DNA from: Deltaproteobacteria bacterium
Lineage (GTDB): Bacteria; Myxococcota_A; Polyangia; Polyangiales; JADJMO01
DNA length: 64,000 nt
NCBI GenBank assembly: GCA_022843175.1
Contig: JALHOE010000005.1
Span: 41,885 to 105,884, forward strand
Direction: 5' to 3'
The position numbers and the translations under genes are program-made. Positions 1-64,000 of the stretch are shown here, in pieces. Positions within the stretch are counted from its first letter, which is position 1. Every line of letters starts with the position of its first letter. The notes below the pieces were generated by a model that was not told the origin of the DNA, did not search any database, and saw only the letters and a program-made list of their open reading frames with translations.

Positions 1-2233
1 AGTAGCCCATGCTCTCCATCCGCTCGAGCGCGGACTTGGCGTTCTTCTTCTGCGTGGCGTCGAGGCCCTTGCCGTCGTCCTCGATGAAGACCACCAACTG
101 CTTGCAGAGGTCGGTCACCGCCTTCTGGCGCTCGGCGAACGTGACCTCTTTGAGCTTCTTGATGTGCTGGGGGAACACCACCGTGTTGGCGACCCTCTGC
201 CCCGGGTGGTCGATCGACCAGGCGGCGATGCCGCTGATCACGCCGCGGCGGAAGTCCGCCGGATCGCCCTTCACGCCGAGCATCTTCTCGACGTGCTGCA
301 TGAGCGTGGGATCGGGCTCTTCGTAGTCGCCGGTGACGTTGTTCTTCACCTTCTCGCCCTTGGTCCACACCGAGACCTGCAGGACGTAGCGGTCGAACAA
401 GTCGACCCAGGAGCGCTCCTCGACGATGCCGGAGGCGACGCGCAGCTCGTCCTCCCAGAGATCGATGAGGCGCGCTTTGGCGTGGTCGCGGAAGGCGCGG
501 GTGTCGTGGTAGCCGCCGGCGAGCGGCTCTTGCTGGAGCCACTCGTACTCGGAGGTGCGGCTCGACAGCTCGTCGAGCTCGTCGAGCACGGCGACCGGGG
601 AGAGGCAGGAGAAGCGCGGGTCCTGCGCGGCGTCGAGCAGCACCGTCTTGAGCTCGCGCGGCGAGGCGCCGATCCGACCCTCGTAGATCGGGTAGGTCCG
701 GCTCTCGTCCCACACGTCCTTGATCGACGCGCGGAGCACCTTGGCCTGCTCGGCGTCGAGCCGCTCGGGGAGGATGCCCTGCGCGTAGAGATCGGCCTTC
801 TCGGTGGCCGTGATCGTGGCGATGACCGAGGCGAGGTTCTTCTCGAACCGCTCGGGCGACGGCTTGCGCATGCGGGTGAGCACCGCGAAGAGCGCGGCGA
901 CGAACGTGGCGTGCGGCGCGACGTGACGGCGGACCTGCGGCGCGATCTGCGCGTCGTAGATGGACTGCTCCTCGACCCATGACCGCAGGTAGCCGGTGCG
1001 CAGCAGCTCGAGCCGGCCGCGGAACGACGCCCACTCCGGGTGCTCGCGGAGCGCCGAGAGGTGGACCTCGTTCGCGCTCCCGATCATGACGCAGTTGAGC
1101 TGCACGTTCTGGTGCTGCAGCGCGACCTCGCCGGTCTCGATCGAGAGCTGGAGGTATTTGTAGGCGTCGAGCGGTCGCTTGAGGAGGTCGCTGTATTCGA
1201 GGAGACCGCCGGCCGCGTCGATCAGCTCGCCGAACGCCTCGAACAGCGTGATCGCCTGCAGCGACGCGGGCAGGGCGGCGAGCGAGCGGTCGGCGGTGAT
1301 CTGCCGCTCGCCCGCGTCGACGCTCATTTGCGGGCCGATGGTGACCGCGCCCACGCGATAGCGACGGGAGATGAAGTAGCGCTCCACGCTCACGTGCCGG
1401 AGCACCTGCTTGAGGTCTCCCCGATAGCTGTTGAGGAGCGCCTCGAAGACCTGCTGGCTCTTGTGCGACAGCCGACCGCGCATCAGCCACTCGGGCGGCG
1501 GCTCGGTGATGCCGTGCGCGGCGAGCGCGCGCTGCACGACCTCGTGACGAGCGGCGGTGGGCAGCAGGAACAGCGGGTGATCGCGGACCTCGACGTGGAG
1601 CTTGGCGTCGATGAGGTCCTCGTCGAGGTGGGCGAACGAGCCGTCGTCGCGCGCGGCGGAGCCCTCGCCGCCGAAGCCGATCTTGGTCTTGATCGTCTTG
1701 GCGCTGGGGAACACCCAGTGGAAGCGGTAGAGCGCGCCCTCTTCGAGTGTGGAGTAGTGCTCGAGCGCGCGGATGAGGCACGCGGCGATGGTGGACTTCG
1801 ACGAGCCGTTGGGACCGTGGAGCAGGATGAGCTTGTTGGGGCGGCCCTCGCGGCCGAAGTTCTCGAAGATGCGGAAGATCTCTCCCTGCACCTCTTCCTG
1901 CCCGACCAGGTGCTCGCGCTGCACGGCGCCCTCGGCGAAGGGCAGGTCGAACAGCCGATAGCGCGTGCGCTTGCCCCACGGTTTGTCGCTCGTGACGGTG
2001 CCGTAGTGCAGGAACATGTCGCGCACGTAGCGGCTCGCGTCGCGCCCCTGGCGCGCCGGGTCCTTCGCGTAGAGATCGAGGAACTCCTGGAACGAGAGCA
2101 CCCGCCGACCGACCTCGAACCCCTGACGCACGCCCTCGGCGATGCGTTCGAGATCGCTCGCGAGATCCGGCGCGCGGTTGCCGCCGTTGGTGGAGGACTG
2201 CTTCGAGCGCGTCTCTTCGCTCTGCTCGGGCAT
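1..2233 (-). CDS. prkA: PrkA-family serine protein kinase (AAA+ PrkA domain), 3' end beyond the window
   Basis: Reverse-strand translation from ATG at 2233 (MPEQSEETRSKQSSTNGG...) is open to the window edge, with P-loop LILLHGPNGSSKSTIAACLIRALEHYS and the PrkA-like HWVFPSAKTIKTKIGFGG and CVMIGSANEVHL segments. The + strand ORFs in the track are antisense. Confidence 0.88.
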   Translation of the reverse strand, partial: MPEQSEETRSKQSSTNGGNRAPDLASDLERIAEGVRQGFEVGRRVLSFQEFLDLYAKDPARQGRDASRYVRDMFLHYGTVTSDKPWGKRTRYRLFDLPFAEGAVQREHLVGQEEVQGEIFRIFENFGREGRPNKLILLHGPNGSSKSTIAACLIRALEHYSTLEEGALYRFHWVFPSAKTIKTKIGFGGEGSAARDDGSFAHLDEDLIDAKLHVEVRDHPLFLLPTAARHEVVQRALAAHGITEPPPEWLMRGRLSHKSQQVFEALLNSYRGDLKQVLRHVSVERYFISRRYRVGAVTIGPQMSVDAGERQITADRSLAALPASLQAITLFEAFGELIDAAGGLLEYSDLLKRPLDAYKYLQLSIETGEVALQHQNVQLNCVMIGSANEVHLSALREHPEWASFRGRLELLRTGYLRSWVEEQSIYDAQIAPQVRRHVAPHATFVAALFAVLTRMRKPSPERFEKNLASVIATITATEKADLYAQGILPERLDAEQAKVLRASIKDVWDESRTYPIYEGRIGASPRELKTVLLDAAQDPRFSCLSPVAVLDELDELSSRTSEYEWLQQEPLAGGYHDTRAFRDHAKARLIDLWEDELRVASGIVEERSWVDLFDRYVLQVSVWTKGEKVKNNVTGDYEEPDPTLMQHVEKMLGVKGDPADFRRGVISGIAAWSIDHPGQRVANTVVFPQHIKKLKEVTFAERQKAVTDLCKQLVVFIEDDGKGLDATQKKNAKSALERMESMGY

Positions 2234-2267
2234 TGCCCCGGAGCGTAGCAGAACTAACCTTGCTGCC

Positions 2268-3038
2268 GTGGGCACCGAACGTTGGATCTCGATCTTTGCG
2301 CTCGTGCTCGTGGCGTGCGAGCGCGAGCCGCGCGATCCCACGGACTATCCGGCCGAGTGCCCACCCGATACCCAGTGGGACGGCACGCGATGCGTGATCA
2401 CCCGGGTCGTCGCCTCCCCGCCGGTCGATTTGATGGACGGGCTCTTCCTCGTCGCCGGCACCCGCGCGGACGGTCAGGCCTACTCGGGCACGGCTCTGCT
2501 CACCGCGCTCGCCGCTGGCGGCCCCTACAAAATCGAATACGAGCTCGCCGGTGAGAAGCTCGTCGGCGTCGGCGCGCGGCGCGGGGACGTGCTGTCGGTC
2601 GGTTGGTCCACCGACAAGGACTTCGGCGTCGTCGACTACGTGGCCCGCGGCGACGGCACGCTCGACGGCGTGTGGTACGACAACACGTCCACGGCGCCCG
2701 GCCGCGAGCTCCTCACCGGCGGCCTCACCAACCTCGCCGGCGCGTACACCATCCAGAAGGGCATCGCGCCGTCGGGCACGAGCTACGCCGGCACGTGCGA
2801 TCTGGCGGTCACCGGCGAGCTGCACACGCTCATCTGGCACGTCGGCAAGGACACCTTCCGCGGCCTCGGCGTCCGCGACGGCGACGTGCTGTCGGTCGGC
2901 TTCAGCACCGCCCAATCCGGTAATTTCGGCGTCGCTCAGTACAAGCTCGCGGGCACCAAGCTCGTCGGCCGCTGGGCCGAGTGGTCGCAGAAGGTGCCCG
3001 GGCTCGGCAGCGAGACGCTCACCCGCGATCCGAAATGA
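2268..3038 (+). CDS. Secreted/lipoprotein-like protein with two internal repeats (GDVLSVGWSTDKDFGVVDY / GDVLSVGFSTAQSGNFGVAQY)
   Basis: GTG start at 2268, signal-like N-terminus WISIFALVLVACERE, CPPDTQWDGTRC motif; about 256 codons. Confidence 0.7.
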   Translation: MGTERWISIFALVLVACEREPRDPTDYPAECPPDTQWDGTRCVITRVVASPPVDLMDGLFLVAGTRADGQAYSGTALLTALAAGGPYKIEYELAGEKLVGVGARRGDVLSVGWSTDKDFGVVDYVARGDGTLDGVWYDNTSTAPGRELLTGGLTNLAGAYTIQKGIAPSGTSYAGTCDLAVTGELHTLIWHVGKDTFRGLGVRDGDVLSVGFSTAQSGNFGVAQYKLAGTKLVGRWAEWSQKVPGLGSETLTRDPK

Positions 3039-3044
3039 AGCGGC

Positions 3045-3839
3045 TCAGCCCATCATGTCGAGGAACGGACCGGCGCCGAGGAGCGAGGTGCCGCCGTCGA
3101 TGAGGAGCGTGGCGCCGGTGACGTAGGCGCCGGCCGGCGAGACGAGGAAGAGGACCGCCTCGCAGACCTCGTCGATCGTGCCGTAGCGGCCGAGCGGCAC
3201 GCGCTTCTTGAAGTTGGCCTGCACGTCGCCGGGGGCGAGCCGCGACATGCCCTCGGTGTCCTCGATGGGGCCGGGGGCGACGGCGTTGACCCGAATGCCG
3301 GAGCGCGCCCATTCGAGCGCGAGGTCGCGCGTCAGCTTCTCGATGCCGGCCTTCGCCGCGCCGGCGTGGCACTGCAGCGGCGTGGGGACCTCGGCCTGGG
3401 TGGCGGTGATGCTGACAATGCTGCCACCGTGCTTCGACAGCTGCTCGAACGCGGCGCGACAGGTGTTGAAGGTGCCGCAGAGGTCGATGTCGATCACGGT
3501 GCGGAACCCGTTGGCGGACAGGGTCGCCGCGGGGGCGAGGAAGTTGCCGGCCGCGCTGTTGATGACGATGTCGAGGCCGCCGAACGCCTCGACCGTGGAC
3601 TTGAGCGCCTGCTCGACGTCCGGGTACTTGCGGACGTCGGCCGGAAAGGCGCGCGCCTCGCCGCCCGCGGCCTGGATTTCCTTCACCACGGCCTCGAGCT
3701 TCTCGGCCGTACGCCCGAGGAGGGCGACCTTCGCCCCCTGCTTGGCGAGCCGCAGCGCGATGCCGCGGCCGATACCGCTGCCGCCCCCGGTAACGAAGGC
3801 GACCTTACCCCGAAGCAGGTTGTCGACGAAGACGCTCAT
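3045..3839 (-). CDS. SDR-family oxidoreductase (2,4-dienoyl-CoA reductase-like)
   Basis: MSVFVDNLLRGKVAFVTGGGSGIGRGIA (TGxxxGxG), INSAAGNF and YVTGATLLIDGG tail typical of SDRs. ATG at 3839. Confidence 0.85.
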   Translation of the reverse strand: MSVFVDNLLRGKVAFVTGGGSGIGRGIALRLAKQGAKVALLGRTAEKLEAVVKEIQAAGGEARAFPADVRKYPDVEQALKSTVEAFGGLDIVINSAAGNFLAPAATLSANGFRTVIDIDLCGTFNTCRAAFEQLSKHGGSIVSITATQAEVPTPLQCHAGAAKAGIEKLTRDLALEWARSGIRVNAVAPGPIEDTEGMSRLAPGDVQANFKKRVPLGRYGTIDEVCEAVLFLVSPAGAYVTGATLLIDGGTSLLGAGPFLDMMG

Positions 3840-3890
3840 CCCCCCACGCTTGCCGGAGGTGGCCGGTGGGTGCAAGGGTTGGGCTTCGGT

Positions 3891-5339
3891 ATGCGCGCGG
3901 CCCTCGTCGTTGTCCTCGCTCTCTCGCCCCTTCTGGGGGTCGGGTGCCCCGGGCCGGGCGCCGTCGCCAAAGAGGTCCGCAGCAAGCCGGCGGTCGAGGT
4001 GCCGGGCGAAGCGCGCTGTGGCGTCGCCAAGGGGCACGCCGAGCCGCTGATCGTCGAGTGGCCGAGCAGCGTGCGCGCGAAGCTCGAGGCCCTCGCGCAC
4101 AAGGGGCTCGTCGCGGTGCACTGGAAGGGCTGCGAGCTCGAGGTGCTCCCCCGCTGTCGCGTCGCGGGCGCGTACGCGTGGCAGCCGATCACCCGCAAAG
4201 AAGACCGCGTCAGCATGCGCGATCAGGACGAGCTGTGGGCCAACGTCCCGATCGGTGCGTCGGGGCTCGAGGGCAAGCTCGCGCGCTCCGGCGCCCTTCA
4301 CGTCAAGATGACCATCGTCGGGCGCTGGTCGGCCGATCGCGACGCGGTCCGCGCCGACGAGCTGGCGGGAGAGTGCGTGCGGGCGACCCACGTGGTCACG
4401 GCGATGGCCGCCGGCGCGTTCGATTTCTGGGCGGGGGCCGAGGCCGAGGTCTCGGCCGCGGTCTCGGTCGCCAACGTCGGCGCGGGCGGAAAGAGCGGCT
4501 CGTCGGCGGAGCTGATCAACCGAGACGGCGACACGGCGGCCTGCACCAAGTCCACCAACGCCGACAGCGCGCCCCCCGACGGCTGTGGCGCGTTGCTCCG
4601 CATCGAGCTCGCGCAGATCGGCGACGCCAAGCCGAGCGATCCTCCCCAGTGCACCGGCAAGACCACGTGGGACGGGCACCAGTGCGCGGCGTTGGTCGTC
4701 GGCAGCGGCGTGGAGTGCCCCGCCGGCTTCACCGTGCAGAACGACCAGTGCGTGAAGATCGCCGCCGCGCCGAGCAGCTCCGTCGCGTCCCCCAAGGCCC
4801 CCAAGCTGTGCGCCTACGGCGACGCGATCGAGTGCACGCGCAACTGCGAGGTCGAGGGCGACGGCTCGAGCTGCAACGACCTCGCGCTGATGCTCTCGCG
4901 CGGCGACGGCGTCACGCTCGACGAAGCGAAGTCCACCAAGTTCTTCATCCGCGCCTGCGATCTCGGGAGCGCCATCGGCTGCAACAACGCCGGAATGCGC
5001 GTCGAGTACGGGCGCGGCGTGCCCAAGGACGAGGCCACCGCGGCGACGCTCTACACCAAGGCGTGCGACAGCGGCATGCCGGCCGCGTGCAACAACCTCG
5101 GCCGCATGTTGATCAACGGGTGGGGCGTCACCAAGGACGAGCCGCGCGCCGTCGATCTCTTTCGCAAGGGCTGCGGACAGGGCGACATCGGCGCGTGCGC
5201 CAACCTTGGCTGGTGCTACGTGCGCGGGCGCGGCGTGCTCGCCGACCGCACCGTCGGCGTCGGCTTCCTCCGCAAGGCGTGCAAGGGCGGCAACAGCTGG
5301 TCGTGCGACCGTCTCAAGGAGCTGAAGGAGCCGCTGTGA
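3891..5339 (+). CDS. Sel1-like repeat protein, secreted/lipoprotein
   Basis: Signal peptide MRAALVVVLALSPLLGVGC, then Sel1-type repeats (ACDLGSAIGCNNAGMRVEYGRGVPKDEATAATLYTKACDSGMPAACNNLGRMLINGWGVTKDE). Confidence 0.82.
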   Translation: MRAALVVVLALSPLLGVGCPGPGAVAKEVRSKPAVEVPGEARCGVAKGHAEPLIVEWPSSVRAKLEALAHKGLVAVHWKGCELEVLPRCRVAGAYAWQPITRKEDRVSMRDQDELWANVPIGASGLEGKLARSGALHVKMTIVGRWSADRDAVRADELAGECVRATHVVTAMAAGAFDFWAGAEAEVSAAVSVANVGAGGKSGSSAELINRDGDTAACTKSTNADSAPPDGCGALLRIELAQIGDAKPSDPPQCTGKTTWDGHQCAALVVGSGVECPAGFTVQNDQCVKIAAAPSSSVASPKAPKLCAYGDAIECTRNCEVEGDGSSCNDLALMLSRGDGVTLDEAKSTKFFIRACDLGSAIGCNNAGMRVEYGRGVPKDEATAATLYTKACDSGMPAACNNLGRMLINGWGVTKDEPRAVDLFRKGCGQGDIGACANLGWCYVRGRGVLADRTVGVGFLRKACKGGNSWSCDRLKELKEPL

Positions 5340-6171
5340 GGTCGCGCCGCTCGCGCCAGGCGCGCGACGCGTCGAGCTCGAAGCGCTCGAGGCCGGGCAC
5401 GACCGCGTGCTCGATGGTCTCGTAGAAGATCTGCCGTCCGCGCGCGCGCGGTTGCAGCCCGAGGGCGAGCTCGTCGTCCGAGAGCGGACGCTCGGCGATG
5501 CCGCGCATGGCGAGCGCGGCCTCGAGGGTCGAGAACGCGTGCTGCAGGTAGCGCTCGAGCGAGGCGAGCACCTCGCGGTGCTCGGCGAGCCACGGGCGCC
5601 ACGCCTCGAGGTAGTGGAAGCCGAACTGCCCGTGGAGGACCTCGTCGGCGAGGAGCCTGCGCGCCGCGTCGCGGAGGAAGGGGTCGCGCGTGGTCTCGAC
5701 CTCGTCGACCAGCCGGGCGATCGCGATCATCTCGGAGAGACAGGTGGTGTAGATGACGTTGCGGAGCGCGCGCTCCTCGACGGTGCAGCCGCGGTGGGTG
5801 GCGAGCGGCGCGACCTCGACGTCGACCAGGCAGCTCGCGTCGCCGCCGAGCGCTGCGACGACGACGCCGCAGGTCTCGGTGTGACGAAGCTCGTCCTGCG
5901 CCATTCGCAGCATGACCACCTTCGCGTCGAGGGACGCGTTGGCCTCGATGAGCTGGAGCGCGAGCGCGCCGAACACCGCCGTGGAGCGGTGCTCGGCGCC
6001 CATGCGCGACGTCCACGCCTCGCGCACGGCGGTGACGGCGCGCGGATCGTAGACGCTGGCGTCGAAGCCGGGGACGAGCTGCTCGGTGCGACGGATTCCG
6101 TCGTCGAGGGCGCGGTACTCCCGTTCGATGAGGCCCCCCGAGCCGGCGATGGCGACGCGACGTTCGTTCAC
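5314..6171 (-). CDS. Ferritin-like domain protein
   Basis: 285 aa; helical E..H pattern (AQDELRHTETCGVVV, LLADEVLHGQFGFHYLE) typical of ferritin-like diiron proteins. 3' end overlaps the convergent Sel1 gene. Confidence 0.7.
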   Translation of the reverse strand: MNERRVAIAGSGGLIEREYRALDDGIRRTEQLVPGFDASVYDPRAVTAVREAWTSRMGAEHRSTAVFGALALQLIEANASLDAKVVMLRMAQDELRHTETCGVVVAALGGDASCLVDVEVAPLATHRGCTVEERALRNVIYTTCLSEMIAIARLVDEVETTRDPFLRDAARRLLADEVLHGQFGFHYLEAWRPWLAEHREVLASLERYLQHAFSTLEAALAMRGIAERPLSDDELALGLQPRARGRQIFYETIEHAVVPGLERFELDASRAWRERRDLTAAPSAP

Positions 6172-6178
6172 GGCGCGC

Positions 6179-7120
6179 TCAGCCTAGCGCGATCTTCTCG
6201 GCGAGCGCGCGGATGGTGAGCGGCGCCGAGCCCTCGGCCTTGTTGTTCACGAGGACGAACACCGCGCGTCCGGCGCGGACCGCGCGCGCCACCAACTCGA
6301 CGACCTGATTGCGCATGGCCTCCTGCACGTCGATGAGGTGGTCGAAGGGGAGGCACGCGCGGCGACGCTCCTCGTAGACCATGCCGGGCGGCAACATCAG
6401 CCGCGCCACGATCGGCGCCGGGGACGCCTCGAACAGCCCGTGGCGCGCGGCCCACGCCATCTGCTCGGCGAGGGGCGGCATCGTCGGATGGAACGTGAAG
6501 CAGAGCGGGACGCCGTTCGCGGAGAGCGCGCGCCCGAGCTCTGCGGTCAGCAGGTTGCGATCGCGCACCTCGACGGTGAGGGGGAACTCTCGCCGTCGCG
6601 CCTCGCGCAGGAATCGATCGACGTCGCGCGCGAAGACGTCCGGTCGGTGCGACTCGCCGGCCGGCACCTCGAGGACCAGCGCGCCGGTGTGGGCGGCGAA
6701 CGCGGCGCGGTGCGGCGCGAGCACCTCCTCGTCGAAGGTGGCGAGCGAGAGGTAGCGCGGGTTGGCCTCGCCCTTGACCCACGGCTTGGTCAACAGCTCC
6801 CACACCTTCGCGACCGCGAGGAACCCCGCGGGCAGCTGGTCGCTCCACGCCTGCAGGTCGTGCGCGGCGATCGGTCCGTAGTAGCTGCGATCGATCCCCA
6901 CCGTCCGCAGCAGCGGGTGGGTCGCGTAGATCGCGAGCCCCTCGCGCGCGAGGCGCGTGTCTCCCCATTCGCGGTTTGGCCACACGATCCCGCGCCAGCC
7001 GGGGAACGACCACGACGACGTCCCCATGCGGAGCTCGCGCGGGAGCCGGCGGGCGAGCGCGCGGTTGGCCTCGTCGTCGCCCGGCGAGCGCTCGGCGGCG
7101 AACAGGCCGAGCTGACTCAC
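6179..7120 (-). CDS. DUF72 domain-containing protein
   Basis: GTSSWSFPGWRGIVWP, TVGIDRSYYGPI and FVLVNNKAEGSAPLTI match the DUF72 (YecE-like) pattern. GTG start at 7120 preferred over the longer ORF. Confidence 0.8.
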   Translation of the reverse strand: MSQLGLFAAERSPGDDEANRALARRLPRELRMGTSSWSFPGWRGIVWPNREWGDTRLAREGLAIYATHPLLRTVGIDRSYYGPIAAHDLQAWSDQLPAGFLAVAKVWELLTKPWVKGEANPRYLSLATFDEEVLAPHRAAFAAHTGALVLEVPAGESHRPDVFARDVDRFLREARRREFPLTVEVRDRNLLTAELGRALSANGVPLCFTFHPTMPPLAEQMAWAARHGLFEASPAPIVARLMLPPGMVYEERRRACLPFDHLIDVQEAMRNQVVELVARAVRAGRAVFVLVNNKAEGSAPLTIRALAEKIALG

Positions 7121-7455
7121 GCAGGCAGATCCGGCGGGGGGAGCGGCCCGATCGCGATCGGATACTTGGGCCGCGTGCCCGGCACGCACGCGCCGCCGTT
7201 GTACGCGAGCTCACCCTTCTTGCAGACCCGAGCGGCCGCCGCGGCGTGGTTGTCCCACGAGCAACGGCACTTGCCCGTGCCCTCGGTGGGATCGCCCTGC
7301 ACGATGCTCGGCTTGTCGTCCTCGGTGGCGACCTTACTCGTCGTGGGCGCGGGCGGTGGCGCGACGACGGCGGGAGGCGGCGGCTCGGCGGCGCAGCCGA
7401 GCGGCGTTACAAGGGCGAGGGCACGCGCGACGCGTAGGAACCGCTCGTCGGGCAT
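7117..7455 (-). CDS. Small lipoprotein-like hypothetical protein
   Basis: MPDERFLRVARALALVTPLGCAAEPPPPAVVAPPPAPT... lipobox-like LGC then proline-rich linker; overlaps the next gene by 4 nt. Confidence 0.6.
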   Translation of the reverse strand: MPDERFLRVARALALVTPLGCAAEPPPPAVVAPPPAPTTSKVATEDDKPSIVQGDPTEGTGKCRCSWDNHAAAAARVCKKGELAYNGGACVPGTRPKYPIAIGPLPPPDLPA

Positions 7456-7481
7456 GCGCCCATGATAGCCGCAGTCCGCGC

Positions 7482-8015
7482 TCAGGCGGCGAGCGGCTGC
7501 TCTGCCGGCTCGGCCAGCGACACCGCCAGCTGCCGTCGCGCGCGGTGCAGCCGCGACATCACGGTTCCGATCGGCACGCCGAGCGCGTCGGCGGCGTCGC
7601 GGTAGCTGCGTTCGGCGACGTCGACCATCAGCACCACGTCGCGGAAGGAGCTCGGCAGCTCCTCGAGCGCGCGCTTCACCTTGGGCGACAGATCGCGGAG
7701 CTCGGCGACGGCGTCGTCCTGCGCGGTCCACGAGCAGGGATCGATCGCGAGCGACCGCACCGCGTCGCGCTCGCGGCGGCGACGGCGCCAACCCGTCACG
7801 AACAGGGAGAAGACGATCGTCTGCGCCCAGGACTTGAGGTTGGTCCCCGGCTGGAACTGCTCGCGGAAGCGGAGGGCGCGCTCGATGGCGTCCTGCACCA
7901 GATCCTCGGCGCGCGCTTCGTCTCGCGTGAGACGCAGAGCACGCGCGCGCAGGTCCGGACGCAGCGCGCAGAGGTCACGAGCGAACGAATCGGTCGAGAT
8001 GGGCATGGTCAACAT
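7482..8015 (-). CDS. ECF-type RNA polymerase sigma factor
   Basis: Region 2 (AEDLVQDAIERALRF...LKSWAQTIVFSLFVTGWRRRRR) and region 4 (LEELPSSFRDVVLMVDVAERSYRDAADALGVPIGTVMSRLHRARRQL). Confidence 0.9.
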   Translation of the reverse strand: MLTMPISTDSFARDLCALRPDLRARALRLTRDEARAEDLVQDAIERALRFREQFQPGTNLKSWAQTIVFSLFVTGWRRRRRERDAVRSLAIDPCSWTAQDDAVAELRDLSPKVKRALEELPSSFRDVVLMVDVAERSYRDAADALGVPIGTVMSRLHRARRQLAVSLAEPAEQPLAA

Positions 8016-8300
8016 CGAAGAATCCTTTCGAGGACAAACGTCCCCCCGGTCGACCTGCGGACACGCAGGACGACACGCCTCATCGGGCTGGGCCCGACAC
8101 CGTGTGTGACCGTCACCGGAGTGACTGGCGCTTCTTTGAGCAAGCCGCGAGCCAGCGGCGGAAACGTCTATTTCCCGTGTGATTCGCGCGCGTGTGGTCG
8201 CCCACCCGCTGCCAGTTTGACACGCACGCGGCTCGGCGACGTCAAAGGATCCAACCTTGCGAGGTCACCCTCGGTACCGTAGGCCTGAGTTCACGGCATC

Positions 8301-8957
8301 ATGCAACGACCGTCCGGACCGCACGCCGATCCCGAAGCCCTCCGGGCGACGATCGAGCGCGCCCTCGATCGAGAGGATCCGGAAGGGGATGTGATCCCGA
8401 TGCTCGAGCGTTTGCAGCGGATCGCGGTGGACGGCAGCGACCACCGCCGGTTCGCCGACCGTCGCCTCGCCGAGCTGCTCCTCGAAGCAGAGCCGTGGCG
8501 CGCGGCCGTGCACCTGCGTCGCCTCCTCGAGCGCCCCGGCGGGGACGAGGAGGACGCGCACTGGGCGTTGATGGGGCTCGCGCAGGCGCTCCTCGGCAAC
8601 CACCAGTTCGCCGCGCGCGCCTATCGCAAGGCCCTCGCGATCGATCCCGGCAACCCGTGGTACGCGCACAACCTCGGCCACCTGCTCGACGTCGCGCTCG
8701 ACCGCCCGCACGAGGCCCTTCGCTACCTCGAGGTGTCGTACAAGAAGCTCCCTCACGGGATCGCGATCGGGTGCAGCTACGTCCACGCGCTGTGGCGTTG
8801 CGAGCGCATCGACGACGCGCGGCGGGTGCTTCGTCCGCTCATGACGCGTCACGGCTACGACCCGGACGTGTGGGCGCTCGCCGCGCAGCTGGATCGCCAC
8901 CGCGACGACTCGCGCCGCCGTCGCCGTCGCGCATCGAGGAAGAAGACCGAGCGCTGA
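8301..8957 (+). CDS. TPR-repeat protein
   Basis: 218 aa; AHWALMGLAQALLGNHQFAARAYRKALAIDPGNPWYAHNLGHLLD is a classical TPR. Confidence 0.75.
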   Translation: MQRPSGPHADPEALRATIERALDREDPEGDVIPMLERLQRIAVDGSDHRRFADRRLAELLLEAEPWRAAVHLRRLLERPGGDEEDAHWALMGLAQALLGNHQFAARAYRKALAIDPGNPWYAHNLGHLLDVALDRPHEALRYLEVSYKKLPHGIAIGCSYVHALWRCERIDDARRVLRPLMTRHGYDPDVWALAAQLDRHRDDSRRRRRRASRKKTER

Positions 8958-8980
8958 TCGGTTATGGTGCGCGCCTCGCC

Positions 8981-10345
8981 ATGAGGCCGCTCGCCGTCGT
9001 CGTCGTCGCCCTGCTCGCGATCGTGCTGATGGCCGGCCGCGGCCGCGCGCAGCCCGCGGTCATCGCCCCGATGCCGTCCGAGTCGGTCAAGGTCAACGAG
9101 GAGCCTCCCGCGCCGACCGGCAAGCCGAGCAAGACGATGCCGGGATGGAACGCGCTGTGGGGCGAGCTCCCCAAGAGCACCGCCGATCTCCGCATTGCCC
9201 TCGCCGAGATCGAGCGCGCCGAAGCGGCCACGCGCATCGCGTGGGGCGCGGTGCTGCCCACCATCAACGGCACCGGCACGCTCACCTACTCGTCGCGGCC
9301 GATCGTCTCCGGCGGCATCCTCGTCGGCGGCGCCACGCTCAACGCGCAGCTCTCGGCGACGCAGTCGCTCATCAACTTCCGCGCCTGGCACCAGATCGGC
9401 ACCACCCACGTCCTCGAAGAGGTCGCCAACCTCGAGGTGCACGAGGTCCGTCGGCGGCTCGGGCTGCAGCTCGCGCGCGCCGCGGCGTCGATCACCGCCG
9501 CGTCGCGCCTCGCCGAGGGCAACCGCGCCTCGCTGCTCCTCGCGATCGATCGCCTGGTGCTCACCCGCAAGCGGCTCCTCGCGGGCGTGGGCGACGCGCG
9601 CGATCTCGTGCGCGCGCAGCAGGACGTAGCCACCGCGCGCGCGGTCATCGCGCCGAACGACGAGTCGCTGCTCCAGGCCGAAGAGGCGCTCGCCACCATC
9701 CTCGGCACCACCGGCTCGGTCGGCCTCGCGATCGATCTCGAGGCGCTCGAGCGCGAGGTCAAGACGTTCTGCGGCGAGGCTCCCGCCACCACCGACAAGG
9801 AGCGGCTCGACGTGACCATCGCCAAGAAGCGCATCGAGGTCGCGGAGCGCAACGTCAACGACATCACGCTCAAGTTCGTGCCCACGCTCACGGCCAGTGC
9901 GTCGGCGGGCATGGTCGGTCGCGCGTTCGAGGGCCCGTTCGCGCCGCAGTGGTCGGTGAGCGCGATCCTGCAAATCCCTCTCTTCGACGGCGGCGTGCGC
10001 TACGGCGAGAAGCGCGACCGTCTCGCGTTGGTCGAGCAGGCCAGAGCGCGCGCGCTGCAGGCCGAGGTCGCGTCGCTCGTCGAGCGAGCCCAGGCTCGCC
10101 GCGCGCTCTCCGTCGCCGAGGCCGCCCAGACGTCCGCCAAGGAGGCCCGCGACCTCGCCGCCGAGGCCGATCGCCTCGCGAAGGCCGCGTATGCGGCGGG
10201 CATCGGCACCAACTTCGATCTGATCGACGCCGGCCGTCGCCTGCGCGACGCCGAGACGCAGCTCGTGCTCCGCGATCTCGACCTCGCCCGCGCGCGACTC
10301 GCGCTGCCGTTCGTGGAGGGTACGTGCGCAGGGGTCGCGAAATAG
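8981..10345 (+). CDS. TolC-family outer membrane protein
   Basis: Signal peptide from ATG 8981, then TolC-like heptad helices (LRIALAEIERAEAATRIAWGAVLPTINGTGTLTYSS ... AEADRLAKAAYAAGIGTNFDLIDAGRRLRDAETQLVLRDLDLARARLAL). Confidence 0.82.
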   Translation: MRPLAVVVVALLAIVLMAGRGRAQPAVIAPMPSESVKVNEEPPAPTGKPSKTMPGWNALWGELPKSTADLRIALAEIERAEAATRIAWGAVLPTINGTGTLTYSSRPIVSGGILVGGATLNAQLSATQSLINFRAWHQIGTTHVLEEVANLEVHEVRRRLGLQLARAAASITAASRLAEGNRASLLLAIDRLVLTRKRLLAGVGDARDLVRAQQDVATARAVIAPNDESLLQAEEALATILGTTGSVGLAIDLEALEREVKTFCGEAPATTDKERLDVTIAKKRIEVAERNVNDITLKFVPTLTASASAGMVGRAFEGPFAPQWSVSAILQIPLFDGGVRYGEKRDRLALVEQARARALQAEVASLVERAQARRALSVAEAAQTSAKEARDLAAEADRLAKAAYAAGIGTNFDLIDAGRRLRDAETQLVLRDLDLARARLALPFVEGTCAGVAK

Positions 10346-11208
10346 CGAGCCTTGCGCGTGCAACGATCGCCGTCGCGCTGCTCACTGCAGCGAACGGCTG
10401 TCGCTGTCGCGGCGAGAAGGTGGGCGACAAGCGCGCGCTCGCGTGCGCCGAGGTCGCGAGCAAGAGTGAGCACAAGGAGCTCGACCTCGGGGAGGGGAGG
10501 CGTCTGGTTCGCGACGGCGTGCGCGCGACGATCTCCGGCGCCAGCGCCGAGGCGCCGGTGGCGGTCACCTCGTTCGAGGGCGGCGCCGCGGATCTGACGC
10601 TGCCCGCGGTGTCCGCCGTCTTTGTCGTCGGCCTCGGCGGACTGCCGCGCGACGCGCTCGCCGCCGCGCTCACCGCGCTCGGCAAGCGCGCGCCGGTCGT
10701 GGCCGTGATGGGGCCGGGCGACGACGTCGACGGAGCGCGCGCCGCGATTTCCGACGCCGGCGCGCGGGTGATCGACGGCAGCGTCGCTCGAGCGTTCACC
10801 CTCGCCGGCGTCGAGCTCGTCACGCTCCCCGGCTCCGACGACGCGGCGTCGCTCGCCGATCACGGACGCGGCTGCGTGCTGCGCGCCGACGACGTGCGGG
10901 CGCTCGCGCAGCTGCTCGGTCCGAAGAGCAAGCCGCGCGTCTCGCTCTCCTACGCGTCCCCGTCGCGCGATCCGGCGCGCCCCGTGGCGACCGACGCGCT
11001 CACCGACGTCACCGCGCTCCTGGTCTCCGGTCCGCTCGATCGCGACTCGCCCGGAGAGCTCGCCATCGCCCCCGGAGCCCCCGTCCCCCTGATCCCGGTG
11101 CCCCGCGCGAGGGCCCCCCGCACCACCTCGTCGCCCGGCGTCATTGCGCCCGGCTACCTCCTGGTCCGGGCCGAGGGGGCGAACCTTATGTTGAAGCGCG
11201 AGCCCTGA
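10324..11208 (+). CDS. Lipoprotein-like hypothetical protein with a possible degenerate metallophosphoesterase fold
   Basis: GTG at 10324 (VRRGREIASLARATIAVALLTAANGC, lipobox-like). Overlaps tolC end. Fold guess from VVAVMGPGDDVDGARAAI... is weak. Confidence 0.55.
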   Translation: MRRGREIASLARATIAVALLTAANGCRCRGEKVGDKRALACAEVASKSEHKELDLGEGRRLVRDGVRATISGASAEAPVAVTSFEGGAADLTLPAVSAVFVVGLGGLPRDALAAALTALGKRAPVVAVMGPGDDVDGARAAISDAGARVIDGSVARAFTLAGVELVTLPGSDDAASLADHGRGCVLRADDVRALAQLLGPKSKPRVSLSYASPSRDPARPVATDALTDVTALLVSGPLDRDSPGELAIAPGAPVPLIPVPRARAPRTTSSPGVIAPGYLLVRAEGANLMLKREP

Positions 11209-11231
11209 CGTCCGTCGTACCATTCACACCC

Positions 11232-11681
11232 ATGCGGCTCCTCTTGGTCCTGACCCTGTCGCTCCTGGCTTGTGGCGGTTCGAACAAGCCGGTGGAGACC
11301 GCGCCCCCCGTCGCGAGCGCGGCGCCGGCGCCGCCCCCTCCTCCGCCGTGCAAGGACGGACCGCTCAACCCGGCCGAGGCGATGGCCAAGGAGCCCAACG
11401 TCTTCAGCGCCTGCCTCGGCGGAGTCGGCAAGCTCACCGGTAACTTCTGCGGTCAGGCGAAGATCGCCGTCGAGATCGGCAAGGACGGCCGGATCACCCG
11501 CTCCGAGGTCGCCTCGTCCACGCTGCCCCCCGGCGTCACCGACTGCATCAAGGCACGGCTCGAGGCCGTGCAGTACGCCTGTCCCAAAGAGGGCACGGCC
11601 ACGTACACGGTCCCGCTCGGCATCCCGATCGGTCACCCCACCGGCGAGTGCCCGGGTCTCCCCGGCATGCCGGCGCACTGA
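11232..11681 (+). CDS. Lipoprotein, AgmX/TonB-C-like C-terminal region
   Basis: MRLLLVLTLSLLACGGSNKP lipobox, Pro-rich linker, then VEIGKDGRITRSEVASSTLPPGVTDCIKARLEAVQYACPKEG. Confidence 0.65.
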   Translation: MRLLLVLTLSLLACGGSNKPVETAPPVASAAPAPPPPPPCKDGPLNPAEAMAKEPNVFSACLGGVGKLTGNFCGQAKIAVEIGKDGRITRSEVASSTLPPGVTDCIKARLEAVQYACPKEGTATYTVPLGIPIGHPTGECPGLPGMPAH

Positions 11682-11682
11682 C

Positions 11683-12459
11683 GTGACCCTGCCGTCGCTC
11701 GCGACGCTCGCGCGACGGGTCCTCGACGAAGCCGCGGTGCCCCATGGCGCGGGCATCGTGGTGGCGTGCTCGGGGGGCATGGACTCGCAGGCGCTGCTCG
11801 ACGTCCTCGCGCACGTCGCCAAGCCCGCACGCGGGCCGCGCCGGAACGCTCCGCCGGCGCTCCGCCTCGTGGCCGTCGGTGTCGATCATGGGCTCCGCCC
11901 CGAGGCTGCCGATGAGCTCTCGCTCGCGGCTGAGCTGGCGGCCGAGCGCGGGATCCCCTTTCACAAGGTCGAGCTCGCGGTGGCCCGCGGCGGCAACCTC
12001 CAGGCGAGGGCGCGCGACGCGCGCTTCGCGGCCCTCCGCGCCGTCGCCGCCCGCGAGGGTGCATCTTTCATCGCCACCGGGCATCACCTCGAGGACCGTG
12101 CCGAGACCGTCGTCATCCGAATCCTGCGTGGCGCTCCGGTCGAGGGGCTTGCGGTGCTCGCGTCCGCGTCCAAGGACCTCCTCCGTCCACTTATCCGAGC
12201 ACCCCGTGCGCAAATCGAATCCCACGCCCGCAAGCGCAGCCTTCGCTACGCGCTCGATCCGTCGAACGCGGACCGGCGTCACCTCCGCGTACGGGTCCGG
12301 GAAGAGGTGCTGCCCCTCCTCCGTTCGCTCGATCCGCGGATCGTCGAGCACCTCGCTGCGCTCGCCGACGGCGCCGAGCGCGCACGCGTCGTGCTCGAGG
12401 CATGGGACCGACACCCGAGTTCCGACATCAGAGGCAAGCAGACTTGGCGCTTCCGGTGA
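11683..12459 (+). CDS. tilS: tRNA(Ile)-lysidine synthase-like N-type PPi synthetase, short form
   Basis: SGGMDS PP-loop, VDHGLRPEAADE, ATGHHLEDRAETVVIRILRG, RPLI. GTG start at 11683; immediately upstream of ftsH, the usual neighbour. Confidence 0.87.
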   Translation: MTLPSLATLARRVLDEAAVPHGAGIVVACSGGMDSQALLDVLAHVAKPARGPRRNAPPALRLVAVGVDHGLRPEAADELSLAAELAAERGIPFHKVELAVARGGNLQARARDARFAALRAVAAREGASFIATGHHLEDRAETVVIRILRGAPVEGLAVLASASKDLLRPLIRAPRAQIESHARKRSLRYALDPSNADRRHLRVRVREEVLPLLRSLDPRIVEHLAALADGAERARVVLEAWDRHPSSDIRGKQTWRFR

Positions 12460-12603
12460 CGGTTCAGTCGCGGGACGCCTCTTGCATCGCTGGGCTCGCC
12501 CCAACTGGTCATCGGTTCGTTCCCCTGCTACGCGTTATTCTAGAGCCGTGCTCGCACCGCGCCCGTTTGTCGCCCGTTTGTGAAGTTGTGAAGAGAGGAA
12601 GCC

Positions 12604-14532
<1,929 letters not shown>

Positions 14533-14561
14533 TCCTGCGGCGGGTCCTCGCAAACGGATGG

Positions 14562-15824
14562 TTGGCGGCGTTCATCGCCGCCTTCCTCCTTTTGTGGCTC
14601 CTGCTCGCGCAGCTCACGTACCTCCAAACGATCGGCGAGAACCTCTCGCCCACGGCCGACCGCTACAGCGAGGCCAACGCGATCCGGGCGGCGCAGCACT
14701 ACGCCGAGCACGGCTTCTTCGTCGACGCCGGCCTCCCCCACATCACCTACGGCGACCGGTTCCCCGGTGACGGCTGGACGGTCGACGCCAAGAAGTACCC
14801 GCTGCCGCGCGGGGTCTACACCCGCTACCCGCCGTTGCCCGATCTGTTGTGCGGCCTCTTCGAGAAGACGCTCGGCAAGGACCACCGACAGCGCTGGCGG
14901 CTGGTCCCGGTCACCCTGTCGCTCGCCGCGACGCTCGCGGCGTTCCTGGTGCTCCGTCGCGTTCTCCTGCCCGTGGTCGCCGCGCTCCTCGTCGTCGCGC
15001 TGTCGGTGATCCCCGCGCTCGCGACGCACATGCACTGCCTCCACTACGAGGGGTACGGGCACGCGCTGTTCGTCGTGCACCTCGCGCTCCTGGCGGCGTG
15101 GCTCTTCTCGGGCGAGGCCGTCGACAACCGCAAGCTGTGGAGCCTCTTCGCCATCGGTGCCCTGCACGGGTTCATGTCCTTCGAGTACTTCTTCGTCGTC
15201 GCGCTCGCGCCGTTCCCGATCGCGCTGCTCGCCGACCGCGATCGACGGACCGCGGCCCGCATGGCGGCGGCGAGCGCGCTCGGCTTCGTGATCGCGCACG
15301 CGCTCCACTTCCTGCAGGTCGTCGCCTTCTACGGGAGCGTGCGGGCAGCCCTCGCCGACTTCGGCTCCCGCGCCCAGTACCGATTCGCCGGGGCCGAGCC
15401 GACGAGCTACGGGCAGCTCGTCCTCCGCGCGCTCGACAAATACGCCGATCAGCTGTGGTCGCTGCAGCGCGCGCCGCACTTCGGCCCCTATCTTCCGATC
15501 TTCACCGCCGCGGCGCTGATCCTCTTCACCGTGCGGCTCTCGCGCTCGAAGCGCGCGCTCGGCGCGATCTTCCTCGCGCACGGCGTCTGCGTCCTGTGGC
15601 TCCTCGCGATGCCCGCCCACGCGGCGATCCACACGCACATCGTGGCGCGGATCTTCTATCTCGCATATTTCGTGGTGGTATTGTCGCTGGCTTCATGCGC
15701 GCCTGGTCGCTCGGAGATCGCAGCGCGACCCTCGTCTACTGGGCCGCTGTCGCGCTCCTCGTCGGAGCCCTCTTCACGACCCGGCTCCTCCCCTTCGTCG
15801 ACTACCCCCAGCACCTCGCCGTAG
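14562..15824 (+). CDS. Polytopic membrane protein (glycosyltransferase-39-like), C-terminus suspect
   Basis: Hydrophobic TM-rich protein; last ~40 aa are Ser/Arg/Pro-rich and overlap the next gene by 130 nt. TTG start uncertain. Confidence 0.6.
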   Translation: MAAFIAAFLLLWLLLAQLTYLQTIGENLSPTADRYSEANAIRAAQHYAEHGFFVDAGLPHITYGDRFPGDGWTVDAKKYPLPRGVYTRYPPLPDLLCGLFEKTLGKDHRQRWRLVPVTLSLAATLAAFLVLRRVLLPVVAALLVVALSVIPALATHMHCLHYEGYGHALFVVHLALLAAWLFSGEAVDNRKLWSLFAIGALHGFMSFEYFFVVALAPFPIALLADRDRRTAARMAAASALGFVIAHALHFLQVVAFYGSVRAALADFGSRAQYRFAGAEPTSYGQLVLRALDKYADQLWSLQRAPHFGPYLPIFTAAALILFTVRLSRSKRALGAIFLAHGVCVLWLLAMPAHAAIHTHIVARIFYLAYFVVVLSLASCAPGRSEIAARPSSTGPLSRSSSEPSSRPGSSPSSTTPSTSP

Positions 15825-17152
15825 CCGCGATCCTCGAGCGCACCTGGACGGGGGAGCTCCCGCGCGGCGTCTACGACACGAGCGTGATCGGGTTCAACAC
15901 GTTGTTCCACGTGACGACGGCCGCGCTCGGCCTCGCGCTCCCGATCGAGCTCGCGGGGAAGCTCGTCGTCGCGGCGTACTTCGTCGTCTTTGCGCTGGCC
16001 GCGATCCAGCTCCTCGACGCCGTGGCGGCGCCGCGGTGGCGTGCGCTGCTGCTCCTGCCGCTCGCCACCGGGTATGCGTTCGCGTTCGGGTTCGTCAATT
16101 TCGCGCTCGGGCTCGCGATTCAGCTCCTCGTTCTCGCGCGCGTGCTGCGAGACGACAAGCCCCTCCCGACGGCGCTGCTCGCGCTCCTCGGCGTGTACAG
16201 CCACGTCCTCCCGTCGGCGATCGTCTACGCGCTGCTCGGGGCGGCCGTCGCCGCACAGCGCCGCCCGCGCGCCGCGCTGCCGCTCCTGCCCTCCATCGCG
16301 TACGGGGCGCTGGTCTTGGTGGTGCACGGCACCGCGCGGCAGAACGCGGGCTACGTCGCGGTCGAGGGGGACAGCACGCGCGTGGCCGACAAGGTCGCGC
16401 GGCTCTTCCACTTTGCCACGGGCCTCCGCGGCGATCGGGTCGATGAGCTGGTCGTCATGGCGGCGCTGGCCGTCGCGCTGATCGCGTTCCTCGCGCCGCG
16501 CGCGCGCCCCGCGGCGCCCGCGCTTTCGATGCTGGCCACGGCCGCGGCCCTCTACCTCGCGCTTCCGCACGTGTTCTTCGCGACGGCGTTCGTGTTCGAG
16601 CGGCTCGCGGCCGTGGTCATCCTCTGCGCGATCGTCGCGGCGCCTGCCCCGCGGGCTGCGCTCGAGCCCCTGCTCCGCTCCGTCGCGTACGTCGTCGCGC
16701 TCGCCTCGTCGCTGCTGTTCCTCCAGTCGATGCTCGCGGCCCGGGCCGAGCTCCGCGATCTCGACGCGGTGCTCGACGCGGCGCCGAGCGGCAGGCGCGT
16801 CGTCGGCCTCGTGTTCCAGCCGCACCTCCCGTCGTTCCGCCTCCGCGCGGTGCTGCACGCGCCCGCCTACTACGTCGCGCGCCGGCGCGGCGAGGTCGCG
16901 TTCATGTTCGACACCGTGAGCCTCCCCGTGCGGCCCCGCCGCGATCGGCCGGAGATGCAGCTCCCGCACCTCTTCGAGCTCAACCCCGAGCAGTACGATC
17001 CGAGCGCGCCGTACGCGCGGCACTTCGACCTCGCGCTGGTGAAATCGCCGAACGAGACCCTCGACCCACGCGTGCTCATGTTCCGAGAGCGGCCGCTCGA
17101 GCGCCGCGTGCTCGCGCGCGCGGGCGCCTACTGGCTCATCGAGACGCGCTGA
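15695..17152 (+). CDS. Polytopic membrane protein, hypothetical
   Basis: ATG 15695 (MRAWSLGDRSATLVYWAAVALLVGALFTTRLLPFVDYPQHLAVAAI...), many TM segments. Confidence 0.7.
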   Translation: MRAWSLGDRSATLVYWAAVALLVGALFTTRLLPFVDYPQHLAVAAILERTWTGELPRGVYDTSVIGFNTLFHVTTAALGLALPIELAGKLVVAAYFVVFALAAIQLLDAVAAPRWRALLLLPLATGYAFAFGFVNFALGLAIQLLVLARVLRDDKPLPTALLALLGVYSHVLPSAIVYALLGAAVAAQRRPRAALPLLPSIAYGALVLVVHGTARQNAGYVAVEGDSTRVADKVARLFHFATGLRGDRVDELVVMAALAVALIAFLAPRARPAAPALSMLATAAALYLALPHVFFATAFVFERLAAVVILCAIVAAPAPRAALEPLLRSVAYVVALASSLLFLQSMLAARAELRDLDAVLDAAPSGRRVVGLVFQPHLPSFRLRAVLHAPAYYVARRRGEVAFMFDTVSLPVRPRRDRPEMQLPHLFELNPEQYDPSAPYARHFDLALVKSPNETLDPRVLMFRERPLERRVLARAGAYWLIETR

Positions 17153-18470
17153 CGAACACCACGGCGACCGCGTCCTCGTACACGACGCGGAAGCGAGGGT
17201 CTCTGCGGAGGGCGGCGCGCAGCGGCGCGGTGCTCTTGTGACGCACCGGGAGGAGCACCGTGTCGAACCGGCCGAGGTCGTCGACCGTCGTCGCGTAGTA
17301 GGCGCGGGCGTGCGCGTCGGGGTAGAGCGTCGCGGCGCGCGGGTCGATCCACACCGGACGCCTCGCGTAGATCAGGTAGGCGCCGAAGTTGAACGCGTGA
17401 AAGAGCCTCGCGTCGGGGCGCACGCGACGCACGGCTTCGACCGGCTGCTCCGACCAATCGAACGCGATCACCGGCTTGAGCCCGAGGTCGCGCGTGAGCA
17501 ACGTGATCGCGACGCCGCACACGAGGAGCGCGAGCGCGGGCGCGAGCCGAACGCGCGCGAGCGCGCGATCGAGCACCACGGCCACCCCGCCGACGACGAG
17601 CGGGAGGGCGCCGAGCAGGCAGAGCGCCGTGAAGCGCACGCGGAAGAGCGCGGGCACCATCAGGAGCAGGAGCAGCCGGCGGTCCTCGCGCGCGGAGACG
17701 CCCACCGCGGCGACCGCGGCCAGGGTCAGGGCGATGAGCGGGGCCGGATCGCCGCTCGCGGCCATGAACCGGAGCGGCGAGTAGTACTCGACGAGGTGCG
17801 CGCTGAACGTCGGCGCGCGGAGGTGGTCGAGCACCGAGAGGATCGCGGCGGGGGAGATCGCGAACACGACGAGGGGGACGAGCGCTGCGGCGAGGTAGTC
17901 GCGACGGTCGCGGAGGTGGGCGAGGGGGACGAGCGCGCAGAGCAACGACAACGCGTGGAACGGCGCCGCGAACGCCGCGACGAGCACCGGCGCGGCCCAG
18001 TGTCGTGGCCGCAGCGCGTGCGCGATGGCGATCGCCGCGAACGCGATCCACTCCGCGCGCAGATCGAGCCGCGGCGCGACGGCGACGACGACGAGGGCGA
18101 GCGCGATGACGCGCGCCGCCTCCGAGGGTGCGATCCGCGCGGCCGCGCGGTGGGCCGCGAGGGCGCCCCCGCTCGCGAAGAGGAGCGCGACCCACCACAG
18201 GCCGGCGAACCCGGAGAGGCGATGGAGCGTCGAGACGAGGAGCTCCCACAGCGGCTCGTGGTCGTGGAGGGGCGCACCCCGGAAGCTCGCCGAGAAGAGG
18301 TCAACGCTCAGGCGTCGACGCTGTGCGGCGATGGCGTCCCCGGCCGCGATTTGCCACAGGAGGTCTCCGTTCGCGAGCGGGCGCAGGCGCGCGGCGACGA
18401 CCAGGGCCAGCACCCCGACTCCCGCGAGGGGGCCCGTGAGGGGCGCGAGGGGCCCGGCCCGGACCGTCAT
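17136..18470 (-). CDS. Polytopic membrane protein, hypothetical
   Basis: MTVRAGPLAPLTGPLAGVGVLALVVAARLRPLANGDLLWQIAAGD..., repeated TM segments; converges with the upstream membrane-protein gene (17-nt overlap). Confidence 0.68.
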   Translation of the reverse strand: MTVRAGPLAPLTGPLAGVGVLALVVAARLRPLANGDLLWQIAAGDAIAAQRRRLSVDLFSASFRGAPLHDHEPLWELLVSTLHRLSGFAGLWWVALLFASGGALAAHRAAARIAPSEAARVIALALVVVAVAPRLDLRAEWIAFAAIAIAHALRPRHWAAPVLVAAFAAPFHALSLLCALVPLAHLRDRRDYLAAALVPLVVFAISPAAILSVLDHLRAPTFSAHLVEYYSPLRFMAASGDPAPLIALTLAAVAAVGVSAREDRRLLLLLMVPALFRVRFTALCLLGALPLVVGGVAVVLDRALARVRLAPALALLVCGVAITLLTRDLGLKPVIAFDWSEQPVEAVRRVRPDARLFHAFNFGAYLIYARRPVWIDPRAATLYPDAHARAYYATTVDDLGRFDTVLLPVRHKSTAPLRAALRRDPRFRVVYEDAVAVVFVSASR

Positions 18471-18532
18471 ATGCGGCCGGAGTCTACGGCACCCTTTCCG
18501 CGAACGCAGCACGTTGGTATGCGGGGAAGGAC

Positions 18533-19285
18533 ATGTCAGGCCACTCCAAATGGGCGACGATCAAGCGTAAGAAGGGCGCCACCGACGCGAAGCGTGGGCG
18601 CATCTGGACCAAGATCATCCGCGAGATCCAGGTGGCCGCCCGAATGGGCGGCGGCGACGTCAACGCCAACCCGCGCCTCCGCAAGGCCGTGAGCCTCGCC
18701 AAGGCCAACGCGATGAACGCCGACAACATCACCAAGGCGATCAAGCGGGGCACCGGCGAGCTCGAGGGCCAGAGCTACGAAGAGGCCACCTACGAGGGCA
18801 CCGGCGCCGGCGGCACGCTCTTCATCGTCGACACCCTCAGCGACAACAAGAACCGCACCGTCGCCGAGCTGCGCAAGATCTTCGAGAAGGCCGCGGCGAC
18901 GCTCGGCACCTCGGGCACCGCCGGCTGGGCCTTCGACAAGAAGGGCCTCCTCACGATCGCGCGCGCCGCAGCCGACGAGGACAAGCTGATGGACCTCGCG
19001 GTCGGCGCGGGCGCCGACGACTACACCGATCAGGGCGACACCTGGCTGATCACCACGCCGCCCGACCAGCTCGACGCGGTGGCCAAGGCGCTCGAGGCCG
19101 CGGGCATCGCCGCGACCGAGGCCAAGCTCGGCTACGTGCCGAAGACGAAGAAAGAGGTCAGCGGTCGCGAGGCCGAGATGTGCATGCGCCTGACCGAGAA
19201 CCTCGAGGACCACGACGACGTGCAGAACGTCTACAGCGACTTCGACATGTCGGACGAAGAGGCCACGCGCCTCGCCGACGCGTGA
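18533..19285 (+). CDS. yebC: YebC/PmpR family DNA-binding regulatory/translation protein
   Basis: MSGHSKWATIKRKKGATDAKRGRIWTKIIREIQVAAR signature of the YebC/TACO1 family; adjacent to ruvC. Confidence 0.96.
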   Translation: MSGHSKWATIKRKKGATDAKRGRIWTKIIREIQVAARMGGGDVNANPRLRKAVSLAKANAMNADNITKAIKRGTGELEGQSYEEATYEGTGAGGTLFIVDTLSDNKNRTVAELRKIFEKAAATLGTSGTAGWAFDKKGLLTIARAAADEDKLMDLAVGAGADDYTDQGDTWLITTPPDQLDAVAKALEAAGIAATEAKLGYVPKTKKEVSGREAEMCMRLTENLEDHDDVQNVYSDFDMSDEEATRLADA

Positions 19286-19779
19286 TCGTCCTCGGGATCG
19301 ATCCGGGGTCGCGGCATATGGGGTGGGGCGTGCTCCGCGTGGCGGGCACGCGCGTGGAGCACGTGGCGCACGGCATCGTCGACGCCGACGACGATCTGCC
19401 GCTCGCCAAGCGCCTCATCATCATCGACGACGGTCTCCGCGAGATCTGCACCCGCTACCAGCCGAGCGAGGCCGGCGTCGAGTCGATCTTCTTCGCCAAG
19501 GACGCCACCGCCGCCGCGAAGCTCGGTCACGCGCGCGGGGTCATCCTCCTCGGCCTGCAGCGCCACGAGGTCGTCATCCACGAGTACGCTCCGGCGCTCG
19601 TCAAGCGCGCGATGGGCGCGAGCGGCCGCGCCGACAAGGCGCAGGTCGCGCGGATGGTGCAGATGTTCCTCCGTCTCAAGGAGATCCCGCGCGCCGACGC
19701 GGCCGACGCGCTCGCGATCGCCATCGCGCATGTGCAGAGCGCGCCCGCGCGCCTCATCGCGGCGGCGCGGAGCCGCTAG
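19282..19779 (+). CDS. ruvC: Crossover junction endodeoxyribonuclease RuvC
   Basis: VIVLGIDPGSRHMGWGVL, VESIFFAKDATAAAKLGHARGVIL, DAADALAIAIAH. GTG start overlaps the yebC stop. Confidence 0.95.
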   Translation: MIVLGIDPGSRHMGWGVLRVAGTRVEHVAHGIVDADDDLPLAKRLIIIDDGLREICTRYQPSEAGVESIFFAKDATAAAKLGHARGVILLGLQRHEVVIHEYAPALVKRAMGASGRADKAQVARMVQMFLRLKEIPRADAADALAIAIAHVQSAPARLIAAARSR

Positions 19780-19800
19780 CCTCTGCTAGGATCGAGACCC

Positions 19801-20436
19801 ATGCGTGGCACCGCCGCCGCCCTCGCTGCCGCGTCGGCACTCCTCATCGTCCCGGCGTGCGCCACCACCAAGCCGGTGTCGCTCCGCGAGGGGCCTCGCG
19901 AGTACGTCGGCGCGGACTACGACGCGATCCTCAAGCGGTGGACCCGCGGCGATCGCCTGTACTCGTTCCAGGGCGTCGACGACGTGCTCTCGGTCAACGC
20001 GACGTTCGAGGCGTGGGACTTCCGCTGGGCCTACGTCATCCGCTATGCCGAGGACTACCGCCTCACCATCGAGCAGCGCCGCGACCTGCTGGTGAACGCC
20101 CTCACCGATTCCCGCAAATACCACCAGTTCTACATCGCGCTCTACGGCGCCCGGTGGCGCGAGGGCGACCTCAACGCCGAGAAGCCGGCCTGGGTCGTGC
20201 GCCTGGCGGATGACAAGGGTCACGTGACCGCCCCCGAGCAGATCCTGGAGCTCAAAAAGCCCGGCGTTCTCGAGCGGACCTACTTCCCCTACACCACATC
20301 CTTCCGGCACGTGTTCCGGATTCGGTTCCCGGCCACCAGCGGCGGGGCGCCCTCCATCGCTCCGGACGCCGGGGTGGCCGCCCTCCGCTTCTCGGGCCCC
20401 CTCGGCAACCTCGAGCTCGACTGGGTCCTCCGCTGA
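19801..20436 (+). CDS. Lipoprotein, hypothetical
   Basis: MRGTAAALAAASALLIVPACATTKP lipobox; 211 aa. Confidence 0.7.
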   Translation: MRGTAAALAAASALLIVPACATTKPVSLREGPREYVGADYDAILKRWTRGDRLYSFQGVDDVLSVNATFEAWDFRWAYVIRYAEDYRLTIEQRRDLLVNALTDSRKYHQFYIALYGARWREGDLNAEKPAWVVRLADDKGHVTAPEQILELKKPGVLERTYFPYTTSFRHVFRIRFPATSGGAPSIAPDAGVAALRFSGPLGNLELDWVLR

Positions 20437-20587
20437 ATCAGCCGATTCGTCGCTCCGAGCAGGCGGCGCTGAGTTCGCGCTCCCAAAGACCGCTGCACGG
20501 TGTACCCTGCGGACCCCCGCGGTGCGCTTTTCCGCGTGAGTTCGTGCTGTCGCAGTGCCGTCCCCAGGGAGATCACTGGAGCGATTG

Positions 20588-23500
20588 ATGAGCGAGCAGA
20601 CCATCCGGCGTGCACTCGGCAAATTGCAGGACGATCCCGAGCACGAGCCGGCCTGGGCGGAGCTGCAGGATGCCGTGTTGGATCCGGCGGCAGCGGGGAT
20701 GGATAACGAGTCGCTCCAGGCTCTGCTCGAGTCGGCGCGCGAGGAGCACGCCGGCCGGCACGAGTTCGAGGCCGTGGCGAGGATGCTCGAGCTCGAGATC
20801 CTGTTGCTCGAGGGCAATGCCCGGGAGGTCGCCCTCCAGTACGAGCTGGTGCGCGTCCTCAACGAGGTCCTCGACGACACCAAGCGGGCTATCCCCGCGC
20901 TCGAGCGCCTGGCCAAGCTCCGCCCCGACGACAGCCGGGTCCAGAAGAAGATCGCCGCGATCCACGAGGAGCGCGCCCGCTGGCCCGAGCTCCTCAAAGA
21001 GATGATGGAGGCGGCCGACCGCCTCGAGGGCAACCCGCAGGCGCAGGCCGGGATCCTCTACACCGCGGCGCAGACGGCGTACCGCTACGGCCTCGAGGGC
21101 TCGCCCGACGAGGTCGTCGCGACGCGCGGCGTGATCGTCGAACGCCTCGAAGAGGCGCTGGAGCTCGCGCCCGACCGTCGCGAGACGGCGCTGCTCCTCG
21201 AGCGGCTCTACCGCGAGCAGCAGGAGTGGGAGAAGGCCGCGCGCGTCCTCGAGAAGATCGCGCTCGAGTCGCCGGAGCGAGAGACCAGGCTCGCCGCGTA
21301 CATCCGCCTCGCCCGCATCGCGATCCGCAAGCTCAAAGACGAAGCGCGCGGCGCCCGCGCCTACGAGCGCGTGCTCGAGCTCCAGCCCGGTCAGGACGAG
21401 GCGATGTCGTTCCTCGTCGACCACTTCAGCAAGCACGAGCAGTGGGACTTCCTCGTCGCCGTCTACGAGGACGCGCTCAAGGCGCGCCTCCGCGCGGGCA
21501 AAGAGCAGGAGATCAATTTCCAGATCGCCATGATCAACTGGCGAATGCGGAACAAGCCCGAGGCGGCCGAGCCGTACTTCGAGAAGATCCGCCGCACCGA
21601 GCCGGCGCACCCCGCGATGCTCACGTTCTTCCGGGAGTTCCTCCCCGGCCGCAACGAGCAGGCCCGCCTCGTGCAAATCCTCACCGAGGCCCAGCGCGCG
21701 ATGCCCGAGCAGGACCGCCCGTCGGTCGCGACCGAGCTCGCCAAGCTCTCCGAGGAGACGCAGGGCGCCGGCAAGGCGATCGAGCACTGGCGCTCGGTCC
21801 TCCGCAACGACCCGCACAACGAAGAGGCGCGCGACTCGCTGAAGCGCCTCTACTACCGCACCGAGGCGTGGCCGGCGATCATCGATCTCCTCCGCCACCA
21901 GCTCGATCGCCTCCCGGCGACCGACTCCGCGCGCGTCGGGCTCCTCCGCGAGATCGTCGGCCTCCACCGCGACAAGACCAAGCAGGACACGGCGCTCGTG
22001 CCGATCCTCAACCAGCTCGTCCACCTCGACCCGAACGACGTCGAGGCGGTCCGCGAGCAGGTGCGAATCTACGAGTCGCTCAACCGCCCGCGCGATCTCG
22101 TCACCGCGCAGACGCGCCTCGCCGAGCTCGAGCCCAACTCCGCGAGCCGCGCCGAGCTGTGGCGCGCCGTCGCGCGGCAGTGGCTCGAGAAGTTCTCCAA
22201 CATCCAGAACGCGATCGAGGCCTACGAGAAGGTCCTCGAGAACATCGACGGCGACGAAGAGGCGACCGCCAAGCTCCGCGAGCTGTACGGCAAGCGCCGC
22301 AACTTCAAGCAGCTCTACGATCTGCTCTCCAAGATGCGCGCGCGCGCCGTCGGCGACGAGCGCCGCGAGCTCGGCCTCGAGATGGCCAAGCTCGCGTCGG
22401 AGCGGCTCGAGAAGGGCAGCGGCGCGATCGCGCTGTACTGGAACCTCCTCGAGGAGGACCCGCGCGCGCAGGGCGTGCTCGACGCGCTCGAGAAGCAGGC
22501 CGAGCGAGACAAGGATTTCGCCGCGCTGGCGCGCGTCTACACGTTCCGCGTCGAGCAGACGACGGACGTCGAGGCGAAGGTCAAGCTGCTCGAGAAGCTC
22601 GGCGCGCTCTACGAGTCGCGCCTCAAGGACCCGCAGAAGACGATCGACACCTGGCGTCAGGTGCTCGAGCTCCGGCCGGGGTACCCGAAGGCGATCCGCA
22701 TCCTCCGCGAGGAGTACCTCGCGGCCGGAGACTTCGACGGCCTCACCGCGATCTACTCGTCCCAGGACGACTGGGAGGGGCTCGCCGACGCGCTCACCAC
22801 CGCCGCCGACAAGGCCGAGGATCCGGCGCTGCGCGTCGCGCTCTCGTGGCGCACGGCCAAGGTGTTCGTCGACCACATCAAGCGGCCCGATCGGGCGGCG
22901 CGGGCCTACGACCGCATCCTCTCTGCGGGCGTCGGCGGCGAGGACGAGATCAACGCCGCGCGCGCGCTCGCCCCGCTCCTCGAGCACGAGTCCGCCTGGG
23001 CGCGCCTGCCCGCCGTCTACGAGGTGCTCCTCAAGGGCGCCGACGACGACGCCGAGCGCGTTCGCATCCTCAATCGTCTCCGAGAGCTCTCGGCGGGCCC
23101 GCTCGCCGATCGCCCGGGCGCCTTCCGCTTCGCCCGCGAGGTCTACACCCTCGCCCCGACCGAGCAGGCACGCATCGATCTCGAGAGCGCCGCGCGCGCG
23201 TCGTCTGCGTTCGAGGGCTACGTCGAGGCGCTCCGCGAGCGCCTGTCGCGCCTCTCCAACGCCAAGAAGCTCGAGAAGGTCGAAGAGCGCCGTCGTCTCC
23301 AGCGCGAGATCGCGCGCGTGCTCGGCGTCGAGCTCGGCCGGATCGACGACGCGATCGCGCAGCTGCGCGCCGTCGTCGACAAGGACGCAGAGGACACCGA
23401 AGCGGTCCAGGCCCTCGACCGTCTCCTCCGCGAGAACCGCCGCGGCGACGATCTGCGCGCGCTCTACGAGCTCCGCCTCGAGCGTGCGAGCGCGCGCGAC

Positions 23501-26500
23501 GAGCGCGTCGCGTTGCTCGTCGAATGGGCTCAGCTCGAAGAGGACGTCTTCTCCGATTCGACCCGCGCCCTCGTGCTCTATCGCCGTGCGCTCGAGCTCG
23601 CCCCGGACGACCGCGGCGCGCTGCGCTCGGTGGCGCGTCTCGAGCTCGCCGCCGGCAATGCCGGCGGGGCGGTCACCGTCCTCGAGAAGGAGCGCGATCT
23701 CGCTGTCGGAACCGAGCGCGCCGAGCGCGAGGTCGACCTCGCCCGACTCTACCTCGATCGCCTGGAGCGCCCGGCCGATGCCCTCGAGGCCGCGGTCCGC
23801 GCGCTCTCGATCAACGGTCACCATCCCGGCGCCATCGACGTGCTCGAGCAGATCCAGCGCGATCCGGCGCACGCCCGCACCGCCGCGCGCCACCTCGAGC
23901 GCGAGTACGAGGCGACCAACGCCCACGACAAGCAGGCCGCCGCGCTCGAGCTCCTCATCGAGGGCGAGACCGACGCCGCGGAGCGAAAGCTGCTCCTCGC
24001 GCGCCTCGCCGCGGTCCACCGCGAGCAGCGCGGCGACGCCGCGTCCGCGTTCAAGGTCGTCCTCCGCGCGGTCAGCGAGTCGCCCGAGGACCTCGAGCTG
24101 TGGGACCGCGTCAGCGATCTCGGCTCGATCATCGGAGACCCGCGCCGCGTCGCCGACGCCTACGAGGGCGTCCTCACGAGCAGCAAGAAGCTCGACCCGC
24201 ACATCGAGCGCGAGCTGTGCGAGCGCGCCAGCATCCTCCTCGAGGACAAGCTGTCCGAGCCCGACGCGGCCATCCCCTACCTCGTCCGGATCCTCGAGGC
24301 CGATCCGGCCGACGCGCACGCGTTCAACCGCACCAAGCAGATCCTCACCGCCCGCGAGCGGTGGGACGACCTGCAGAAGATGTACGACCGGGCGGTCGAG
24401 GCTGCGCAGGATCCGATCCGTCGCGTCGACCTCCTCTCCGAGATGGCGCTGGTCTTCGAGGACATCCTCGACGATCCGGCCCGCGCCGCCGCCGCCTACG
24501 AGCGCATCCTCCCGATCGATCCCGAGAACGAGACCGCCCACCGCGCGCTCGACAAGCTCTACGGCCGAAGCCAGCGCTACGCAGACCTCGCCAAGCTCCT
24601 CACCGCGCGCCTCGAGCGCGTCGACGACGAGCAGCGCGCGATCCTCGAGGACCGCCTCGCGCGGCTCTACCTCGAGCGCCTCGATCGCCCGGCCGACGCC
24701 CTGGTCCACGCCAACGCGCTCCTCGATCGCGACATCGACCACTCCGACGCGCGCGCCGTGGTGCGCGCGGTCCTCGAGCGAGGGCCCGGCGACACCGACG
24801 AATCCCGGCAGATCCGGGTCCGCGCCGCCGAGATCCTCGAGCGCGTCTACCTCGTGCGCGACGAAGCGCGCGAGCTCGACGAGGTGACGGCGATCCGCCT
24901 CGCCGAGAGCAAGGACCTCACCCGCGAGGACCGGCTCGAGCTGCTCCGCCGCGTGTCGCGCCTGCGCGACGAGCGGCTCGCCAACGACGCGGGCGCCCTC
25001 GAGGCGCTGTCGCAGCTCGTCCCCCTCGATCCGGCCGACGCCGAGGCGCGTCGCCACCTCATGTCGGTCGGCCGTCGCGCCGGCGAGCACGCCCGCGTCG
25101 CCGAGATCCTCGGCAAGGCGGCCGACGCCGCCGAGTACGCCGAGCTCAAGGCGGACATCCTCATCGAGCAAGCGTCCGTCTACGAGAACCTCCTCGCCGA
25201 CGATGCGCGCGCCGAGGCCGTCTATCGCCGTATCCTCGGGCTCGACGAGGGCTCGCGCGCCGAGCCGCAGCGCGGCCCCGCGCTCAAGGCGCTCGAGCGC
25301 ATCTACGACACCCGCGGCGAGTACGACAAACTCGCCGAGATCCTCGCGCTCGAGGTCGAGGACGAGCGCGATCCGGTCGCCCAGCGTGCGCTGCTCGGTC
25401 GCCTCGGCGCGCTCCGCGAGGGCCCGCTCGCCGATCGCGAGGGAGCCATCGTCGCCTGGAAGCGTCGCCGCGACTCCGACGAAGCAGACCTCGAGGCGCT
25501 CGAGGCGCTCGATCGCCTCTACACCGCCACGGGCAAGCACCGCGAGCTCGTCGACGTCCTCCGCGCGCGAGAGCGCCTGACCGACGACGCCGAGCAGCGA
25601 CGCACGATGCTCCGCCGCTCGGCCGAGACGCTCGCGACCGATCTCAACGACATCGACGGCGCGATCATCGCCTACCGAACGCTGCTCGACGACTTCGGTC
25701 CCGAGCGGAGCGTGCTCGCCGCGCTCGCCGGCCTCTACGAGAAATCGGGCGCGCATCGCGAGCTCGAGGAGTCGCTCGAGAAGCAGCTCGACCTCGCGAC
25801 CGACACGCACGACCGCGTCTCGCTCCTCGCGATGATGGGCAACCTTCGCATCGAGAAGCTCGACACGCTGGCCGGGGGCCTCGAGGCCTACCGCGACGCG
25901 CTCACCATCGATCCGTCGCACGCGCAGACGCGCGCGGCGCTCGAGAAGCTCCTCGAGAACGAGTCCGCCCGCGCCGAAGCCGCCGCGCTGCTCCGTCCCC
26001 TCTACGAGACCGAGAACGCCAACGACAAGCTGCTCGCGGTCCTCGAGATCCAAGCGAAGGCCGCCGAACCCCACGAGCGCCTCGATGTGCTCGCCACCGC
26101 GGTCGACGTCGCCGAGCGCGGCCTCAACAACCCCAAGCGCGCCTTCGGCCTCGCCGCGCGCGGCCTCGAGGAGGCCGCGTCGACCGACGACGTCCGCGCG
26201 TGGCTCGAACGAGTCGAGCGGCTCGCCGCCGCCACCGGCGACTTCGACGACCTCGTCGAGCTCCTCCGCAAGGTCGAGCCCGAGATCGTCGACGGCGACG
26301 CGCGCCTCGAGGTCACGATCCGCATCGCCGATCTCGCCCGCGAGCACCTCGGCGCCAACGACGTCGCCCGCACGTATTACGTCAAGGCGCTCGACCTCCG
26401 CGGCGACGACAACCGCGCGCTCGTTGCGCTCGAGAAGATCTACGAGACCGACAAGGAGTGGACTCCGCTCCTCGACATCGTGCGTCGCCGCGTCGAGGGC

Positions 26501-29500
26501 GAGCTCGAGCCCGAGAAGAAGACCGAGCTCCTGTTCAAGCAGGCTCGCATCAGCGAGGAGCACCTCAAGGACCCGCGGGGCGCGATCGAAGCGCTCGAGG
26601 AGATCGCCGACGGCGGCAGCCCGCCGTTCAAGGCGCTCGTCAACCTGGAGCGGCTCTACGGAGAGGTCGAGCGCTGGGACGACGTGCGCTCGCTCCTCGA
26701 GCGTCAGCTCGGCAGCGCGCCCGACTCCCCGCCGTCCGGCGGCGGAGAGTGGCGCAGCGACGTCGAGCTCCACCATCGCATCGGCGTCGTCGCCAAGAAG
26801 CACCTCAACGACGTCGACCGCGCCCTCGAGGAGTTCCGCACCGCGCTCACGCTCGACAGCGGCTACCAGGCCACGATCGACGAGCTCGAGTCGATGCTGA
26901 AGGATCCCGAGCTCCGCGCGCGCGCGGCCGAGATCCTCGAGCCGGTCTATCTCGCCCGCGTCGACTGGCGAAAGGTCATGCACACCCTCGAGGTCCGCCT
27001 GCTCGACGCGCAGGACCCAGAGGAGCGCCGCACGCTGCTCACGCGCATCGCCGGCATGCACGAGGACGAGGCGCGCGATCTCTCCAAGGCGCTCGAGACC
27101 TACTCGCGCATCCTCGCCGACGACCCGACCAACGAGGACACCTGGCGCGAGCTCGAGCGCATCGCGCGGAGCGGCAACCTCAAGAAGGAGCTCCTCGCGA
27201 TCTACGAGGCCGAGCTCGCCAAGGTCGAGAACGACGAGACCACCGCGGCGCGCCTGGCGTTCCGCGCGGGCGAGCTCGCCGAGCAGCTCGGCGACGCCGA
27301 GCGCGCGCTCACGCTCTATCGGCGCGCCCACGCCGTCGAGCCGTCCGGCCGCAACACGTTCGACGCGATCGACCGCCTGCTCGAGCCGCTCGGCCGCGCC
27401 GACGAGCGCATCGCGCTCTATCGCGAGGCGCTCGACCATCGCTACGAGGACAGCGAGCGCGTCGCGCTCCTCCGTAAGGTCGGCGAGCTCCACCGCGACG
27501 TCCGCAAGGACAACGACGCGGCCATCGAGGCGCTCCGCGAGCTCCTCGAGATCGACGACCGGGACGCCGCCGCGCTCGACGCGCTCGAGACCCTCTACAC
27601 CCAGACCGAGCGCTATCGCGATCTCGCAGACCTCCTCGAGCGCCGCGCCGACGGCGAGGACTCGCCCGAGAAGTCTGCTCCGTTCCGTCTCCGCCTCGGG
27701 CGCGTGCTCGACGAGCGGCTCGGCGATGCGGGCGGTGCGGTCGACAAATACGAGCAGATCGTCCAGGCGCTCCCGAGCCACCGCGAGGCCGTCGAGGCGC
27801 TCGAGAAGATGCTCGACCGCGCCGACCTCAAGGCGCGCGTCGCCGAGATCCTCCGTCCGATCTACGAGGGCGCCGACGACTGGCGCAGGCTCATCGATCT
27901 CGGCGAGGAGCGCCTCGAGCTCGCCGAGGATCCCGCCGAGAAGAGCGGCATCCTCCGCGAGACCGCCCGCCTGTGGGAGGACCGCGGCAACGACAAGCGC
28001 AAGGCGTTCGACTCGATCCGTCGCGCGTGGGCGCTCGACCCGGAGGACGGCTCGCTCCGCGGCGAGATCGACCGCCTCGGCGAGTCGCTCGGCGATTGGG
28101 ACGGCGTTGTCGAGGCCTACGAGCAAGCGACGGCCAAGGTCGACGACGTGAGCAAGCCCGACCTGCTCCGTGGGTTGGCCGAGCTCCACGACCGCCGGCG
28201 CGACGACCCGCGTCGCGCCCTCGACATGCTCGACCGCCTCCACGCGCTCGACCCGGACGATCTCAGCGTCCTCGACCGCCTCGACAAGTTCGCGACCCTG
28301 CTCGGCGATTGGCCGGTGCTCGATCGCGTGCTCGCCAAGAAGGCCGACACCGCGGGCGATCCCGCCGAGCAAGCGGCCGACTTCCGCCGCCTCGGCGCGC
28401 TCCGTCGCGACATGCTCGAAGACGCCGTCCGCGCCATCGAGGCGTTCGAGCGAGCGCTGGACGTCGAGGCCGAGAGCCCCGACACCCTCGACGCGCTCAT
28501 CGCGCTCTACGAGGGACGCGAGGAGCCCGATCCGTCCGAGAAGCTCGTCGACCTCTACCAGCGCCGCGTCGACGTCGCTCCCGGCGACAACGACGGCGAC
28601 GCGCTCCGCTACGAGCTCCTCATGCGGCGCGCGCGCCGCGCCGAGACGGGCACCAAGGACTCGCGCGAGGCCATCGCGTCGCTCCAGGCGGCGCTCTCGG
28701 TCCGCGCTGGCGATCCGGACGCGGCCAAGGCGCTCGAGCGGCTCTACGAGCAAGAGAAGATGTGGCCCGAGCTCATGGAGGCGATGCGCCTCCGCGCCGC
28801 GGTCGTCGAGGATCCCAAGGAGCGGATCGCGCTCCGCAAGCGCATCGCCGACCTCCAGGCGAGGGAGCTCGAAGATCCCGCCGGAGCGCTCGAGATCTAT
28901 CGCCAGGTGCTCGACGAGTCGCCGGGCGACGAGGGAGCGATCGCGAGCGTCCGCGCGCTCGGCGAGAAGGACGAGGAGCTGCGCCTCACCGTCGCCGAGA
29001 TCCTCGAGCCGGTGCTGCGCTCGGCCGAGCGTCACGACGATCTCGTCGCGATCCTCGAGCTCCGCCTCGCCGCCCAGTCCGACGCCTTCGACCGCAGCAA
29101 GACGCTGCAGTCGATCGCTCGGGTCCACGAAGAGGGCCGCAAGAAGCCGGTCGACGCGCGCGACGCGCTCCTCCGCGCCTTCGAGGAGACGCCCGACGAC
29201 AAGGTGGTGCGCGAGGAGATCGAGCGCGTCGCCGCGCTCGAGGCCGACGACGAGGGCTTCCGCGCCTTCGCCGAGGCGCTCGAGACGCGCGCTGGCTCTG
29301 CCTACGACGCCGAGCTCGTTCGCGAGCTCCTCGTCACGCTGGCTCGGATCTCCGAGGAGCGCCTGAAGAACGACGGGCGCGCGGCCAAGGCCATCGCCAA
29401 GGCGACCGAGCAGGTGGGCGACGTGCCCGAGCTCCTCGAAACGCTCGATCGCCTCTACGGGCGCCTCGGTCAGCACGAGGACCTCGGCGACATCCTCAAC

Positions 29501-31996
29501 CGGCGGATCGAAATCGCGACCGAGCCGTCGGCGCGCACCGATCTCCGGCGTCGCCTCGCCGAGGTGCAGATCCGTCACTTCGGGCAGAAGCGCGAGGGCC
29601 TCGCGACCCTCCGCTCCGCGCTCGAGGAAGTGCCCGATCACCCTGGCGCCGGCGAGACGCTCGAGAGCCTGCTCGACGATCCCGATCTGTTCGAGGAGGC
29701 CGCCGAGGCGCTCGAGCCGGTCTATCGAGCGGCCAACGACCATCACAAGCTCGCCGCGCTGTTCGAGCGCAAGATCGATCGCGCGCCCCCGCGCGATCGC
29801 ACGCGCCTGCGGCTCGACCTCGCGCGTGTCCTCGAGGACCGCGCGAACGATCCCAAGGCGGCGCAGCGGCAGGTGGAGCGCGCGCTCCGCGACGACCCGA
29901 GCGAGCCCGAGCCGCTCACCGAGCTCGAGCGCCTGCTCCCGATCACCGGCGAGTGGCAAGAGGCGTCCGCCGTCCTCTCGAAGACGCTCGAGGACAGCGC
30001 CGAGCTCTCGCGCGATCTGGTGCGCGATCTCTGGTCGAAGATCGCGGGCTGGCGACGCGAACACCTCAAGGACGACCGCGGCGCAGAGGAGGCCTACCAA
30101 AAGGCCCTGGCGAGCGATCCCGAGAACGTCGAGATCCTCCGCACCATCGAGGGCCTGCAGCGCGCCCCCGGCCGCGAGCGCGATCTTGTCGCCACGCTTC
30201 GCCGGCGGGCGAAGCTCGAGGGCGCCCTCGAGGAGAAGCGCGTGCTGCTGCGCGAGGCGCACGCGCTCGCTCACAGCGCGCTGCCCGAGCCCGGTCTCGG
30301 CGAGGAGATCCTTCGCGAGCTCCTCGAAGAGGACGAGGCCAACGCGTGGGCTCTCGAAGAGCTCACCAAGACCCGCGCGGCCGCCAAGGGCTGGGAAGAG
30401 GTCTTCGGGCTCCTCATGCGCCGCGCCGAGCTGGCGACCCACGCCGGAGAGCAGACCGAGCTCCGTCACGAGGCCGCGCGCGTCGCCAAGGTGGAGCTGA
30501 AGAACGCCCCGCAGGCGATCGAGCTGTATCGCGAGCTGCTCGAGGGCTCCGACGGCGGCGCGTCCGACGAGGTCGCCGTTCGCGAGCTCTCCGAGCTGTA
30601 CGCGGAGCACAAGCGCTTCGACGACCTGTCCGAGCTCCTCACCCGCCGCATCGACCACGCGCACACGCCGGGAGACCGCGGGCGGCTTCGCCTCGAGCTC
30701 GCCGCGCTCCAGCGCGACCAGCTCGGCAAGTCCGAGGACGCGATCGAGACGCTCCGCGCGGTCGTCGACGAGGATCCGGGCAACACCGACGCCATCCTCG
30801 AGCTCGGCAAGCTCTACGAGTCGCTCGGCCGTCACGAGGACCTCGCCGAGTTGCTCACCAAGCAGGTCGAGCGGGCCAAGGACGCCGGCGATCGCGAGCA
30901 GGAGCTTTCGCTGCGCGTCCGCCTCGGCGAGCTCTACGGCGACCGCTTGAGCGACATGTCGCGCGCGATCGCCACCTACGAGGGCGTCCTCGAGCGCGAT
31001 CCGAAGCACATCCGTGCGCTCTCCTCGCTCGTCGCGATCCACGCGATGAAGGGCGACCGCGACAAGCAGGCCGAGGTCCTCTCGCGCCTCGTCGACGAGA
31101 CGACGGGCGAGGACGGCGCCAAGCTGGCCCTCGACCTCGCGCGCCTCCGCGCCGAGCTCAAGGACGACGCGGGTCGTGAGCGCGCGCTCCGTCGCGCGCT
31201 CGATCTCGCCGACCAGGCCAAGAGCGCCGAGCTCGCCGGCAAGGCGCGCAAGGAGCTCCGCCAGCACTACCAGCGCACCAGCGCCTGGAGCGATCTCGCT
31301 GCGATCCTCGTCACCGAGGCCGACCTCGAGGAGGATCCGCAGGTCAAGGCGGCGCACCTCCGCGAGGCCGCCGAGATTCACCTGCAGAAGCGCGAGTCGC
31401 CGTCCGAGGCCGCGACGCTCCTCGAGCGCGCGACCGAGCTGATGCCCGAGGACCGGCCGCTCCTCCTCTTGCTCTGCGACGCCCTCTCGGCGAGCGGGCG
31501 AGGCAAAGAGGCTGCCGACGTCCTCCGCAAGGTCATCGAGTCGTTCGGCGGCAAGCGGAGCAAGGAGCTCGCCGTCTACCACCACCGCCTCGCGCGCGCC
31601 CTCGACGCGCAGGGCGAGCGCACCGCGGCGCTGCAGGAGTTCGATCTCGCCTTCAAGATCGATCCCGGCAACATCATCGTGCTCCGCGATCTGGGCAAGC
31701 TCGCCCTCGACGTCGGCGACCTCGAGCGCGCGCAGAAGACCTTCCGCGCGCTGCTCCTGCAGAAGCTCGACGCCCAGAGCGGCATCAGCAAGGGCGAGGT
31801 GTTCTTCTACCTCGGCGAGATCAGCGACAAGCAGGGCGACAAGGCCAAGGCGCTGCAGATGTTCGAGCGCGCGGTCGAGACCGACGCGTCGCTCACGCGG
31901 GCCCGCGAGCGCGCGACCGAGCTCAAGGCCTCGGGTGTGAGCGGGTCGTCGATGCGCCCGTCGATCCCGCCCCGCAAGCCCGACGACGCGTCCTGA
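20588..31996 (+). CDS. Giant tetratricopeptide-repeat protein (about 3,802 aa)
   Basis: Single open frame from ATG 20588 with repeating TPR/HAT-like units throughout (e.g. AIPALERLAKLRPDDSRVQKKIAAIHEE, ALVHANALLDRDID, AIETLRAVVDEDPGNTDAILELGKLYESLGRHEDLAELL). Confidence 0.92.
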   Translation: MSEQTIRRALGKLQDDPEHEPAWAELQDAVLDPAAAGMDNESLQALLESAREEHAGRHEFEAVARMLELEILLLEGNAREVALQYELVRVLNEVLDDTKRAIPALERLAKLRPDDSRVQKKIAAIHEERARWPELLKEMMEAADRLEGNPQAQAGILYTAAQTAYRYGLEGSPDEVVATRGVIVERLEEALELAPDRRETALLLERLYREQQEWEKAARVLEKIALESPERETRLAAYIRLARIAIRKLKDEARGARAYERVLELQPGQDEAMSFLVDHFSKHEQWDFLVAVYEDALKARLRAGKEQEINFQIAMINWRMRNKPEAAEPYFEKIRRTEPAHPAMLTFFREFLPGRNEQARLVQILTEAQRAMPEQDRPSVATELAKLSEETQGAGKAIEHWRSVLRNDPHNEEARDSLKRLYYRTEAWPAIIDLLRHQLDRLPATDSARVGLLREIVGLHRDKTKQDTALVPILNQLVHLDPNDVEAVREQVRIYESLNRPRDLVTAQTRLAELEPNSASRAELWRAVARQWLEKFSNIQNAIEAYEKVLENIDGDEEATAKLRELYGKRRNFKQLYDLLSKMRARAVGDERRELGLEMAKLASERLEKGSGAIALYWNLLEEDPRAQGVLDALEKQAERDKDFAALARVYTFRVEQTTDVEAKVKLLEKLGALYESRLKDPQKTIDTWRQVLELRPGYPKAIRILREEYLAAGDFDGLTAIYSSQDDWEGLADALTTAADKAEDPALRVALSWRTAKVFVDHIKRPDRAARAYDRILSAGVGGEDEINAARALAPLLEHESAWARLPAVYEVLLKGADDDAERVRILNRLRELSAGPLADRPGAFRFAREVYTLAPTEQARIDLESAARASSAFEGYVEALRERLSRLSNAKKLEKVEERRRLQREIARVLGVELGRIDDAIAQLRAVVDKDAEDTEAVQALDRLLRENRRGDDLRALYELRLERASARDERVALLVEWAQLEEDVFSDSTRALVLYRRALELAPDDRGALRSVARLELAAGNAGGAVTVLEKERDLAVGTERAEREVDLARLYLDRLERPADALEAAVRALSINGHHPGAIDVLEQIQRDPAHARTAARHLEREYEATNAHDKQAAALELLIEGETDAAERKLLLARLAAVHREQRGDAASAFKVVLRAVSESPEDLELWDRVSDLGSIIGDPRRVADAYEGVLTSSKKLDPHIERELCERASILLEDKLSEPDAAIPYLVRILEADPADAHAFNRTKQILTARERWDDLQKMYDRAVEAAQDPIRRVDLLSEMALVFEDILDDPARAAAAYERILPIDPENETAHRALDKLYGRSQRYADLAKLLTARLERVDDEQRAILEDRLARLYLERLDRPADALVHANALLDRDIDHSDARAVVRAVLERGPGDTDESRQIRVRAAEILERVYLVRDEARELDEVTAIRLAESKDLTREDRLELLRRVSRLRDERLANDAGALEALSQLVPLDPADAEARRHLMSVGRRAGEHARVAEILGKAADAAEYAELKADILIEQASVYENLLADDARAEAVYRRILGLDEGSRAEPQRGPALKALERIYDTRGEYDKLAEILALEVEDERDPVAQRALLGRLGALREGPLADREGAIVAWKRRRDSDEADLEALEALDRLYTATGKHRELVDVLRARERLTDDAEQRRTMLRRSAETLATDLNDIDGAIIAYRTLLDDFGPERSVLAALAGLYEKSGAHRELEESLEKQLDLATDTHDRVSLLAMMGNLRIEKLDTLAGGLEAYRDALTIDPSHAQTRAALEKLLENESARAEAAALLRPLYETENANDKLLAVLEIQAKAAEPHERLDVLATAVDVAERGLNNPKRAFGLAARGLEEAASTDDVRAWLERVERLAAATGDFDDLVELLRKVEPEIVDGDARLEVTIRIADLAREHLGANDVARTYYVKALDLRGDDNRALVALEKIYETDKEWTPLLDIVRRRVEGELEPEKKTELLFKQARISEEHLKDPRGAIEALEEIADGGSPPFKALVNLERLYGEVERWDDVRSLLERQLGSAPDSPPSGGGEWRSDVELHHRIGVVAKKHLNDVDRALEEFRTALTLDSGYQATIDELESMLKDPELRARAAEILEPVYLARVDWRKVMHTLEVRLLDAQDPEERRTLLTRIAGMHEDEARDLSKALETYSRILADDPTNEDTWRELERIARSGNLKKELLAIYEAELAKVENDETTAARLAFRAGELAEQLGDAERALTLYRRAHAVEPSGRNTFDAIDRLLEPLGRADERIALYREALDHRYEDSERVALLRKVGELHRDVRKDNDAAIEALRELLEIDDRDAAALDALETLYTQTERYRDLADLLERRADGEDSPEKSAPFRLRLGRVLDERLGDAGGAVDKYEQIVQALPSHREAVEALEKMLDRADLKARVAEILRPIYEGADDWRRLIDLGEERLELAEDPAEKSGILRETARLWEDRGNDKRKAFDSIRRAWALDPEDGSLRGEIDRLGESLGDWDGVVEAYEQATAKVDDVSKPDLLRGLAELHDRRRDDPRRALDMLDRLHALDPDDLSVLDRLDKFATLLGDWPVLDRVLAKKADTAGDPAEQAADFRRLGALRRDMLEDAVRAIEAFERALDVEAESPDTLDALIALYEGREEPDPSEKLVDLYQRRVDVAPGDNDGDALRYELLMRRARRAETGTKDSREAIASLQAALSVRAGDPDAAKALERLYEQEKMWPELMEAMRLRAAVVEDPKERIALRKRIADLQARELEDPAGALEIYRQVLDESPGDEGAIASVRALGEKDEELRLTVAEILEPVLRSAERHDDLVAILELRLAAQSDAFDRSKTLQSIARVHEEGRKKPVDARDALLRAFEETPDDKVVREEIERVAALEADDEGFRAFAEALETRAGSAYDAELVRELLVTLARISEERLKNDGRAAKAIAKATEQVGDVPELLETLDRLYGRLGQHEDLGDILNRRIEIATEPSARTDLRRRLAEVQIRHFGQKREGLATLRSALEEVPDHPGAGETLESLLDDPDLFEEAAEALEPVYRAANDHHKLAALFERKIDRAPPRDRTRLRLDLARVLEDRANDPKAAQRQVERALRDDPSEPEPLTELERLLPITGEWQEASAVLSKTLEDSAELSRDLVRDLWSKIAGWRREHLKDDRGAEEAYQKALASDPENVEILRTIEGLQRAPGRERDLVATLRRRAKLEGALEEKRVLLREAHALAHSALPEPGLGEEILRELLEEDEANAWALEELTKTRAAAKGWEEVFGLLMRRAELATHAGEQTELRHEAARVAKVELKNAPQAIELYRELLEGSDGGASDEVAVRELSELYAEHKRFDDLSELLTRRIDHAHTPGDRGRLRLELAALQRDQLGKSEDAIETLRAVVDEDPGNTDAILELGKLYESLGRHEDLAELLTKQVERAKDAGDREQELSLRVRLGELYGDRLSDMSRAIATYEGVLERDPKHIRALSSLVAIHAMKGDRDKQAEVLSRLVDETTGEDGAKLALDLARLRAELKDDAGRERALRRALDLADQAKSAELAGKARKELRQHYQRTSAWSDLAAILVTEADLEEDPQVKAAHLREAAEIHLQKRESPSEAATLLERATELMPEDRPLLLLLCDALSASGRGKEAADVLRKVIESFGGKRSKELAVYHHRLARALDAQGERTAALQEFDLAFKIDPGNIIVLRDLGKLALDVGDLERAQKTFRALLLQKLDAQSGISKGEVFFYLGEISDKQGDKAKALQMFERAVETDASLTRARERATELKASGVSGSSMRPSIPPRKPDDAS

Positions 31997-32008
31997 ACCA
32001 GGTCGGGC

Positions 32009-32023
32009 GTCACGAATCGTGAC
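32009..32023. repeat. Inverted repeat gtcacga-a-tcgtgac
   Basis: 7-bp perfect arms with 1-nt spacer just after the giant TPR gene. Confidence 0.8.
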
Positions 32024-32035
32024 ACCGGGAACAGC

Positions 32036-32067
32036 GCGAAATCCACGAGAATTCTCGTGGATTTCGC
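32036..32067. promoter_or_regulatory. Perfect 32-bp palindrome gcgaaatccacgagaattctcgtggatttcgc; candidate operator or hairpin
   Basis: Every base of the 16-nt left half pairs with the right half; intergenic, 64 nt upstream of the next ATG. Confidence 0.75.
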
Positions 32068-32130
32068 CTGGCCCGTCCCGTGCTCTATCTCGGCTCGTTC
32101 CCGGCCCCAGTGGTCGGAAGGAGAACGAAC

Positions 32131-32766
32131 ATGATCAAGTGGCTTCGTGGTTTGTTGGTCGTGGCCGCGGCTTCGGGTGCCCTCTTCGCGTTCGACGGCG
32201 ACGCCGCAGCGAAGGGCAAGGGCAAGGGTTCCAACAAGGCGCCCGCGGCCAGCGTGGACGCGAAGTTCAACCGCTGGATCGTCACGCCCCACGGCAAGAT
32301 CGGCGGCATCCTCCTCGACAACGGCGGCATCGTCCGTGTGCACCACGACGCGGTCCGCGACACGTCGCTCAAGAGCGGCGACGCGCTCCACGTCGACGGC
32401 AAGTCGAAGGACAAGACGCTGTTCCACCACGCGAAGATCACCAAGGGCACCGCGGTCGTGGTCGACGACACCGCCGCCCCGGCCAAGCCCAAGGACAAGG
32501 ACAAGAACAAGGGCGCAAAGCTCAGCGACATGACCGCGAGCTCCAAGGTCTCAACGCTCCTCGCCGGCCCCAAGGGCAAGGTCCACGCGGTGATCCTCGA
32601 CGACGGCACCGTCGCGTACGCGCCCCATCACGGCGACCTCACCACCTTCTCGCTCAAGAAGGGCGATGCGGTCACGGTCACCGGCAAGGGCGGCAACTAC
32701 GCGCTCGGGCGCGCGCTCGTGATCACGACGATCAAGCTCTCGAACGGCGACGTCAAAACCCTCTGA
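32131..32766 (+). CDS. Secreted hypothetical protein with two related domains
   Basis: RBS-like ggaaggag, signal peptide MIKWLRGLLVVAAASGALFAFDGDAAA, repeated GKIGGILLDNGGIVRVHHDAVRDTSLKSGDALHVDGK / GKVHAVILDDGTVAYAPHHGDLTTFSLKKGDAVTVTGK. Confidence 0.75.
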   Translation: MIKWLRGLLVVAAASGALFAFDGDAAAKGKGKGSNKAPAASVDAKFNRWIVTPHGKIGGILLDNGGIVRVHHDAVRDTSLKSGDALHVDGKSKDKTLFHHAKITKGTAVVVDDTAAPAKPKDKDKNKGAKLSDMTASSKVSTLLAGPKGKVHAVILDDGTVAYAPHHGDLTTFSLKKGDAVTVTGKGGNYALGRALVITTIKLSNGDVKTL

Positions 32767-32770
32767 CAGC

Positions 32771-34105
32771 ATGTCGATCCGCCGCCGGCTGCTCCTGATC
32801 GTCGCCCTCTCGGGCGTCGTCCTCACCGGGGCGGTGTTCTCGATCGTGCGCCTTGTTCAGAGCTCTGACGCGGCGCGGATCGAGGCGGCGGAGTCGATGG
32901 TCGAGGACGTGGTGCAGGCCATCGAGAAGACCGAGGACCCGCGGGCGTTCGAGCGGAGCGTGGGCGCCGCGCTCTCGGGCGCGCGTCGGGTCCTCGCCGG
33001 CTCGTGCGGTGAGCCGCTCGTCGCCCTGCGAGCGCATGGCCGCCGCGAGGGTGCGCGTCCGTCGCCGCTCCCACACGAGCACGCGGCGGTCATCGCCGAC
33101 GCGTGTCGGGAGGCCAAGGGCGAGCTTCACCGCCACCGCGCCCGCGTTCGTGGCGAGACGCTCGTCGTCGCGGTCGCGACCGACGCCCGGGGCAGGGTAT
33201 GGGCCTCGACGCCGCTCCGCGTGCGCGACGGAGGCCCCGAGCCCTGGAAGATCGCCGCGGGGCTCGGCGCCCTCGCCACCATCATCCTGTCGTTGGTGTC
33301 GCTCGACGCCATCGTCGCCCTCCGCCGCGGCGCTGGCGCGCTCGATCGTTCGCTCGACGCGCTCGGCGAAGACCTGCAAGCGCCGATCGCCGAGCCGCGC
33401 GCCGAGGAGCTCGCCCGCATCGCCTCCGGACTGCGGCGCCTCGCCGCGCGCCTCGTCGAGGCCCAGCAACGTGAGCGTGCGCTCTCCGAATCGCTCGCTC
33501 ACGAACAACGTCTCGCCGGCCTCGGCCGCGTCGCCGCCGGCGTCGCGCACGAGGTCCGCAACCCGCTCGCCGGCATGAAGCTCCGCCTCGATTTGCTGCG
33601 TCCGGACGTCACGGCCGAGCAGCGCGAGGACATCGACGCGTGCCTGTCCGAGATCGAGCGCCTCGACCGCCTGGTGCGCACCATCCTCGGCGGCGCGCGA
33701 CGCGATCCTCGGATTCAGGAGGGCGTCGCGGTGGGACCGTTGGTCGACGCGCGCGCTCCCGGAATTGCCCGCGAGGGCGACGCGACGCTCGCCACCGATC
33801 CCGATCTCCTCGGGCAGATCCTCGACAACCTGGTGCGCAACGCCAGGGAGGCGAGCGACGACGTTCGCGTCGTCGTTCGCGAGGGCGAGAAGGTGGAGAT
33901 CTCCGTCGTCGACCGCGGTCCCGGGGTCTCCGACGAGAAGGCCCTCTTCGAGCCGTTCTTCACGACCAAGGGGGAGGGGACCGGCCTCGGTCTGTTCATA
34001 TCCCGCTCGCTCGCGCACGCGCTGCGCGGGAACCTCGACTATCGTCGCGAGCACGACGAGACCCGTTTCGTGCTCACCCTGCCGCAACGCTGGAGCCAGT
34101 CATGA
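32771..34105 (+). CDS. Sensor histidine kinase
   Basis: TM segments, H-box RVAAGVAHEVRNPLAGMKL, N-box DNLVRNAREA, DRGPGV, GTGLGLFIS. Confidence 0.93.
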   Translation: MSIRRRLLLIVALSGVVLTGAVFSIVRLVQSSDAARIEAAESMVEDVVQAIEKTEDPRAFERSVGAALSGARRVLAGSCGEPLVALRAHGRREGARPSPLPHEHAAVIADACREAKGELHRHRARVRGETLVVAVATDARGRVWASTPLRVRDGGPEPWKIAAGLGALATIILSLVSLDAIVALRRGAGALDRSLDALGEDLQAPIAEPRAEELARIASGLRRLAARLVEAQQRERALSESLAHEQRLAGLGRVAAGVAHEVRNPLAGMKLRLDLLRPDVTAEQREDIDACLSEIERLDRLVRTILGGARRDPRIQEGVAVGPLVDARAPGIAREGDATLATDPDLLGQILDNLVRNAREASDDVRVVVREGEKVEISVVDRGPGVSDEKALFEPFFTTKGEGTGLGLFISRSLAHALRGNLDYRREHDETRFVLTLPQRWSQS

Positions 34106-35433
34106 CGACCGTGCTGATCGTCGAGGACGAGAAGACCATTCGCGAGGGGCTGATCCGTGCGGTCGGCCGCGCCGGCCACCAGGTCGTCGCGGCGGCGACG
34201 ATCGCCGAGGCGCGCGCCTCGCTCGCCAGGGTTCCGGACTGCGTCCTGCTCGACATCCGTCTCCCGGACGGCGACGGCCTCGAGCTGCTGTCCGACATCC
34301 GGAAGCTCCACCCGCGTCTCCCGGTGATCATGGCGACGGCCTACGGCGACAGCGAACGCGCGATCGCCGCGATGCGCGCTGGTGCGTTCGAGTACATCAC
34401 CAAGCCCTTCGACCTCGAGGGCCTGCTCTCGACGGTGGCCCGCGCCGTACGTTCGAGCAACGCCGAGCCGGCGCCCCGGCAGCCCGAGACGAGCGAGCTG
34501 CCGGCGCTCATCGGCGCGAGCCCGCGCATGCTCGACGTATGGAAAGCCGTCGGCCGCGCGGCGGGCAGCGACGCGCCGGTGCTGATCACCGGTGAGAGCG
34601 GCACCGGCAAGGAGCTCGTCGCGCGCGCGATCCACGACAACGGGACCCGCGCCGACGAGCCCTTCGTCGCCATCAACCTCGCCGCGGTCCCGGCCACCCT
34701 CATCGAGTCCGAGCTGTTCGGCCACGAGAAGGGCTCGTTCACCGGCGCCGACAAGCGGCGCGAGGGGCGCTTCGAGCTCGCGGGCCACGGCACGATCTTC
34801 CTCGACGAGATCGGCGATCTCGACGTCGCGCTGCAGAGCAAGCTCCTGCGCGTCCTTCAGGAGGGCACCTTCGAGCGACTCGGCAGCGGCACCCCGATCG
34901 CGACCCACGCCCGCGTCATCTCGGCGACGTCGAAGCCGGTCGACCCGCGCACGCCGGGGGCCACGCTGCGCGAAGACCTGTTCTATCGCCTGGGCGTCAT
35001 CCGCATCGAGGTTCCGCCGCTGCGTGACCGGCGGAGCGACATCCCGCTCCTCGTCGACGGCTTCCTCCGGCGCAAGTTCCCCGGCCGCGTCGTGTCGGCC
35101 GCCGCCATGCAGAAGCTCACCGCGCACGACTGGCCCGGCAACGTTCGCGAGCTGCTGCACGTCGTCGAGCGCGCTTGCGTGATGCACCCGAGCCAGCTCC
35201 TCGACGTCGACGACTTCGACGTCGGCGCGCGCACGCTGACCCCGTCGACGTCACCCGGCTCCGACTCGCTCGATCTGCGCGCCGCGATCGAGGCGCTCGA
35301 GCGTGACTTCGTCCACCGCGCGCTCAAGCGTGCGCAGGGCAACCGCGCCGAGGCCGCGCGCCTCCTCGGCATCGCCCGCCCGCAGCTCTACGCGAAGATG
35401 AAGCAGCTCGGCATCGACCCGGACGAGTCGTGA
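34102..35433 (+). CDS. Sigma-54-dependent response regulator, NtrC family
   Basis: Receiver (VLIVEDEKTIREGL...DIRLPDGDG...KPFD), AAA+ GESGTGKE, GSFTGA loop, DEIGDLD, C-terminal Fis-type HTH. ATG overlaps histidine kinase stop. Confidence 0.95.
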   Translation: MTTVLIVEDEKTIREGLIRAVGRAGHQVVAAATIAEARASLARVPDCVLLDIRLPDGDGLELLSDIRKLHPRLPVIMATAYGDSERAIAAMRAGAFEYITKPFDLEGLLSTVARAVRSSNAEPAPRQPETSELPALIGASPRMLDVWKAVGRAAGSDAPVLITGESGTGKELVARAIHDNGTRADEPFVAINLAAVPATLIESELFGHEKGSFTGADKRREGRFELAGHGTIFLDEIGDLDVALQSKLLRVLQEGTFERLGSGTPIATHARVISATSKPVDPRTPGATLREDLFYRLGVIRIEVPPLRDRRSDIPLLVDGFLRRKFPGRVVSAAAMQKLTAHDWPGNVRELLHVVERACVMHPSQLLDVDDFDVGARTLTPSTSPGSDSLDLRAAIEALERDFVHRALKRAQGNRAEAARLLGIARPQLYAKMKQLGIDPDES

Positions 35434-36075
35434 TCAGTCGAACGAGACCGGGGTGCCCGGCGGCATCTCGATGCCCGCCGTGAGGATCACCGCCGTGACG
35501 CAGTCGCAGTCGGGGAGCACCCGGAACGAGTGCTCCGAGCCGGCTTTGGACTCGAGGGTGTCGCCGGGGTGCAGCTCTTGACCGGTCTGGTCGATGCGGA
35601 TCCCGCCCTCGAGGAACAGGTGCAGCTCGTCGCCGATGTGTCTGTGGAGTGGCCACACCATGCCCGCCGGGAAGCGGACCAGGCCGGCGTCTGCGCCCAT
35701 CGCCGCGTAGCGGGGCCCGGGGGCGAGGTGGATCATGCCGATGCCCGCCGGGTTGGGCTCCCAGGCGGCGGGCTCGTCGATCATGTCGAGCAGCGCGCGG
35801 GCGCGTTGCTCGGGGACCTCGAGGAACCGGGCGAGCGCCGCGGTGTACTGGGCGAGCCGTCCCCTTGCGTCGGCCGACGCGAGCAGCCGCGCGCGCAGGT
35901 AGCTCGGCGTCGGTTGCGCGGGCGCCGCAGCGGCGATGGCGGTGGTGGCCTCGCGGAGGGCTCGGACCTCGGCGGCGCAGGACACGCAGGCCGCGAGGTG
36001 CGCCTCGGCCTGCCGCTGCTCGCGCTCCGAGAGCAGTCCGAGCACGTGCTCGGCCGCGTCGACGTGGGCGCTCAT
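35434..36075 (-). CDS. ChrR-like anti-sigma factor with C-terminal cupin
   Basis: HLAACVSCAAE zinc-finger (HxxxCxxC) and cupin WPLHRHIGDELHLFLEGGIRIDQTGQELHPGDTL; overlaps the ECF sigma gene. Confidence 0.82.
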   Translation of the reverse strand: MSAHVDAAEHVLGLLSEREQRQAEAHLAACVSCAAEVRALREATTAIAAAAPAQPTPSYLRARLLASADARGRLAQYTAALARFLEVPEQRARALLDMIDEPAAWEPNPAGIGMIHLAPGPRYAAMGADAGLVRFPAGMVWPLHRHIGDELHLFLEGGIRIDQTGQELHPGDTLESKAGSEHSFRVLPDCDCVTAVILTAGIEMPPGTPVSFD

Positions 36076-36749
36076 TGCGCTCCTCCCGGCATGGGCTCGC
36101 CGAGCCCGGCGCGCAGCTTGGCGAGCGCCGCGGCGACCCGCGATTTGACGGTGCCGATCGGCGCGTCGATGCGCTCGGCGATCTCGGCCGACGACAACCC
36201 CTCGAAGTAGCCGAGCTCGAGGACGGTGCGCTGCTCGTCGGGCAGCGCGGCGAGGGCGCGGCGGACGGCGGCTCGATCGGGGCCGAGGGTCGGATCCTCC
36301 GCCGCGGTGTCGCGCTGCTGGTGGAGCCGCTCCGGGTCCACCGCGACCACGCGGGTCGCTCCGACCGACTTCTTGCGATCGAGCGCGCGGCTTCGCAGCC
36401 GGACCAGGAGCCACGCGCGCACGGTGCCCCGCGCGGTGTCGTAGTGCGCGGCCTGACGCCAGACCTCGAGCATCACGTCGTGCACGAGGTCCTCGGACTC
36501 GCGCCGGTCGCCGAGAATGCGGGTGGCGACGGCGAGGAGCAGGGACGCGTAGCGATCGTAGAGCGCCGCGAGCGCGCCCCGATCGCCCCGGGACATCGCA
36601 GCGACGAGCTGCGCGTCCTCCCCGTTGTCGAAAGACTCCACCCCTAAGAACCTTCCGAACGAGGTCGTAGCAGCGGCGGTGGCGGGATCCAACGCAAGCA
36701 GGAGCGCCGGGAACCGGCCATGGTCTTGCGCAACGACGGACGCTTCCAT
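36072..36749 (-). CDS. ECF sigma factor paired with ChrR-like anti-sigma
   Basis: YDRYASLLLAVATRILGDRRESEDLVHDVMLEVWRQA and LPDEQRTVLELGYFEGLSSAEIAERIDAPIGTVKSRVAAALAKLR. Confidence 0.9.
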   Translation of the reverse strand: MEASVVAQDHGRFPALLLALDPATAAATTSFGRFLGVESFDNGEDAQLVAAMSRGDRGALAALYDRYASLLLAVATRILGDRRESEDLVHDVMLEVWRQAAHYDTARGTVRAWLLVRLRSRALDRKKSVGATRVVAVDPERLHQQRDTAAEDPTLGPDRAAVRRALAALPDEQRTVLELGYFEGLSSAEIAERIDAPIGTVKSRVAAALAKLRAGLGEPMPGGAQ

Positions 36750-36786
36750 GGCTCCTGGCTCTATACGCGCCGCCCGGCCGTTCGGA

Positions 36787-38580
36787 TCACTCCCGGCGCG
36801 AGACCGCACCCGAGCTCGGGCCGGACTCGAACAGCCGCGCGCTGTTGACGAGCCCGACGTGGGAGAACGCCTGCGGGAAGTTCCCCGCCAGCCGCTGGGC
36901 GTCCACGTCGTAGCTCTCGGACAGGAGCCCCACGTCGTTCCGTACCGCGAGCAGCTGCTCGAACAGCGCCTCGGCGTCGTCCTCACGGCCGAGCAGGTAC
37001 AAGCAGTCGACGAGCCAGAACGAGCAGAGCAGGAACGAGGCCTCGCCCCGCGGGAGCCCGTCGACCGCCGGGTCGGTCCGGTACCGCGAGACGAAGGGCC
37101 CGCGGGTGAGCTCGCGCTCTACCGCCTCGATCGTCGAGCGCACCCTCGGGTCCGATGCCGGGAGGAAGCCCACGAGCGGGATGATCAGGAGGCTCGCGTC
37201 GAGGTGCTTCGAGCCGTAGGACTGGACGAAGGCGCCCCGTTCCGCCTCGTAGCCCTCGCGGCAGACCTGCTCGTGGATGCGCGCGCGGAGCGCCCGCCAG
37301 CGGTCGATCGGTCCGTCGAGGCCGTGCTCCTCGACCGCGCGAATCGCGCGATCGATCGCGACCCAGGCCATCACCTTGGAGTGGGTGAAGTGTCGACGCG
37401 GCCCGCGCACCTCCCACACGCCCTCGTCGGGGCGCTCCCACGCGTCCTCGACGAAGTCGATCATCACGCGCTCCAGCGTCCAGCCCGAGGCCGGAGCGCC
37501 GAGGTTGCGCTTGCGGCACTGATGCAGCGCATCCATCACCTCGCCGAAGACGTCGAGCTGAAACTGCCCGTGGGCGCCGTTGCCGGTGCGGACCGGTGCC
37601 GAGCCGGCGAACCCGGGCAGCCACGGCAGCTCGCGCTCGTGCAGTCGGCGCTCGCCGCGGACGCCGTACATGATGTGCACCTGCGAGGGCTTGCCGGCGG
37701 TCGCTCGCAGCAGCCACTCCCGGAAGGCGCGCGCCTCCTCGTGGTATCCAGCCTCGAGCAGCGCGAGCAGGGTGAAGGTCGCGTCGCGTAGCCAGCAGAA
37801 GCGGTAGTCCCAGTTTCGCACGCCGCCGAACTGCTCGGGCAGCGAGGTCGTCGGCGCCGCGACCATCGCGCCGGTGGGCGCATAGGTGAGCGCCTTGAGC
37901 GTGATCATCGACCGCACCACGGCTTCACGATGCCGACCCTCGAAGCGACACTGCTTCGCCCATTCGCTCCAGTAACGGGTCGTGGTCTCGAGGCTGAACC
38001 GCGCGTCGGGCACCGGTCCCATCGGCACGTGCGAGGGCGCCCAGGTGAGGTGGAAATCGCGCTCCTCGCCGGCGTGAATGGTGAACGCGCAGGTGACGGA
38101 GTCCGCGTGGAGCTCGAGCGGGACGCTCGCCGCGAGCCGCAGCGAGTCCGGTCCGCCAATCGCGAGCGCTCCGCCGTCGGTGGTCGTGATCCACGGCGCG
38201 GTCGAGCCGTAGTCGAACCGTGGCGAGAGCTCGAGCTCCATGTCCACGGCGCCGTGCTCGCCGCGAACGATCCGCACGACGTCGGCCAGTTGATCGCGCA
38301 CCGGCATGAAATCGGTGACCGTGCACGCACCCTCGGGCGTCTCGAACCTCGTCTCGAGGATGAGCGTGTCGCCGCGATACCGCCGCGTGACACGGGGCGA
38401 CGGCGCGCGCGGCGCGATGCGAAACCGGCCGTGGTCGTAGGTGCCGAGCAACGCCGCGAAGCAGGCCGGCGAGTCGAAGCGAGGGAAGCAGAGCCAGTCG
38501 ATCGAGCCGTCGATGGAGACGAGCGCCGCGGTCTGGCAGTCGCCGATCAACGCGTAGTGTTCGATGCGCGGGCTCAACAT
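36787..38580 (-). CDS. Glycoside hydrolase family 15 protein (glucoamylase/trehalase-like)
   Basis: IEHYALIGDCQTAALVSIDGSIDWLCFPRFDSPACFAALLG, GGVRNWDYRFCWLRDATFTL, HFTHSKVMAWVAIDRAIR: classical bacterial GH15. Confidence 0.93.
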   Translation of the reverse strand: MLSPRIEHYALIGDCQTAALVSIDGSIDWLCFPRFDSPACFAALLGTYDHGRFRIAPRAPSPRVTRRYRGDTLILETRFETPEGACTVTDFMPVRDQLADVVRIVRGEHGAVDMELELSPRFDYGSTAPWITTTDGGALAIGGPDSLRLAASVPLELHADSVTCAFTIHAGEERDFHLTWAPSHVPMGPVPDARFSLETTTRYWSEWAKQCRFEGRHREAVVRSMITLKALTYAPTGAMVAAPTTSLPEQFGGVRNWDYRFCWLRDATFTLLALLEAGYHEEARAFREWLLRATAGKPSQVHIMYGVRGERRLHERELPWLPGFAGSAPVRTGNGAHGQFQLDVFGEVMDALHQCRKRNLGAPASGWTLERVMIDFVEDAWERPDEGVWEVRGPRRHFTHSKVMAWVAIDRAIRAVEEHGLDGPIDRWRALRARIHEQVCREGYEAERGAFVQSYGSKHLDASLLIIPLVGFLPASDPRVRSTIEAVERELTRGPFVSRYRTDPAVDGLPRGEASFLLCSFWLVDCLYLLGREDDAEALFEQLLAVRNDVGLLSESYDVDAQRLAGNFPQAFSHVGLVNSARLFESGPSSGAVSRRE

Positions 38581-38732
38581 GCTGGGGCACCATGCTACGG
38601 GCGACGCGGCTCGAATTCCGAACAGAGTTTGGAATTCGATCGCGAGGGTTCCGACACTCGCCGGCGGCCGCTACTGCGACCAGGCGTGCCCGAGCTACCA
38701 GGACTGCTGCGTCGACGGTCCGTACCGACCCA

Positions 38733-39146
38733 CTACGGGCACTGGGCGCCGGTGCCCGCAGCGACCGACTTCTTCGCAGACCCGCAGGTGAGCTCGCAGC
38801 TCGCCCCCTCGCCGCACGTGAGCGAGCAGTTGCTCGTGCAGGTGATCTTGCAGGTGGAGCTCGCGCCGCAGGTCACGCTCGCGCTCTTGCCCACCGTGGC
38901 GGAGCACGAGGCCTTCGACGCGCAGTCCATGCTGCAGGACGCGCCGCACGAGCCGGTGCAGGTCGAGGACTCCGCGCACCGCAGCGAGCAGCTGTCGGCG
39001 TTCTCGCACGAGCCAAAGCTGCACGAGCTACCCGCTGCGCAGTTGCAGCTCGTGCCGGTGCAGGTCGCGGGGGGTGGGCCGCTGGTGGTCTCGCTGCTGC
39101 AAGAGAGACCGAGACCGATGAGCAAGAGCGACGCGAGAATGCGCAA
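38733..39146 (-). CDS. Cysteine-rich lipoprotein, hypothetical
   Basis: Lipobox MRILASLLLIGLGLSC, then dense Cys repeats (SCSLRCAESSTCTGSCGASCSMDCASKASCSATVG...). Confidence 0.7.
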   Translation of the reverse strand: MRILASLLLIGLGLSCSSETTSGPPPATCTGTSCNCAAGSSCSFGSCENADSCSLRCAESSTCTGSCGASCSMDCASKASCSATVGKSASVTCGASSTCKITCTSNCSLTCGEGASCELTCGSAKKSVAAGTGAQCP

Positions 39147-39195
39147 GGAGACCTCCGGTCTCCATCAGTACCGCAACCCCGCTGCGATCAGGCGC

Positions 39196-40500
39196 TCAGG
39201 CGAGGAGGCCCGGGATCACGCCGGACGACGCCTCGCCGAACGAGGGGATCGACTCGCCCATGGCGCGCGCGATCGAGAGCAGGAGATCGGAGTGGCGGCG
39301 GCCCGGCGCGTGCAGCCAGCGTCCCCCGCGGATGGCGGCGCCACCGGCGAGCACGAACGGAAGGTCGTCGTGGCTGTGGGTGTTGCCGTCGGCGACCTCG
39401 CTGCACATGAGCACGAGCGTATGGTCGAGCATCGAGCCCCCGGCCTCGGGCGTCGCGCGGAGACGCTCGAGCAGGTAGGCGAGCTGCGCGACCCACCACC
39501 GTCGTTGCGCCAGGTAGTCGCGGTACTCGCGCTTCGCCGCGTCGTGACGCGGCCCATAGTGCGAGGCCTGGTGGCTCCGCATGTCGAACGCGGGATCGTG
39601 CATCTCGGTGCCGGGAAACCGGCTCATGATCAGCTCGCTCGTGTGGTGCGAGCCCTGGATCACGCCGGACTTGCTCATGCCGCACGACATCGCGAGCACC
39701 ATCAGATCGATCTGCGCCCGGAGGATCGCCGGGAACATCCCCGGCTCGTAGAGCTTGCCCTCGATCGCGCCAGTGGAGAGCTTTGGCGCCGTGCAGCTCG
39801 CCGCCGGTGACGCGAGGCCCTTGATCCGCTTCTCGAGATCGCGGAGCGCGTCGAGGTGAAGGTCGAGCTTGACCTTCTCGGCGTCGCCGACGCGCGCGCG
39901 CAGATCGAGCAGGTCCCCGAGCACGACGTCGAGGACGCTCGCGTCCGTGTCGTCACCGGCCGGGGCGCTGGTGGGCGCGCCGAACAGCCGATCGAAGGCG
40001 CGCTGCGGATCGTCCTCGGGCGTGGCGGTCTTGCCGGCGGCGACGTAGCTCACGTGCTTGTCGCCCGACGCGCCGTTGTGGTTCGCCATCGCGCCGAGGT
40101 AGAGGTGCCGGTGCGGCGCGGCCTTACCCACGGTGCGCGCGACGAACTGATCGATCGACTCGCCGTTGCCGTGGTCGACGCCGGTGAGGAGCTTCTTCGC
40201 GCCGCCGGGGTGGTTGCCGTTGTCGGTCGGCCCGCTCGAGAGGCCGGTGAGGACGACGCTCCGGTCCTTGAACGGCTCGAGCGCGGCGAGCTGGGGGGAC
40301 AGCGTGAACGCGGTCTCGCTCCCGGTGGGGTGCCAGGCGCTTCGGCCGCCGTCGCTCGAGGTGCCGACGATGCCGTCGGGGAAGTAGAAGACGATCAAGC
40401 GTTGCGCCGGCGCGGGCGAGGCGCGGGCGAGGCGATCGCGCGGCGCCGCGAGCGCACCGGCGGCCGCCGCCATGGCAGCGAGGAAGTTGCGCCGCTTCAC
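39196..40500 (-). CDS. DUF1552 domain-containing protein
   Basis: Twin-Arg-like MKRRNFLAAMAAAAGALAAPRDRLARA, LIVFYFPDGIVG, LLTGVDHGNGESIDQFVA. GTG 40500 overlaps upstream DUF1592-type gene. Confidence 0.82.
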   Translation of the reverse strand: MKRRNFLAAMAAAAGALAAPRDRLARASPAPAQRLIVFYFPDGIVGTSSDGGRSAWHPTGSETAFTLSPQLAALEPFKDRSVVLTGLSSGPTDNGNHPGGAKKLLTGVDHGNGESIDQFVARTVGKAAPHRHLYLGAMANHNGASGDKHVSYVAAGKTATPEDDPQRAFDRLFGAPTSAPAGDDTDASVLDVVLGDLLDLRARVGDAEKVKLDLHLDALRDLEKRIKGLASPAASCTAPKLSTGAIEGKLYEPGMFPAILRAQIDLMVLAMSCGMSKSGVIQGSHHTSELIMSRFPGTEMHDPAFDMRSHQASHYGPRHDAAKREYRDYLAQRRWWVAQLAYLLERLRATPEAGGSMLDHTLVLMCSEVADGNTHSHDDLPFVLAGGAAIRGGRWLHAPGRRHSDLLLSIARAMGESIPSFGEASSGVIPGLLA

Positions 40501-42590
40501 CTTCGCCTCACGAAGTCTGGCGAGAGCACGACCGCGATCATCAGCGCGCGGATGTCGCCGCCGCTCGCGTCGAACGACTTGCGCAAGCGCTCGAGCGCGC
40601 AGAGATCGGCGGCGCCCTCGCGATACCCGCGGGTGAACCGGAACCACTGCCGCACGAAGCAGCTGCGCGACGCGCTGCTCGCGGCGATCGTCTGTGCGAG
40701 CTCGGGGAGCGACGAGAACGGCGCGTGCGTTCCCTGCCCGAGGCCCTCGACGTCGGTCATGTCCCCGGCGGCGTCGATCGGCTGGCCGTTCTCGGCGACG
40801 CGGAACGCACCGATCGCGTCGAACCGCTCGAACCCGAAGCCGATGGGATCGATGTGCTGGTGGCAGGATGCGCAGAACTTGTCGGCGGTGTGCTGCGCGA
40901 AGCGCTTGCGCGTGGTCGCCGAGGGATCGACGTCGGGCACGCCACCGGCGTTGGGCGGCGGGGGAGGGAGCTCCTGGCAGAGCAGCTGCCGCCGCACGAA
41001 GAGCCCACGGCGAATCGGCGAGCTCTGGTCGCTGTGCGCCGCGCTGCCGAGGAAGCTCGCGTGCCCGAGCACGCCCGCGCGACGGCCGTCGGTGAACGAG
41101 AGCTTCTCGAAACCGCTGCCGCTCGGCGCCGGCAGGCCGTAGAGCTTGGCGAGCCGCGCGTCGGCGAGGGTGTAGTTGGCGAGGAACAGCTCGTCGAGCT
41201 TGCCGCTGCCGTCGAACACCACGTGGGCGACGAACCGCTTGCTCTCCTCGGCCATCGAGGCGCGGAGATCGGCGTTGAGGTCGGGGAACATCGCCGCGCT
41301 CTTGTTCGCGCTCTCGATGGCGGTCCCGAGGACCCACTGGAGCCCGAACTGGCCGACCACCGTGCGCGCGCGCGGATCGCCGAGGAGACGTCGCGCGTGG
41401 CGCTCGAGGCCCTCGGCGGTGTCGAGCTCGCCGCGGTCCGCCGCGTCGAGGAGCCCGTCGTCGGGCGTCGTGCCGAGGAACCCGTACGACAGCGCGGTCG
41501 CGAGCTCGTGCCCGGTGAGACGATACGCGCCATCGGGCGACGGGGCGCCCATCTCCGACCGATAGAGGAACGACGGCGACGCGAGGAACGCGGACACCGC
41601 GGCGCGAAGCCCGCTCGCGACGTCCGCGCGGCCGCTGACCAGGGCGCGATACCGCGACAGCTCCTTGTCGGTGAGCGGCCTGCGGAATGCTCTCCGCCCG
41701 AACGACCGCAGGAACGGCTCGACGCAGGTCGTGTCGCTGCAGCCGATCGCGACGCGCTTGGCGATCGCCGAGGCCGCGCGGCGATACTCGTCGGCGTGGG
41801 TGCTCGTGACGACGCGACCCTCGGCGGAGTCGTACGCGAACCCCTCCGGGCGCACGTCGACGGGGAACGCCACCGTCGGGTCGAACGGATCGCCGCCGCA
41901 CGAGATCGACAGCACCGAGTTCTGCCCGCCGAACCCGTCCGAGACGCGGTTCGGGTTCGCCGGGTCGGTGATCCAGTCCCGCTCGTCGAGGACGAACTTG
42001 TATTGGTGCGAGCCGATCGGGAGCTCGCGGGTGAGGGCGAAGGTGCCGTCGCTCTTCTTGGCGAGCGGATAGCCGCCCTTGCCGATGGTGCCGGCCCAGC
42101 CGTTGAAGCTACCGGCGACGTGCACGGTGGCCGGCGCACGCGGCGCCGGATCGAGCGTGAACGTGTGCGTGCCGCACGCGGTCGTCGCCGGCTTCTCGCC
42201 GAGCAGATCGCGGATCGTGTTGCGGTACTCGACGCGGGTGAGCAAGCGGAGGCGGCGCGGCGACGCGAGGTCGTCGTTGCAGACGAGCGGCTGGTCGCGG
42301 AGATCGCCGAGGATGTACGCGGCGATCGCGCGGGCGCAGTCCCGATCGCAGCGCTCGGGGGCGCCGAGCGGCATGCGGGCGTCGATCGTCGAGACCAGCG
42401 CGTCCTCACCGCGCGACCACCCGAGAAGTCGCGGCCCGCTCGCTCCCTCGCCCTTCGCGCCGTGACACACGAGGCACTGCTCCTTGTAGAGGAGGGCACC
42501 CCTGGCGGCGTCGCCCCGCTCGGCCGACGCGCTCTGCCGGCCGCAGCCGAGGAGCAGCGCAGCGGCGATCGCGGGGAGGAGTGCGCGCAC
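40497..42590 (-). CDS. DUF1592/DUF1588/DUF1595-type protein with N-terminal cytochrome c motif and a CBM48/AMPK-type glycogen-binding-like insert
   Basis: CLVCHGAKGEG heme motif; LTRVEYRNTIRDLLG; VHVAGSFNGWAG...IGSHQYKFVLDERDWITDPANPNRVSDGFGGQNSVL insert; C-terminal CASCHQHIDPIGFGFERFDAIG. GTG start at 42590 is a best guess. Confidence 0.8.
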   Translation of the reverse strand: MRALLPAIAAALLLGCGRQSASAERGDAARGALLYKEQCLVCHGAKGEGASGPRLLGWSRGEDALVSTIDARMPLGAPERCDRDCARAIAAYILGDLRDQPLVCNDDLASPRRLRLLTRVEYRNTIRDLLGEKPATTACGTHTFTLDPAPRAPATVHVAGSFNGWAGTIGKGGYPLAKKSDGTFALTRELPIGSHQYKFVLDERDWITDPANPNRVSDGFGGQNSVLSISCGGDPFDPTVAFPVDVRPEGFAYDSAEGRVVTSTHADEYRRAASAIAKRVAIGCSDTTCVEPFLRSFGRRAFRRPLTDKELSRYRALVSGRADVASGLRAAVSAFLASPSFLYRSEMGAPSPDGAYRLTGHELATALSYGFLGTTPDDGLLDAADRGELDTAEGLERHARRLLGDPRARTVVGQFGLQWVLGTAIESANKSAAMFPDLNADLRASMAEESKRFVAHVVFDGSGKLDELFLANYTLADARLAKLYGLPAPSGSGFEKLSFTDGRRAGVLGHASFLGSAAHSDQSSPIRRGLFVRRQLLCQELPPPPPNAGGVPDVDPSATTRKRFAQHTADKFCASCHQHIDPIGFGFERFDAIGAFRVAENGQPIDAAGDMTDVEGLGQGTHAPFSSLPELAQTIAASSASRSCFVRQWFRFTRGYREGAADLCALERLRKSFDASGGDIRALMIAVVLSPDFVRRR

Positions 42591-42709
42591 GACGGGCAGC
42601 AGAGCACCCTCGCCGCCGATAGTCACTCTGGCATGAGTTACGTTTCGACCGCGCTGGAAATCGATGGGTTGGCGCTCCCCGCGCGCAGCCATCACACTGG
42701 CGGGGAGGG

Positions 42710-43300
42710 ATGCCGGAGGTCATCGTTCCGTTGGCGACGCCGCTGGAGCGCACCACCAGGGTGCGGAGCACGCTGCTCTGCGCCTCCATTCAGTCCCTCC
42801 GCAGCCGGCAGCTCTACGAGAGCTACCTCGCCGAGCTCACGCCGAGCGAGCGCGCCGACGTGCACGCGTTGACCGCGGGCATGTGGTTGCCGGTGGACCG
42901 CGCGCTGACGCACTACGCGGCGTGCGATCGACTGCCGCTCTCGCGCAGCCAGCGCCTCGAGATCGGCACCGATGTCGGCCACCGCATCCAGCAGAGCCTC
43001 GTCAGCGTGATCGTCCGGCTCACCCGGGAGGGCGGGATGACGCCGTGGTCGGTGCTCTCGCGCGCCGAGAAGCTGCGGCTGCAGACGTGGGACGGCGGCG
43101 GCATCCGCGTGGCGAAGCTCGGTCCGAAGGACGCGCACCTCGAGTGGGTGGGTCAGCCGTGCGCGCGATCCGCCCATTTTCGCTTCGGCTTTCACGGCAT
43201 CCTGAAGACGGTCTGCGAGCTCTACTGCCGGCGCGCGTTCGTCTCCGAGGATGTCCCCACCAACGGCGACACTTTGTCCGTTCGCGTGGCCTGGGCGTAG
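42710..43300 (+). CDS. Hypothetical protein, possibly the myxobacterial DUF2378/TIGR02265 family
   Basis: 196 aa intact ORF (CRSRQLYESYLAELTPSERADVHALTAGMWLPVDRALTHYAACDRLPLS). Family assignment from memory is tentative. Confidence 0.5.
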   Translation: MPEVIVPLATPLERTTRVRSTLLCASIQSLRSRQLYESYLAELTPSERADVHALTAGMWLPVDRALTHYAACDRLPLSRSQRLEIGTDVGHRIQQSLVSVIVRLTREGGMTPWSVLSRAEKLRLQTWDGGGIRVAKLGPKDAHLEWVGQPCARSAHFRFGFHGILKTVCELYCRRAFVSEDVPTNGDTLSVRVAWA

Positions 43301-43367
43301 CCGATTGCGTGGGGTCCGCAGGACTTGCGCGCCGCAGGGAGCCCGGGCGTGAGGAATCCGCCGCGGC

Positions 43368-43769
43368 ATGAACGTCGCACGACGTCTGGGGATGGCCCAC
43401 CAACACGCCATCGTCTGGATCGATCAGCACGAGGCGAGGATCTTCCGCGCCGCGGACGACGGGTTCTCGGCGTCGACCGTCGAGGCCCCCGAGCGTCACG
43501 TGCATCGGCACGACCAGCAGACGCGAGAGCGCGGCCACCCCGCCGACGCGCATCGCTACTACCACGACGTCGCGCGCGCGCTCGAGGACGCCGAGGAGAT
43601 CCTGGTGGTCGGCCCGGCCACCGCCAAGCTCGAGTTGATCAAGCACGTGCACCGGCACCATCACACGCTCGAGCCGAAGATCGTCGGCGTCGAGACCGTC
43701 GATCACCCGACCGACGGACAGATCATCGCCTACGCGCGCCGCTACTTCCACGCGCCGATGATGCGCTGA
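43368..43769 (+). CDS. eRF1/translational-machinery-like small protein
   Basis: AIVWIDQHEARIFRA...EILVVGPATAKLELIKHVHRHHHTLEPKIVGVETVDHPTDGQIIAYARRYF. Confidence 0.6.
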   Translation: MNVARRLGMAHQHAIVWIDQHEARIFRAADDGFSASTVEAPERHVHRHDQQTRERGHPADAHRYYHDVARALEDAEEILVVGPATAKLELIKHVHRHHHTLEPKIVGVETVDHPTDGQIIAYARRYFHAPMMR

Positions 43770-43771
43770 GC

Positions 43772-44512
43772 CTACTGCGTTCGTAGGTAAGTGTTGTTGA
43801 GCTCGTCGGTCGTGACGGTGGCCGTTTTGTCGACGGCGCGCACGACGAGATCAGCCGTGAGCGTGCGGGTGCGGAACGTCCAGCCGGCGGGCACCTTCAG
43901 CCTGCTGCCGAGCGTCGCCAGCGTGGCCTCGGTCTGGGGCTCGGTCTGCAGGCTGTACGACTGCATCGTGTAGACGTGCGCCTCGGCGTCGACGAGCTCG
44001 AACACCGACTTGCCCGCCGAGAACGTGGCCACCGAGTCCCGCTGGATCGTGCGCAGGGCGTACGGCTTCTGCATCTCCATGAGGGCGGTCACCGGGAACT
44101 GGATGGCTCCGGCCTTGCGCATCGCGATCCCGCCGAGCGTCCGCACCGTCTCGTCGAGCAGCTTGGAGCCGGCGAGCGAATTGACGAGCCAGAGACGCGG
44201 ACCGTTGAGCACGACCACATCGGACATCGTCTCGGCCTTGAGCGCCGCGACGTCCTGCTTGGCCCACAGCTCGGCCGGGCAGTCGTTGAGCCCGAGGGTG
44301 TTGTAGACGTCGATCTGGAGGAGGTCGCCCGAGAGCTTGCCGAGCAGCGTCTCGCAGTAGCGAACGCCGCGCAGGTCCGCGGGGAGCGTCTCGGCGACGC
44401 CCTCGTCGGCCCGTGCGTCGACGCCGCTGTCGGTCACCGTCGCCGGCGCGTCCGCGCTCGTCCCACAGCCGAGCCACGCGCAGCACGCCACAGTCACGAG
44501 CGCGATCTTCAT
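43772..44512 (-). CDS. Lipoprotein, hypothetical
   Basis: MKIALVTVACCAWLGCGTSADAPATVTDSGVDARADEG lipobox plus D/A-rich linker; 246 aa. Confidence 0.65.
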   Translation of the reverse strand: MKIALVTVACCAWLGCGTSADAPATVTDSGVDARADEGVAETLPADLRGVRYCETLLGKLSGDLLQIDVYNTLGLNDCPAELWAKQDVAALKAETMSDVVVLNGPRLWLVNSLAGSKLLDETVRTLGGIAMRKAGAIQFPVTALMEMQKPYALRTIQRDSVATFSAGKSVFELVDAEAHVYTMQSYSLQTEPQTEATLATLGSRLKVPAGWTFRTRTLTADLVVRAVDKTATVTTDELNNTYLRTQ

Positions 44513-44540
44513 GCTGCGGACGAGCGTAGCAGCAGCGCGA

Positions 44541-44837
44541 TCACTTGCAGGTCGTCTTGTACCAGAGCACCGACTCCTCGCTCCCCACCTGGAGCGCCCA
44601 TTTGTAGACGCCGCCGCCGCGCTTGCAGAGCAGCTGGGGCGAGCGGTTGACGACGACCCGCACGCATCCCTCGTAGTCCCAGGTGCCGTTCGCGTTCTTG
44701 TCGCAGGCCTCGACCGTCAGGACCTCGCCGTCGTACCACGAGGTGGCGGTTCCGTCGGTGCCCCCGACCGGCTCGTCGCTCGCCTGCGCGGCGCCCGCGA
44801 TCAGCAGAAGCGCCGGAATGAGCAATAGCGTCTTCAT
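44541..44837 (-). CDS. Small secreted hypothetical protein
   Basis: MKTLLLIPALLLIAGAAQASDEP signal peptide; 98 aa. Confidence 0.6.
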   Translation of the reverse strand: MKTLLLIPALLLIAGAAQASDEPVGGTDGTATSWYDGEVLTVEACDKNANGTWDYEGCVRVVVNRSPQLLCKRGGGVYKWALQVGSEESVLWYKTTCK

Positions 44838-44959
44838 GGGCGAACCTCCTGCAGGTGTCTGAAGGTCATCCGCATGAACGATCCGTGCCGCACATCCGCC
44901 GCCGATCGGCGTGCGGCGCCCACGTGCAGAATCGCGTGGCGCACGCGCGCTTTGCGCGC

Positions 44960-45379
44960 TCAGAGCTCGCAGGACTGGAACATGTGATACGCGGCGCCGC
45001 CGCCCGCGCACTGCCATCGCTTGGCGTTCGCGACGCGCGCCACGCAGTCGACGAACGCCGGCGAATAGAACGAGATGTCCTCGATGGCGCGGAGGCAACC
45101 CTCGGCGTCGAAGACCAGCCGCAGATCGCCGCACGCCCGACCGGTCGCGACGGTGCACTCCTCGTAGACCGCCTGGACCGTGCGCAGGGGGCCCCAGTCG
45201 TCGACGGGGCAGGTCGTCGGCCGCTCCATGCAGGCCGACCCGGAGGTCTCGCGGCTCCACGTCTCGGGGGGAGCGTCGACGACGACGTCGACGCCGCTCG
45301 CGTCGGCGCGCGTCGCGTCGAGGGTGGACCGCGACGCGCACCCTGCGCACAGCGAGAACACGACGACCAACGCGCGCAT
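44960..45379 (-). CDS. Lipoprotein, hypothetical
   Basis: MRALVVVFSLCAGCASRSTLDATRADASGVDVVVDAPPETW; 139 aa. Confidence 0.6.
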   Translation of the reverse strand: MRALVVVFSLCAGCASRSTLDATRADASGVDVVVDAPPETWSRETSGSACMERPTTCPVDDWGPLRTVQAVYEECTVATGRACGDLRLVFDAEGCLRAIEDISFYSPAFVDCVARVANAKRWQCAGGGAAYHMFQSCEL

Positions 45380-45393
45380 GCCGATGCCTCGAC

Positions 45394-46152
45394 TCACCCC
45401 TCGGCGTCGGGGGCGCGTTTGCGGAGCAGGAGCAGATAGTTGAATCCGCGGAGGTAGAAGCCCTGCTCGTCGGCCGCCTTGCGGTAGTTGCCCATCGCGA
45501 GCGTCTTGTTGTGGCGGACGACGGCCACGATGTCGACCGGGACGAAGCCCTCGCCGAGCGCCAGCTGGAACAGCTCGAAGCCGAGGGGGAAGAAGTGCTT
45601 GGCCTTCTTGAGCACGTCGGCGACGAAGATCGCGAGGACGCGGTCGTCCCGCAGCACGCGGTGGGCCTCTTTGAGCGCGAGGCGCATCGCCCGCTGGTAC
45701 TGGCCGTTGGCCTTCAGCTTGCCGATGCAGCGCGGATCGTCGCTGTAGTCGAGGTTGTCGGCGTAGGGCGGATCCATGAACACCAGATCGACCGACTTGT
45801 TCTTGAGCGGAAGGCTGCGCGCGTCGGCCTGTTGGATGTCGCTGCGGGTCGGCGCGAGGTCGAAGCCGAGACCCTTGCGGCCGAGGTCCTTGCAGACGTC
45901 GAGCGTGGTGCCGCTGCCGACGAACGGGTCGACGACCACGTCGTTGCCCTTGGTGTAGCGGTGCACGACGTTCCAGATCACGTACGAGGGCGTGGCGCCG
46001 CGGTAGGCCTTGTCGCCCTGCTCCTCGTCGCCGTAGTGCTGCGAGGGGTAGTCCCACAGCGTGGTGACCTGCGGCGAGAGCGCCGGCTTCTCGAAGCGCT
46101 GCCGCTGCCCCGCGCTCGGTGACGTGCGGCGGAACCCGCCGGGCCTGCTCAT
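45394..46152 (-). CDS. DNA methyltransferase, motif order FGG then DPPY (gamma-like arrangement)
   Basis: VVDPFVGSGTTLDVCKDLGRKGLGFDL followed by VDLVFMDPPYADNLDYSD. Confidence 0.82.
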   Translation of the reverse strand: MSRPGGFRRTSPSAGQRQRFEKPALSPQVTTLWDYPSQHYGDEEQGDKAYRGATPSYVIWNVVHRYTKGNDVVVDPFVGSGTTLDVCKDLGRKGLGFDLAPTRSDIQQADARSLPLKNKSVDLVFMDPPYADNLDYSDDPRCIGKLKANGQYQRAMRLALKEAHRVLRDDRVLAIFVADVLKKAKHFFPLGFELFQLALGEGFVPVDIVAVVRHNKTLAMGNYRKAADEQGFYLRGFNYLLLLRKRAPDAEG

Positions 46153-46913
46153 TGCGACACCCTAGCAGACGCGATGCGGATCGCTTCGGCGCTCGCGTCG
46201 ATGCCGATCGCGCGACGCCCGAGCTTCTGGGCTGCGACCACGGTGGTGCCGCTTCCGCAGAAGGGATCGAGGACCAGCTCGCCCGGCCGGCTGTGGGCGA
46301 CGACGAATCGCTCGAGGAGGGCGAGCGGCTTCTGGGTGGGGTAGCCGGTGCGCTCCGTAGCCATGTTGTTGATCGCCGCGACGTCCCACACGTCGCTGTC
46401 GACCCGCTCGGGCCCGAGGAAGACGTCGATCTGCTTCTTCTCCTGCCCGCGCATCCGCACCGAGCGGGCCGGCATGCGCGGCGGGTCGAAGTACCAGTCG
46501 GCGCCCCTCGTGTACCAGAAGATCGTGTCGTGCTTGCGCGGGTAGAAGCGCGACGAACTGCCCCCGAGCCCGTAGGTCCAGATGATCTCGTTGCGGAAGC
46601 CGGGGCCCCCGGCCGGCTCGCGGTCGCCGGGGCCGAACACCTCGTCGAGCACGCGCGCGAGCTCGTGCGCGACGCGGTGGTCGAGGTGGACGAGGATGGA
46701 GCCGGTGGGGTGGAGCACGCGATGGAGCTGCTCGATCCGTGGCCGGAGCATCGCTACCAGCGCCGCGCGGTCCTTCCACCGATCGTCGTAGGCCCCGAAG
46801 TCGCGGCCGGTCCCGAACGGGGGGTCGAGGTACGCGAGCGCGACCTCGCCCGCCGGCATGCGCGCGAGGACGTCCAGGTTGTCCCCCTCGATGAGCTCCA
46901 CGCCCGCCGGCAT
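46149..46913 (-). CDS. DNA methyltransferase, motif order DPPF then FGG (beta-like arrangement)
   Basis: VALAYLDPPFGTGRDFGAYDDRW ... NEIIWTYGLGGSSSRFYPRKHDTIFWYTRG ... PTQKPLALLERFV ... VLDPFCGSGTTVVAAQKLGRRAIGID. Confidence 0.88.
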   Translation of the reverse strand: MPAGVELIEGDNLDVLARMPAGEVALAYLDPPFGTGRDFGAYDDRWKDRAALVAMLRPRIEQLHRVLHPTGSILVHLDHRVAHELARVLDEVFGPGDREPAGGPGFRNEIIWTYGLGGSSSRFYPRKHDTIFWYTRGADWYFDPPRMPARSVRMRGQEKKQIDVFLGPERVDSDVWDVAAINNMATERTGYPTQKPLALLERFVVAHSRPGELVLDPFCGSGTTVVAAQKLGRRAIGIDASAEAIRIASARVSQ

Positions 46914-46977
46914 GCGCGGAGGATGCTCGGAAGGAGGTGCGGCCGCAACGACCCCGTGATACCCGGCGCGCTCGGCG

Positions 46978-47922
46978 ATGCGCCCGTTTGTGACCGCCCT
47001 CCTCTGCGCGGCGCTGCCCGCCATCGGGCTCGTCGAGCTCGCGCTCGCGCAGTCGCAAAAGAACAAGGTCCCGCGCGACGACGACTGGCGCGCGGCGGCG
47101 TCCTACGCGAGCAGCCAGAAGAAGCCGGGCGACTGGGTCATCGTCTCGCCCGCGTGGGCAGGCCCGCTCGGCCGCAAGGCCATCGGCGAGGTCAACCCGG
47201 CGCTGATCAACCTCGCCTCGGTCGCGCGCAGCGACCTCGACACCGTCACCAGGGTCCTCGAGCTGTCGATCCGCGGCGCGCGCGACCCGCAGACCAAGGG
47301 GTGGCCGCTCGTCGAGGAGAAGTCGTTCGGCTCGGTCAAGCTGCGGGTCCTCACCAACCCGAAGCCGGAGCGCCTGGTGCGCGACCTCGTCGACGAGCTC
47401 GGCCCCGACCTCACGGTGGGGCGGCAGAACAGCGCGGGCGTGTTCGAACCGTGTCGGTGGGAGACGGGCGGCACCCGCATGCCCAACCTCTTCCAGGGGC
47501 CGGGGACGCCGCTCGACCGCTTCATGTGTCCGCCCAACGACCCGGCGTGGACGTTCGTCGGCGTCACCGCGATCACCGACCTCGACTACAACCCGCGTCG
47601 CTGCATCCTCATGCACCCGACCGAGGGCACCACCACGATCGTCAAGTTCCCCCCGCGCGCGATCGGCAGCAAGGTCGTCGCGTACGTCGGCGTGCACGTG
47701 TTCCAGGAGCGCGAGCTGAACAAGCCGCCGGTCCACGCGCGGGTGCTCGTGGCGGGCAAAGAGGTCGCCCACGCCAAGCACAAGGACGGCGACGGGTGGC
47801 TCCGCTTCGAGGGCTCCACCGCCGGCCTCGCCGGGCAGGTCCACGAGGTCGAGCTCCACACCACCGTCGACGGTCCCGCGCCGTTCCGACTCACCTGCGT
47901 CGCGGCGCAGCTGCGCCAGTGA
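46978..47922 (+). CDS. Secreted hypothetical protein
   Basis: MRPFVTALLCAALPAIGLVELALAQS signal peptide; 314 aa; 8-nt gap to the following GT39-like gene suggests co-transcription. Confidence 0.65.
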   Translation: MRPFVTALLCAALPAIGLVELALAQSQKNKVPRDDDWRAAASYASSQKKPGDWVIVSPAWAGPLGRKAIGEVNPALINLASVARSDLDTVTRVLELSIRGARDPQTKGWPLVEEKSFGSVKLRVLTNPKPERLVRDLVDELGPDLTVGRQNSAGVFEPCRWETGGTRMPNLFQGPGTPLDRFMCPPNDPAWTFVGVTAITDLDYNPRRCILMHPTEGTTTIVKFPPRAIGSKVVAYVGVHVFQERELNKPPVHARVLVAGKEVAHAKHKDGDGWLRFEGSTAGLAGQVHEVELHTTVDGPAPFRLTCVAAQLRQ

Positions 47923-47929
47923 GCGAGAG

Positions 47930-49822
47930 ATGATCAAGCTCCTCATCCTCGCCGCCGTGACGTTCGGTCTGTTCGCCACCGTCGGCGCGATCCGCGGCGC
48001 CTTCCGCGACGGGTTCGTCGAGCCGCTCCAGCACCGGAGCGGCGTGCGCGTGAGCGACCACCTCATCGGCCTCGCGATCGCGTGCGTGTACACCGCGCTG
48101 CTCCTCGCGAGCGCCCGCGAGCTCGGCTTCATGCGCGACGAGGGCATGTACTTCGACGCCGCCAAGTCCTACGCGGGCTGGTTCGAGAAGCTACTCTCGG
48201 CCGACAAGGCCGTGCGCGCCACGGCGTTCGACAAGAACATCGTCGACGCGCACTGGGCGGCCAACGGCGAGCACCCCTCGCTGATGAAGTCCGGGTTCGC
48301 GCTCTCGTGGATCTACTTCTGGAAGACCTGGCCCCAGGGGCTCATCGAGCTCTTCTCGCGCACCTGGGTGCTCAAGCCATTGGCGTGGACGGTCGCCGGC
48401 GTCGCCAAGCTCGCGCCCAAGCTGTTCGCCGAGGAGAGCGCCGCGTTCCGCTTCCCCGGGATGGTCGCCGGCGGGCTCATCCTCTACGTCACGTACCTGT
48501 TCGCGGCCGACGTCGGCGGACGCGCCGCCGGCATCGTGGCCGCGGTGCTGCAGGCCGCCATCCCGCGCGCGTTCTTCGACGCGCACCTCGCGGGGTTCGA
48601 CGCCGCCGCGACGCTCGCGTGGGTCGCCGTCGCGTACACCTATTGGCGCGGGCTGCGCAGCATGGGGTGGGCGATCGGCGCCGGCATCGTGTGGGGGCTC
48701 GCGCTCCTCATGAAGCACAACTCGTGGTTCCTGCCGATCGTGTTCGTCGTCCACTACCTGTGGCTCGCGTACGACGTGCTCCGCGCGAGACCGGGCGCCT
48801 ACCCCACGCTCAAGCTGCGCGCGCGCACGCTGCCGATCCCGTGGCCGTTCCTCTTCATGGGCATCTTCGGGCCCGCCATCTTTGTCTACGGGTGGCCGCG
48901 GCTCTGGTTCGACACCTGGGCGCGCATCGACTGGTACTTCACGTTTCACGCGCGCCACGACTTCTACAACATCGAGTTCTTCCACAAGACCTACTTCCAG
49001 CCGCCGTTCCCGATCGTGATGGTGCCGTTCCTCGTGGCGGCCACGGTGCCGCTCGCGACGCTCGTCGCCGGCGCGATCGGCATGGGCACGCGGTGGCGCG
49101 CGATCCTCGCGCCGCTGCTCCCCGGCTCGGTCGCGCGGCTCGACGACGATCGGCGCACTGCGTTCTTCCTGTTCTTCAACTTCTGCCTACCGATCGCGAT
49201 CATCACCCACCCCAAGGTGCCCCACTTCGGCGGCACCAAGCACTGGCACCCCGCGTATCCGTTCCTCTGCGTGTTCGCCGGCATCGGTGTGGTGCTCGTC
49301 GCGCGCAAGCTCGCCGCCCTCACCCGGCCCGATCCGCGGCGGTGGACGGTCGCCGCGGCGGTCGCCGGGATCTTCGGGTGCGTCGCCGCGCCGGCGGTGG
49401 TCGAGACCAAGCGCTCGCACCCGCACGGGCTCACCCACTACACGCCGATCGTCGGCGGTCCCTCGGGCGGCGCGGACCTCGGCCTCACCCGCGGCTTCTG
49501 GGGCTACGAGACCGGCGCGCTCGTCGACTGGCTGAACAAGCACCTCCCGCACGGCGGCCGCGTCTACCCGAACGACACCTTCCACTCGTCGTGGGAGCAG
49601 CTCCGCCTCGACGGCCGCCTCCGCATGGACATCGAGGGCGAGTTCTGGAACCCGACGAACGCAGACCTCCTGGTCGTCGAGCACGAGCAGCACATGGACG
49701 AGGTCGAGCACCAGATCTGGATCGCCTTCGGCACCGTCACGCCCGTCTACGTCGTCACCCTCGAGGGCGCCCCCGCGCTGACGGTCTACGCGAACCCCAA
49801 GTCGACGAAGTACGTCCCCTAG
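47930..49822 (+). CDS. Glycosyltransferase family 39-like / ArnT-like membrane protein
   Basis: FMRDEGMYFDAAKSYAGWFE (conserved acidic loop), GEHPSLMKSGFALSW, many TM helices. Confidence 0.75.
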   Translation: MIKLLILAAVTFGLFATVGAIRGAFRDGFVEPLQHRSGVRVSDHLIGLAIACVYTALLLASARELGFMRDEGMYFDAAKSYAGWFEKLLSADKAVRATAFDKNIVDAHWAANGEHPSLMKSGFALSWIYFWKTWPQGLIELFSRTWVLKPLAWTVAGVAKLAPKLFAEESAAFRFPGMVAGGLILYVTYLFAADVGGRAAGIVAAVLQAAIPRAFFDAHLAGFDAAATLAWVAVAYTYWRGLRSMGWAIGAGIVWGLALLMKHNSWFLPIVFVVHYLWLAYDVLRARPGAYPTLKLRARTLPIPWPFLFMGIFGPAIFVYGWPRLWFDTWARIDWYFTFHARHDFYNIEFFHKTYFQPPFPIVMVPFLVAATVPLATLVAGAIGMGTRWRAILAPLLPGSVARLDDDRRTAFFLFFNFCLPIAIITHPKVPHFGGTKHWHPAYPFLCVFAGIGVVLVARKLAALTRPDPRRWTVAAAVAGIFGCVAAPAVVETKRSHPHGLTHYTPIVGGPSGGADLGLTRGFWGYETGALVDWLNKHLPHGGRVYPNDTFHSSWEQLRLDGRLRMDIEGEFWNPTNADLLVVEHEQHMDEVEHQIWIAFGTVTPVYVVTLEGAPALTVYANPKSTKYVP

Positions 49823-49894
49823 AACTGCACCGACAAAAAGACTTCGAGCCGGTGACGCGCACCGGCTCGAGGCCATCCCGCTCGCAACCGCGGA

Positions 49895-50650
49895 TCAGCA
49901 GCCGCAGTTCGCCGCGGCGACGTAGTCGTCCGACGCGGACGCGAACTGATCGCTGCAGCTCGCCCCGAAGTCCGAGTGATGCGACTCGCAGTGGTCATGG
50001 TTGCCGCAGTCCTGGGTCCACGCGCTCGTCCCGACCGACGCGCACCCGGCACCGCAGCGCGCGCGGCAGTTCGTCCCGGAGTACTTGCCGAATCCGAGGT
50101 ACCAGCCCGACCAGCCGTGGCCGATGCCGTCGTGGTAGAAGGTCCGCGAGCCGCTGCTGCAGGCGCCGACGGAGCAGAGCTTCGTCCAGCTGCGGTTCGG
50201 GTCGACGACGAAGTGCGGGCGAACGAGTTTGCCCGCCGGGTGGCTGCCCCACAACGTGGCGTGACGGAACAGGCCGTCGAGGGCCTTGCCGTCGCGCCCC
50301 AGCTCGTTCTCGACGATGGTCGCGAGCGCGATCATCAAGAAGCGATCCTCCGCGTTCACTTCGGTGCCCGGCGTCATCGTCATGTCGTTCGTCATGGTCG
50401 CGAACGCGTAGTCGGAGCGCATGACGGTCCGCCCGCGATCGAAGGTCACGTGGAGGACGTTGTCAGTGATCTCGCTGATGAAGCGCACGTCGCCGTGAGC
50501 TGTCTTGAACGAGCCCTGCACCCGCGCATCGCTCATCTCCGTCACCTCGAGTCCCAGGCCCTCAGCGGACTCGGTGGTGGGGGCGGGGTCGGACGTAGCG
50601 CCCGCACAACCGGTGATGGCGACGAGGGCGGCGGCGAGGAGGGTACGCAT
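49895..50650 (-). CDS. Secreted Cys-rich protein with phospholipase-A2-like CxxHDxC motif
   Basis: Lipobox MRTLLAAALVAITGCAG; C-terminal CRARCGAGCASVGTSAWTQDCGNHDHCESH. Confidence 0.6.
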   Translation of the reverse strand: MRTLLAAALVAITGCAGATSDPAPTTESAEGLGLEVTEMSDARVQGSFKTAHGDVRFISEITDNVLHVTFDRGRTVMRSDYAFATMTNDMTMTPGTEVNAEDRFLMIALATIVENELGRDGKALDGLFRHATLWGSHPAGKLVRPHFVVDPNRSWTKLCSVGACSSGSRTFYHDGIGHGWSGWYLGFGKYSGTNCRARCGAGCASVGTSAWTQDCGNHDHCESHHSDFGASCSDQFASASDDYVAAANCGC

Positions 50651-50749
50651 GAGTGGGCGCTGAGCAGCGTGCGTGCCATGCATATTTTCCGGCTGTTTGG
50701 CATGGTGTTCGGGTTCTGAACGTTCGGGAACCGAATTGGCGTTCAGAAA

Positions 50750-51190
50750 GTGAACAAGGGAGGTCCACGCGAAATTGATATCCTGCTCGCCGTGCGTCGC
50801 TGGATCGTTGTCTCCCTCGCCCTGGCCGCCTGTCGCGCGGGGACGGGTGGAACGCCGGACGCGGGGCCGCCGCGCGCGGTAACCGTCGGCTCGCTCGAGC
50901 CGCCGAACGGCGCGCCCGGTGGCGCGGGCATCGTCTTCATCACAGGCGAGGGTTTCGATCCGCGCGCGCCCGTCGAGGTGATGTTCGGCGACAAGAAGGC
51001 GCCGCGGGCAGTCGTCCTCAGCGCCACCCGCATTCAGGCGCAGACGCCGGCGGGCGTGCACCGCCAGGCGGTTCCGGTTCGCGTCATCCTCCCCGGCGGC
51101 GCCTCGATCGTCGCGAAGGGCACCTACTACTACGGGTTCCCCGAGGAGGAAGACGGCGAGCCACACGACCACGAGGCGGGCAAGCACTGA
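50750..51190 (+). CDS. IPT/TIG-domain lipoprotein
   Basis: RRWIVVSLALAACRAG lipobox; VGSLEPPNGAPGGAGIVFITGEGFDPRAPVEVMFGDKKA...ATRIQAQTPAGVHRQAVPVRV is a TIG fold pattern. Confidence 0.75.
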   Translation: MNKGGPREIDILLAVRRWIVVSLALAACRAGTGGTPDAGPPRAVTVGSLEPPNGAPGGAGIVFITGEGFDPRAPVEVMFGDKKAPRAVVLSATRIQAQTPAGVHRQAVPVRVILPGGASIVAKGTYYYGFPEEEDGEPHDHEAGKH

Positions 51191-51200
51191 GGGTGAGGGC

Positions 51201-51818
51201 TCACTTGCCCGCGTCGCTCCCGGGATCGATCGTCAGCACGTAGCCGAGTCCGCGAAACACGACGCGCCCCGTCACCAGCGGGCGGAGTGTCGCCCGGTGC
51301 TTCTCCAGGATGGCCTGATGGTCCGTGAGCCGCTTGAGCGGCGAGACAGAGCTGTCCCGATCGAACGCATCGAGCTCCGCGCCGACCTTTACGAGCGCCG
51401 CCGCGAGCGCATGCTCGTCGGGCACTGTCGCGCCGTTCATCACACCGACGGCGATGGTCCCAATCGTTCGCAGCTTGCGCGCCTTGGCCGGCTCACCGAG
51501 GTCGGGCTCAAAGACGTCACCCTCCATGAGATCCCCCGGCTTCAGCTTCTTCCAGGCGGTCTCATCCTCGGGCTCGACGTACGCGAGGTCGGATGCCTTG
51601 GCGGACGCGGCAGGCGCGACCGGCGCGGGCTGCCCGGCAACAGAGACCTTCGGGACCGGCGCGGTCACGATCGGTGCGCTCGGGGCCGACGGCGTCGAGC
51701 TGCTCGCGATCGGCGCCGCGCTCCGCGACGGTGTGCTCTCGAGCGTGATCGCGACCAGGCCCATGAGCGCAGCGATCGCTGCGAGCCCGGAGACCATGAG
51801 CGTGGTTCTGCGACTCAC
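51201..51818 (-). CDS. Hypothetical single-TM protein
   Basis: GTG 51818; MSRRTTLMVSGLAAIAALMGLVAITL TM plus S/P/A linker; overlaps the protease gene by 4 nt. Confidence 0.6.
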   Translation of the reverse strand: MSRRTTLMVSGLAAIAALMGLVAITLESTPSRSAAPIASSSTPSAPSAPIVTAPVPKVSVAGQPAPVAPAASAKASDLAYVEPEDETAWKKLKPGDLMEGDVFEPDLGEPAKARKLRTIGTIAVGVMNGATVPDEHALAAALVKVGAELDAFDRDSSVSPLKRLTDHQAILEKHRATLRPLVTGRVVFRGLGYVLTIDPGSDAGK

Positions 51819-52951
51819 GCGCGACCCCGGCGATGCGCCCGAAGCATCGTGAGCGCGAGCGCGACCCAGAGGACGTGCGCTCCGAGCGCGCTCCCCCTCG
51901 CGAGCGCGCAGCCGCCGCCACCCACGCGAATCGCGACCGGTTTCGGCGGAACGGGTGCCGACATCTCGGAGCACGCTGCGTAACAGAAGCAACCCTCGTC
52001 GATCGTGACGCACGCGCCACCCGGGCAGTCTTCACCTGCGCGGCACGCAGCGCCGTACCGGCCCGGGGGAACGCCGCCGCGCGCGCAGCGCCGCACATCG
52101 GTCTTGCCGGTCTCGACGCAGGTCGTGTCGCGCGGGCAATCGGCGTCGTCGCGACACGTCGCGGCGCACCCATCGGGGCGCGCCGCGAACGGCGGCCGGG
52201 TGTCTGGCCCGAGCGCGGCGCCATCCACCATCGCCTTGATGAAAGCCCGTTGGCGATCGACACGAACCGCCATTCCAAAGCTCGCGCACGGCGGATCGCC
52301 CCACGTCGTGACGCCGATGAGCAGGTCTCCCTCGGGGGTCGGGAGGAAAATGGGCCCCCCGGAATCGCCGCGGCAGGTGAGCGCCGGGCCCGGCACGATC
52401 CGCAGCTCGTACGCATCGACGTTCTCGACGCTGGCCCAGCCCTCGCGCCGCTCGCCGCCGCCCATGTCGTCGCCGGACAGCACGCCGAAGCCGACGAGGC
52501 GCACTTTCTCGCTCGTGAGCGAGGCGTCGAGCGGAGCCTCGCGCATCGGCCGGGGCGTCACTGCGGCGTCTCGCTCGAGGATAAACGCCGCAATGTCGTA
52601 GGGGTGCTCGTCCCGAAGGTATTCCGGATGCACCGCGCCGCCGACGACATGCAAACGCGGCCCGGCGATCGAGGGACCGACCACGACATCGAACGCAGTC
52701 GGAGGGGCCCCACCGAGGCAGTGCGCCGCGGTGACGACGACACGTGGCGCGATCAGCGTGCCCGTGCACACGAGCCCGGTCGAGTCATCGCCACACGCCG
52801 TGCGCCGGCTGACGATCGCGACCACGGCGTCGTCGCTGGACGCCGCCGTGGGGCCCACGAGCGGCGCGCTCGTCGAGGTGTGCTGCGGGCGCGGTTCGAC
52901 GACACACGCGAGCATCGCGCATGCGCTTGCGAGCGTGACGACGCGGTGCAC
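51815..52951 (-). CDS. S1 (trypsin-like) serine protease with C-terminal MYXO-CTERM-like tail
   Basis: CTGTLIAPRVVVTAAHC, YDIAAFIL, CRGDSGGPIF; C-terminal GGGGCALARGSALGAHVLWVALALTMLRAHRRGRA. Confidence 0.85.
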   Translation of the reverse strand: MHRVVTLASACAMLACVVEPRPQHTSTSAPLVGPTAASSDDAVVAIVSRRTACGDDSTGLVCTGTLIAPRVVVTAAHCLGGAPPTAFDVVVGPSIAGPRLHVVGGAVHPEYLRDEHPYDIAAFILERDAAVTPRPMREAPLDASLTSEKVRLVGFGVLSGDDMGGGERREGWASVENVDAYELRIVPGPALTCRGDSGGPIFLPTPEGDLLIGVTTWGDPPCASFGMAVRVDRQRAFIKAMVDGAALGPDTRPPFAARPDGCAATCRDDADCPRDTTCVETGKTDVRRCARGGVPPGRYGAACRAGEDCPGGACVTIDEGCFCYAACSEMSAPVPPKPVAIRVGGGGCALARGSALGAHVLWVALALTMLRAHRRGRA

Positions 52952-52994
52952 TCGACCATCATAGCTCGTCGCGATGAGGGCCCTTTGGAGCGAA

Positions 52995-53657
52995 TCAATC
53001 CCTGATCCCGACCGAGCACACCCAGATGCCCGGCCCGCACGATGGCCCCGCGAGGCACGCATCCATCGCTGCGCGCCCCACCTCGTTGAGACCCGAGATG
53101 TAGTGTTCGCAGTGGATCTGATCGATCTTCTCGGGGTGATCTTTGCAACGCGCGACCAGCTTCTCGCACAAGGGCACCGCCGTCGGATCGACGCAGCTGC
53201 GGAACAGCGCCACCTGGATCGCGCGATAGGTCCACAGAGGATCGCACCCGCGATCGCCGGTTAGCCGAGCCGCGAGGTTGGCAACGGCGCGCGCCGCCGC
53301 CACCGGCTTGAGATAGCGATGAGCACCACGACAGACCTCGGCGACGTAGCGCGGTCCGCAGGCTTCCTCGGCATGCAGCGTCTCGCAGGCCGGTGGCGCA
53401 GCCGCGCCGCCGTCATCGTCACAGGTGTACGGGCCCTTCTTCGGGGCCCACGAGCAGCACTCGTCGGCAGGGCCACCAAGGAGCTCGCCGTGGTCGCCCC
53501 TCGCCAGGGTCTTCGCGATCTGCTCGAACCCGGGACGAAACCGCGGGGGCTCGGGCGGTCGTGGTGGCGCGGTAGAGGGCGCCACCGTTTGTGGCGACGG
53601 ACACCCCGCGGAGAGGGCGATCGCCAGCTGGAGGAAGCGAGCTCGATGAACGCGCAT
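52995..53657 (-). CDS. Cys-containing lipoprotein, hypothetical
   Basis: MRVHRARFLQLAIALSAGCPSPQTVAP lipobox; 220 aa. Confidence 0.6.
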   Translation of the reverse strand: MRVHRARFLQLAIALSAGCPSPQTVAPSTAPPRPPEPPRFRPGFEQIAKTLARGDHGELLGGPADECCSWAPKKGPYTCDDDGGAAAPPACETLHAEEACGPRYVAEVCRGAHRYLKPVAAARAVANLAARLTGDRGCDPLWTYRAIQVALFRSCVDPTAVPLCEKLVARCKDHPEKIDQIHCEHYISGLNEVGRAAMDACLAGPSCGPGIWVCSVGIRD

Positions 53658-53712
53658 CGATCGCAACGATCCCACAGCCACGCGCCTCCTGGAACCCCCT
53701 GCGCCGTCGAGC

Positions 53713-53823
53713 TCACAGAGACGTCGCGGCTCAACCCGGCCGTCCGATGTGTACTTCGGAGAAGGGATCCCTTGTCCACTCGCCCGTTGGAATCCCCGGC
53801 GGACGCTGCCATTCCCTACCCCC
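53713..53823 (+). repeat. ~111-bp interspersed repeat, copy A
   Basis: tcacagagacgtcgcggctcaacccggccgtccgatgtgtacttcggagaagggatccctt...; about 6 mismatches to copy B. Confidence 0.92.
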
Positions 53824-53831
53824 ATGCCACG

Positions 53832-54573
53832 ATGACCGACACCAGCTGCGAGCGACGCGGCCGCTGCTGGACATCCGTGCGCGACGCGCTGCTCGCGACC
53901 CGGGGCGCTCCCTGCGCGTTCAACAACTGCACGCTCGGTCCCGCGCAGACCGCCGTAGCCGGATCCACCTGCGACGCCGACGCCGGCGTGGACGCTACGG
54001 TCGTCGACAGCACGGTCGTCGACAGCACGGTCGTCGATACGACCGTGGCGGAGACGACCGTACAAGACACCGCCGTCGACACCTCGGTGGTCGATTCCGC
54101 TACGGACTCGGCCGCCGCGGCGACCGTCGTGACGTGCTCGCAGCTCACCGTCACTGCCGGCGTCGTGAGCAACGCCGCGACGGCGTGCGGCCCGACCGGC
54201 GCGCTCGCCACCGTCGACGATCGTCGCGGAGTGGGGCGCGTCGATCTCCGGCGTACAGACCGGCGCCTACGCGAGGTATCGCTCGCCAGCGCCCGCCGCC
54301 AGCGTGAAGAGCCTGCGCGTGGTCGTCAGCTATCTCGGCGACGACGGCACCGAGCCGTTGTGGAGTTGGTCGGTGAGGAACCTCTCGGGCGGCTGGGACG
54401 TCATCGGAGACAGCTCCGTCGCCGCGAACTGGTCGTGGCGCACGCTCACGTTCACCGTCCCGAGCCCCGCGGCTCACGTGAACGCGGCGGGTGACATCGA
54501 CGTTCGCTTCACGAGCGCGACGAGCACCAACAGCGCCGAGCTCGATCGGATGGTGGTCGAAGTGACGCAGTGA
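53832..54573 (+). pseudogene. Frameshifted secreted protein remnant (VDST-rich linker plus beta-rich C-domain)
   Basis: Frame 1: CDADAGVDATVVDSTVVDSTVVDTTVAETTVQDTAVD...ALATVDD; coding then continues in another frame as EWGASISGVQTGAYARYRSPAPAASVKSLRVVVSYLGDDGTEPLWSW... to the stop at 54573. Shift near 54200-54230. Confidence 0.7.
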
Positions 54574-54708
54574 GCGCAGCGCGTGCGCCGCCCGCGGCCT
54601 CGTTGTCGTCCGGCGAGAGCAGCCGATCGTCCGGGAAACCGCCGTCGATCCCGCGTTGAATCGGCCGCGCCGTCGTCCGTCCAACCGCGGCTTTCGGAGG
54701 TCCTCGCC

Positions 54709-55854
54709 GTGCGTTCCCTGTTCATCGCTCCACTGTTCGTCTGCCTGGTCCTTGGGTGCTCGGCGCCCGCTGCCAACACCACGGCCGAAAAGCAGCCCGA
54801 GCCCGAGCCGGGGTGCTCGGAGGATCTCGCGACCGATCCCGAGAACTGCGGCGCGTGCGGCAACTCGTGCGGCGGCGGGGCGTGCAGCGACGGCAAGTGC
54901 GGCGCCGCGGTGCTGGCGTCGATTCCGAGCACGTCGATCCCGACCGGCCTCGTCGTGTCGGGCGAGACGATGGTGTGGGGCGAGACCGACAAGAAGTACA
55001 ACGGCAAGATCCACGTCTGCACCGCGAGCGACTGCGAGGGCACCAAGCGGATGTTGTCCGACCGCGTGAGCTATCCATCGCGGCTCGCCGTCGTCGGCTC
55101 GTCTCTCTATTACACGAGCCCGATGTTCAAGCTCGCCGACGGCAGCCCCTCGGCCAACGCGCCCGCGCGCATGGCGCTCGATGGCGACGGCGCGCCGCAG
55201 TTCCTCATGGCGGCGCTCGTCATGCGCGATCGCGCGGCGACCGGGTTCGCGGCCTCGTCGCGCGGCATCGTGGTCGCGCTCGCGGATCGCGCGAACACCA
55301 AGACCGGCGGGCTGACCGGCGTCTGCCCGATGGCCGGGTGCCCGGCGAGCGGCACCGAGCTCAACCTCCTCGAGAAAGACCTCCCGACGCCCGGCGAGCT
55401 CGTCGCCACGGACACGCAAGTCTTCGCGTCGATCCTCGGCAACGGCACGATCGTCTCGTACGACCGCAAGAGCGCGGCGAAGAAGGTGCTCTTCGAAGCC
55501 GAGATCGCGAGCGTGCTCGCGCAGGACGAAACCGATCTCGCATGGGGCACCGCGGTGCCGGAGAGCACCGGCACGCCCGGCGTGACGATCAAGAACTACG
55601 TCGCGGTGGGACCGAAGACCGGCGGCACGCGCGTGAAGGTCGCCGAGACGGGCGAGGTCACGAGCGTCGCCATGGCCGGCGGCTACGTGTACTTCGCCGA
55701 CCTGCGCGGCAAGCTCGCTCGCGTCTTGAAGACGGGCGGCGAGGTCGAGACCCTCGCCGAGGGCGACACCTGCTTCGACCTGCAGGTGCACGAGGGCTTC
55801 CTCTACTTCTCGAGCCCGTCGTCGCACTCGATTCGCAAGCTGCGCGTCCGCTAA
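54709..55854 (+). CDS. Lipoprotein with beta-propeller-like repeats
   Basis: GTG 54709; MRSLFIAPLFVCLVLGCSAP lipobox, CSEDLATDPENCGACGNSCGGGACSDGKCG motif, then repeating GGTRVKVAETGEVTSVAMAGGYVYFAD-type blades. Confidence 0.75.
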   Translation: MRSLFIAPLFVCLVLGCSAPAANTTAEKQPEPEPGCSEDLATDPENCGACGNSCGGGACSDGKCGAAVLASIPSTSIPTGLVVSGETMVWGETDKKYNGKIHVCTASDCEGTKRMLSDRVSYPSRLAVVGSSLYYTSPMFKLADGSPSANAPARMALDGDGAPQFLMAALVMRDRAATGFAASSRGIVVALADRANTKTGGLTGVCPMAGCPASGTELNLLEKDLPTPGELVATDTQVFASILGNGTIVSYDRKSAAKKVLFEAEIASVLAQDETDLAWGTAVPESTGTPGVTIKNYVAVGPKTGGTRVKVAETGEVTSVAMAGGYVYFADLRGKLARVLKTGGEVETLAEGDTCFDLQVHEGFLYFSSPSSHSIRKLRVR

Positions 55855-55899
55855 CCGAACGTGTCCCCGACGGACGTCGGTGCCCCTCCGCGTGGACCC

Positions 55900-56260
55900 A
55901 CGATGCCGACGCTACGGAGAGCACCGTCACCACGGATAGCTCCGCCGTCGACACAGGGGCGCCCGACGCAACTCCCCTCGACACGGGCTCACCCGCCGCT
56001 TCGCTCTCCGCTGCGTCCGCTGCGTCCGCTGCGTCCGATGGCTCCGAGGCCGGCGCCCCCGGGTTGTGCGATCCCGCGCGCCTGCCGATGAACCGCGCCG
56101 ACCCGCTGTCCTGCTGCTTGAACGGCAAGGACGAGTGGTTCGTCGGCGGCAACACGCCGTCGCGCCTCGTCCACCGCCATCACGGCTTGGCGTGCACGAC
56201 CGACGGGGTGACTGGAGGCTGCGACGGTCTTGCGAGAGCGGGTTCACGTGCACGCTCTGA
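55900..56260 (+). pseudogene. Fragment of a second Asp/Thr-linker lipoprotein
   Basis: DADATESTVTTDSSAVDTGAPDATPLDTGSPAASLSAASAASAASDGSEAGAPGLCDPARLPMNRADPLSCCLNGKDEWFVGGN...; no credible start or signal peptide; three short tgcgtccgc repeats inside. Confidence 0.45.
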
Positions 56261-56293
56261 GCGGGCAGGCGGGGATCGAGCCGCCGCGAGAGC

Positions 56294-57676
56294 TCACGGA
56301 TGGAGTCGAACGAGGAAGCCCTCGCGCTGCGAGGTCATCGCGCCCGTTCCGGAATCCACCGTGCCGTCGAGCCAACCGCCGATCAGGATGCGCCCGTTGT
56401 TGGGGGTGACCGCCGCGGAGACCGGCGGGACGTATCCGCCGCTCTCCGTCGTGCTGAACGAGCGCGCCCACACCGTGCCGCCAGTGCTAGCGCCGAAGTG
56501 CGCCGCGAAGGTGCCCGCGCCCGGCCCGGCGACGAAGTCGTAGGAGCCGATGTTCAGCGTGCCGCTGTCCTCGAAGCGACCGGCCACACTGACGTAGTTC
56601 CATGGGTCGAACCCGGCGCCGACGAGGCGCATCGTGGCGCTGCCCCACAGCTTCTTGACCCAGCGAATGCCGCCGCCGCTGTCGAAGCGCGCGAGGAAGA
56701 GGTCGCGTGAGCTGCTGCCGTTGGTCAGCGTCTTGTCGCCGAAGGCGACCGATCCGAGGAAGCGACCGCCGACGACGACGCGACTGTCGGGCGCGGCGCC
56801 GATGACCATCTCGCTCACACGGGAGCCGAAGTCTCGCGCACGCACGTATTGGCCCGCCTGGTCGAGCGTGAGGAGGAGGCCGGTGTTCTCGTGTGGATCG
56901 GTCCCGCCGGTGGCGGTCATCCACCCGCCGCCGAAATCAAAGGAGCCCGAATAGGTCCCGGCCAGGTGGATGCGATTGTTCTCGTCCGTCGCGAGCCCGT
57001 AGAGGACGGCGCGGCCATTGCTGCTATCGAACGCGTTCTGCCATCGCAGATCGCCGTTGCGCTCGTACGAGACCACGAAGGTCGCCCACACGCCCGTGAG
57101 GTCGTAGTAGGTGCCGAAGTTCGTCGGGCCGGTGTAGTGCCCGGCGATGATGGGGCGACCCCACGCGTCGACGCCGCCGGCCTCGAGGGCGACGTCCTGG
57201 CCGGAGATCGTCCTCTGCCACGCGCACGCGCCGTCGGTGGTGAAGTGCACGAAGAACGTCCCGCTGACGGGACCACAGCCCAGGTCGACGGGCGGAAGCT
57301 CCGGCGACGCCCACCCGGTCATGAAGATCTGACCCTCGCTGCCGGTGAACCCAGCCGCGGTCCCCGAGCCCCAGTAGAACAGCGGCAGCGTCTTCTCCCA
57401 GAGCAGCTTGCCGTACGGATCGTACTTGTGGATGGTCGGCCGCTGCTTGGCCACGTCCCATCCGAACACGTAGGCATCGCCGGCGCTGTCGGTCGTGACC
57501 CTCTCCACCATCGCGGGAAACTGTCGCGCCCAGATGGTCTTGCCGGAGTCCTCATTGCGCGCGAGCGCCTCGTCGCCCGAGCCAACGGGCTCGACGTCGG
57601 TCTCGTCCGGCTGCGCCGGCGCGACCGAACAACCAACGACAGCGCCAACCAACCACGCGATGTGCACGACGCGCAT
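56294..57676 (-). CDS. Secreted repeat protein (SBBP/delta-60-like beta-propeller repeats)
   Basis: MRVVHIAWLVGAVVGCSVAPAQPDE lipobox; repeats such as NNRIHLAGTYSGSFDFGGGWMTATGGTD and SRVVVGGRFLGSVAFGDKTLTNGSSSRDLFLARFDSGGGIRWVKKL. Confidence 0.78.
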   Translation of the reverse strand: MRVVHIAWLVGAVVGCSVAPAQPDETDVEPVGSGDEALARNEDSGKTIWARQFPAMVERVTTDSAGDAYVFGWDVAKQRPTIHKYDPYGKLLWEKTLPLFYWGSGTAAGFTGSEGQIFMTGWASPELPPVDLGCGPVSGTFFVHFTTDGACAWQRTISGQDVALEAGGVDAWGRPIIAGHYTGPTNFGTYYDLTGVWATFVVSYERNGDLRWQNAFDSSNGRAVLYGLATDENNRIHLAGTYSGSFDFGGGWMTATGGTDPHENTGLLLTLDQAGQYVRARDFGSRVSEMVIGAAPDSRVVVGGRFLGSVAFGDKTLTNGSSSRDLFLARFDSGGGIRWVKKLWGSATMRLVGAGFDPWNYVSVAGRFEDSGTLNIGSYDFVAGPGAGTFAAHFGASTGGTVWARSFSTTESGGYVPPVSAAVTPNNGRILIGGWLDGTVDSGTGAMTSQREGFLVRLHP

Positions 57677-57785
57677 GAGAACCTCCGCGCGTCGCAAGCA
57701 CAGCAACTTGTGTGCTCGCGCAGACAAACCGAAAAAAGCGCGGATCCTCCACCGCCGCTATGGACGAGCTGTAACCTGTAGATCC

Positions 57786-57905
57786 TCAGTGCCGCGTGCC
57801 GACGGCGAGGTTCGCCGTGAACGGGATCACCACCGGGCCGTCGCCGAGCTTCCGCGCCACGCGCTCGTAGACGGCGGCCTCGACCCGCGGCCAGTCGTCG
57901 CCAAA
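57786..57905 (-). pseudogene. C-terminal remnant of an unidentified leftward gene
   Basis: Frame reads SFGDDWPRVEAAVYERVARKLGDGPVVIPFTANLAVGTRH-stop, then loses coding character at about 57905 where an opposite-strand remnant begins. Confidence 0.4.
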
Positions 57906-57906
57906 G

Positions 57907-58170
57907 CTCCTTCGTCGCACCTTCCTCGACGACGTCCTCGCGTGCCCGCGCTGCAATGGCCGCGCGCGAGTCATCGCAGCGGTCCACCAGTCCGACGAAG
58001 CGCGTCGCTTCCTCGCTTCCATCGACGAACAATCCCTCTCGGAACGGCTCCCCTACGCGCGCGATCCCGACGAAGCACCGCCCGACTCAACACAGCCCCC
58101 GCCACCCTCCGAGCCCGAAGCCCCGCCGCCGTCGGAGCCCGCCATCGAGCTCCCACCGCCCGACGACTGA
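57907..58170 (+). mobile_element. C-terminal fragment of an IS91-like transposase
   Basis: Frame without start codon: LLRRTFLDDVLACPRCNGRARVIAAVHQSDEARRFLASIDEQSLSERLPYARDPDEAPPDSTQPPPPSEPEAPPPSEPAIELPPPDD-stop; CPRCxGxxRVIAA matches the IS91/IS801-type transposase C-terminus as I remember it. Confidence 0.65.
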
Positions 58171-58248
58171 CGCCGCTCCCCGCGCCCCCCTCCGCGCCCC
58201 ACCACCGTCGACCAAGGACGCCGGCCGGAGGTGTACCCTTGCGTTCGT

Positions 58249-58359
58249 TCACGGAGACGTCGCGGCTCAACCCGGCCGACCGATGTGTACTTCGGAGAAG
58301 GGATCCTTTTTCAACTCGCCCGTTGGAATCCCCGGCGGACGCTTCCATTCCCTACCCCC
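58249..58359 (+). repeat. ~111-bp interspersed repeat, copy B
   Basis: tcacggagacgtcgcggctcaacccggccgaccgatgtgtacttcggagaagggatccttt...cattccctaccccc; near-identical to 53713-53823. Confidence 0.92.
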
Positions 58360-58531
58360 TCCGAGGCCGGAACCGACGAGATCGTCGTCTACGGCAGGAG
58401 CGCGTTCGTGCTTCCGGTCGCGCTCAACGTTGCGGACGCCCTCGGCGCCGAGTTCCACCTCTTCGGCGACGACGTCAATCCCGTGGCCTGAAGGCCGCGT
58501 CCAAGCGAAGCATGAACGCTGCCTCGATCGC

Positions 58532-58646
58532 GGGGGGTGTAGGAAGTCGAAGCGTCTGCGTGTGACTCCGGTCGGCGAGTTGACATAGGATCCCCTCTCT
58601 GATCTGCACCCCGGATGGCCGGGGGTGGCGCGCAGTCTCTGTGAGC
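58532..58646 (-). repeat. ~115-bp interspersed repeat, diverged inverted copy C
   Basis: ggaagtcgaagcgtctgcgtgtgactccggtcggcgagttgacataggatcccctctctgatctgcaccccggatggccgggggtggcgcgcagtctctgtgagc aligns along its length with the reverse complement of copies A/B. Confidence 0.75.
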
Positions 58647-58703
58647 AAGGCACCCGTCGACAAGCCGGGGGACAGCTCCATGAATGCGTGAGAAAATTTC
58701 GTC

Positions 58704-59543
58704 ATGACATCCGGCAAGGTCGTCGTTCTCCCGCATCCTGGGCCTGAGCGTGCTCCCTCGCCGAAGAGCGGGGACGTCTGTCCGTGGCCCACCGCTGACG
58801 AAAGCCATCGGCGGAAGCTCCTCGTTAGTTCCGGCCGCTACGTGTCGGGAACGCGAACCGCGAGCCCGGAGAAAGGCGAAGTTGCTGTCTGGTGCGAGTA
58901 CGAAGCGCCTACGATTGTCACGCAGGTTCGAGGTGCAGCACGCTGGAGGCAGGCCATCGACCTGAACGCTCTCAGCTCGGAGCCGGCGCCCCACTTGCGG
59001 CTCAACACCGATCCGTGGATCTGGTCTCCAGGCTTTCTTTGGTCCGTGTGTCGACAGCTTCAGCCGCACGAGCAGCGAATCGTTGGTTCCCTCGCCCAAG
59101 ACGATGTAGTTCTGTTCGGTTCGTCCGTTTGCGGTCGGTGGCTGCTGGACACTGTGCTTGTCGTCGATACTCGCTTGTCTGACTTCAAGTCGGTCGAGAG
59201 TCCGGCGTATCAGCGGTGTGTCGTGAGGCCATTGGTCGGCGCAGGCCTGAGCCGTTGGCGTCCTGTCCGCGGCCGTGTGCATGGGGAGGCTTCGTCCTTC
59301 TCCTTCGCCCCCGCACAGCCGCCTGATCTCTCGAGTACTCTGGGTAGGGTCGACATCACAGACCTGCTCGCTCAGCTCACGAAGCAGGATGGAACCGCGC
59401 CAAGTTCGAAGAACTCACAGGCCCTCGTACTCTGCGCGTACGGCGGAAGTTCCGTGTCGTACTGGGAGAAGCTTGCCGACCACACGTTGGCTTCAGGACT
59501 CTCCCTCGGTGTCGAGTTCACGCATCCGTACGATGCCTTGTAG
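58704..59543 (+). CDS. Hypothetical protein, no family recognised
   Basis: 279 aa intact ORF (MTSGKVVVLPHPGPERAPSPKSGDVCPWPTADESHRRKLLVSSGRYV...FLWSVCRQLQPHEQRIVGSLAQDDVVLFGSSVCGRWLLDTVLVVD). Confidence 0.65.
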   Translation: MTSGKVVVLPHPGPERAPSPKSGDVCPWPTADESHRRKLLVSSGRYVSGTRTASPEKGEVAVWCEYEAPTIVTQVRGAARWRQAIDLNALSSEPAPHLRLNTDPWIWSPGFLWSVCRQLQPHEQRIVGSLAQDDVVLFGSSVCGRWLLDTVLVVDTRLSDFKSVESPAYQRCVVRPLVGAGLSRWRPVRGRVHGEASSFSFAPAQPPDLSSTLGRVDITDLLAQLTKQDGTAPSSKNSQALVLCAYGGSSVSYWEKLADHTLASGLSLGVEFTHPYDAL

Positions 59544-59771
59544 AAACGGGGCGTCCCCGCCGAGCGATCGACTGCGTGATCGCAGGCCGTTGTCGATTGG
59601 CAAAGGGGGACTACTGCCTTTCGCCACATGGCTTCCACGTTGTCCGAGCGATCTCTTCGGCGCAGACGGTTTCCGTGCTCGCGAACGCGATCGCATTCAA
59701 GCCGAAGCCAACCGACCGCGCGACGAAGAAGGCGACTCGGGCCGCGTCAGACATGTGCAGGCATCGGCCCA

Positions 59772-60908
59772 CTACGTGCGTTCGAAAACGAGGATTAGCT
59801 CCGTCTTGGTTGCCGCAACGTGTCGACGTGAGCGACGAACATCTGGAATTCGGTCCTTGATCACGTCAATCAGGCGCAGACCCCTTCGTGGAGTGGCTTG
59901 CTCGATGATGAACTCCGCCGGATGTGACGTCATTCGCTTTCGTGTGACGGTTTCACCGACAACTAGTACGCAACGGCCGCCGCGCTTCAACTGGCGAACA
60001 TGGCGGTCGAAAAACGTTCGCATCATATCGCGGAACACCTCGCGCTTGTCAGTCGGCTCTTGGTCGTAATCACTCTGCTCACGATTCAGGAACCACAACC
60101 GCAGACGATTGTCGCGCGTGTAGTCCAGTGCGTTCATATACGGCGGACTCGTGACGATCGCGTCCACCTGACCTGGAGGCTCCATGTCTTGAACAGCAGC
60201 GTGAACAATCGAATGCTCCGTACGCGCAAGTAGACGGAGCGCAGCCTCGCTTGAGCAAGCACGCACGACCTTTGCTAGCAGGCGCGAACGAATATCACGG
60301 TATTCGTACATTTCAGGGTAATCGTCCGCCGGGAACTTGCGCGCGCGCAGATACGGAACCAAGTGACTACTTGGATACGACAGGAACCCTGGCCGCTGGT
60401 GGTGCAGCACGCCGAGCAGGCACGACATCAAAAACACGTCGCCTACGGCGACGCACTCATCGGCGAATGAGATGGCTTCCTTCAGCGTACGAGGATGGAA
60501 GAACTTCCGCACCCACGCGGGTACCGTGCGCAGGTCGACGGGGTGACGTCCGGCCGCAGCATCAATTCGCTTCTCAAGTTCGAGTTTTGCTTCCGCCAAC
60601 GTCGCGGGCGGCGAAAGCTTCGCTCGTGTGAGCGTGACGGCATAGCGGCTTGCGTCGCTCGCGATGGCTTTACGGCCGAGAAGGGCGCTTTCGAGTGGCA
60701 CCGTGCCGGACCCACAAAATGGATCCAGAACGAAATCACCGGGCTCGCTATGCGATTCGATCAAAGACGCCGCGATCGAACTCTTTAGCTTTCCAATGTA
60801 AGGAGACAGTTGGTGAAGCTTGCACTCCTCGTGCGTCGACGGTCGCGCCCACGAGCGCGGCGCGTTTCTCCGTCGGAGCACGGCGGTCGTACGCTGGAGG
60901 TGGCCCAT
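59772..60908 (-). CDS. DNA methyltransferase (FGG ... TSPPY order)
   Basis: HQLSPYIGKLKSSIA, FVLDPFCGSGTVPLESALLGRKAIASD, VDAIVTSPPYMNALDYTRDNRLRLWFL, GGRCVLVVGE. Confidence 0.87.
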   Translation of the reverse strand: MGHLQRTTAVLRRRNAPRSWARPSTHEECKLHQLSPYIGKLKSSIAASLIESHSEPGDFVLDPFCGSGTVPLESALLGRKAIASDASRYAVTLTRAKLSPPATLAEAKLELEKRIDAAAGRHPVDLRTVPAWVRKFFHPRTLKEAISFADECVAVGDVFLMSCLLGVLHHQRPGFLSYPSSHLVPYLRARKFPADDYPEMYEYRDIRSRLLAKVVRACSSEAALRLLARTEHSIVHAAVQDMEPPGQVDAIVTSPPYMNALDYTRDNRLRLWFLNREQSDYDQEPTDKREVFRDMMRTFFDRHVRQLKRGGRCVLVVGETVTRKRMTSHPAEFIIEQATPRRGLRLIDVIKDRIPDVRRSRRHVAATKTELILVFERT

Positions 60909-60909
60909 A

Positions 60910-61779
60910 CTACCAGTTGCCCGTTTTCGCGAGTTCCTCGCGAGCTGCCGTGACTAGGCCAACGAGTTCTGTCACAGAGTTTGCAAGAATCTCATGATGA
61001 TTCGCGCTGTCGTAAAGCAGTGCGCGTATCCCCATACTGTCCTCCATTACGTCAAGCACGGAGGAGTCAAGCGCACCGTCGGCCATAACCATGTAGTGTG
61101 GCCGTGCCCGCCCGAACCTATAGACGTGATTCTCCAGCAACAGCTGGATGTCGGGGTCGCGCATAGACGCGCCCAGAAATACAAACGTGTTCGTGTGCAG
61201 CAGGGCGTCGACGAGTTCGTAAAAGCGCGCATGCTCGCTACGAGCACGCGCGTAGTCGGTACGAGTAAAAATTGCCTGATCGGGCGCGTCTATGGTGCCG
61301 TGAATCTTGAGCACACAGCGTTCCCTCCGACGGAGAACGTCGTTCACAGAAGGATCGTTGTAACTTTTGACAATAGTGCTGTTGTCTGTCAGATGGTTCG
61401 CGCGGATTTCGTAAATTCGATCGAAGTTCGTGGTAACAACAAATCGCGCGTCGAGCGCGACTATGTCGTCGTGGACGCTTGCAGCGCGAAACCCTTTGCT
61501 GTTATATTCTCTCAACAGAAGCGTCTTGAACTTGTCCGGCTTCAGGTGCTTACGAAGGAGTTCGCAGGCCGTCAGGAGGTCGCTTCTCGCGATGCACGCC
61601 CGAACCTGACTGGCGGCGGCGCCGCCCAGCGCCGAGGCTCCCTCCTCGAGGAATTCGTCCCAATTCTTGGGGCGCTCGCCAGACGCGCTTACGGCATTCT
61701 TGCTGATTCCAGCGCCGAGAAACAGCACGGCGCGGCGCGCGGCGAGGTCGTGAATCAGCTCGTCATCCCACTTGATCAC
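60910..61779 (-). CDS. SIR2-like domain protein
   Basis: [78 protein letters not shown]2_2-type signature. Confidence 0.88.
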
Positions 61780-62819
61780 GCCGCACCTGCACTCGCGATA
61801 TTGAGGTTACTCAAAAATGCGTTTGCGAGCTTCTCGATGAAGCTGCGATAATCGCGTTGCTGTGTATATTGACCACCCTGCAGTCCGTCGCGTGACTCGA
61901 GCTTGTCGATTGCTGTGTGTCGAGTCTGAGCCAGAGGAACTAGACTGTACATGTGCGGAACATCTCCCAGATGTAGAGCATCGGCCTGGAGGCCTGGGGC
62001 AGTCACCGCTCCGAGATGCTGGGTGATGTTGCTGGGAATACTCGAGAGGATCGCTTCGTACGCCGATGTGGCGCGACGCTCGTCCTTTATTGTTTTGGTA
62101 ATATACTGTTGAACAGTATACCCGATGAAACGCGACATTGTCTTCACGTCGCGACGCACCTGGTACTGATCTAGTTCGGACCCGTGGCGGGTAGCACAGC
62201 GAGCAATAGCCGCGCTGTAGTCGTCCATCCAGGCGTGCAGCCATTCAGCGATGTTCTCAATGCCGATGAGGCTAAAAATGTCAGCGCCCATCGGGGCCAC
62301 GAAGAAGTCGACACCGACAAGAACGGAGCGGTTGAGAGCGCCGAGACTGGGGCCGACATCAAATATGACGATGTCGTACTTGGGCTGAATGATATTCAGT
62401 AGTTGCGTGTTCCAGTTTGTGACTCGGGCACCGCCGATTTCTGCGCCAATGAAGTCGCGCCATGCCCCGCTGAGCTGATCTTCAAGCATCGCAATTCGCG
62501 GGTGCCCAGGAATGACATGCACGCCGAAGCGGTTTGTCGCGGGCAGAGCGGGTTCGATCGCACTGTCGAGCGTTGCATCACCCACGCGAAAAGGCTTCAG
62601 CACGTCATTGAGGGTTCGCACCGCAGGGGACTGGCCGCGATAAATGCTTTCGGTGAGCTCCGGCGGCAGAATCAGTTGCGTCGCGTTGCACTGCGGGTCG
62701 GCGTCGACCAGCAGGACCGAGAGTCCTTTGTGCTGAGCGAGGTACGCCGCCACGTTGCAAGCCAACGTCGATTTTCCGACGCCGCCCTTGTTGTTGAAGA
62801 AGCAGATGCTGGAGCCCAT
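61776..62819 (-). CDS. ParA/MinD-like ATPase
   Basis: [24 protein letters not shown] (deviant Walker A), [40 protein letters not shown] 62819; stop overlaps the SIR2 start. Confidence 0.92.
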
Positions 62820-62840
62820 CGTTGCCCAGAGCTATATCAT

Positions 62841-62869
62841 AGCCACGCGCGCGAGACTCGCGCGTGGCT
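62841..62869. promoter_or_regulatory. Inverted repeat upstream of parA-like gene, candidate operator
   Basis: agccacgcg(cg)cgag-a-ctcgcgcgtggct: 13-bp complementarity with one 2-nt bulge, about 22 nt upstream of the ATG, next to an AT-rich TATGATATAG box on the - strand. Confidence 0.55.
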
Positions 62870-63251
62870 GGCTGCCGGGTCGTTGTGCGACCAGCTCGGG
62901 TTCGGGGGGGGGCGAGCGCCCGCGGAGGACGGCGAGGACCGCGAGCGCCGGCGAGGCGGCGAAGACGATGCGGTTGTTCACCGCAGCACGCGCTTGCGGT
63001 GAGCCACGCGGGTATCGTGGTGTTTCCGGGTCGACGCGACGTGCCTTGTCGCACTGACGAGCGCGCTGACCGAAATGTTGGGATTTTGCGAGAGACACGC
63101 CCGCGGCGTGCCGCGCGAGATGCCACGTTCAGGGGAGCCGCTCAGAAGTGACATTGCCTCGTGCTCATTGGCCATGGATCTAAAGCATGGTCCGCTGACC
63201 TGACCCCCGAAATTTGGCCCAGCGATTCCGTATGCTCGAAGGAGGCACGGA

Positions 63252-63520
63252 ATGGCCCGCAGGAGCAACTTTTCGGAAGCTGAGATGGGCGGCGCCCTCA
63301 AGGAAATCGAGGGCGGCGCCAAGCAGGCCGACGTCGCGCGGCGACTCGGCGTGACCGGCCAGACCATCATGCGGTGGCGGTCGAAGTACGGCGGCATGGA
63401 CGTCAACGAGGCGCAGGAGAAGAAGCGGCTCGAGGACGAGAACCGGAAGCTCCGCGCGCTCGTCGCGCAGCAGGCGTCGACATCGCCGCGCTCAAAGAGG
63501 TCGTGGGAAAAAGGTGGTGA
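63252..63520 (+). pseudogene. IS3-family OrfA (HTH) with internal 1-nt frameshift
   Basis: ARRSNFSEAEMGGALKEIEGGAKQADVARRLGVTGQTIMRWRSKYGGMDVNEAQEKKRLEDENRKLRALVAQQA; the expected DIAALKEVVGKRW continues in a different frame and stops at 63520. Confidence 0.7.
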
Positions 63521-63890
63521 CGACCTCGGCGCGACGCGAGGCCGTCGAGATATTGAAGTCGCATGGAGTCAGTGAACGACGTGCGTGCGCGTACGCTGAG
63601 CTGCAGCGGTCGACGTGTCGCTACAAGTCTCGGCGCCCGCCACGGTGCGAGCTCGTCGTGCGCATTCGCGAGCTCGCTGCCGAGCGGCCGCGCTACGGGT
63701 ATCGCCGACTGCACGTGATGCTTCGGCGCGACGCCGCGTGGTCGGACGTGAATCGCAAGCTGCTCTACCGTCTGTATCGGCAGGAGGGCCTCGCGGTGCG
63801 ACGTCGCAAGCGCAAACAGCTTCGCGTCCCGCGGCCGGCTCCGCTGCCGCTGCCCTCGCGCCCGAACGAGCGCTGGGCGATTGTGGCTTC
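63517..63890 (+). pseudogene. IS3-family OrfB, 5' part only (catalytic DDE core missing)
   Basis: VTTSARREAVEILKSHGVSERRACAYAELQRSTCRYKSRRPP...RYGYRRLHVMLRRD...NRKLLYRLYRQEGLAVRRRKRKQ...RPNERWAI, then unrelated sequence. Confidence 0.72.
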
Positions 63891-64000
63891 TCAAAACCAT
63901 TGCCCCCCGCCTTCTCGGAAGGATGGCACCCGGTCGCGTGACGTGATCAGTGTCGGTTGGTCGGCTTGCGCTGTCCAGATTGCGAGCCGGAGGCGAGCTG

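Follow-up and report, generated by a model that had tools for sequence, protein, structure and literature searches.

A 111-bp interspersed repeat in a Polyangiales genome as the putative right end of an IS91/ISCR-family element and its probable solo miniature derivatives

We analyzed a 64,000-nucleotide stretch of DNA (the window), in which a first-pass annotation had noticed three copies of a repeat of about 111 bp, and followed this repeat through the host genome (9.75 Mb, 470 contigs) and its relatives. The comparisons identify the 111-bp unit as oriIS, the right end of a rolling-circle (HUH) element of the IS91/ISCR family. Most copies, including copies A and C of the window, are probably minimal non-autonomous derivatives of this element that arose through an internal stop.

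Copy A (53713..53823, plus strand) and copy B (58249..58359, plus strand) aligned without gaps and differed at 6 of 111 positions (94.6% identity, E 2e-46 within the window), in agreement with the two direct copies and about six differences first described. Copy C, previously placed at 58532-58646, proved to be a genuine inverted copy at 58535..58644 on the minus strand, with 72% identity to A and B across the full length (E 4e-11). It scored E 5e-25 in the genome-wide model search and E 4e-26 against the family profile, which was built from sequences that include C itself. Copy A begins with TCACAGAGAC after a flanking GAGC and ends with ..CCTACCCCC before ATGCC; copy C begins with TCACAGAGAC after TTGC and has the right edge CTTCCTACACCC. 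The palindrome aagggatccctt was found again in A at 53762-53773, and GGATCC was retained in A, B and C. This central GGATCC is not family-wide: other copies read ggggtcc, ggggacc, gggattc or gggttc, and the GGATCC palindrome is absent from the copies of relatives.

Copy A, a solo oriIS module without transposase and with 95% identity to B, has a left flank unrelated to that of any IS-attached or other solo copy; it is a young solo copy, located between the start of a lipoprotein-like gene and a decayed reading frame. Copy B, which is joined to a transposase remnant and has a left extension in common with other IS-attached copies, is what is left of the right end of a truncated IS, and copy C is an old solo copy. 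The bracketing of pseudogene pieces by A, B and C is consistent with a permissive island. Immediately past the right end of copy B, a reading-frame end of 43 codons with 91% GC at third positions was observed (58360-58491, plus strand); it had no Pfam match and probably belongs to a gene that the IS interrupted. Three adjoining genes at 59772-62819 (minus strand) encode a DNA methylase (N6_N4_Mtase), a SIR2_2-domain protein (ThsA/Dsr-like according to PADLOC) and a ParA/AAA_31 ATPase; lying beside the repeats, they may constitute a defence cassette.

We then examined the link between the repeat and a transposase. The window holds an IS91/ISCR right-end fragment at 57902..58361 (plus strand), comprising a transposase 3' end, a spacer and the oriIS module, which matched an IS on contig C69 (locus L037) with 92.6% identity over 462 columns. 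Within this fragment, 57904..58170 (plus strand) is a transposase 3' remnant of 88 codons plus TGA, and 85 of its 88 residues (97%) are those of the C-terminus of the L037 transposase. Because copy B adjoins a remnant that matches the C69 element in both DNA and protein, the repeat was assigned to an IS91/ISCR right end. The earlier suggestion that it might be the end of a mobile element thus holds for copy B, which ends a decayed element of this family. The C69 transposase is a complete open reading frame of 623 codons, with an HVHFH motif in its translation and domain-profile matches to Y2_Tnp (E 2e-25) and Zn_Tnp_IS91 (E 5e-21). Its best NCBIfam match, a likeness to ISCR elements, was the ISCR_clade_Ia model (E 4e-92, but with a score far under the model's own cut-off); a search by sequence among solved structures returned no HUH relative.

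When the copies were sorted together with their flanks, two classes were obtained: five copies (B, C36, C69, C18d and C34) have a common left sequence, which is the 3' end of the transposase gene in four of them, and the rest have none. In the sister species G001, of the same genus, the module on contig C79 starts about 80 nt downstream of the matching part of a transposase with 64% identity; in G002, of the same family, it likewise lies downstream of homologous transposase sequence. An oriIS-type module (end TTCCTA..CCC) is thus located 3' of a transposase in the host and in both of these species, and these findings indicate that the module is an IS right end.

The genome search revealed that the repeat extends well beyond the window, with 13 near-complete and about 11 partial or diverged copies in the host genome (about 24 in total, E<=2e-6). 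Among 184 scanned genomes of the order, it was confined to the same taxonomic family; outside the host there were ten diverged matches in G001 and one each in G002 and G004, and phage and plasmid collections gave no match. In G004, a solo module lies within transposase-like sequence and is directly followed by a group II intron (L098:1189-1592, minus strand; Rfam RF02005, E 4e-38). Copies in the host are clustered, with 12 pairs less than 10 kb apart compared with 0.58 expected under random placement, and all five copies on contig C18 have one orientation. Such clusters could be arrays produced by repeated one-ended transposition with adjacent DNA, as in ISCR-like gene capture, the 4.4-kb A-B interval having moved with B. 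We consider this unlikely: the flanks of A and B are unrelated, no second A-B segment was present among the fetched loci, no evidence was found that the 4.4 kb moved as a unit, and insertion into permissive, pseudogene-rich islands accounts for the clustering equally well. On contigs C62 (21358-38997) and C19 (8649-32314), matches to only the left half and only the right half of the module lie 17-24 kb apart in like orientation and order; this may be coincidence, or the matches may mark where large elements end.

To characterize the copies without transposase, we tabulated 24 solo copies from four species. Each lacks a transposase gene and consists of one unbroken stretch of the right end with a well-defined left edge. 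All 24 have a GAGAC-type start, the preceding base is A in 23, and a YCA motif lies no more than 6 nt ahead of the start in 22, so that the common solo start reads YCA-S-(G)AGAGAC and lies about 111-123 nt to the left of the terminus. Ahead of the YCA motif and past CCCCC, per-site information across these copies drops almost to background. Their 200-base flanks have nothing in common except two 16-21-nt matches at chance level, whereas the IS-attached copies have long left flanks in common at 73-99% identity; right flanks had no sequence in common among the copies. At the junction, every IS-attached copy of the host has GTTCAC, and the youngest solo copies have GCTCAC. The closest pair was found in G001, where an IS end on contig C79 (L141) and a solo copy on contig C66 (L148) agree at 124 of 125 positions, the sole difference being the junction base. 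Two copies retain extra sequence on the left, C34, a form of ~155 bp, with about 43 nt and the solo copy g1_C171b with about 35 nt, the latter in common with one IS-attached copy; because these extend further left, other internal stops would also occur.

The solo copies might instead be only the decayed right ends of full elements, left by 5' deletions that removed the transposase, with no mobile miniature at all. Truncated ISs do exist here, as copy B lacks most of its transposase and C36 and C18d are internally deleted, and many copies are old. Random deletion would however give variable left edges, yet the YCA motif recurs beside the GAGAC start in nearly all solo copies although their flanks are unrelated, and the young G001 pair is identical up to the common start. 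This explanation is accordingly quite improbable. Open frames across solo copies were examined for empty target sites, but no usable interrupted gene and no empty site was found. The two ends of the module do not match each other and no common flanking repeat was seen; target-site duplication is not expected for the IS91/ISCR family. In G001, the right end of two solo copies (L148:4084-4268, plus strand, and 3205-3353, minus strand) is directly followed by a second, shorter version of that same end, about 60 and 25 nt long, which resembles the insertion of an even smaller one-ended product next to ori.

The comparison of IS-attached and solo copies also shows a sharp boundary between IS and repeat, between ..GCGTTCG and TTCAC, which would suit an alternative in which the repeat is an older independent sequence used by IS91-type elements as a landing site, copy B being an IS inserted just to its left. 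Betaproteobacterial elements with distant transposases, several of them multicopy, stop sharply at GCGGTTGGATTTCCTATCCCC or ..TTTCCTATCCGC and continue into unrelated DNA; their end type is TTTCCTATCCSC, that of the present module TTCCTACCCCC. The consensus terminus in the host is GCGGACGCTTCGATTTCCTACCCCC, that of copy C is GACTTCCTACACCC / GACGCTTCGACTTCCTACACCC, and both can be set beside the terminus of ISCR1 oriIS, ACTTCCTATACCC / GTGGTTTATACTTCCTATACCC (PMC13023784), a 22-bp sequence that the right end resembles. Because distant relatives and ISCR1 share this end type, and with the module lying 3' of a transposase in several species, a mere landing site is very improbable. A structured RNA or a REP/BIME palindrome with a regulatory role, to which the weak central palindrome of copy A and the intergenic position of copies might point, is scarcely credible: folding z-scores for the two strands ranged from -0.63 to +1.66, a set of 13 copies showed no compensatory changes and a set of 18 a single trivial one, and no Rfam family was found at the repeats.

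The REP-like label of the first-pass annotation is not supported: single strands fold no better than shuffled sequences, and the alignment folds gave no covariation and no conserved hairpin or palindromic stem-loop. Conserved coding sequence was rejected on account of 1-nt and 6-nt indels between copies, which rule out a conserved frame. The MITE-like label fits in that A and C are probable solo miniature derivatives, but not in the sense of a TIR-bearing MITE, as TCACAGAGAC at one end and CTACCCCC at the other do not form inverted repeats and no direct repeats occur at the flanks. The family is new in sequence, while its kind, an IS91-family right end with one-ended derivatives, is known.

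At the left end of full elements, a half-module profile search revealed no convincing second module copy, and a weak left-end similarity upstream of a transposase fragment (L147:14280, E 0.7) was dropped. A GC-rich palindrome, CCGCCGGCGGCCGCCGG, was found upstream of the G001 transposase and a similar one in C69, as candidates for the left-end stem-loop typical of the IS91/ISCR family. The internally deleted elements C36 and C18d have an exact 20-nt terminus in common, GCGTACATACGAGCCTGCGC (L036, about 10116-10135, and L034, about 7852-7871, both minus strand), and the genome contained no other occurrence of it at up to 3 mismatches; we regard it as a candidate for the true left end. The internal edge motif of the solo copies was not convincingly recovered at the left ends of full elements, which carry a putative GC-rich stem-loop; the motif is therefore called ter-like only because it serves as a boundary.

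The accepted IS91 model has transposition initiate at the right end, ori, and terminate at ter or a ter-like sequence, and a stop elsewhere gives one-ended products (PMC5714925, PMC3189936). In an IS801 trap assay, 26% of the insertions were right-end miniatures, with lengths of 229, 360 and 679 nt, that started at a tetranucleotide like that of the left end (PMC3189936). The present family fits an IS801-type process in which a single internal stop, at 111-123 nt, predominates. The transposase would nick the right end after ..TTCCTACCCCC and the strand would be displaced toward the transposase gene. In a fraction of events, displacement would stop short of the true left end, at the internal ter-like motif YCA-S-(G)AGAGAC. 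The resulting single strand of 111-123 nt may then be inserted elsewhere by the transposase, beside a YCA-type tetranucleotide and without target duplication, and YCA-S would be part of the rule for target or stop. As such miniatures keep the ori and a usable stop, any full copy could mobilize them again in trans, for instance the one with the 623-codon frame on C69. Many copies are decayed, and some may have been moved by duplication and not by independent insertion. More tentatively, and with somewhat less confidence than doubt, we suggest that the internal stop may be a built-in second terminus: every full element would then hold a complete 111-123-bp mini-transposon, and the lineage would have long maintained self-contained miniatures with their own YCA-S target rule, a bacterial counterpart of non-autonomous Helitrons.

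Among known systems, the miniatures of IS801 in Pseudomonas syringae are alike in their IS91-family transposase, kept right end, tetranucleotide-marked internal start and origin as one-ended transposition products (PMC3189936). They differ in that the three sizes given above are laboratory products and genomes contain few, with two natural 229-nt copies (PMC3189936), whereas the present family has tens of natural copies in four species, a length of 111-123 nt and one main internal stop; the edge motifs are GAAC/CAAG in IS801 and YCA-type here. Non-autonomous Helitrons of eukaryotes are comparable in the way they work, as short non-coding derivatives of rolling-circle HUH elements moved in trans, and no membership is claimed; host domain and transposase differ, and no 3' hairpin was found in the present family. 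Bacterial MITEs such as MITEPsy1 (100 nt) are similar in size, copy number and lack of coding capacity, but have TIRs and target duplications, neither of which was seen here. A description of solo right ends as a repeat family of IS91/ISCR elements was not found in open-access full texts, and miniature offshoots that borrow a transposase in trans look rarely documented for this group in bacteria.

The features that constitute a ter, and with them the way in which IS91/ISCR transposition ends, are poorly defined; whether adjacent genes travel along depends on them. A natural family with one reused internal site offers a tractable 111-bp substrate together with a candidate termination signal. 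These findings suggest that bacterial rolling-circle transposons may leave MITE-like families that are invisible to TIR-based MITE searches.
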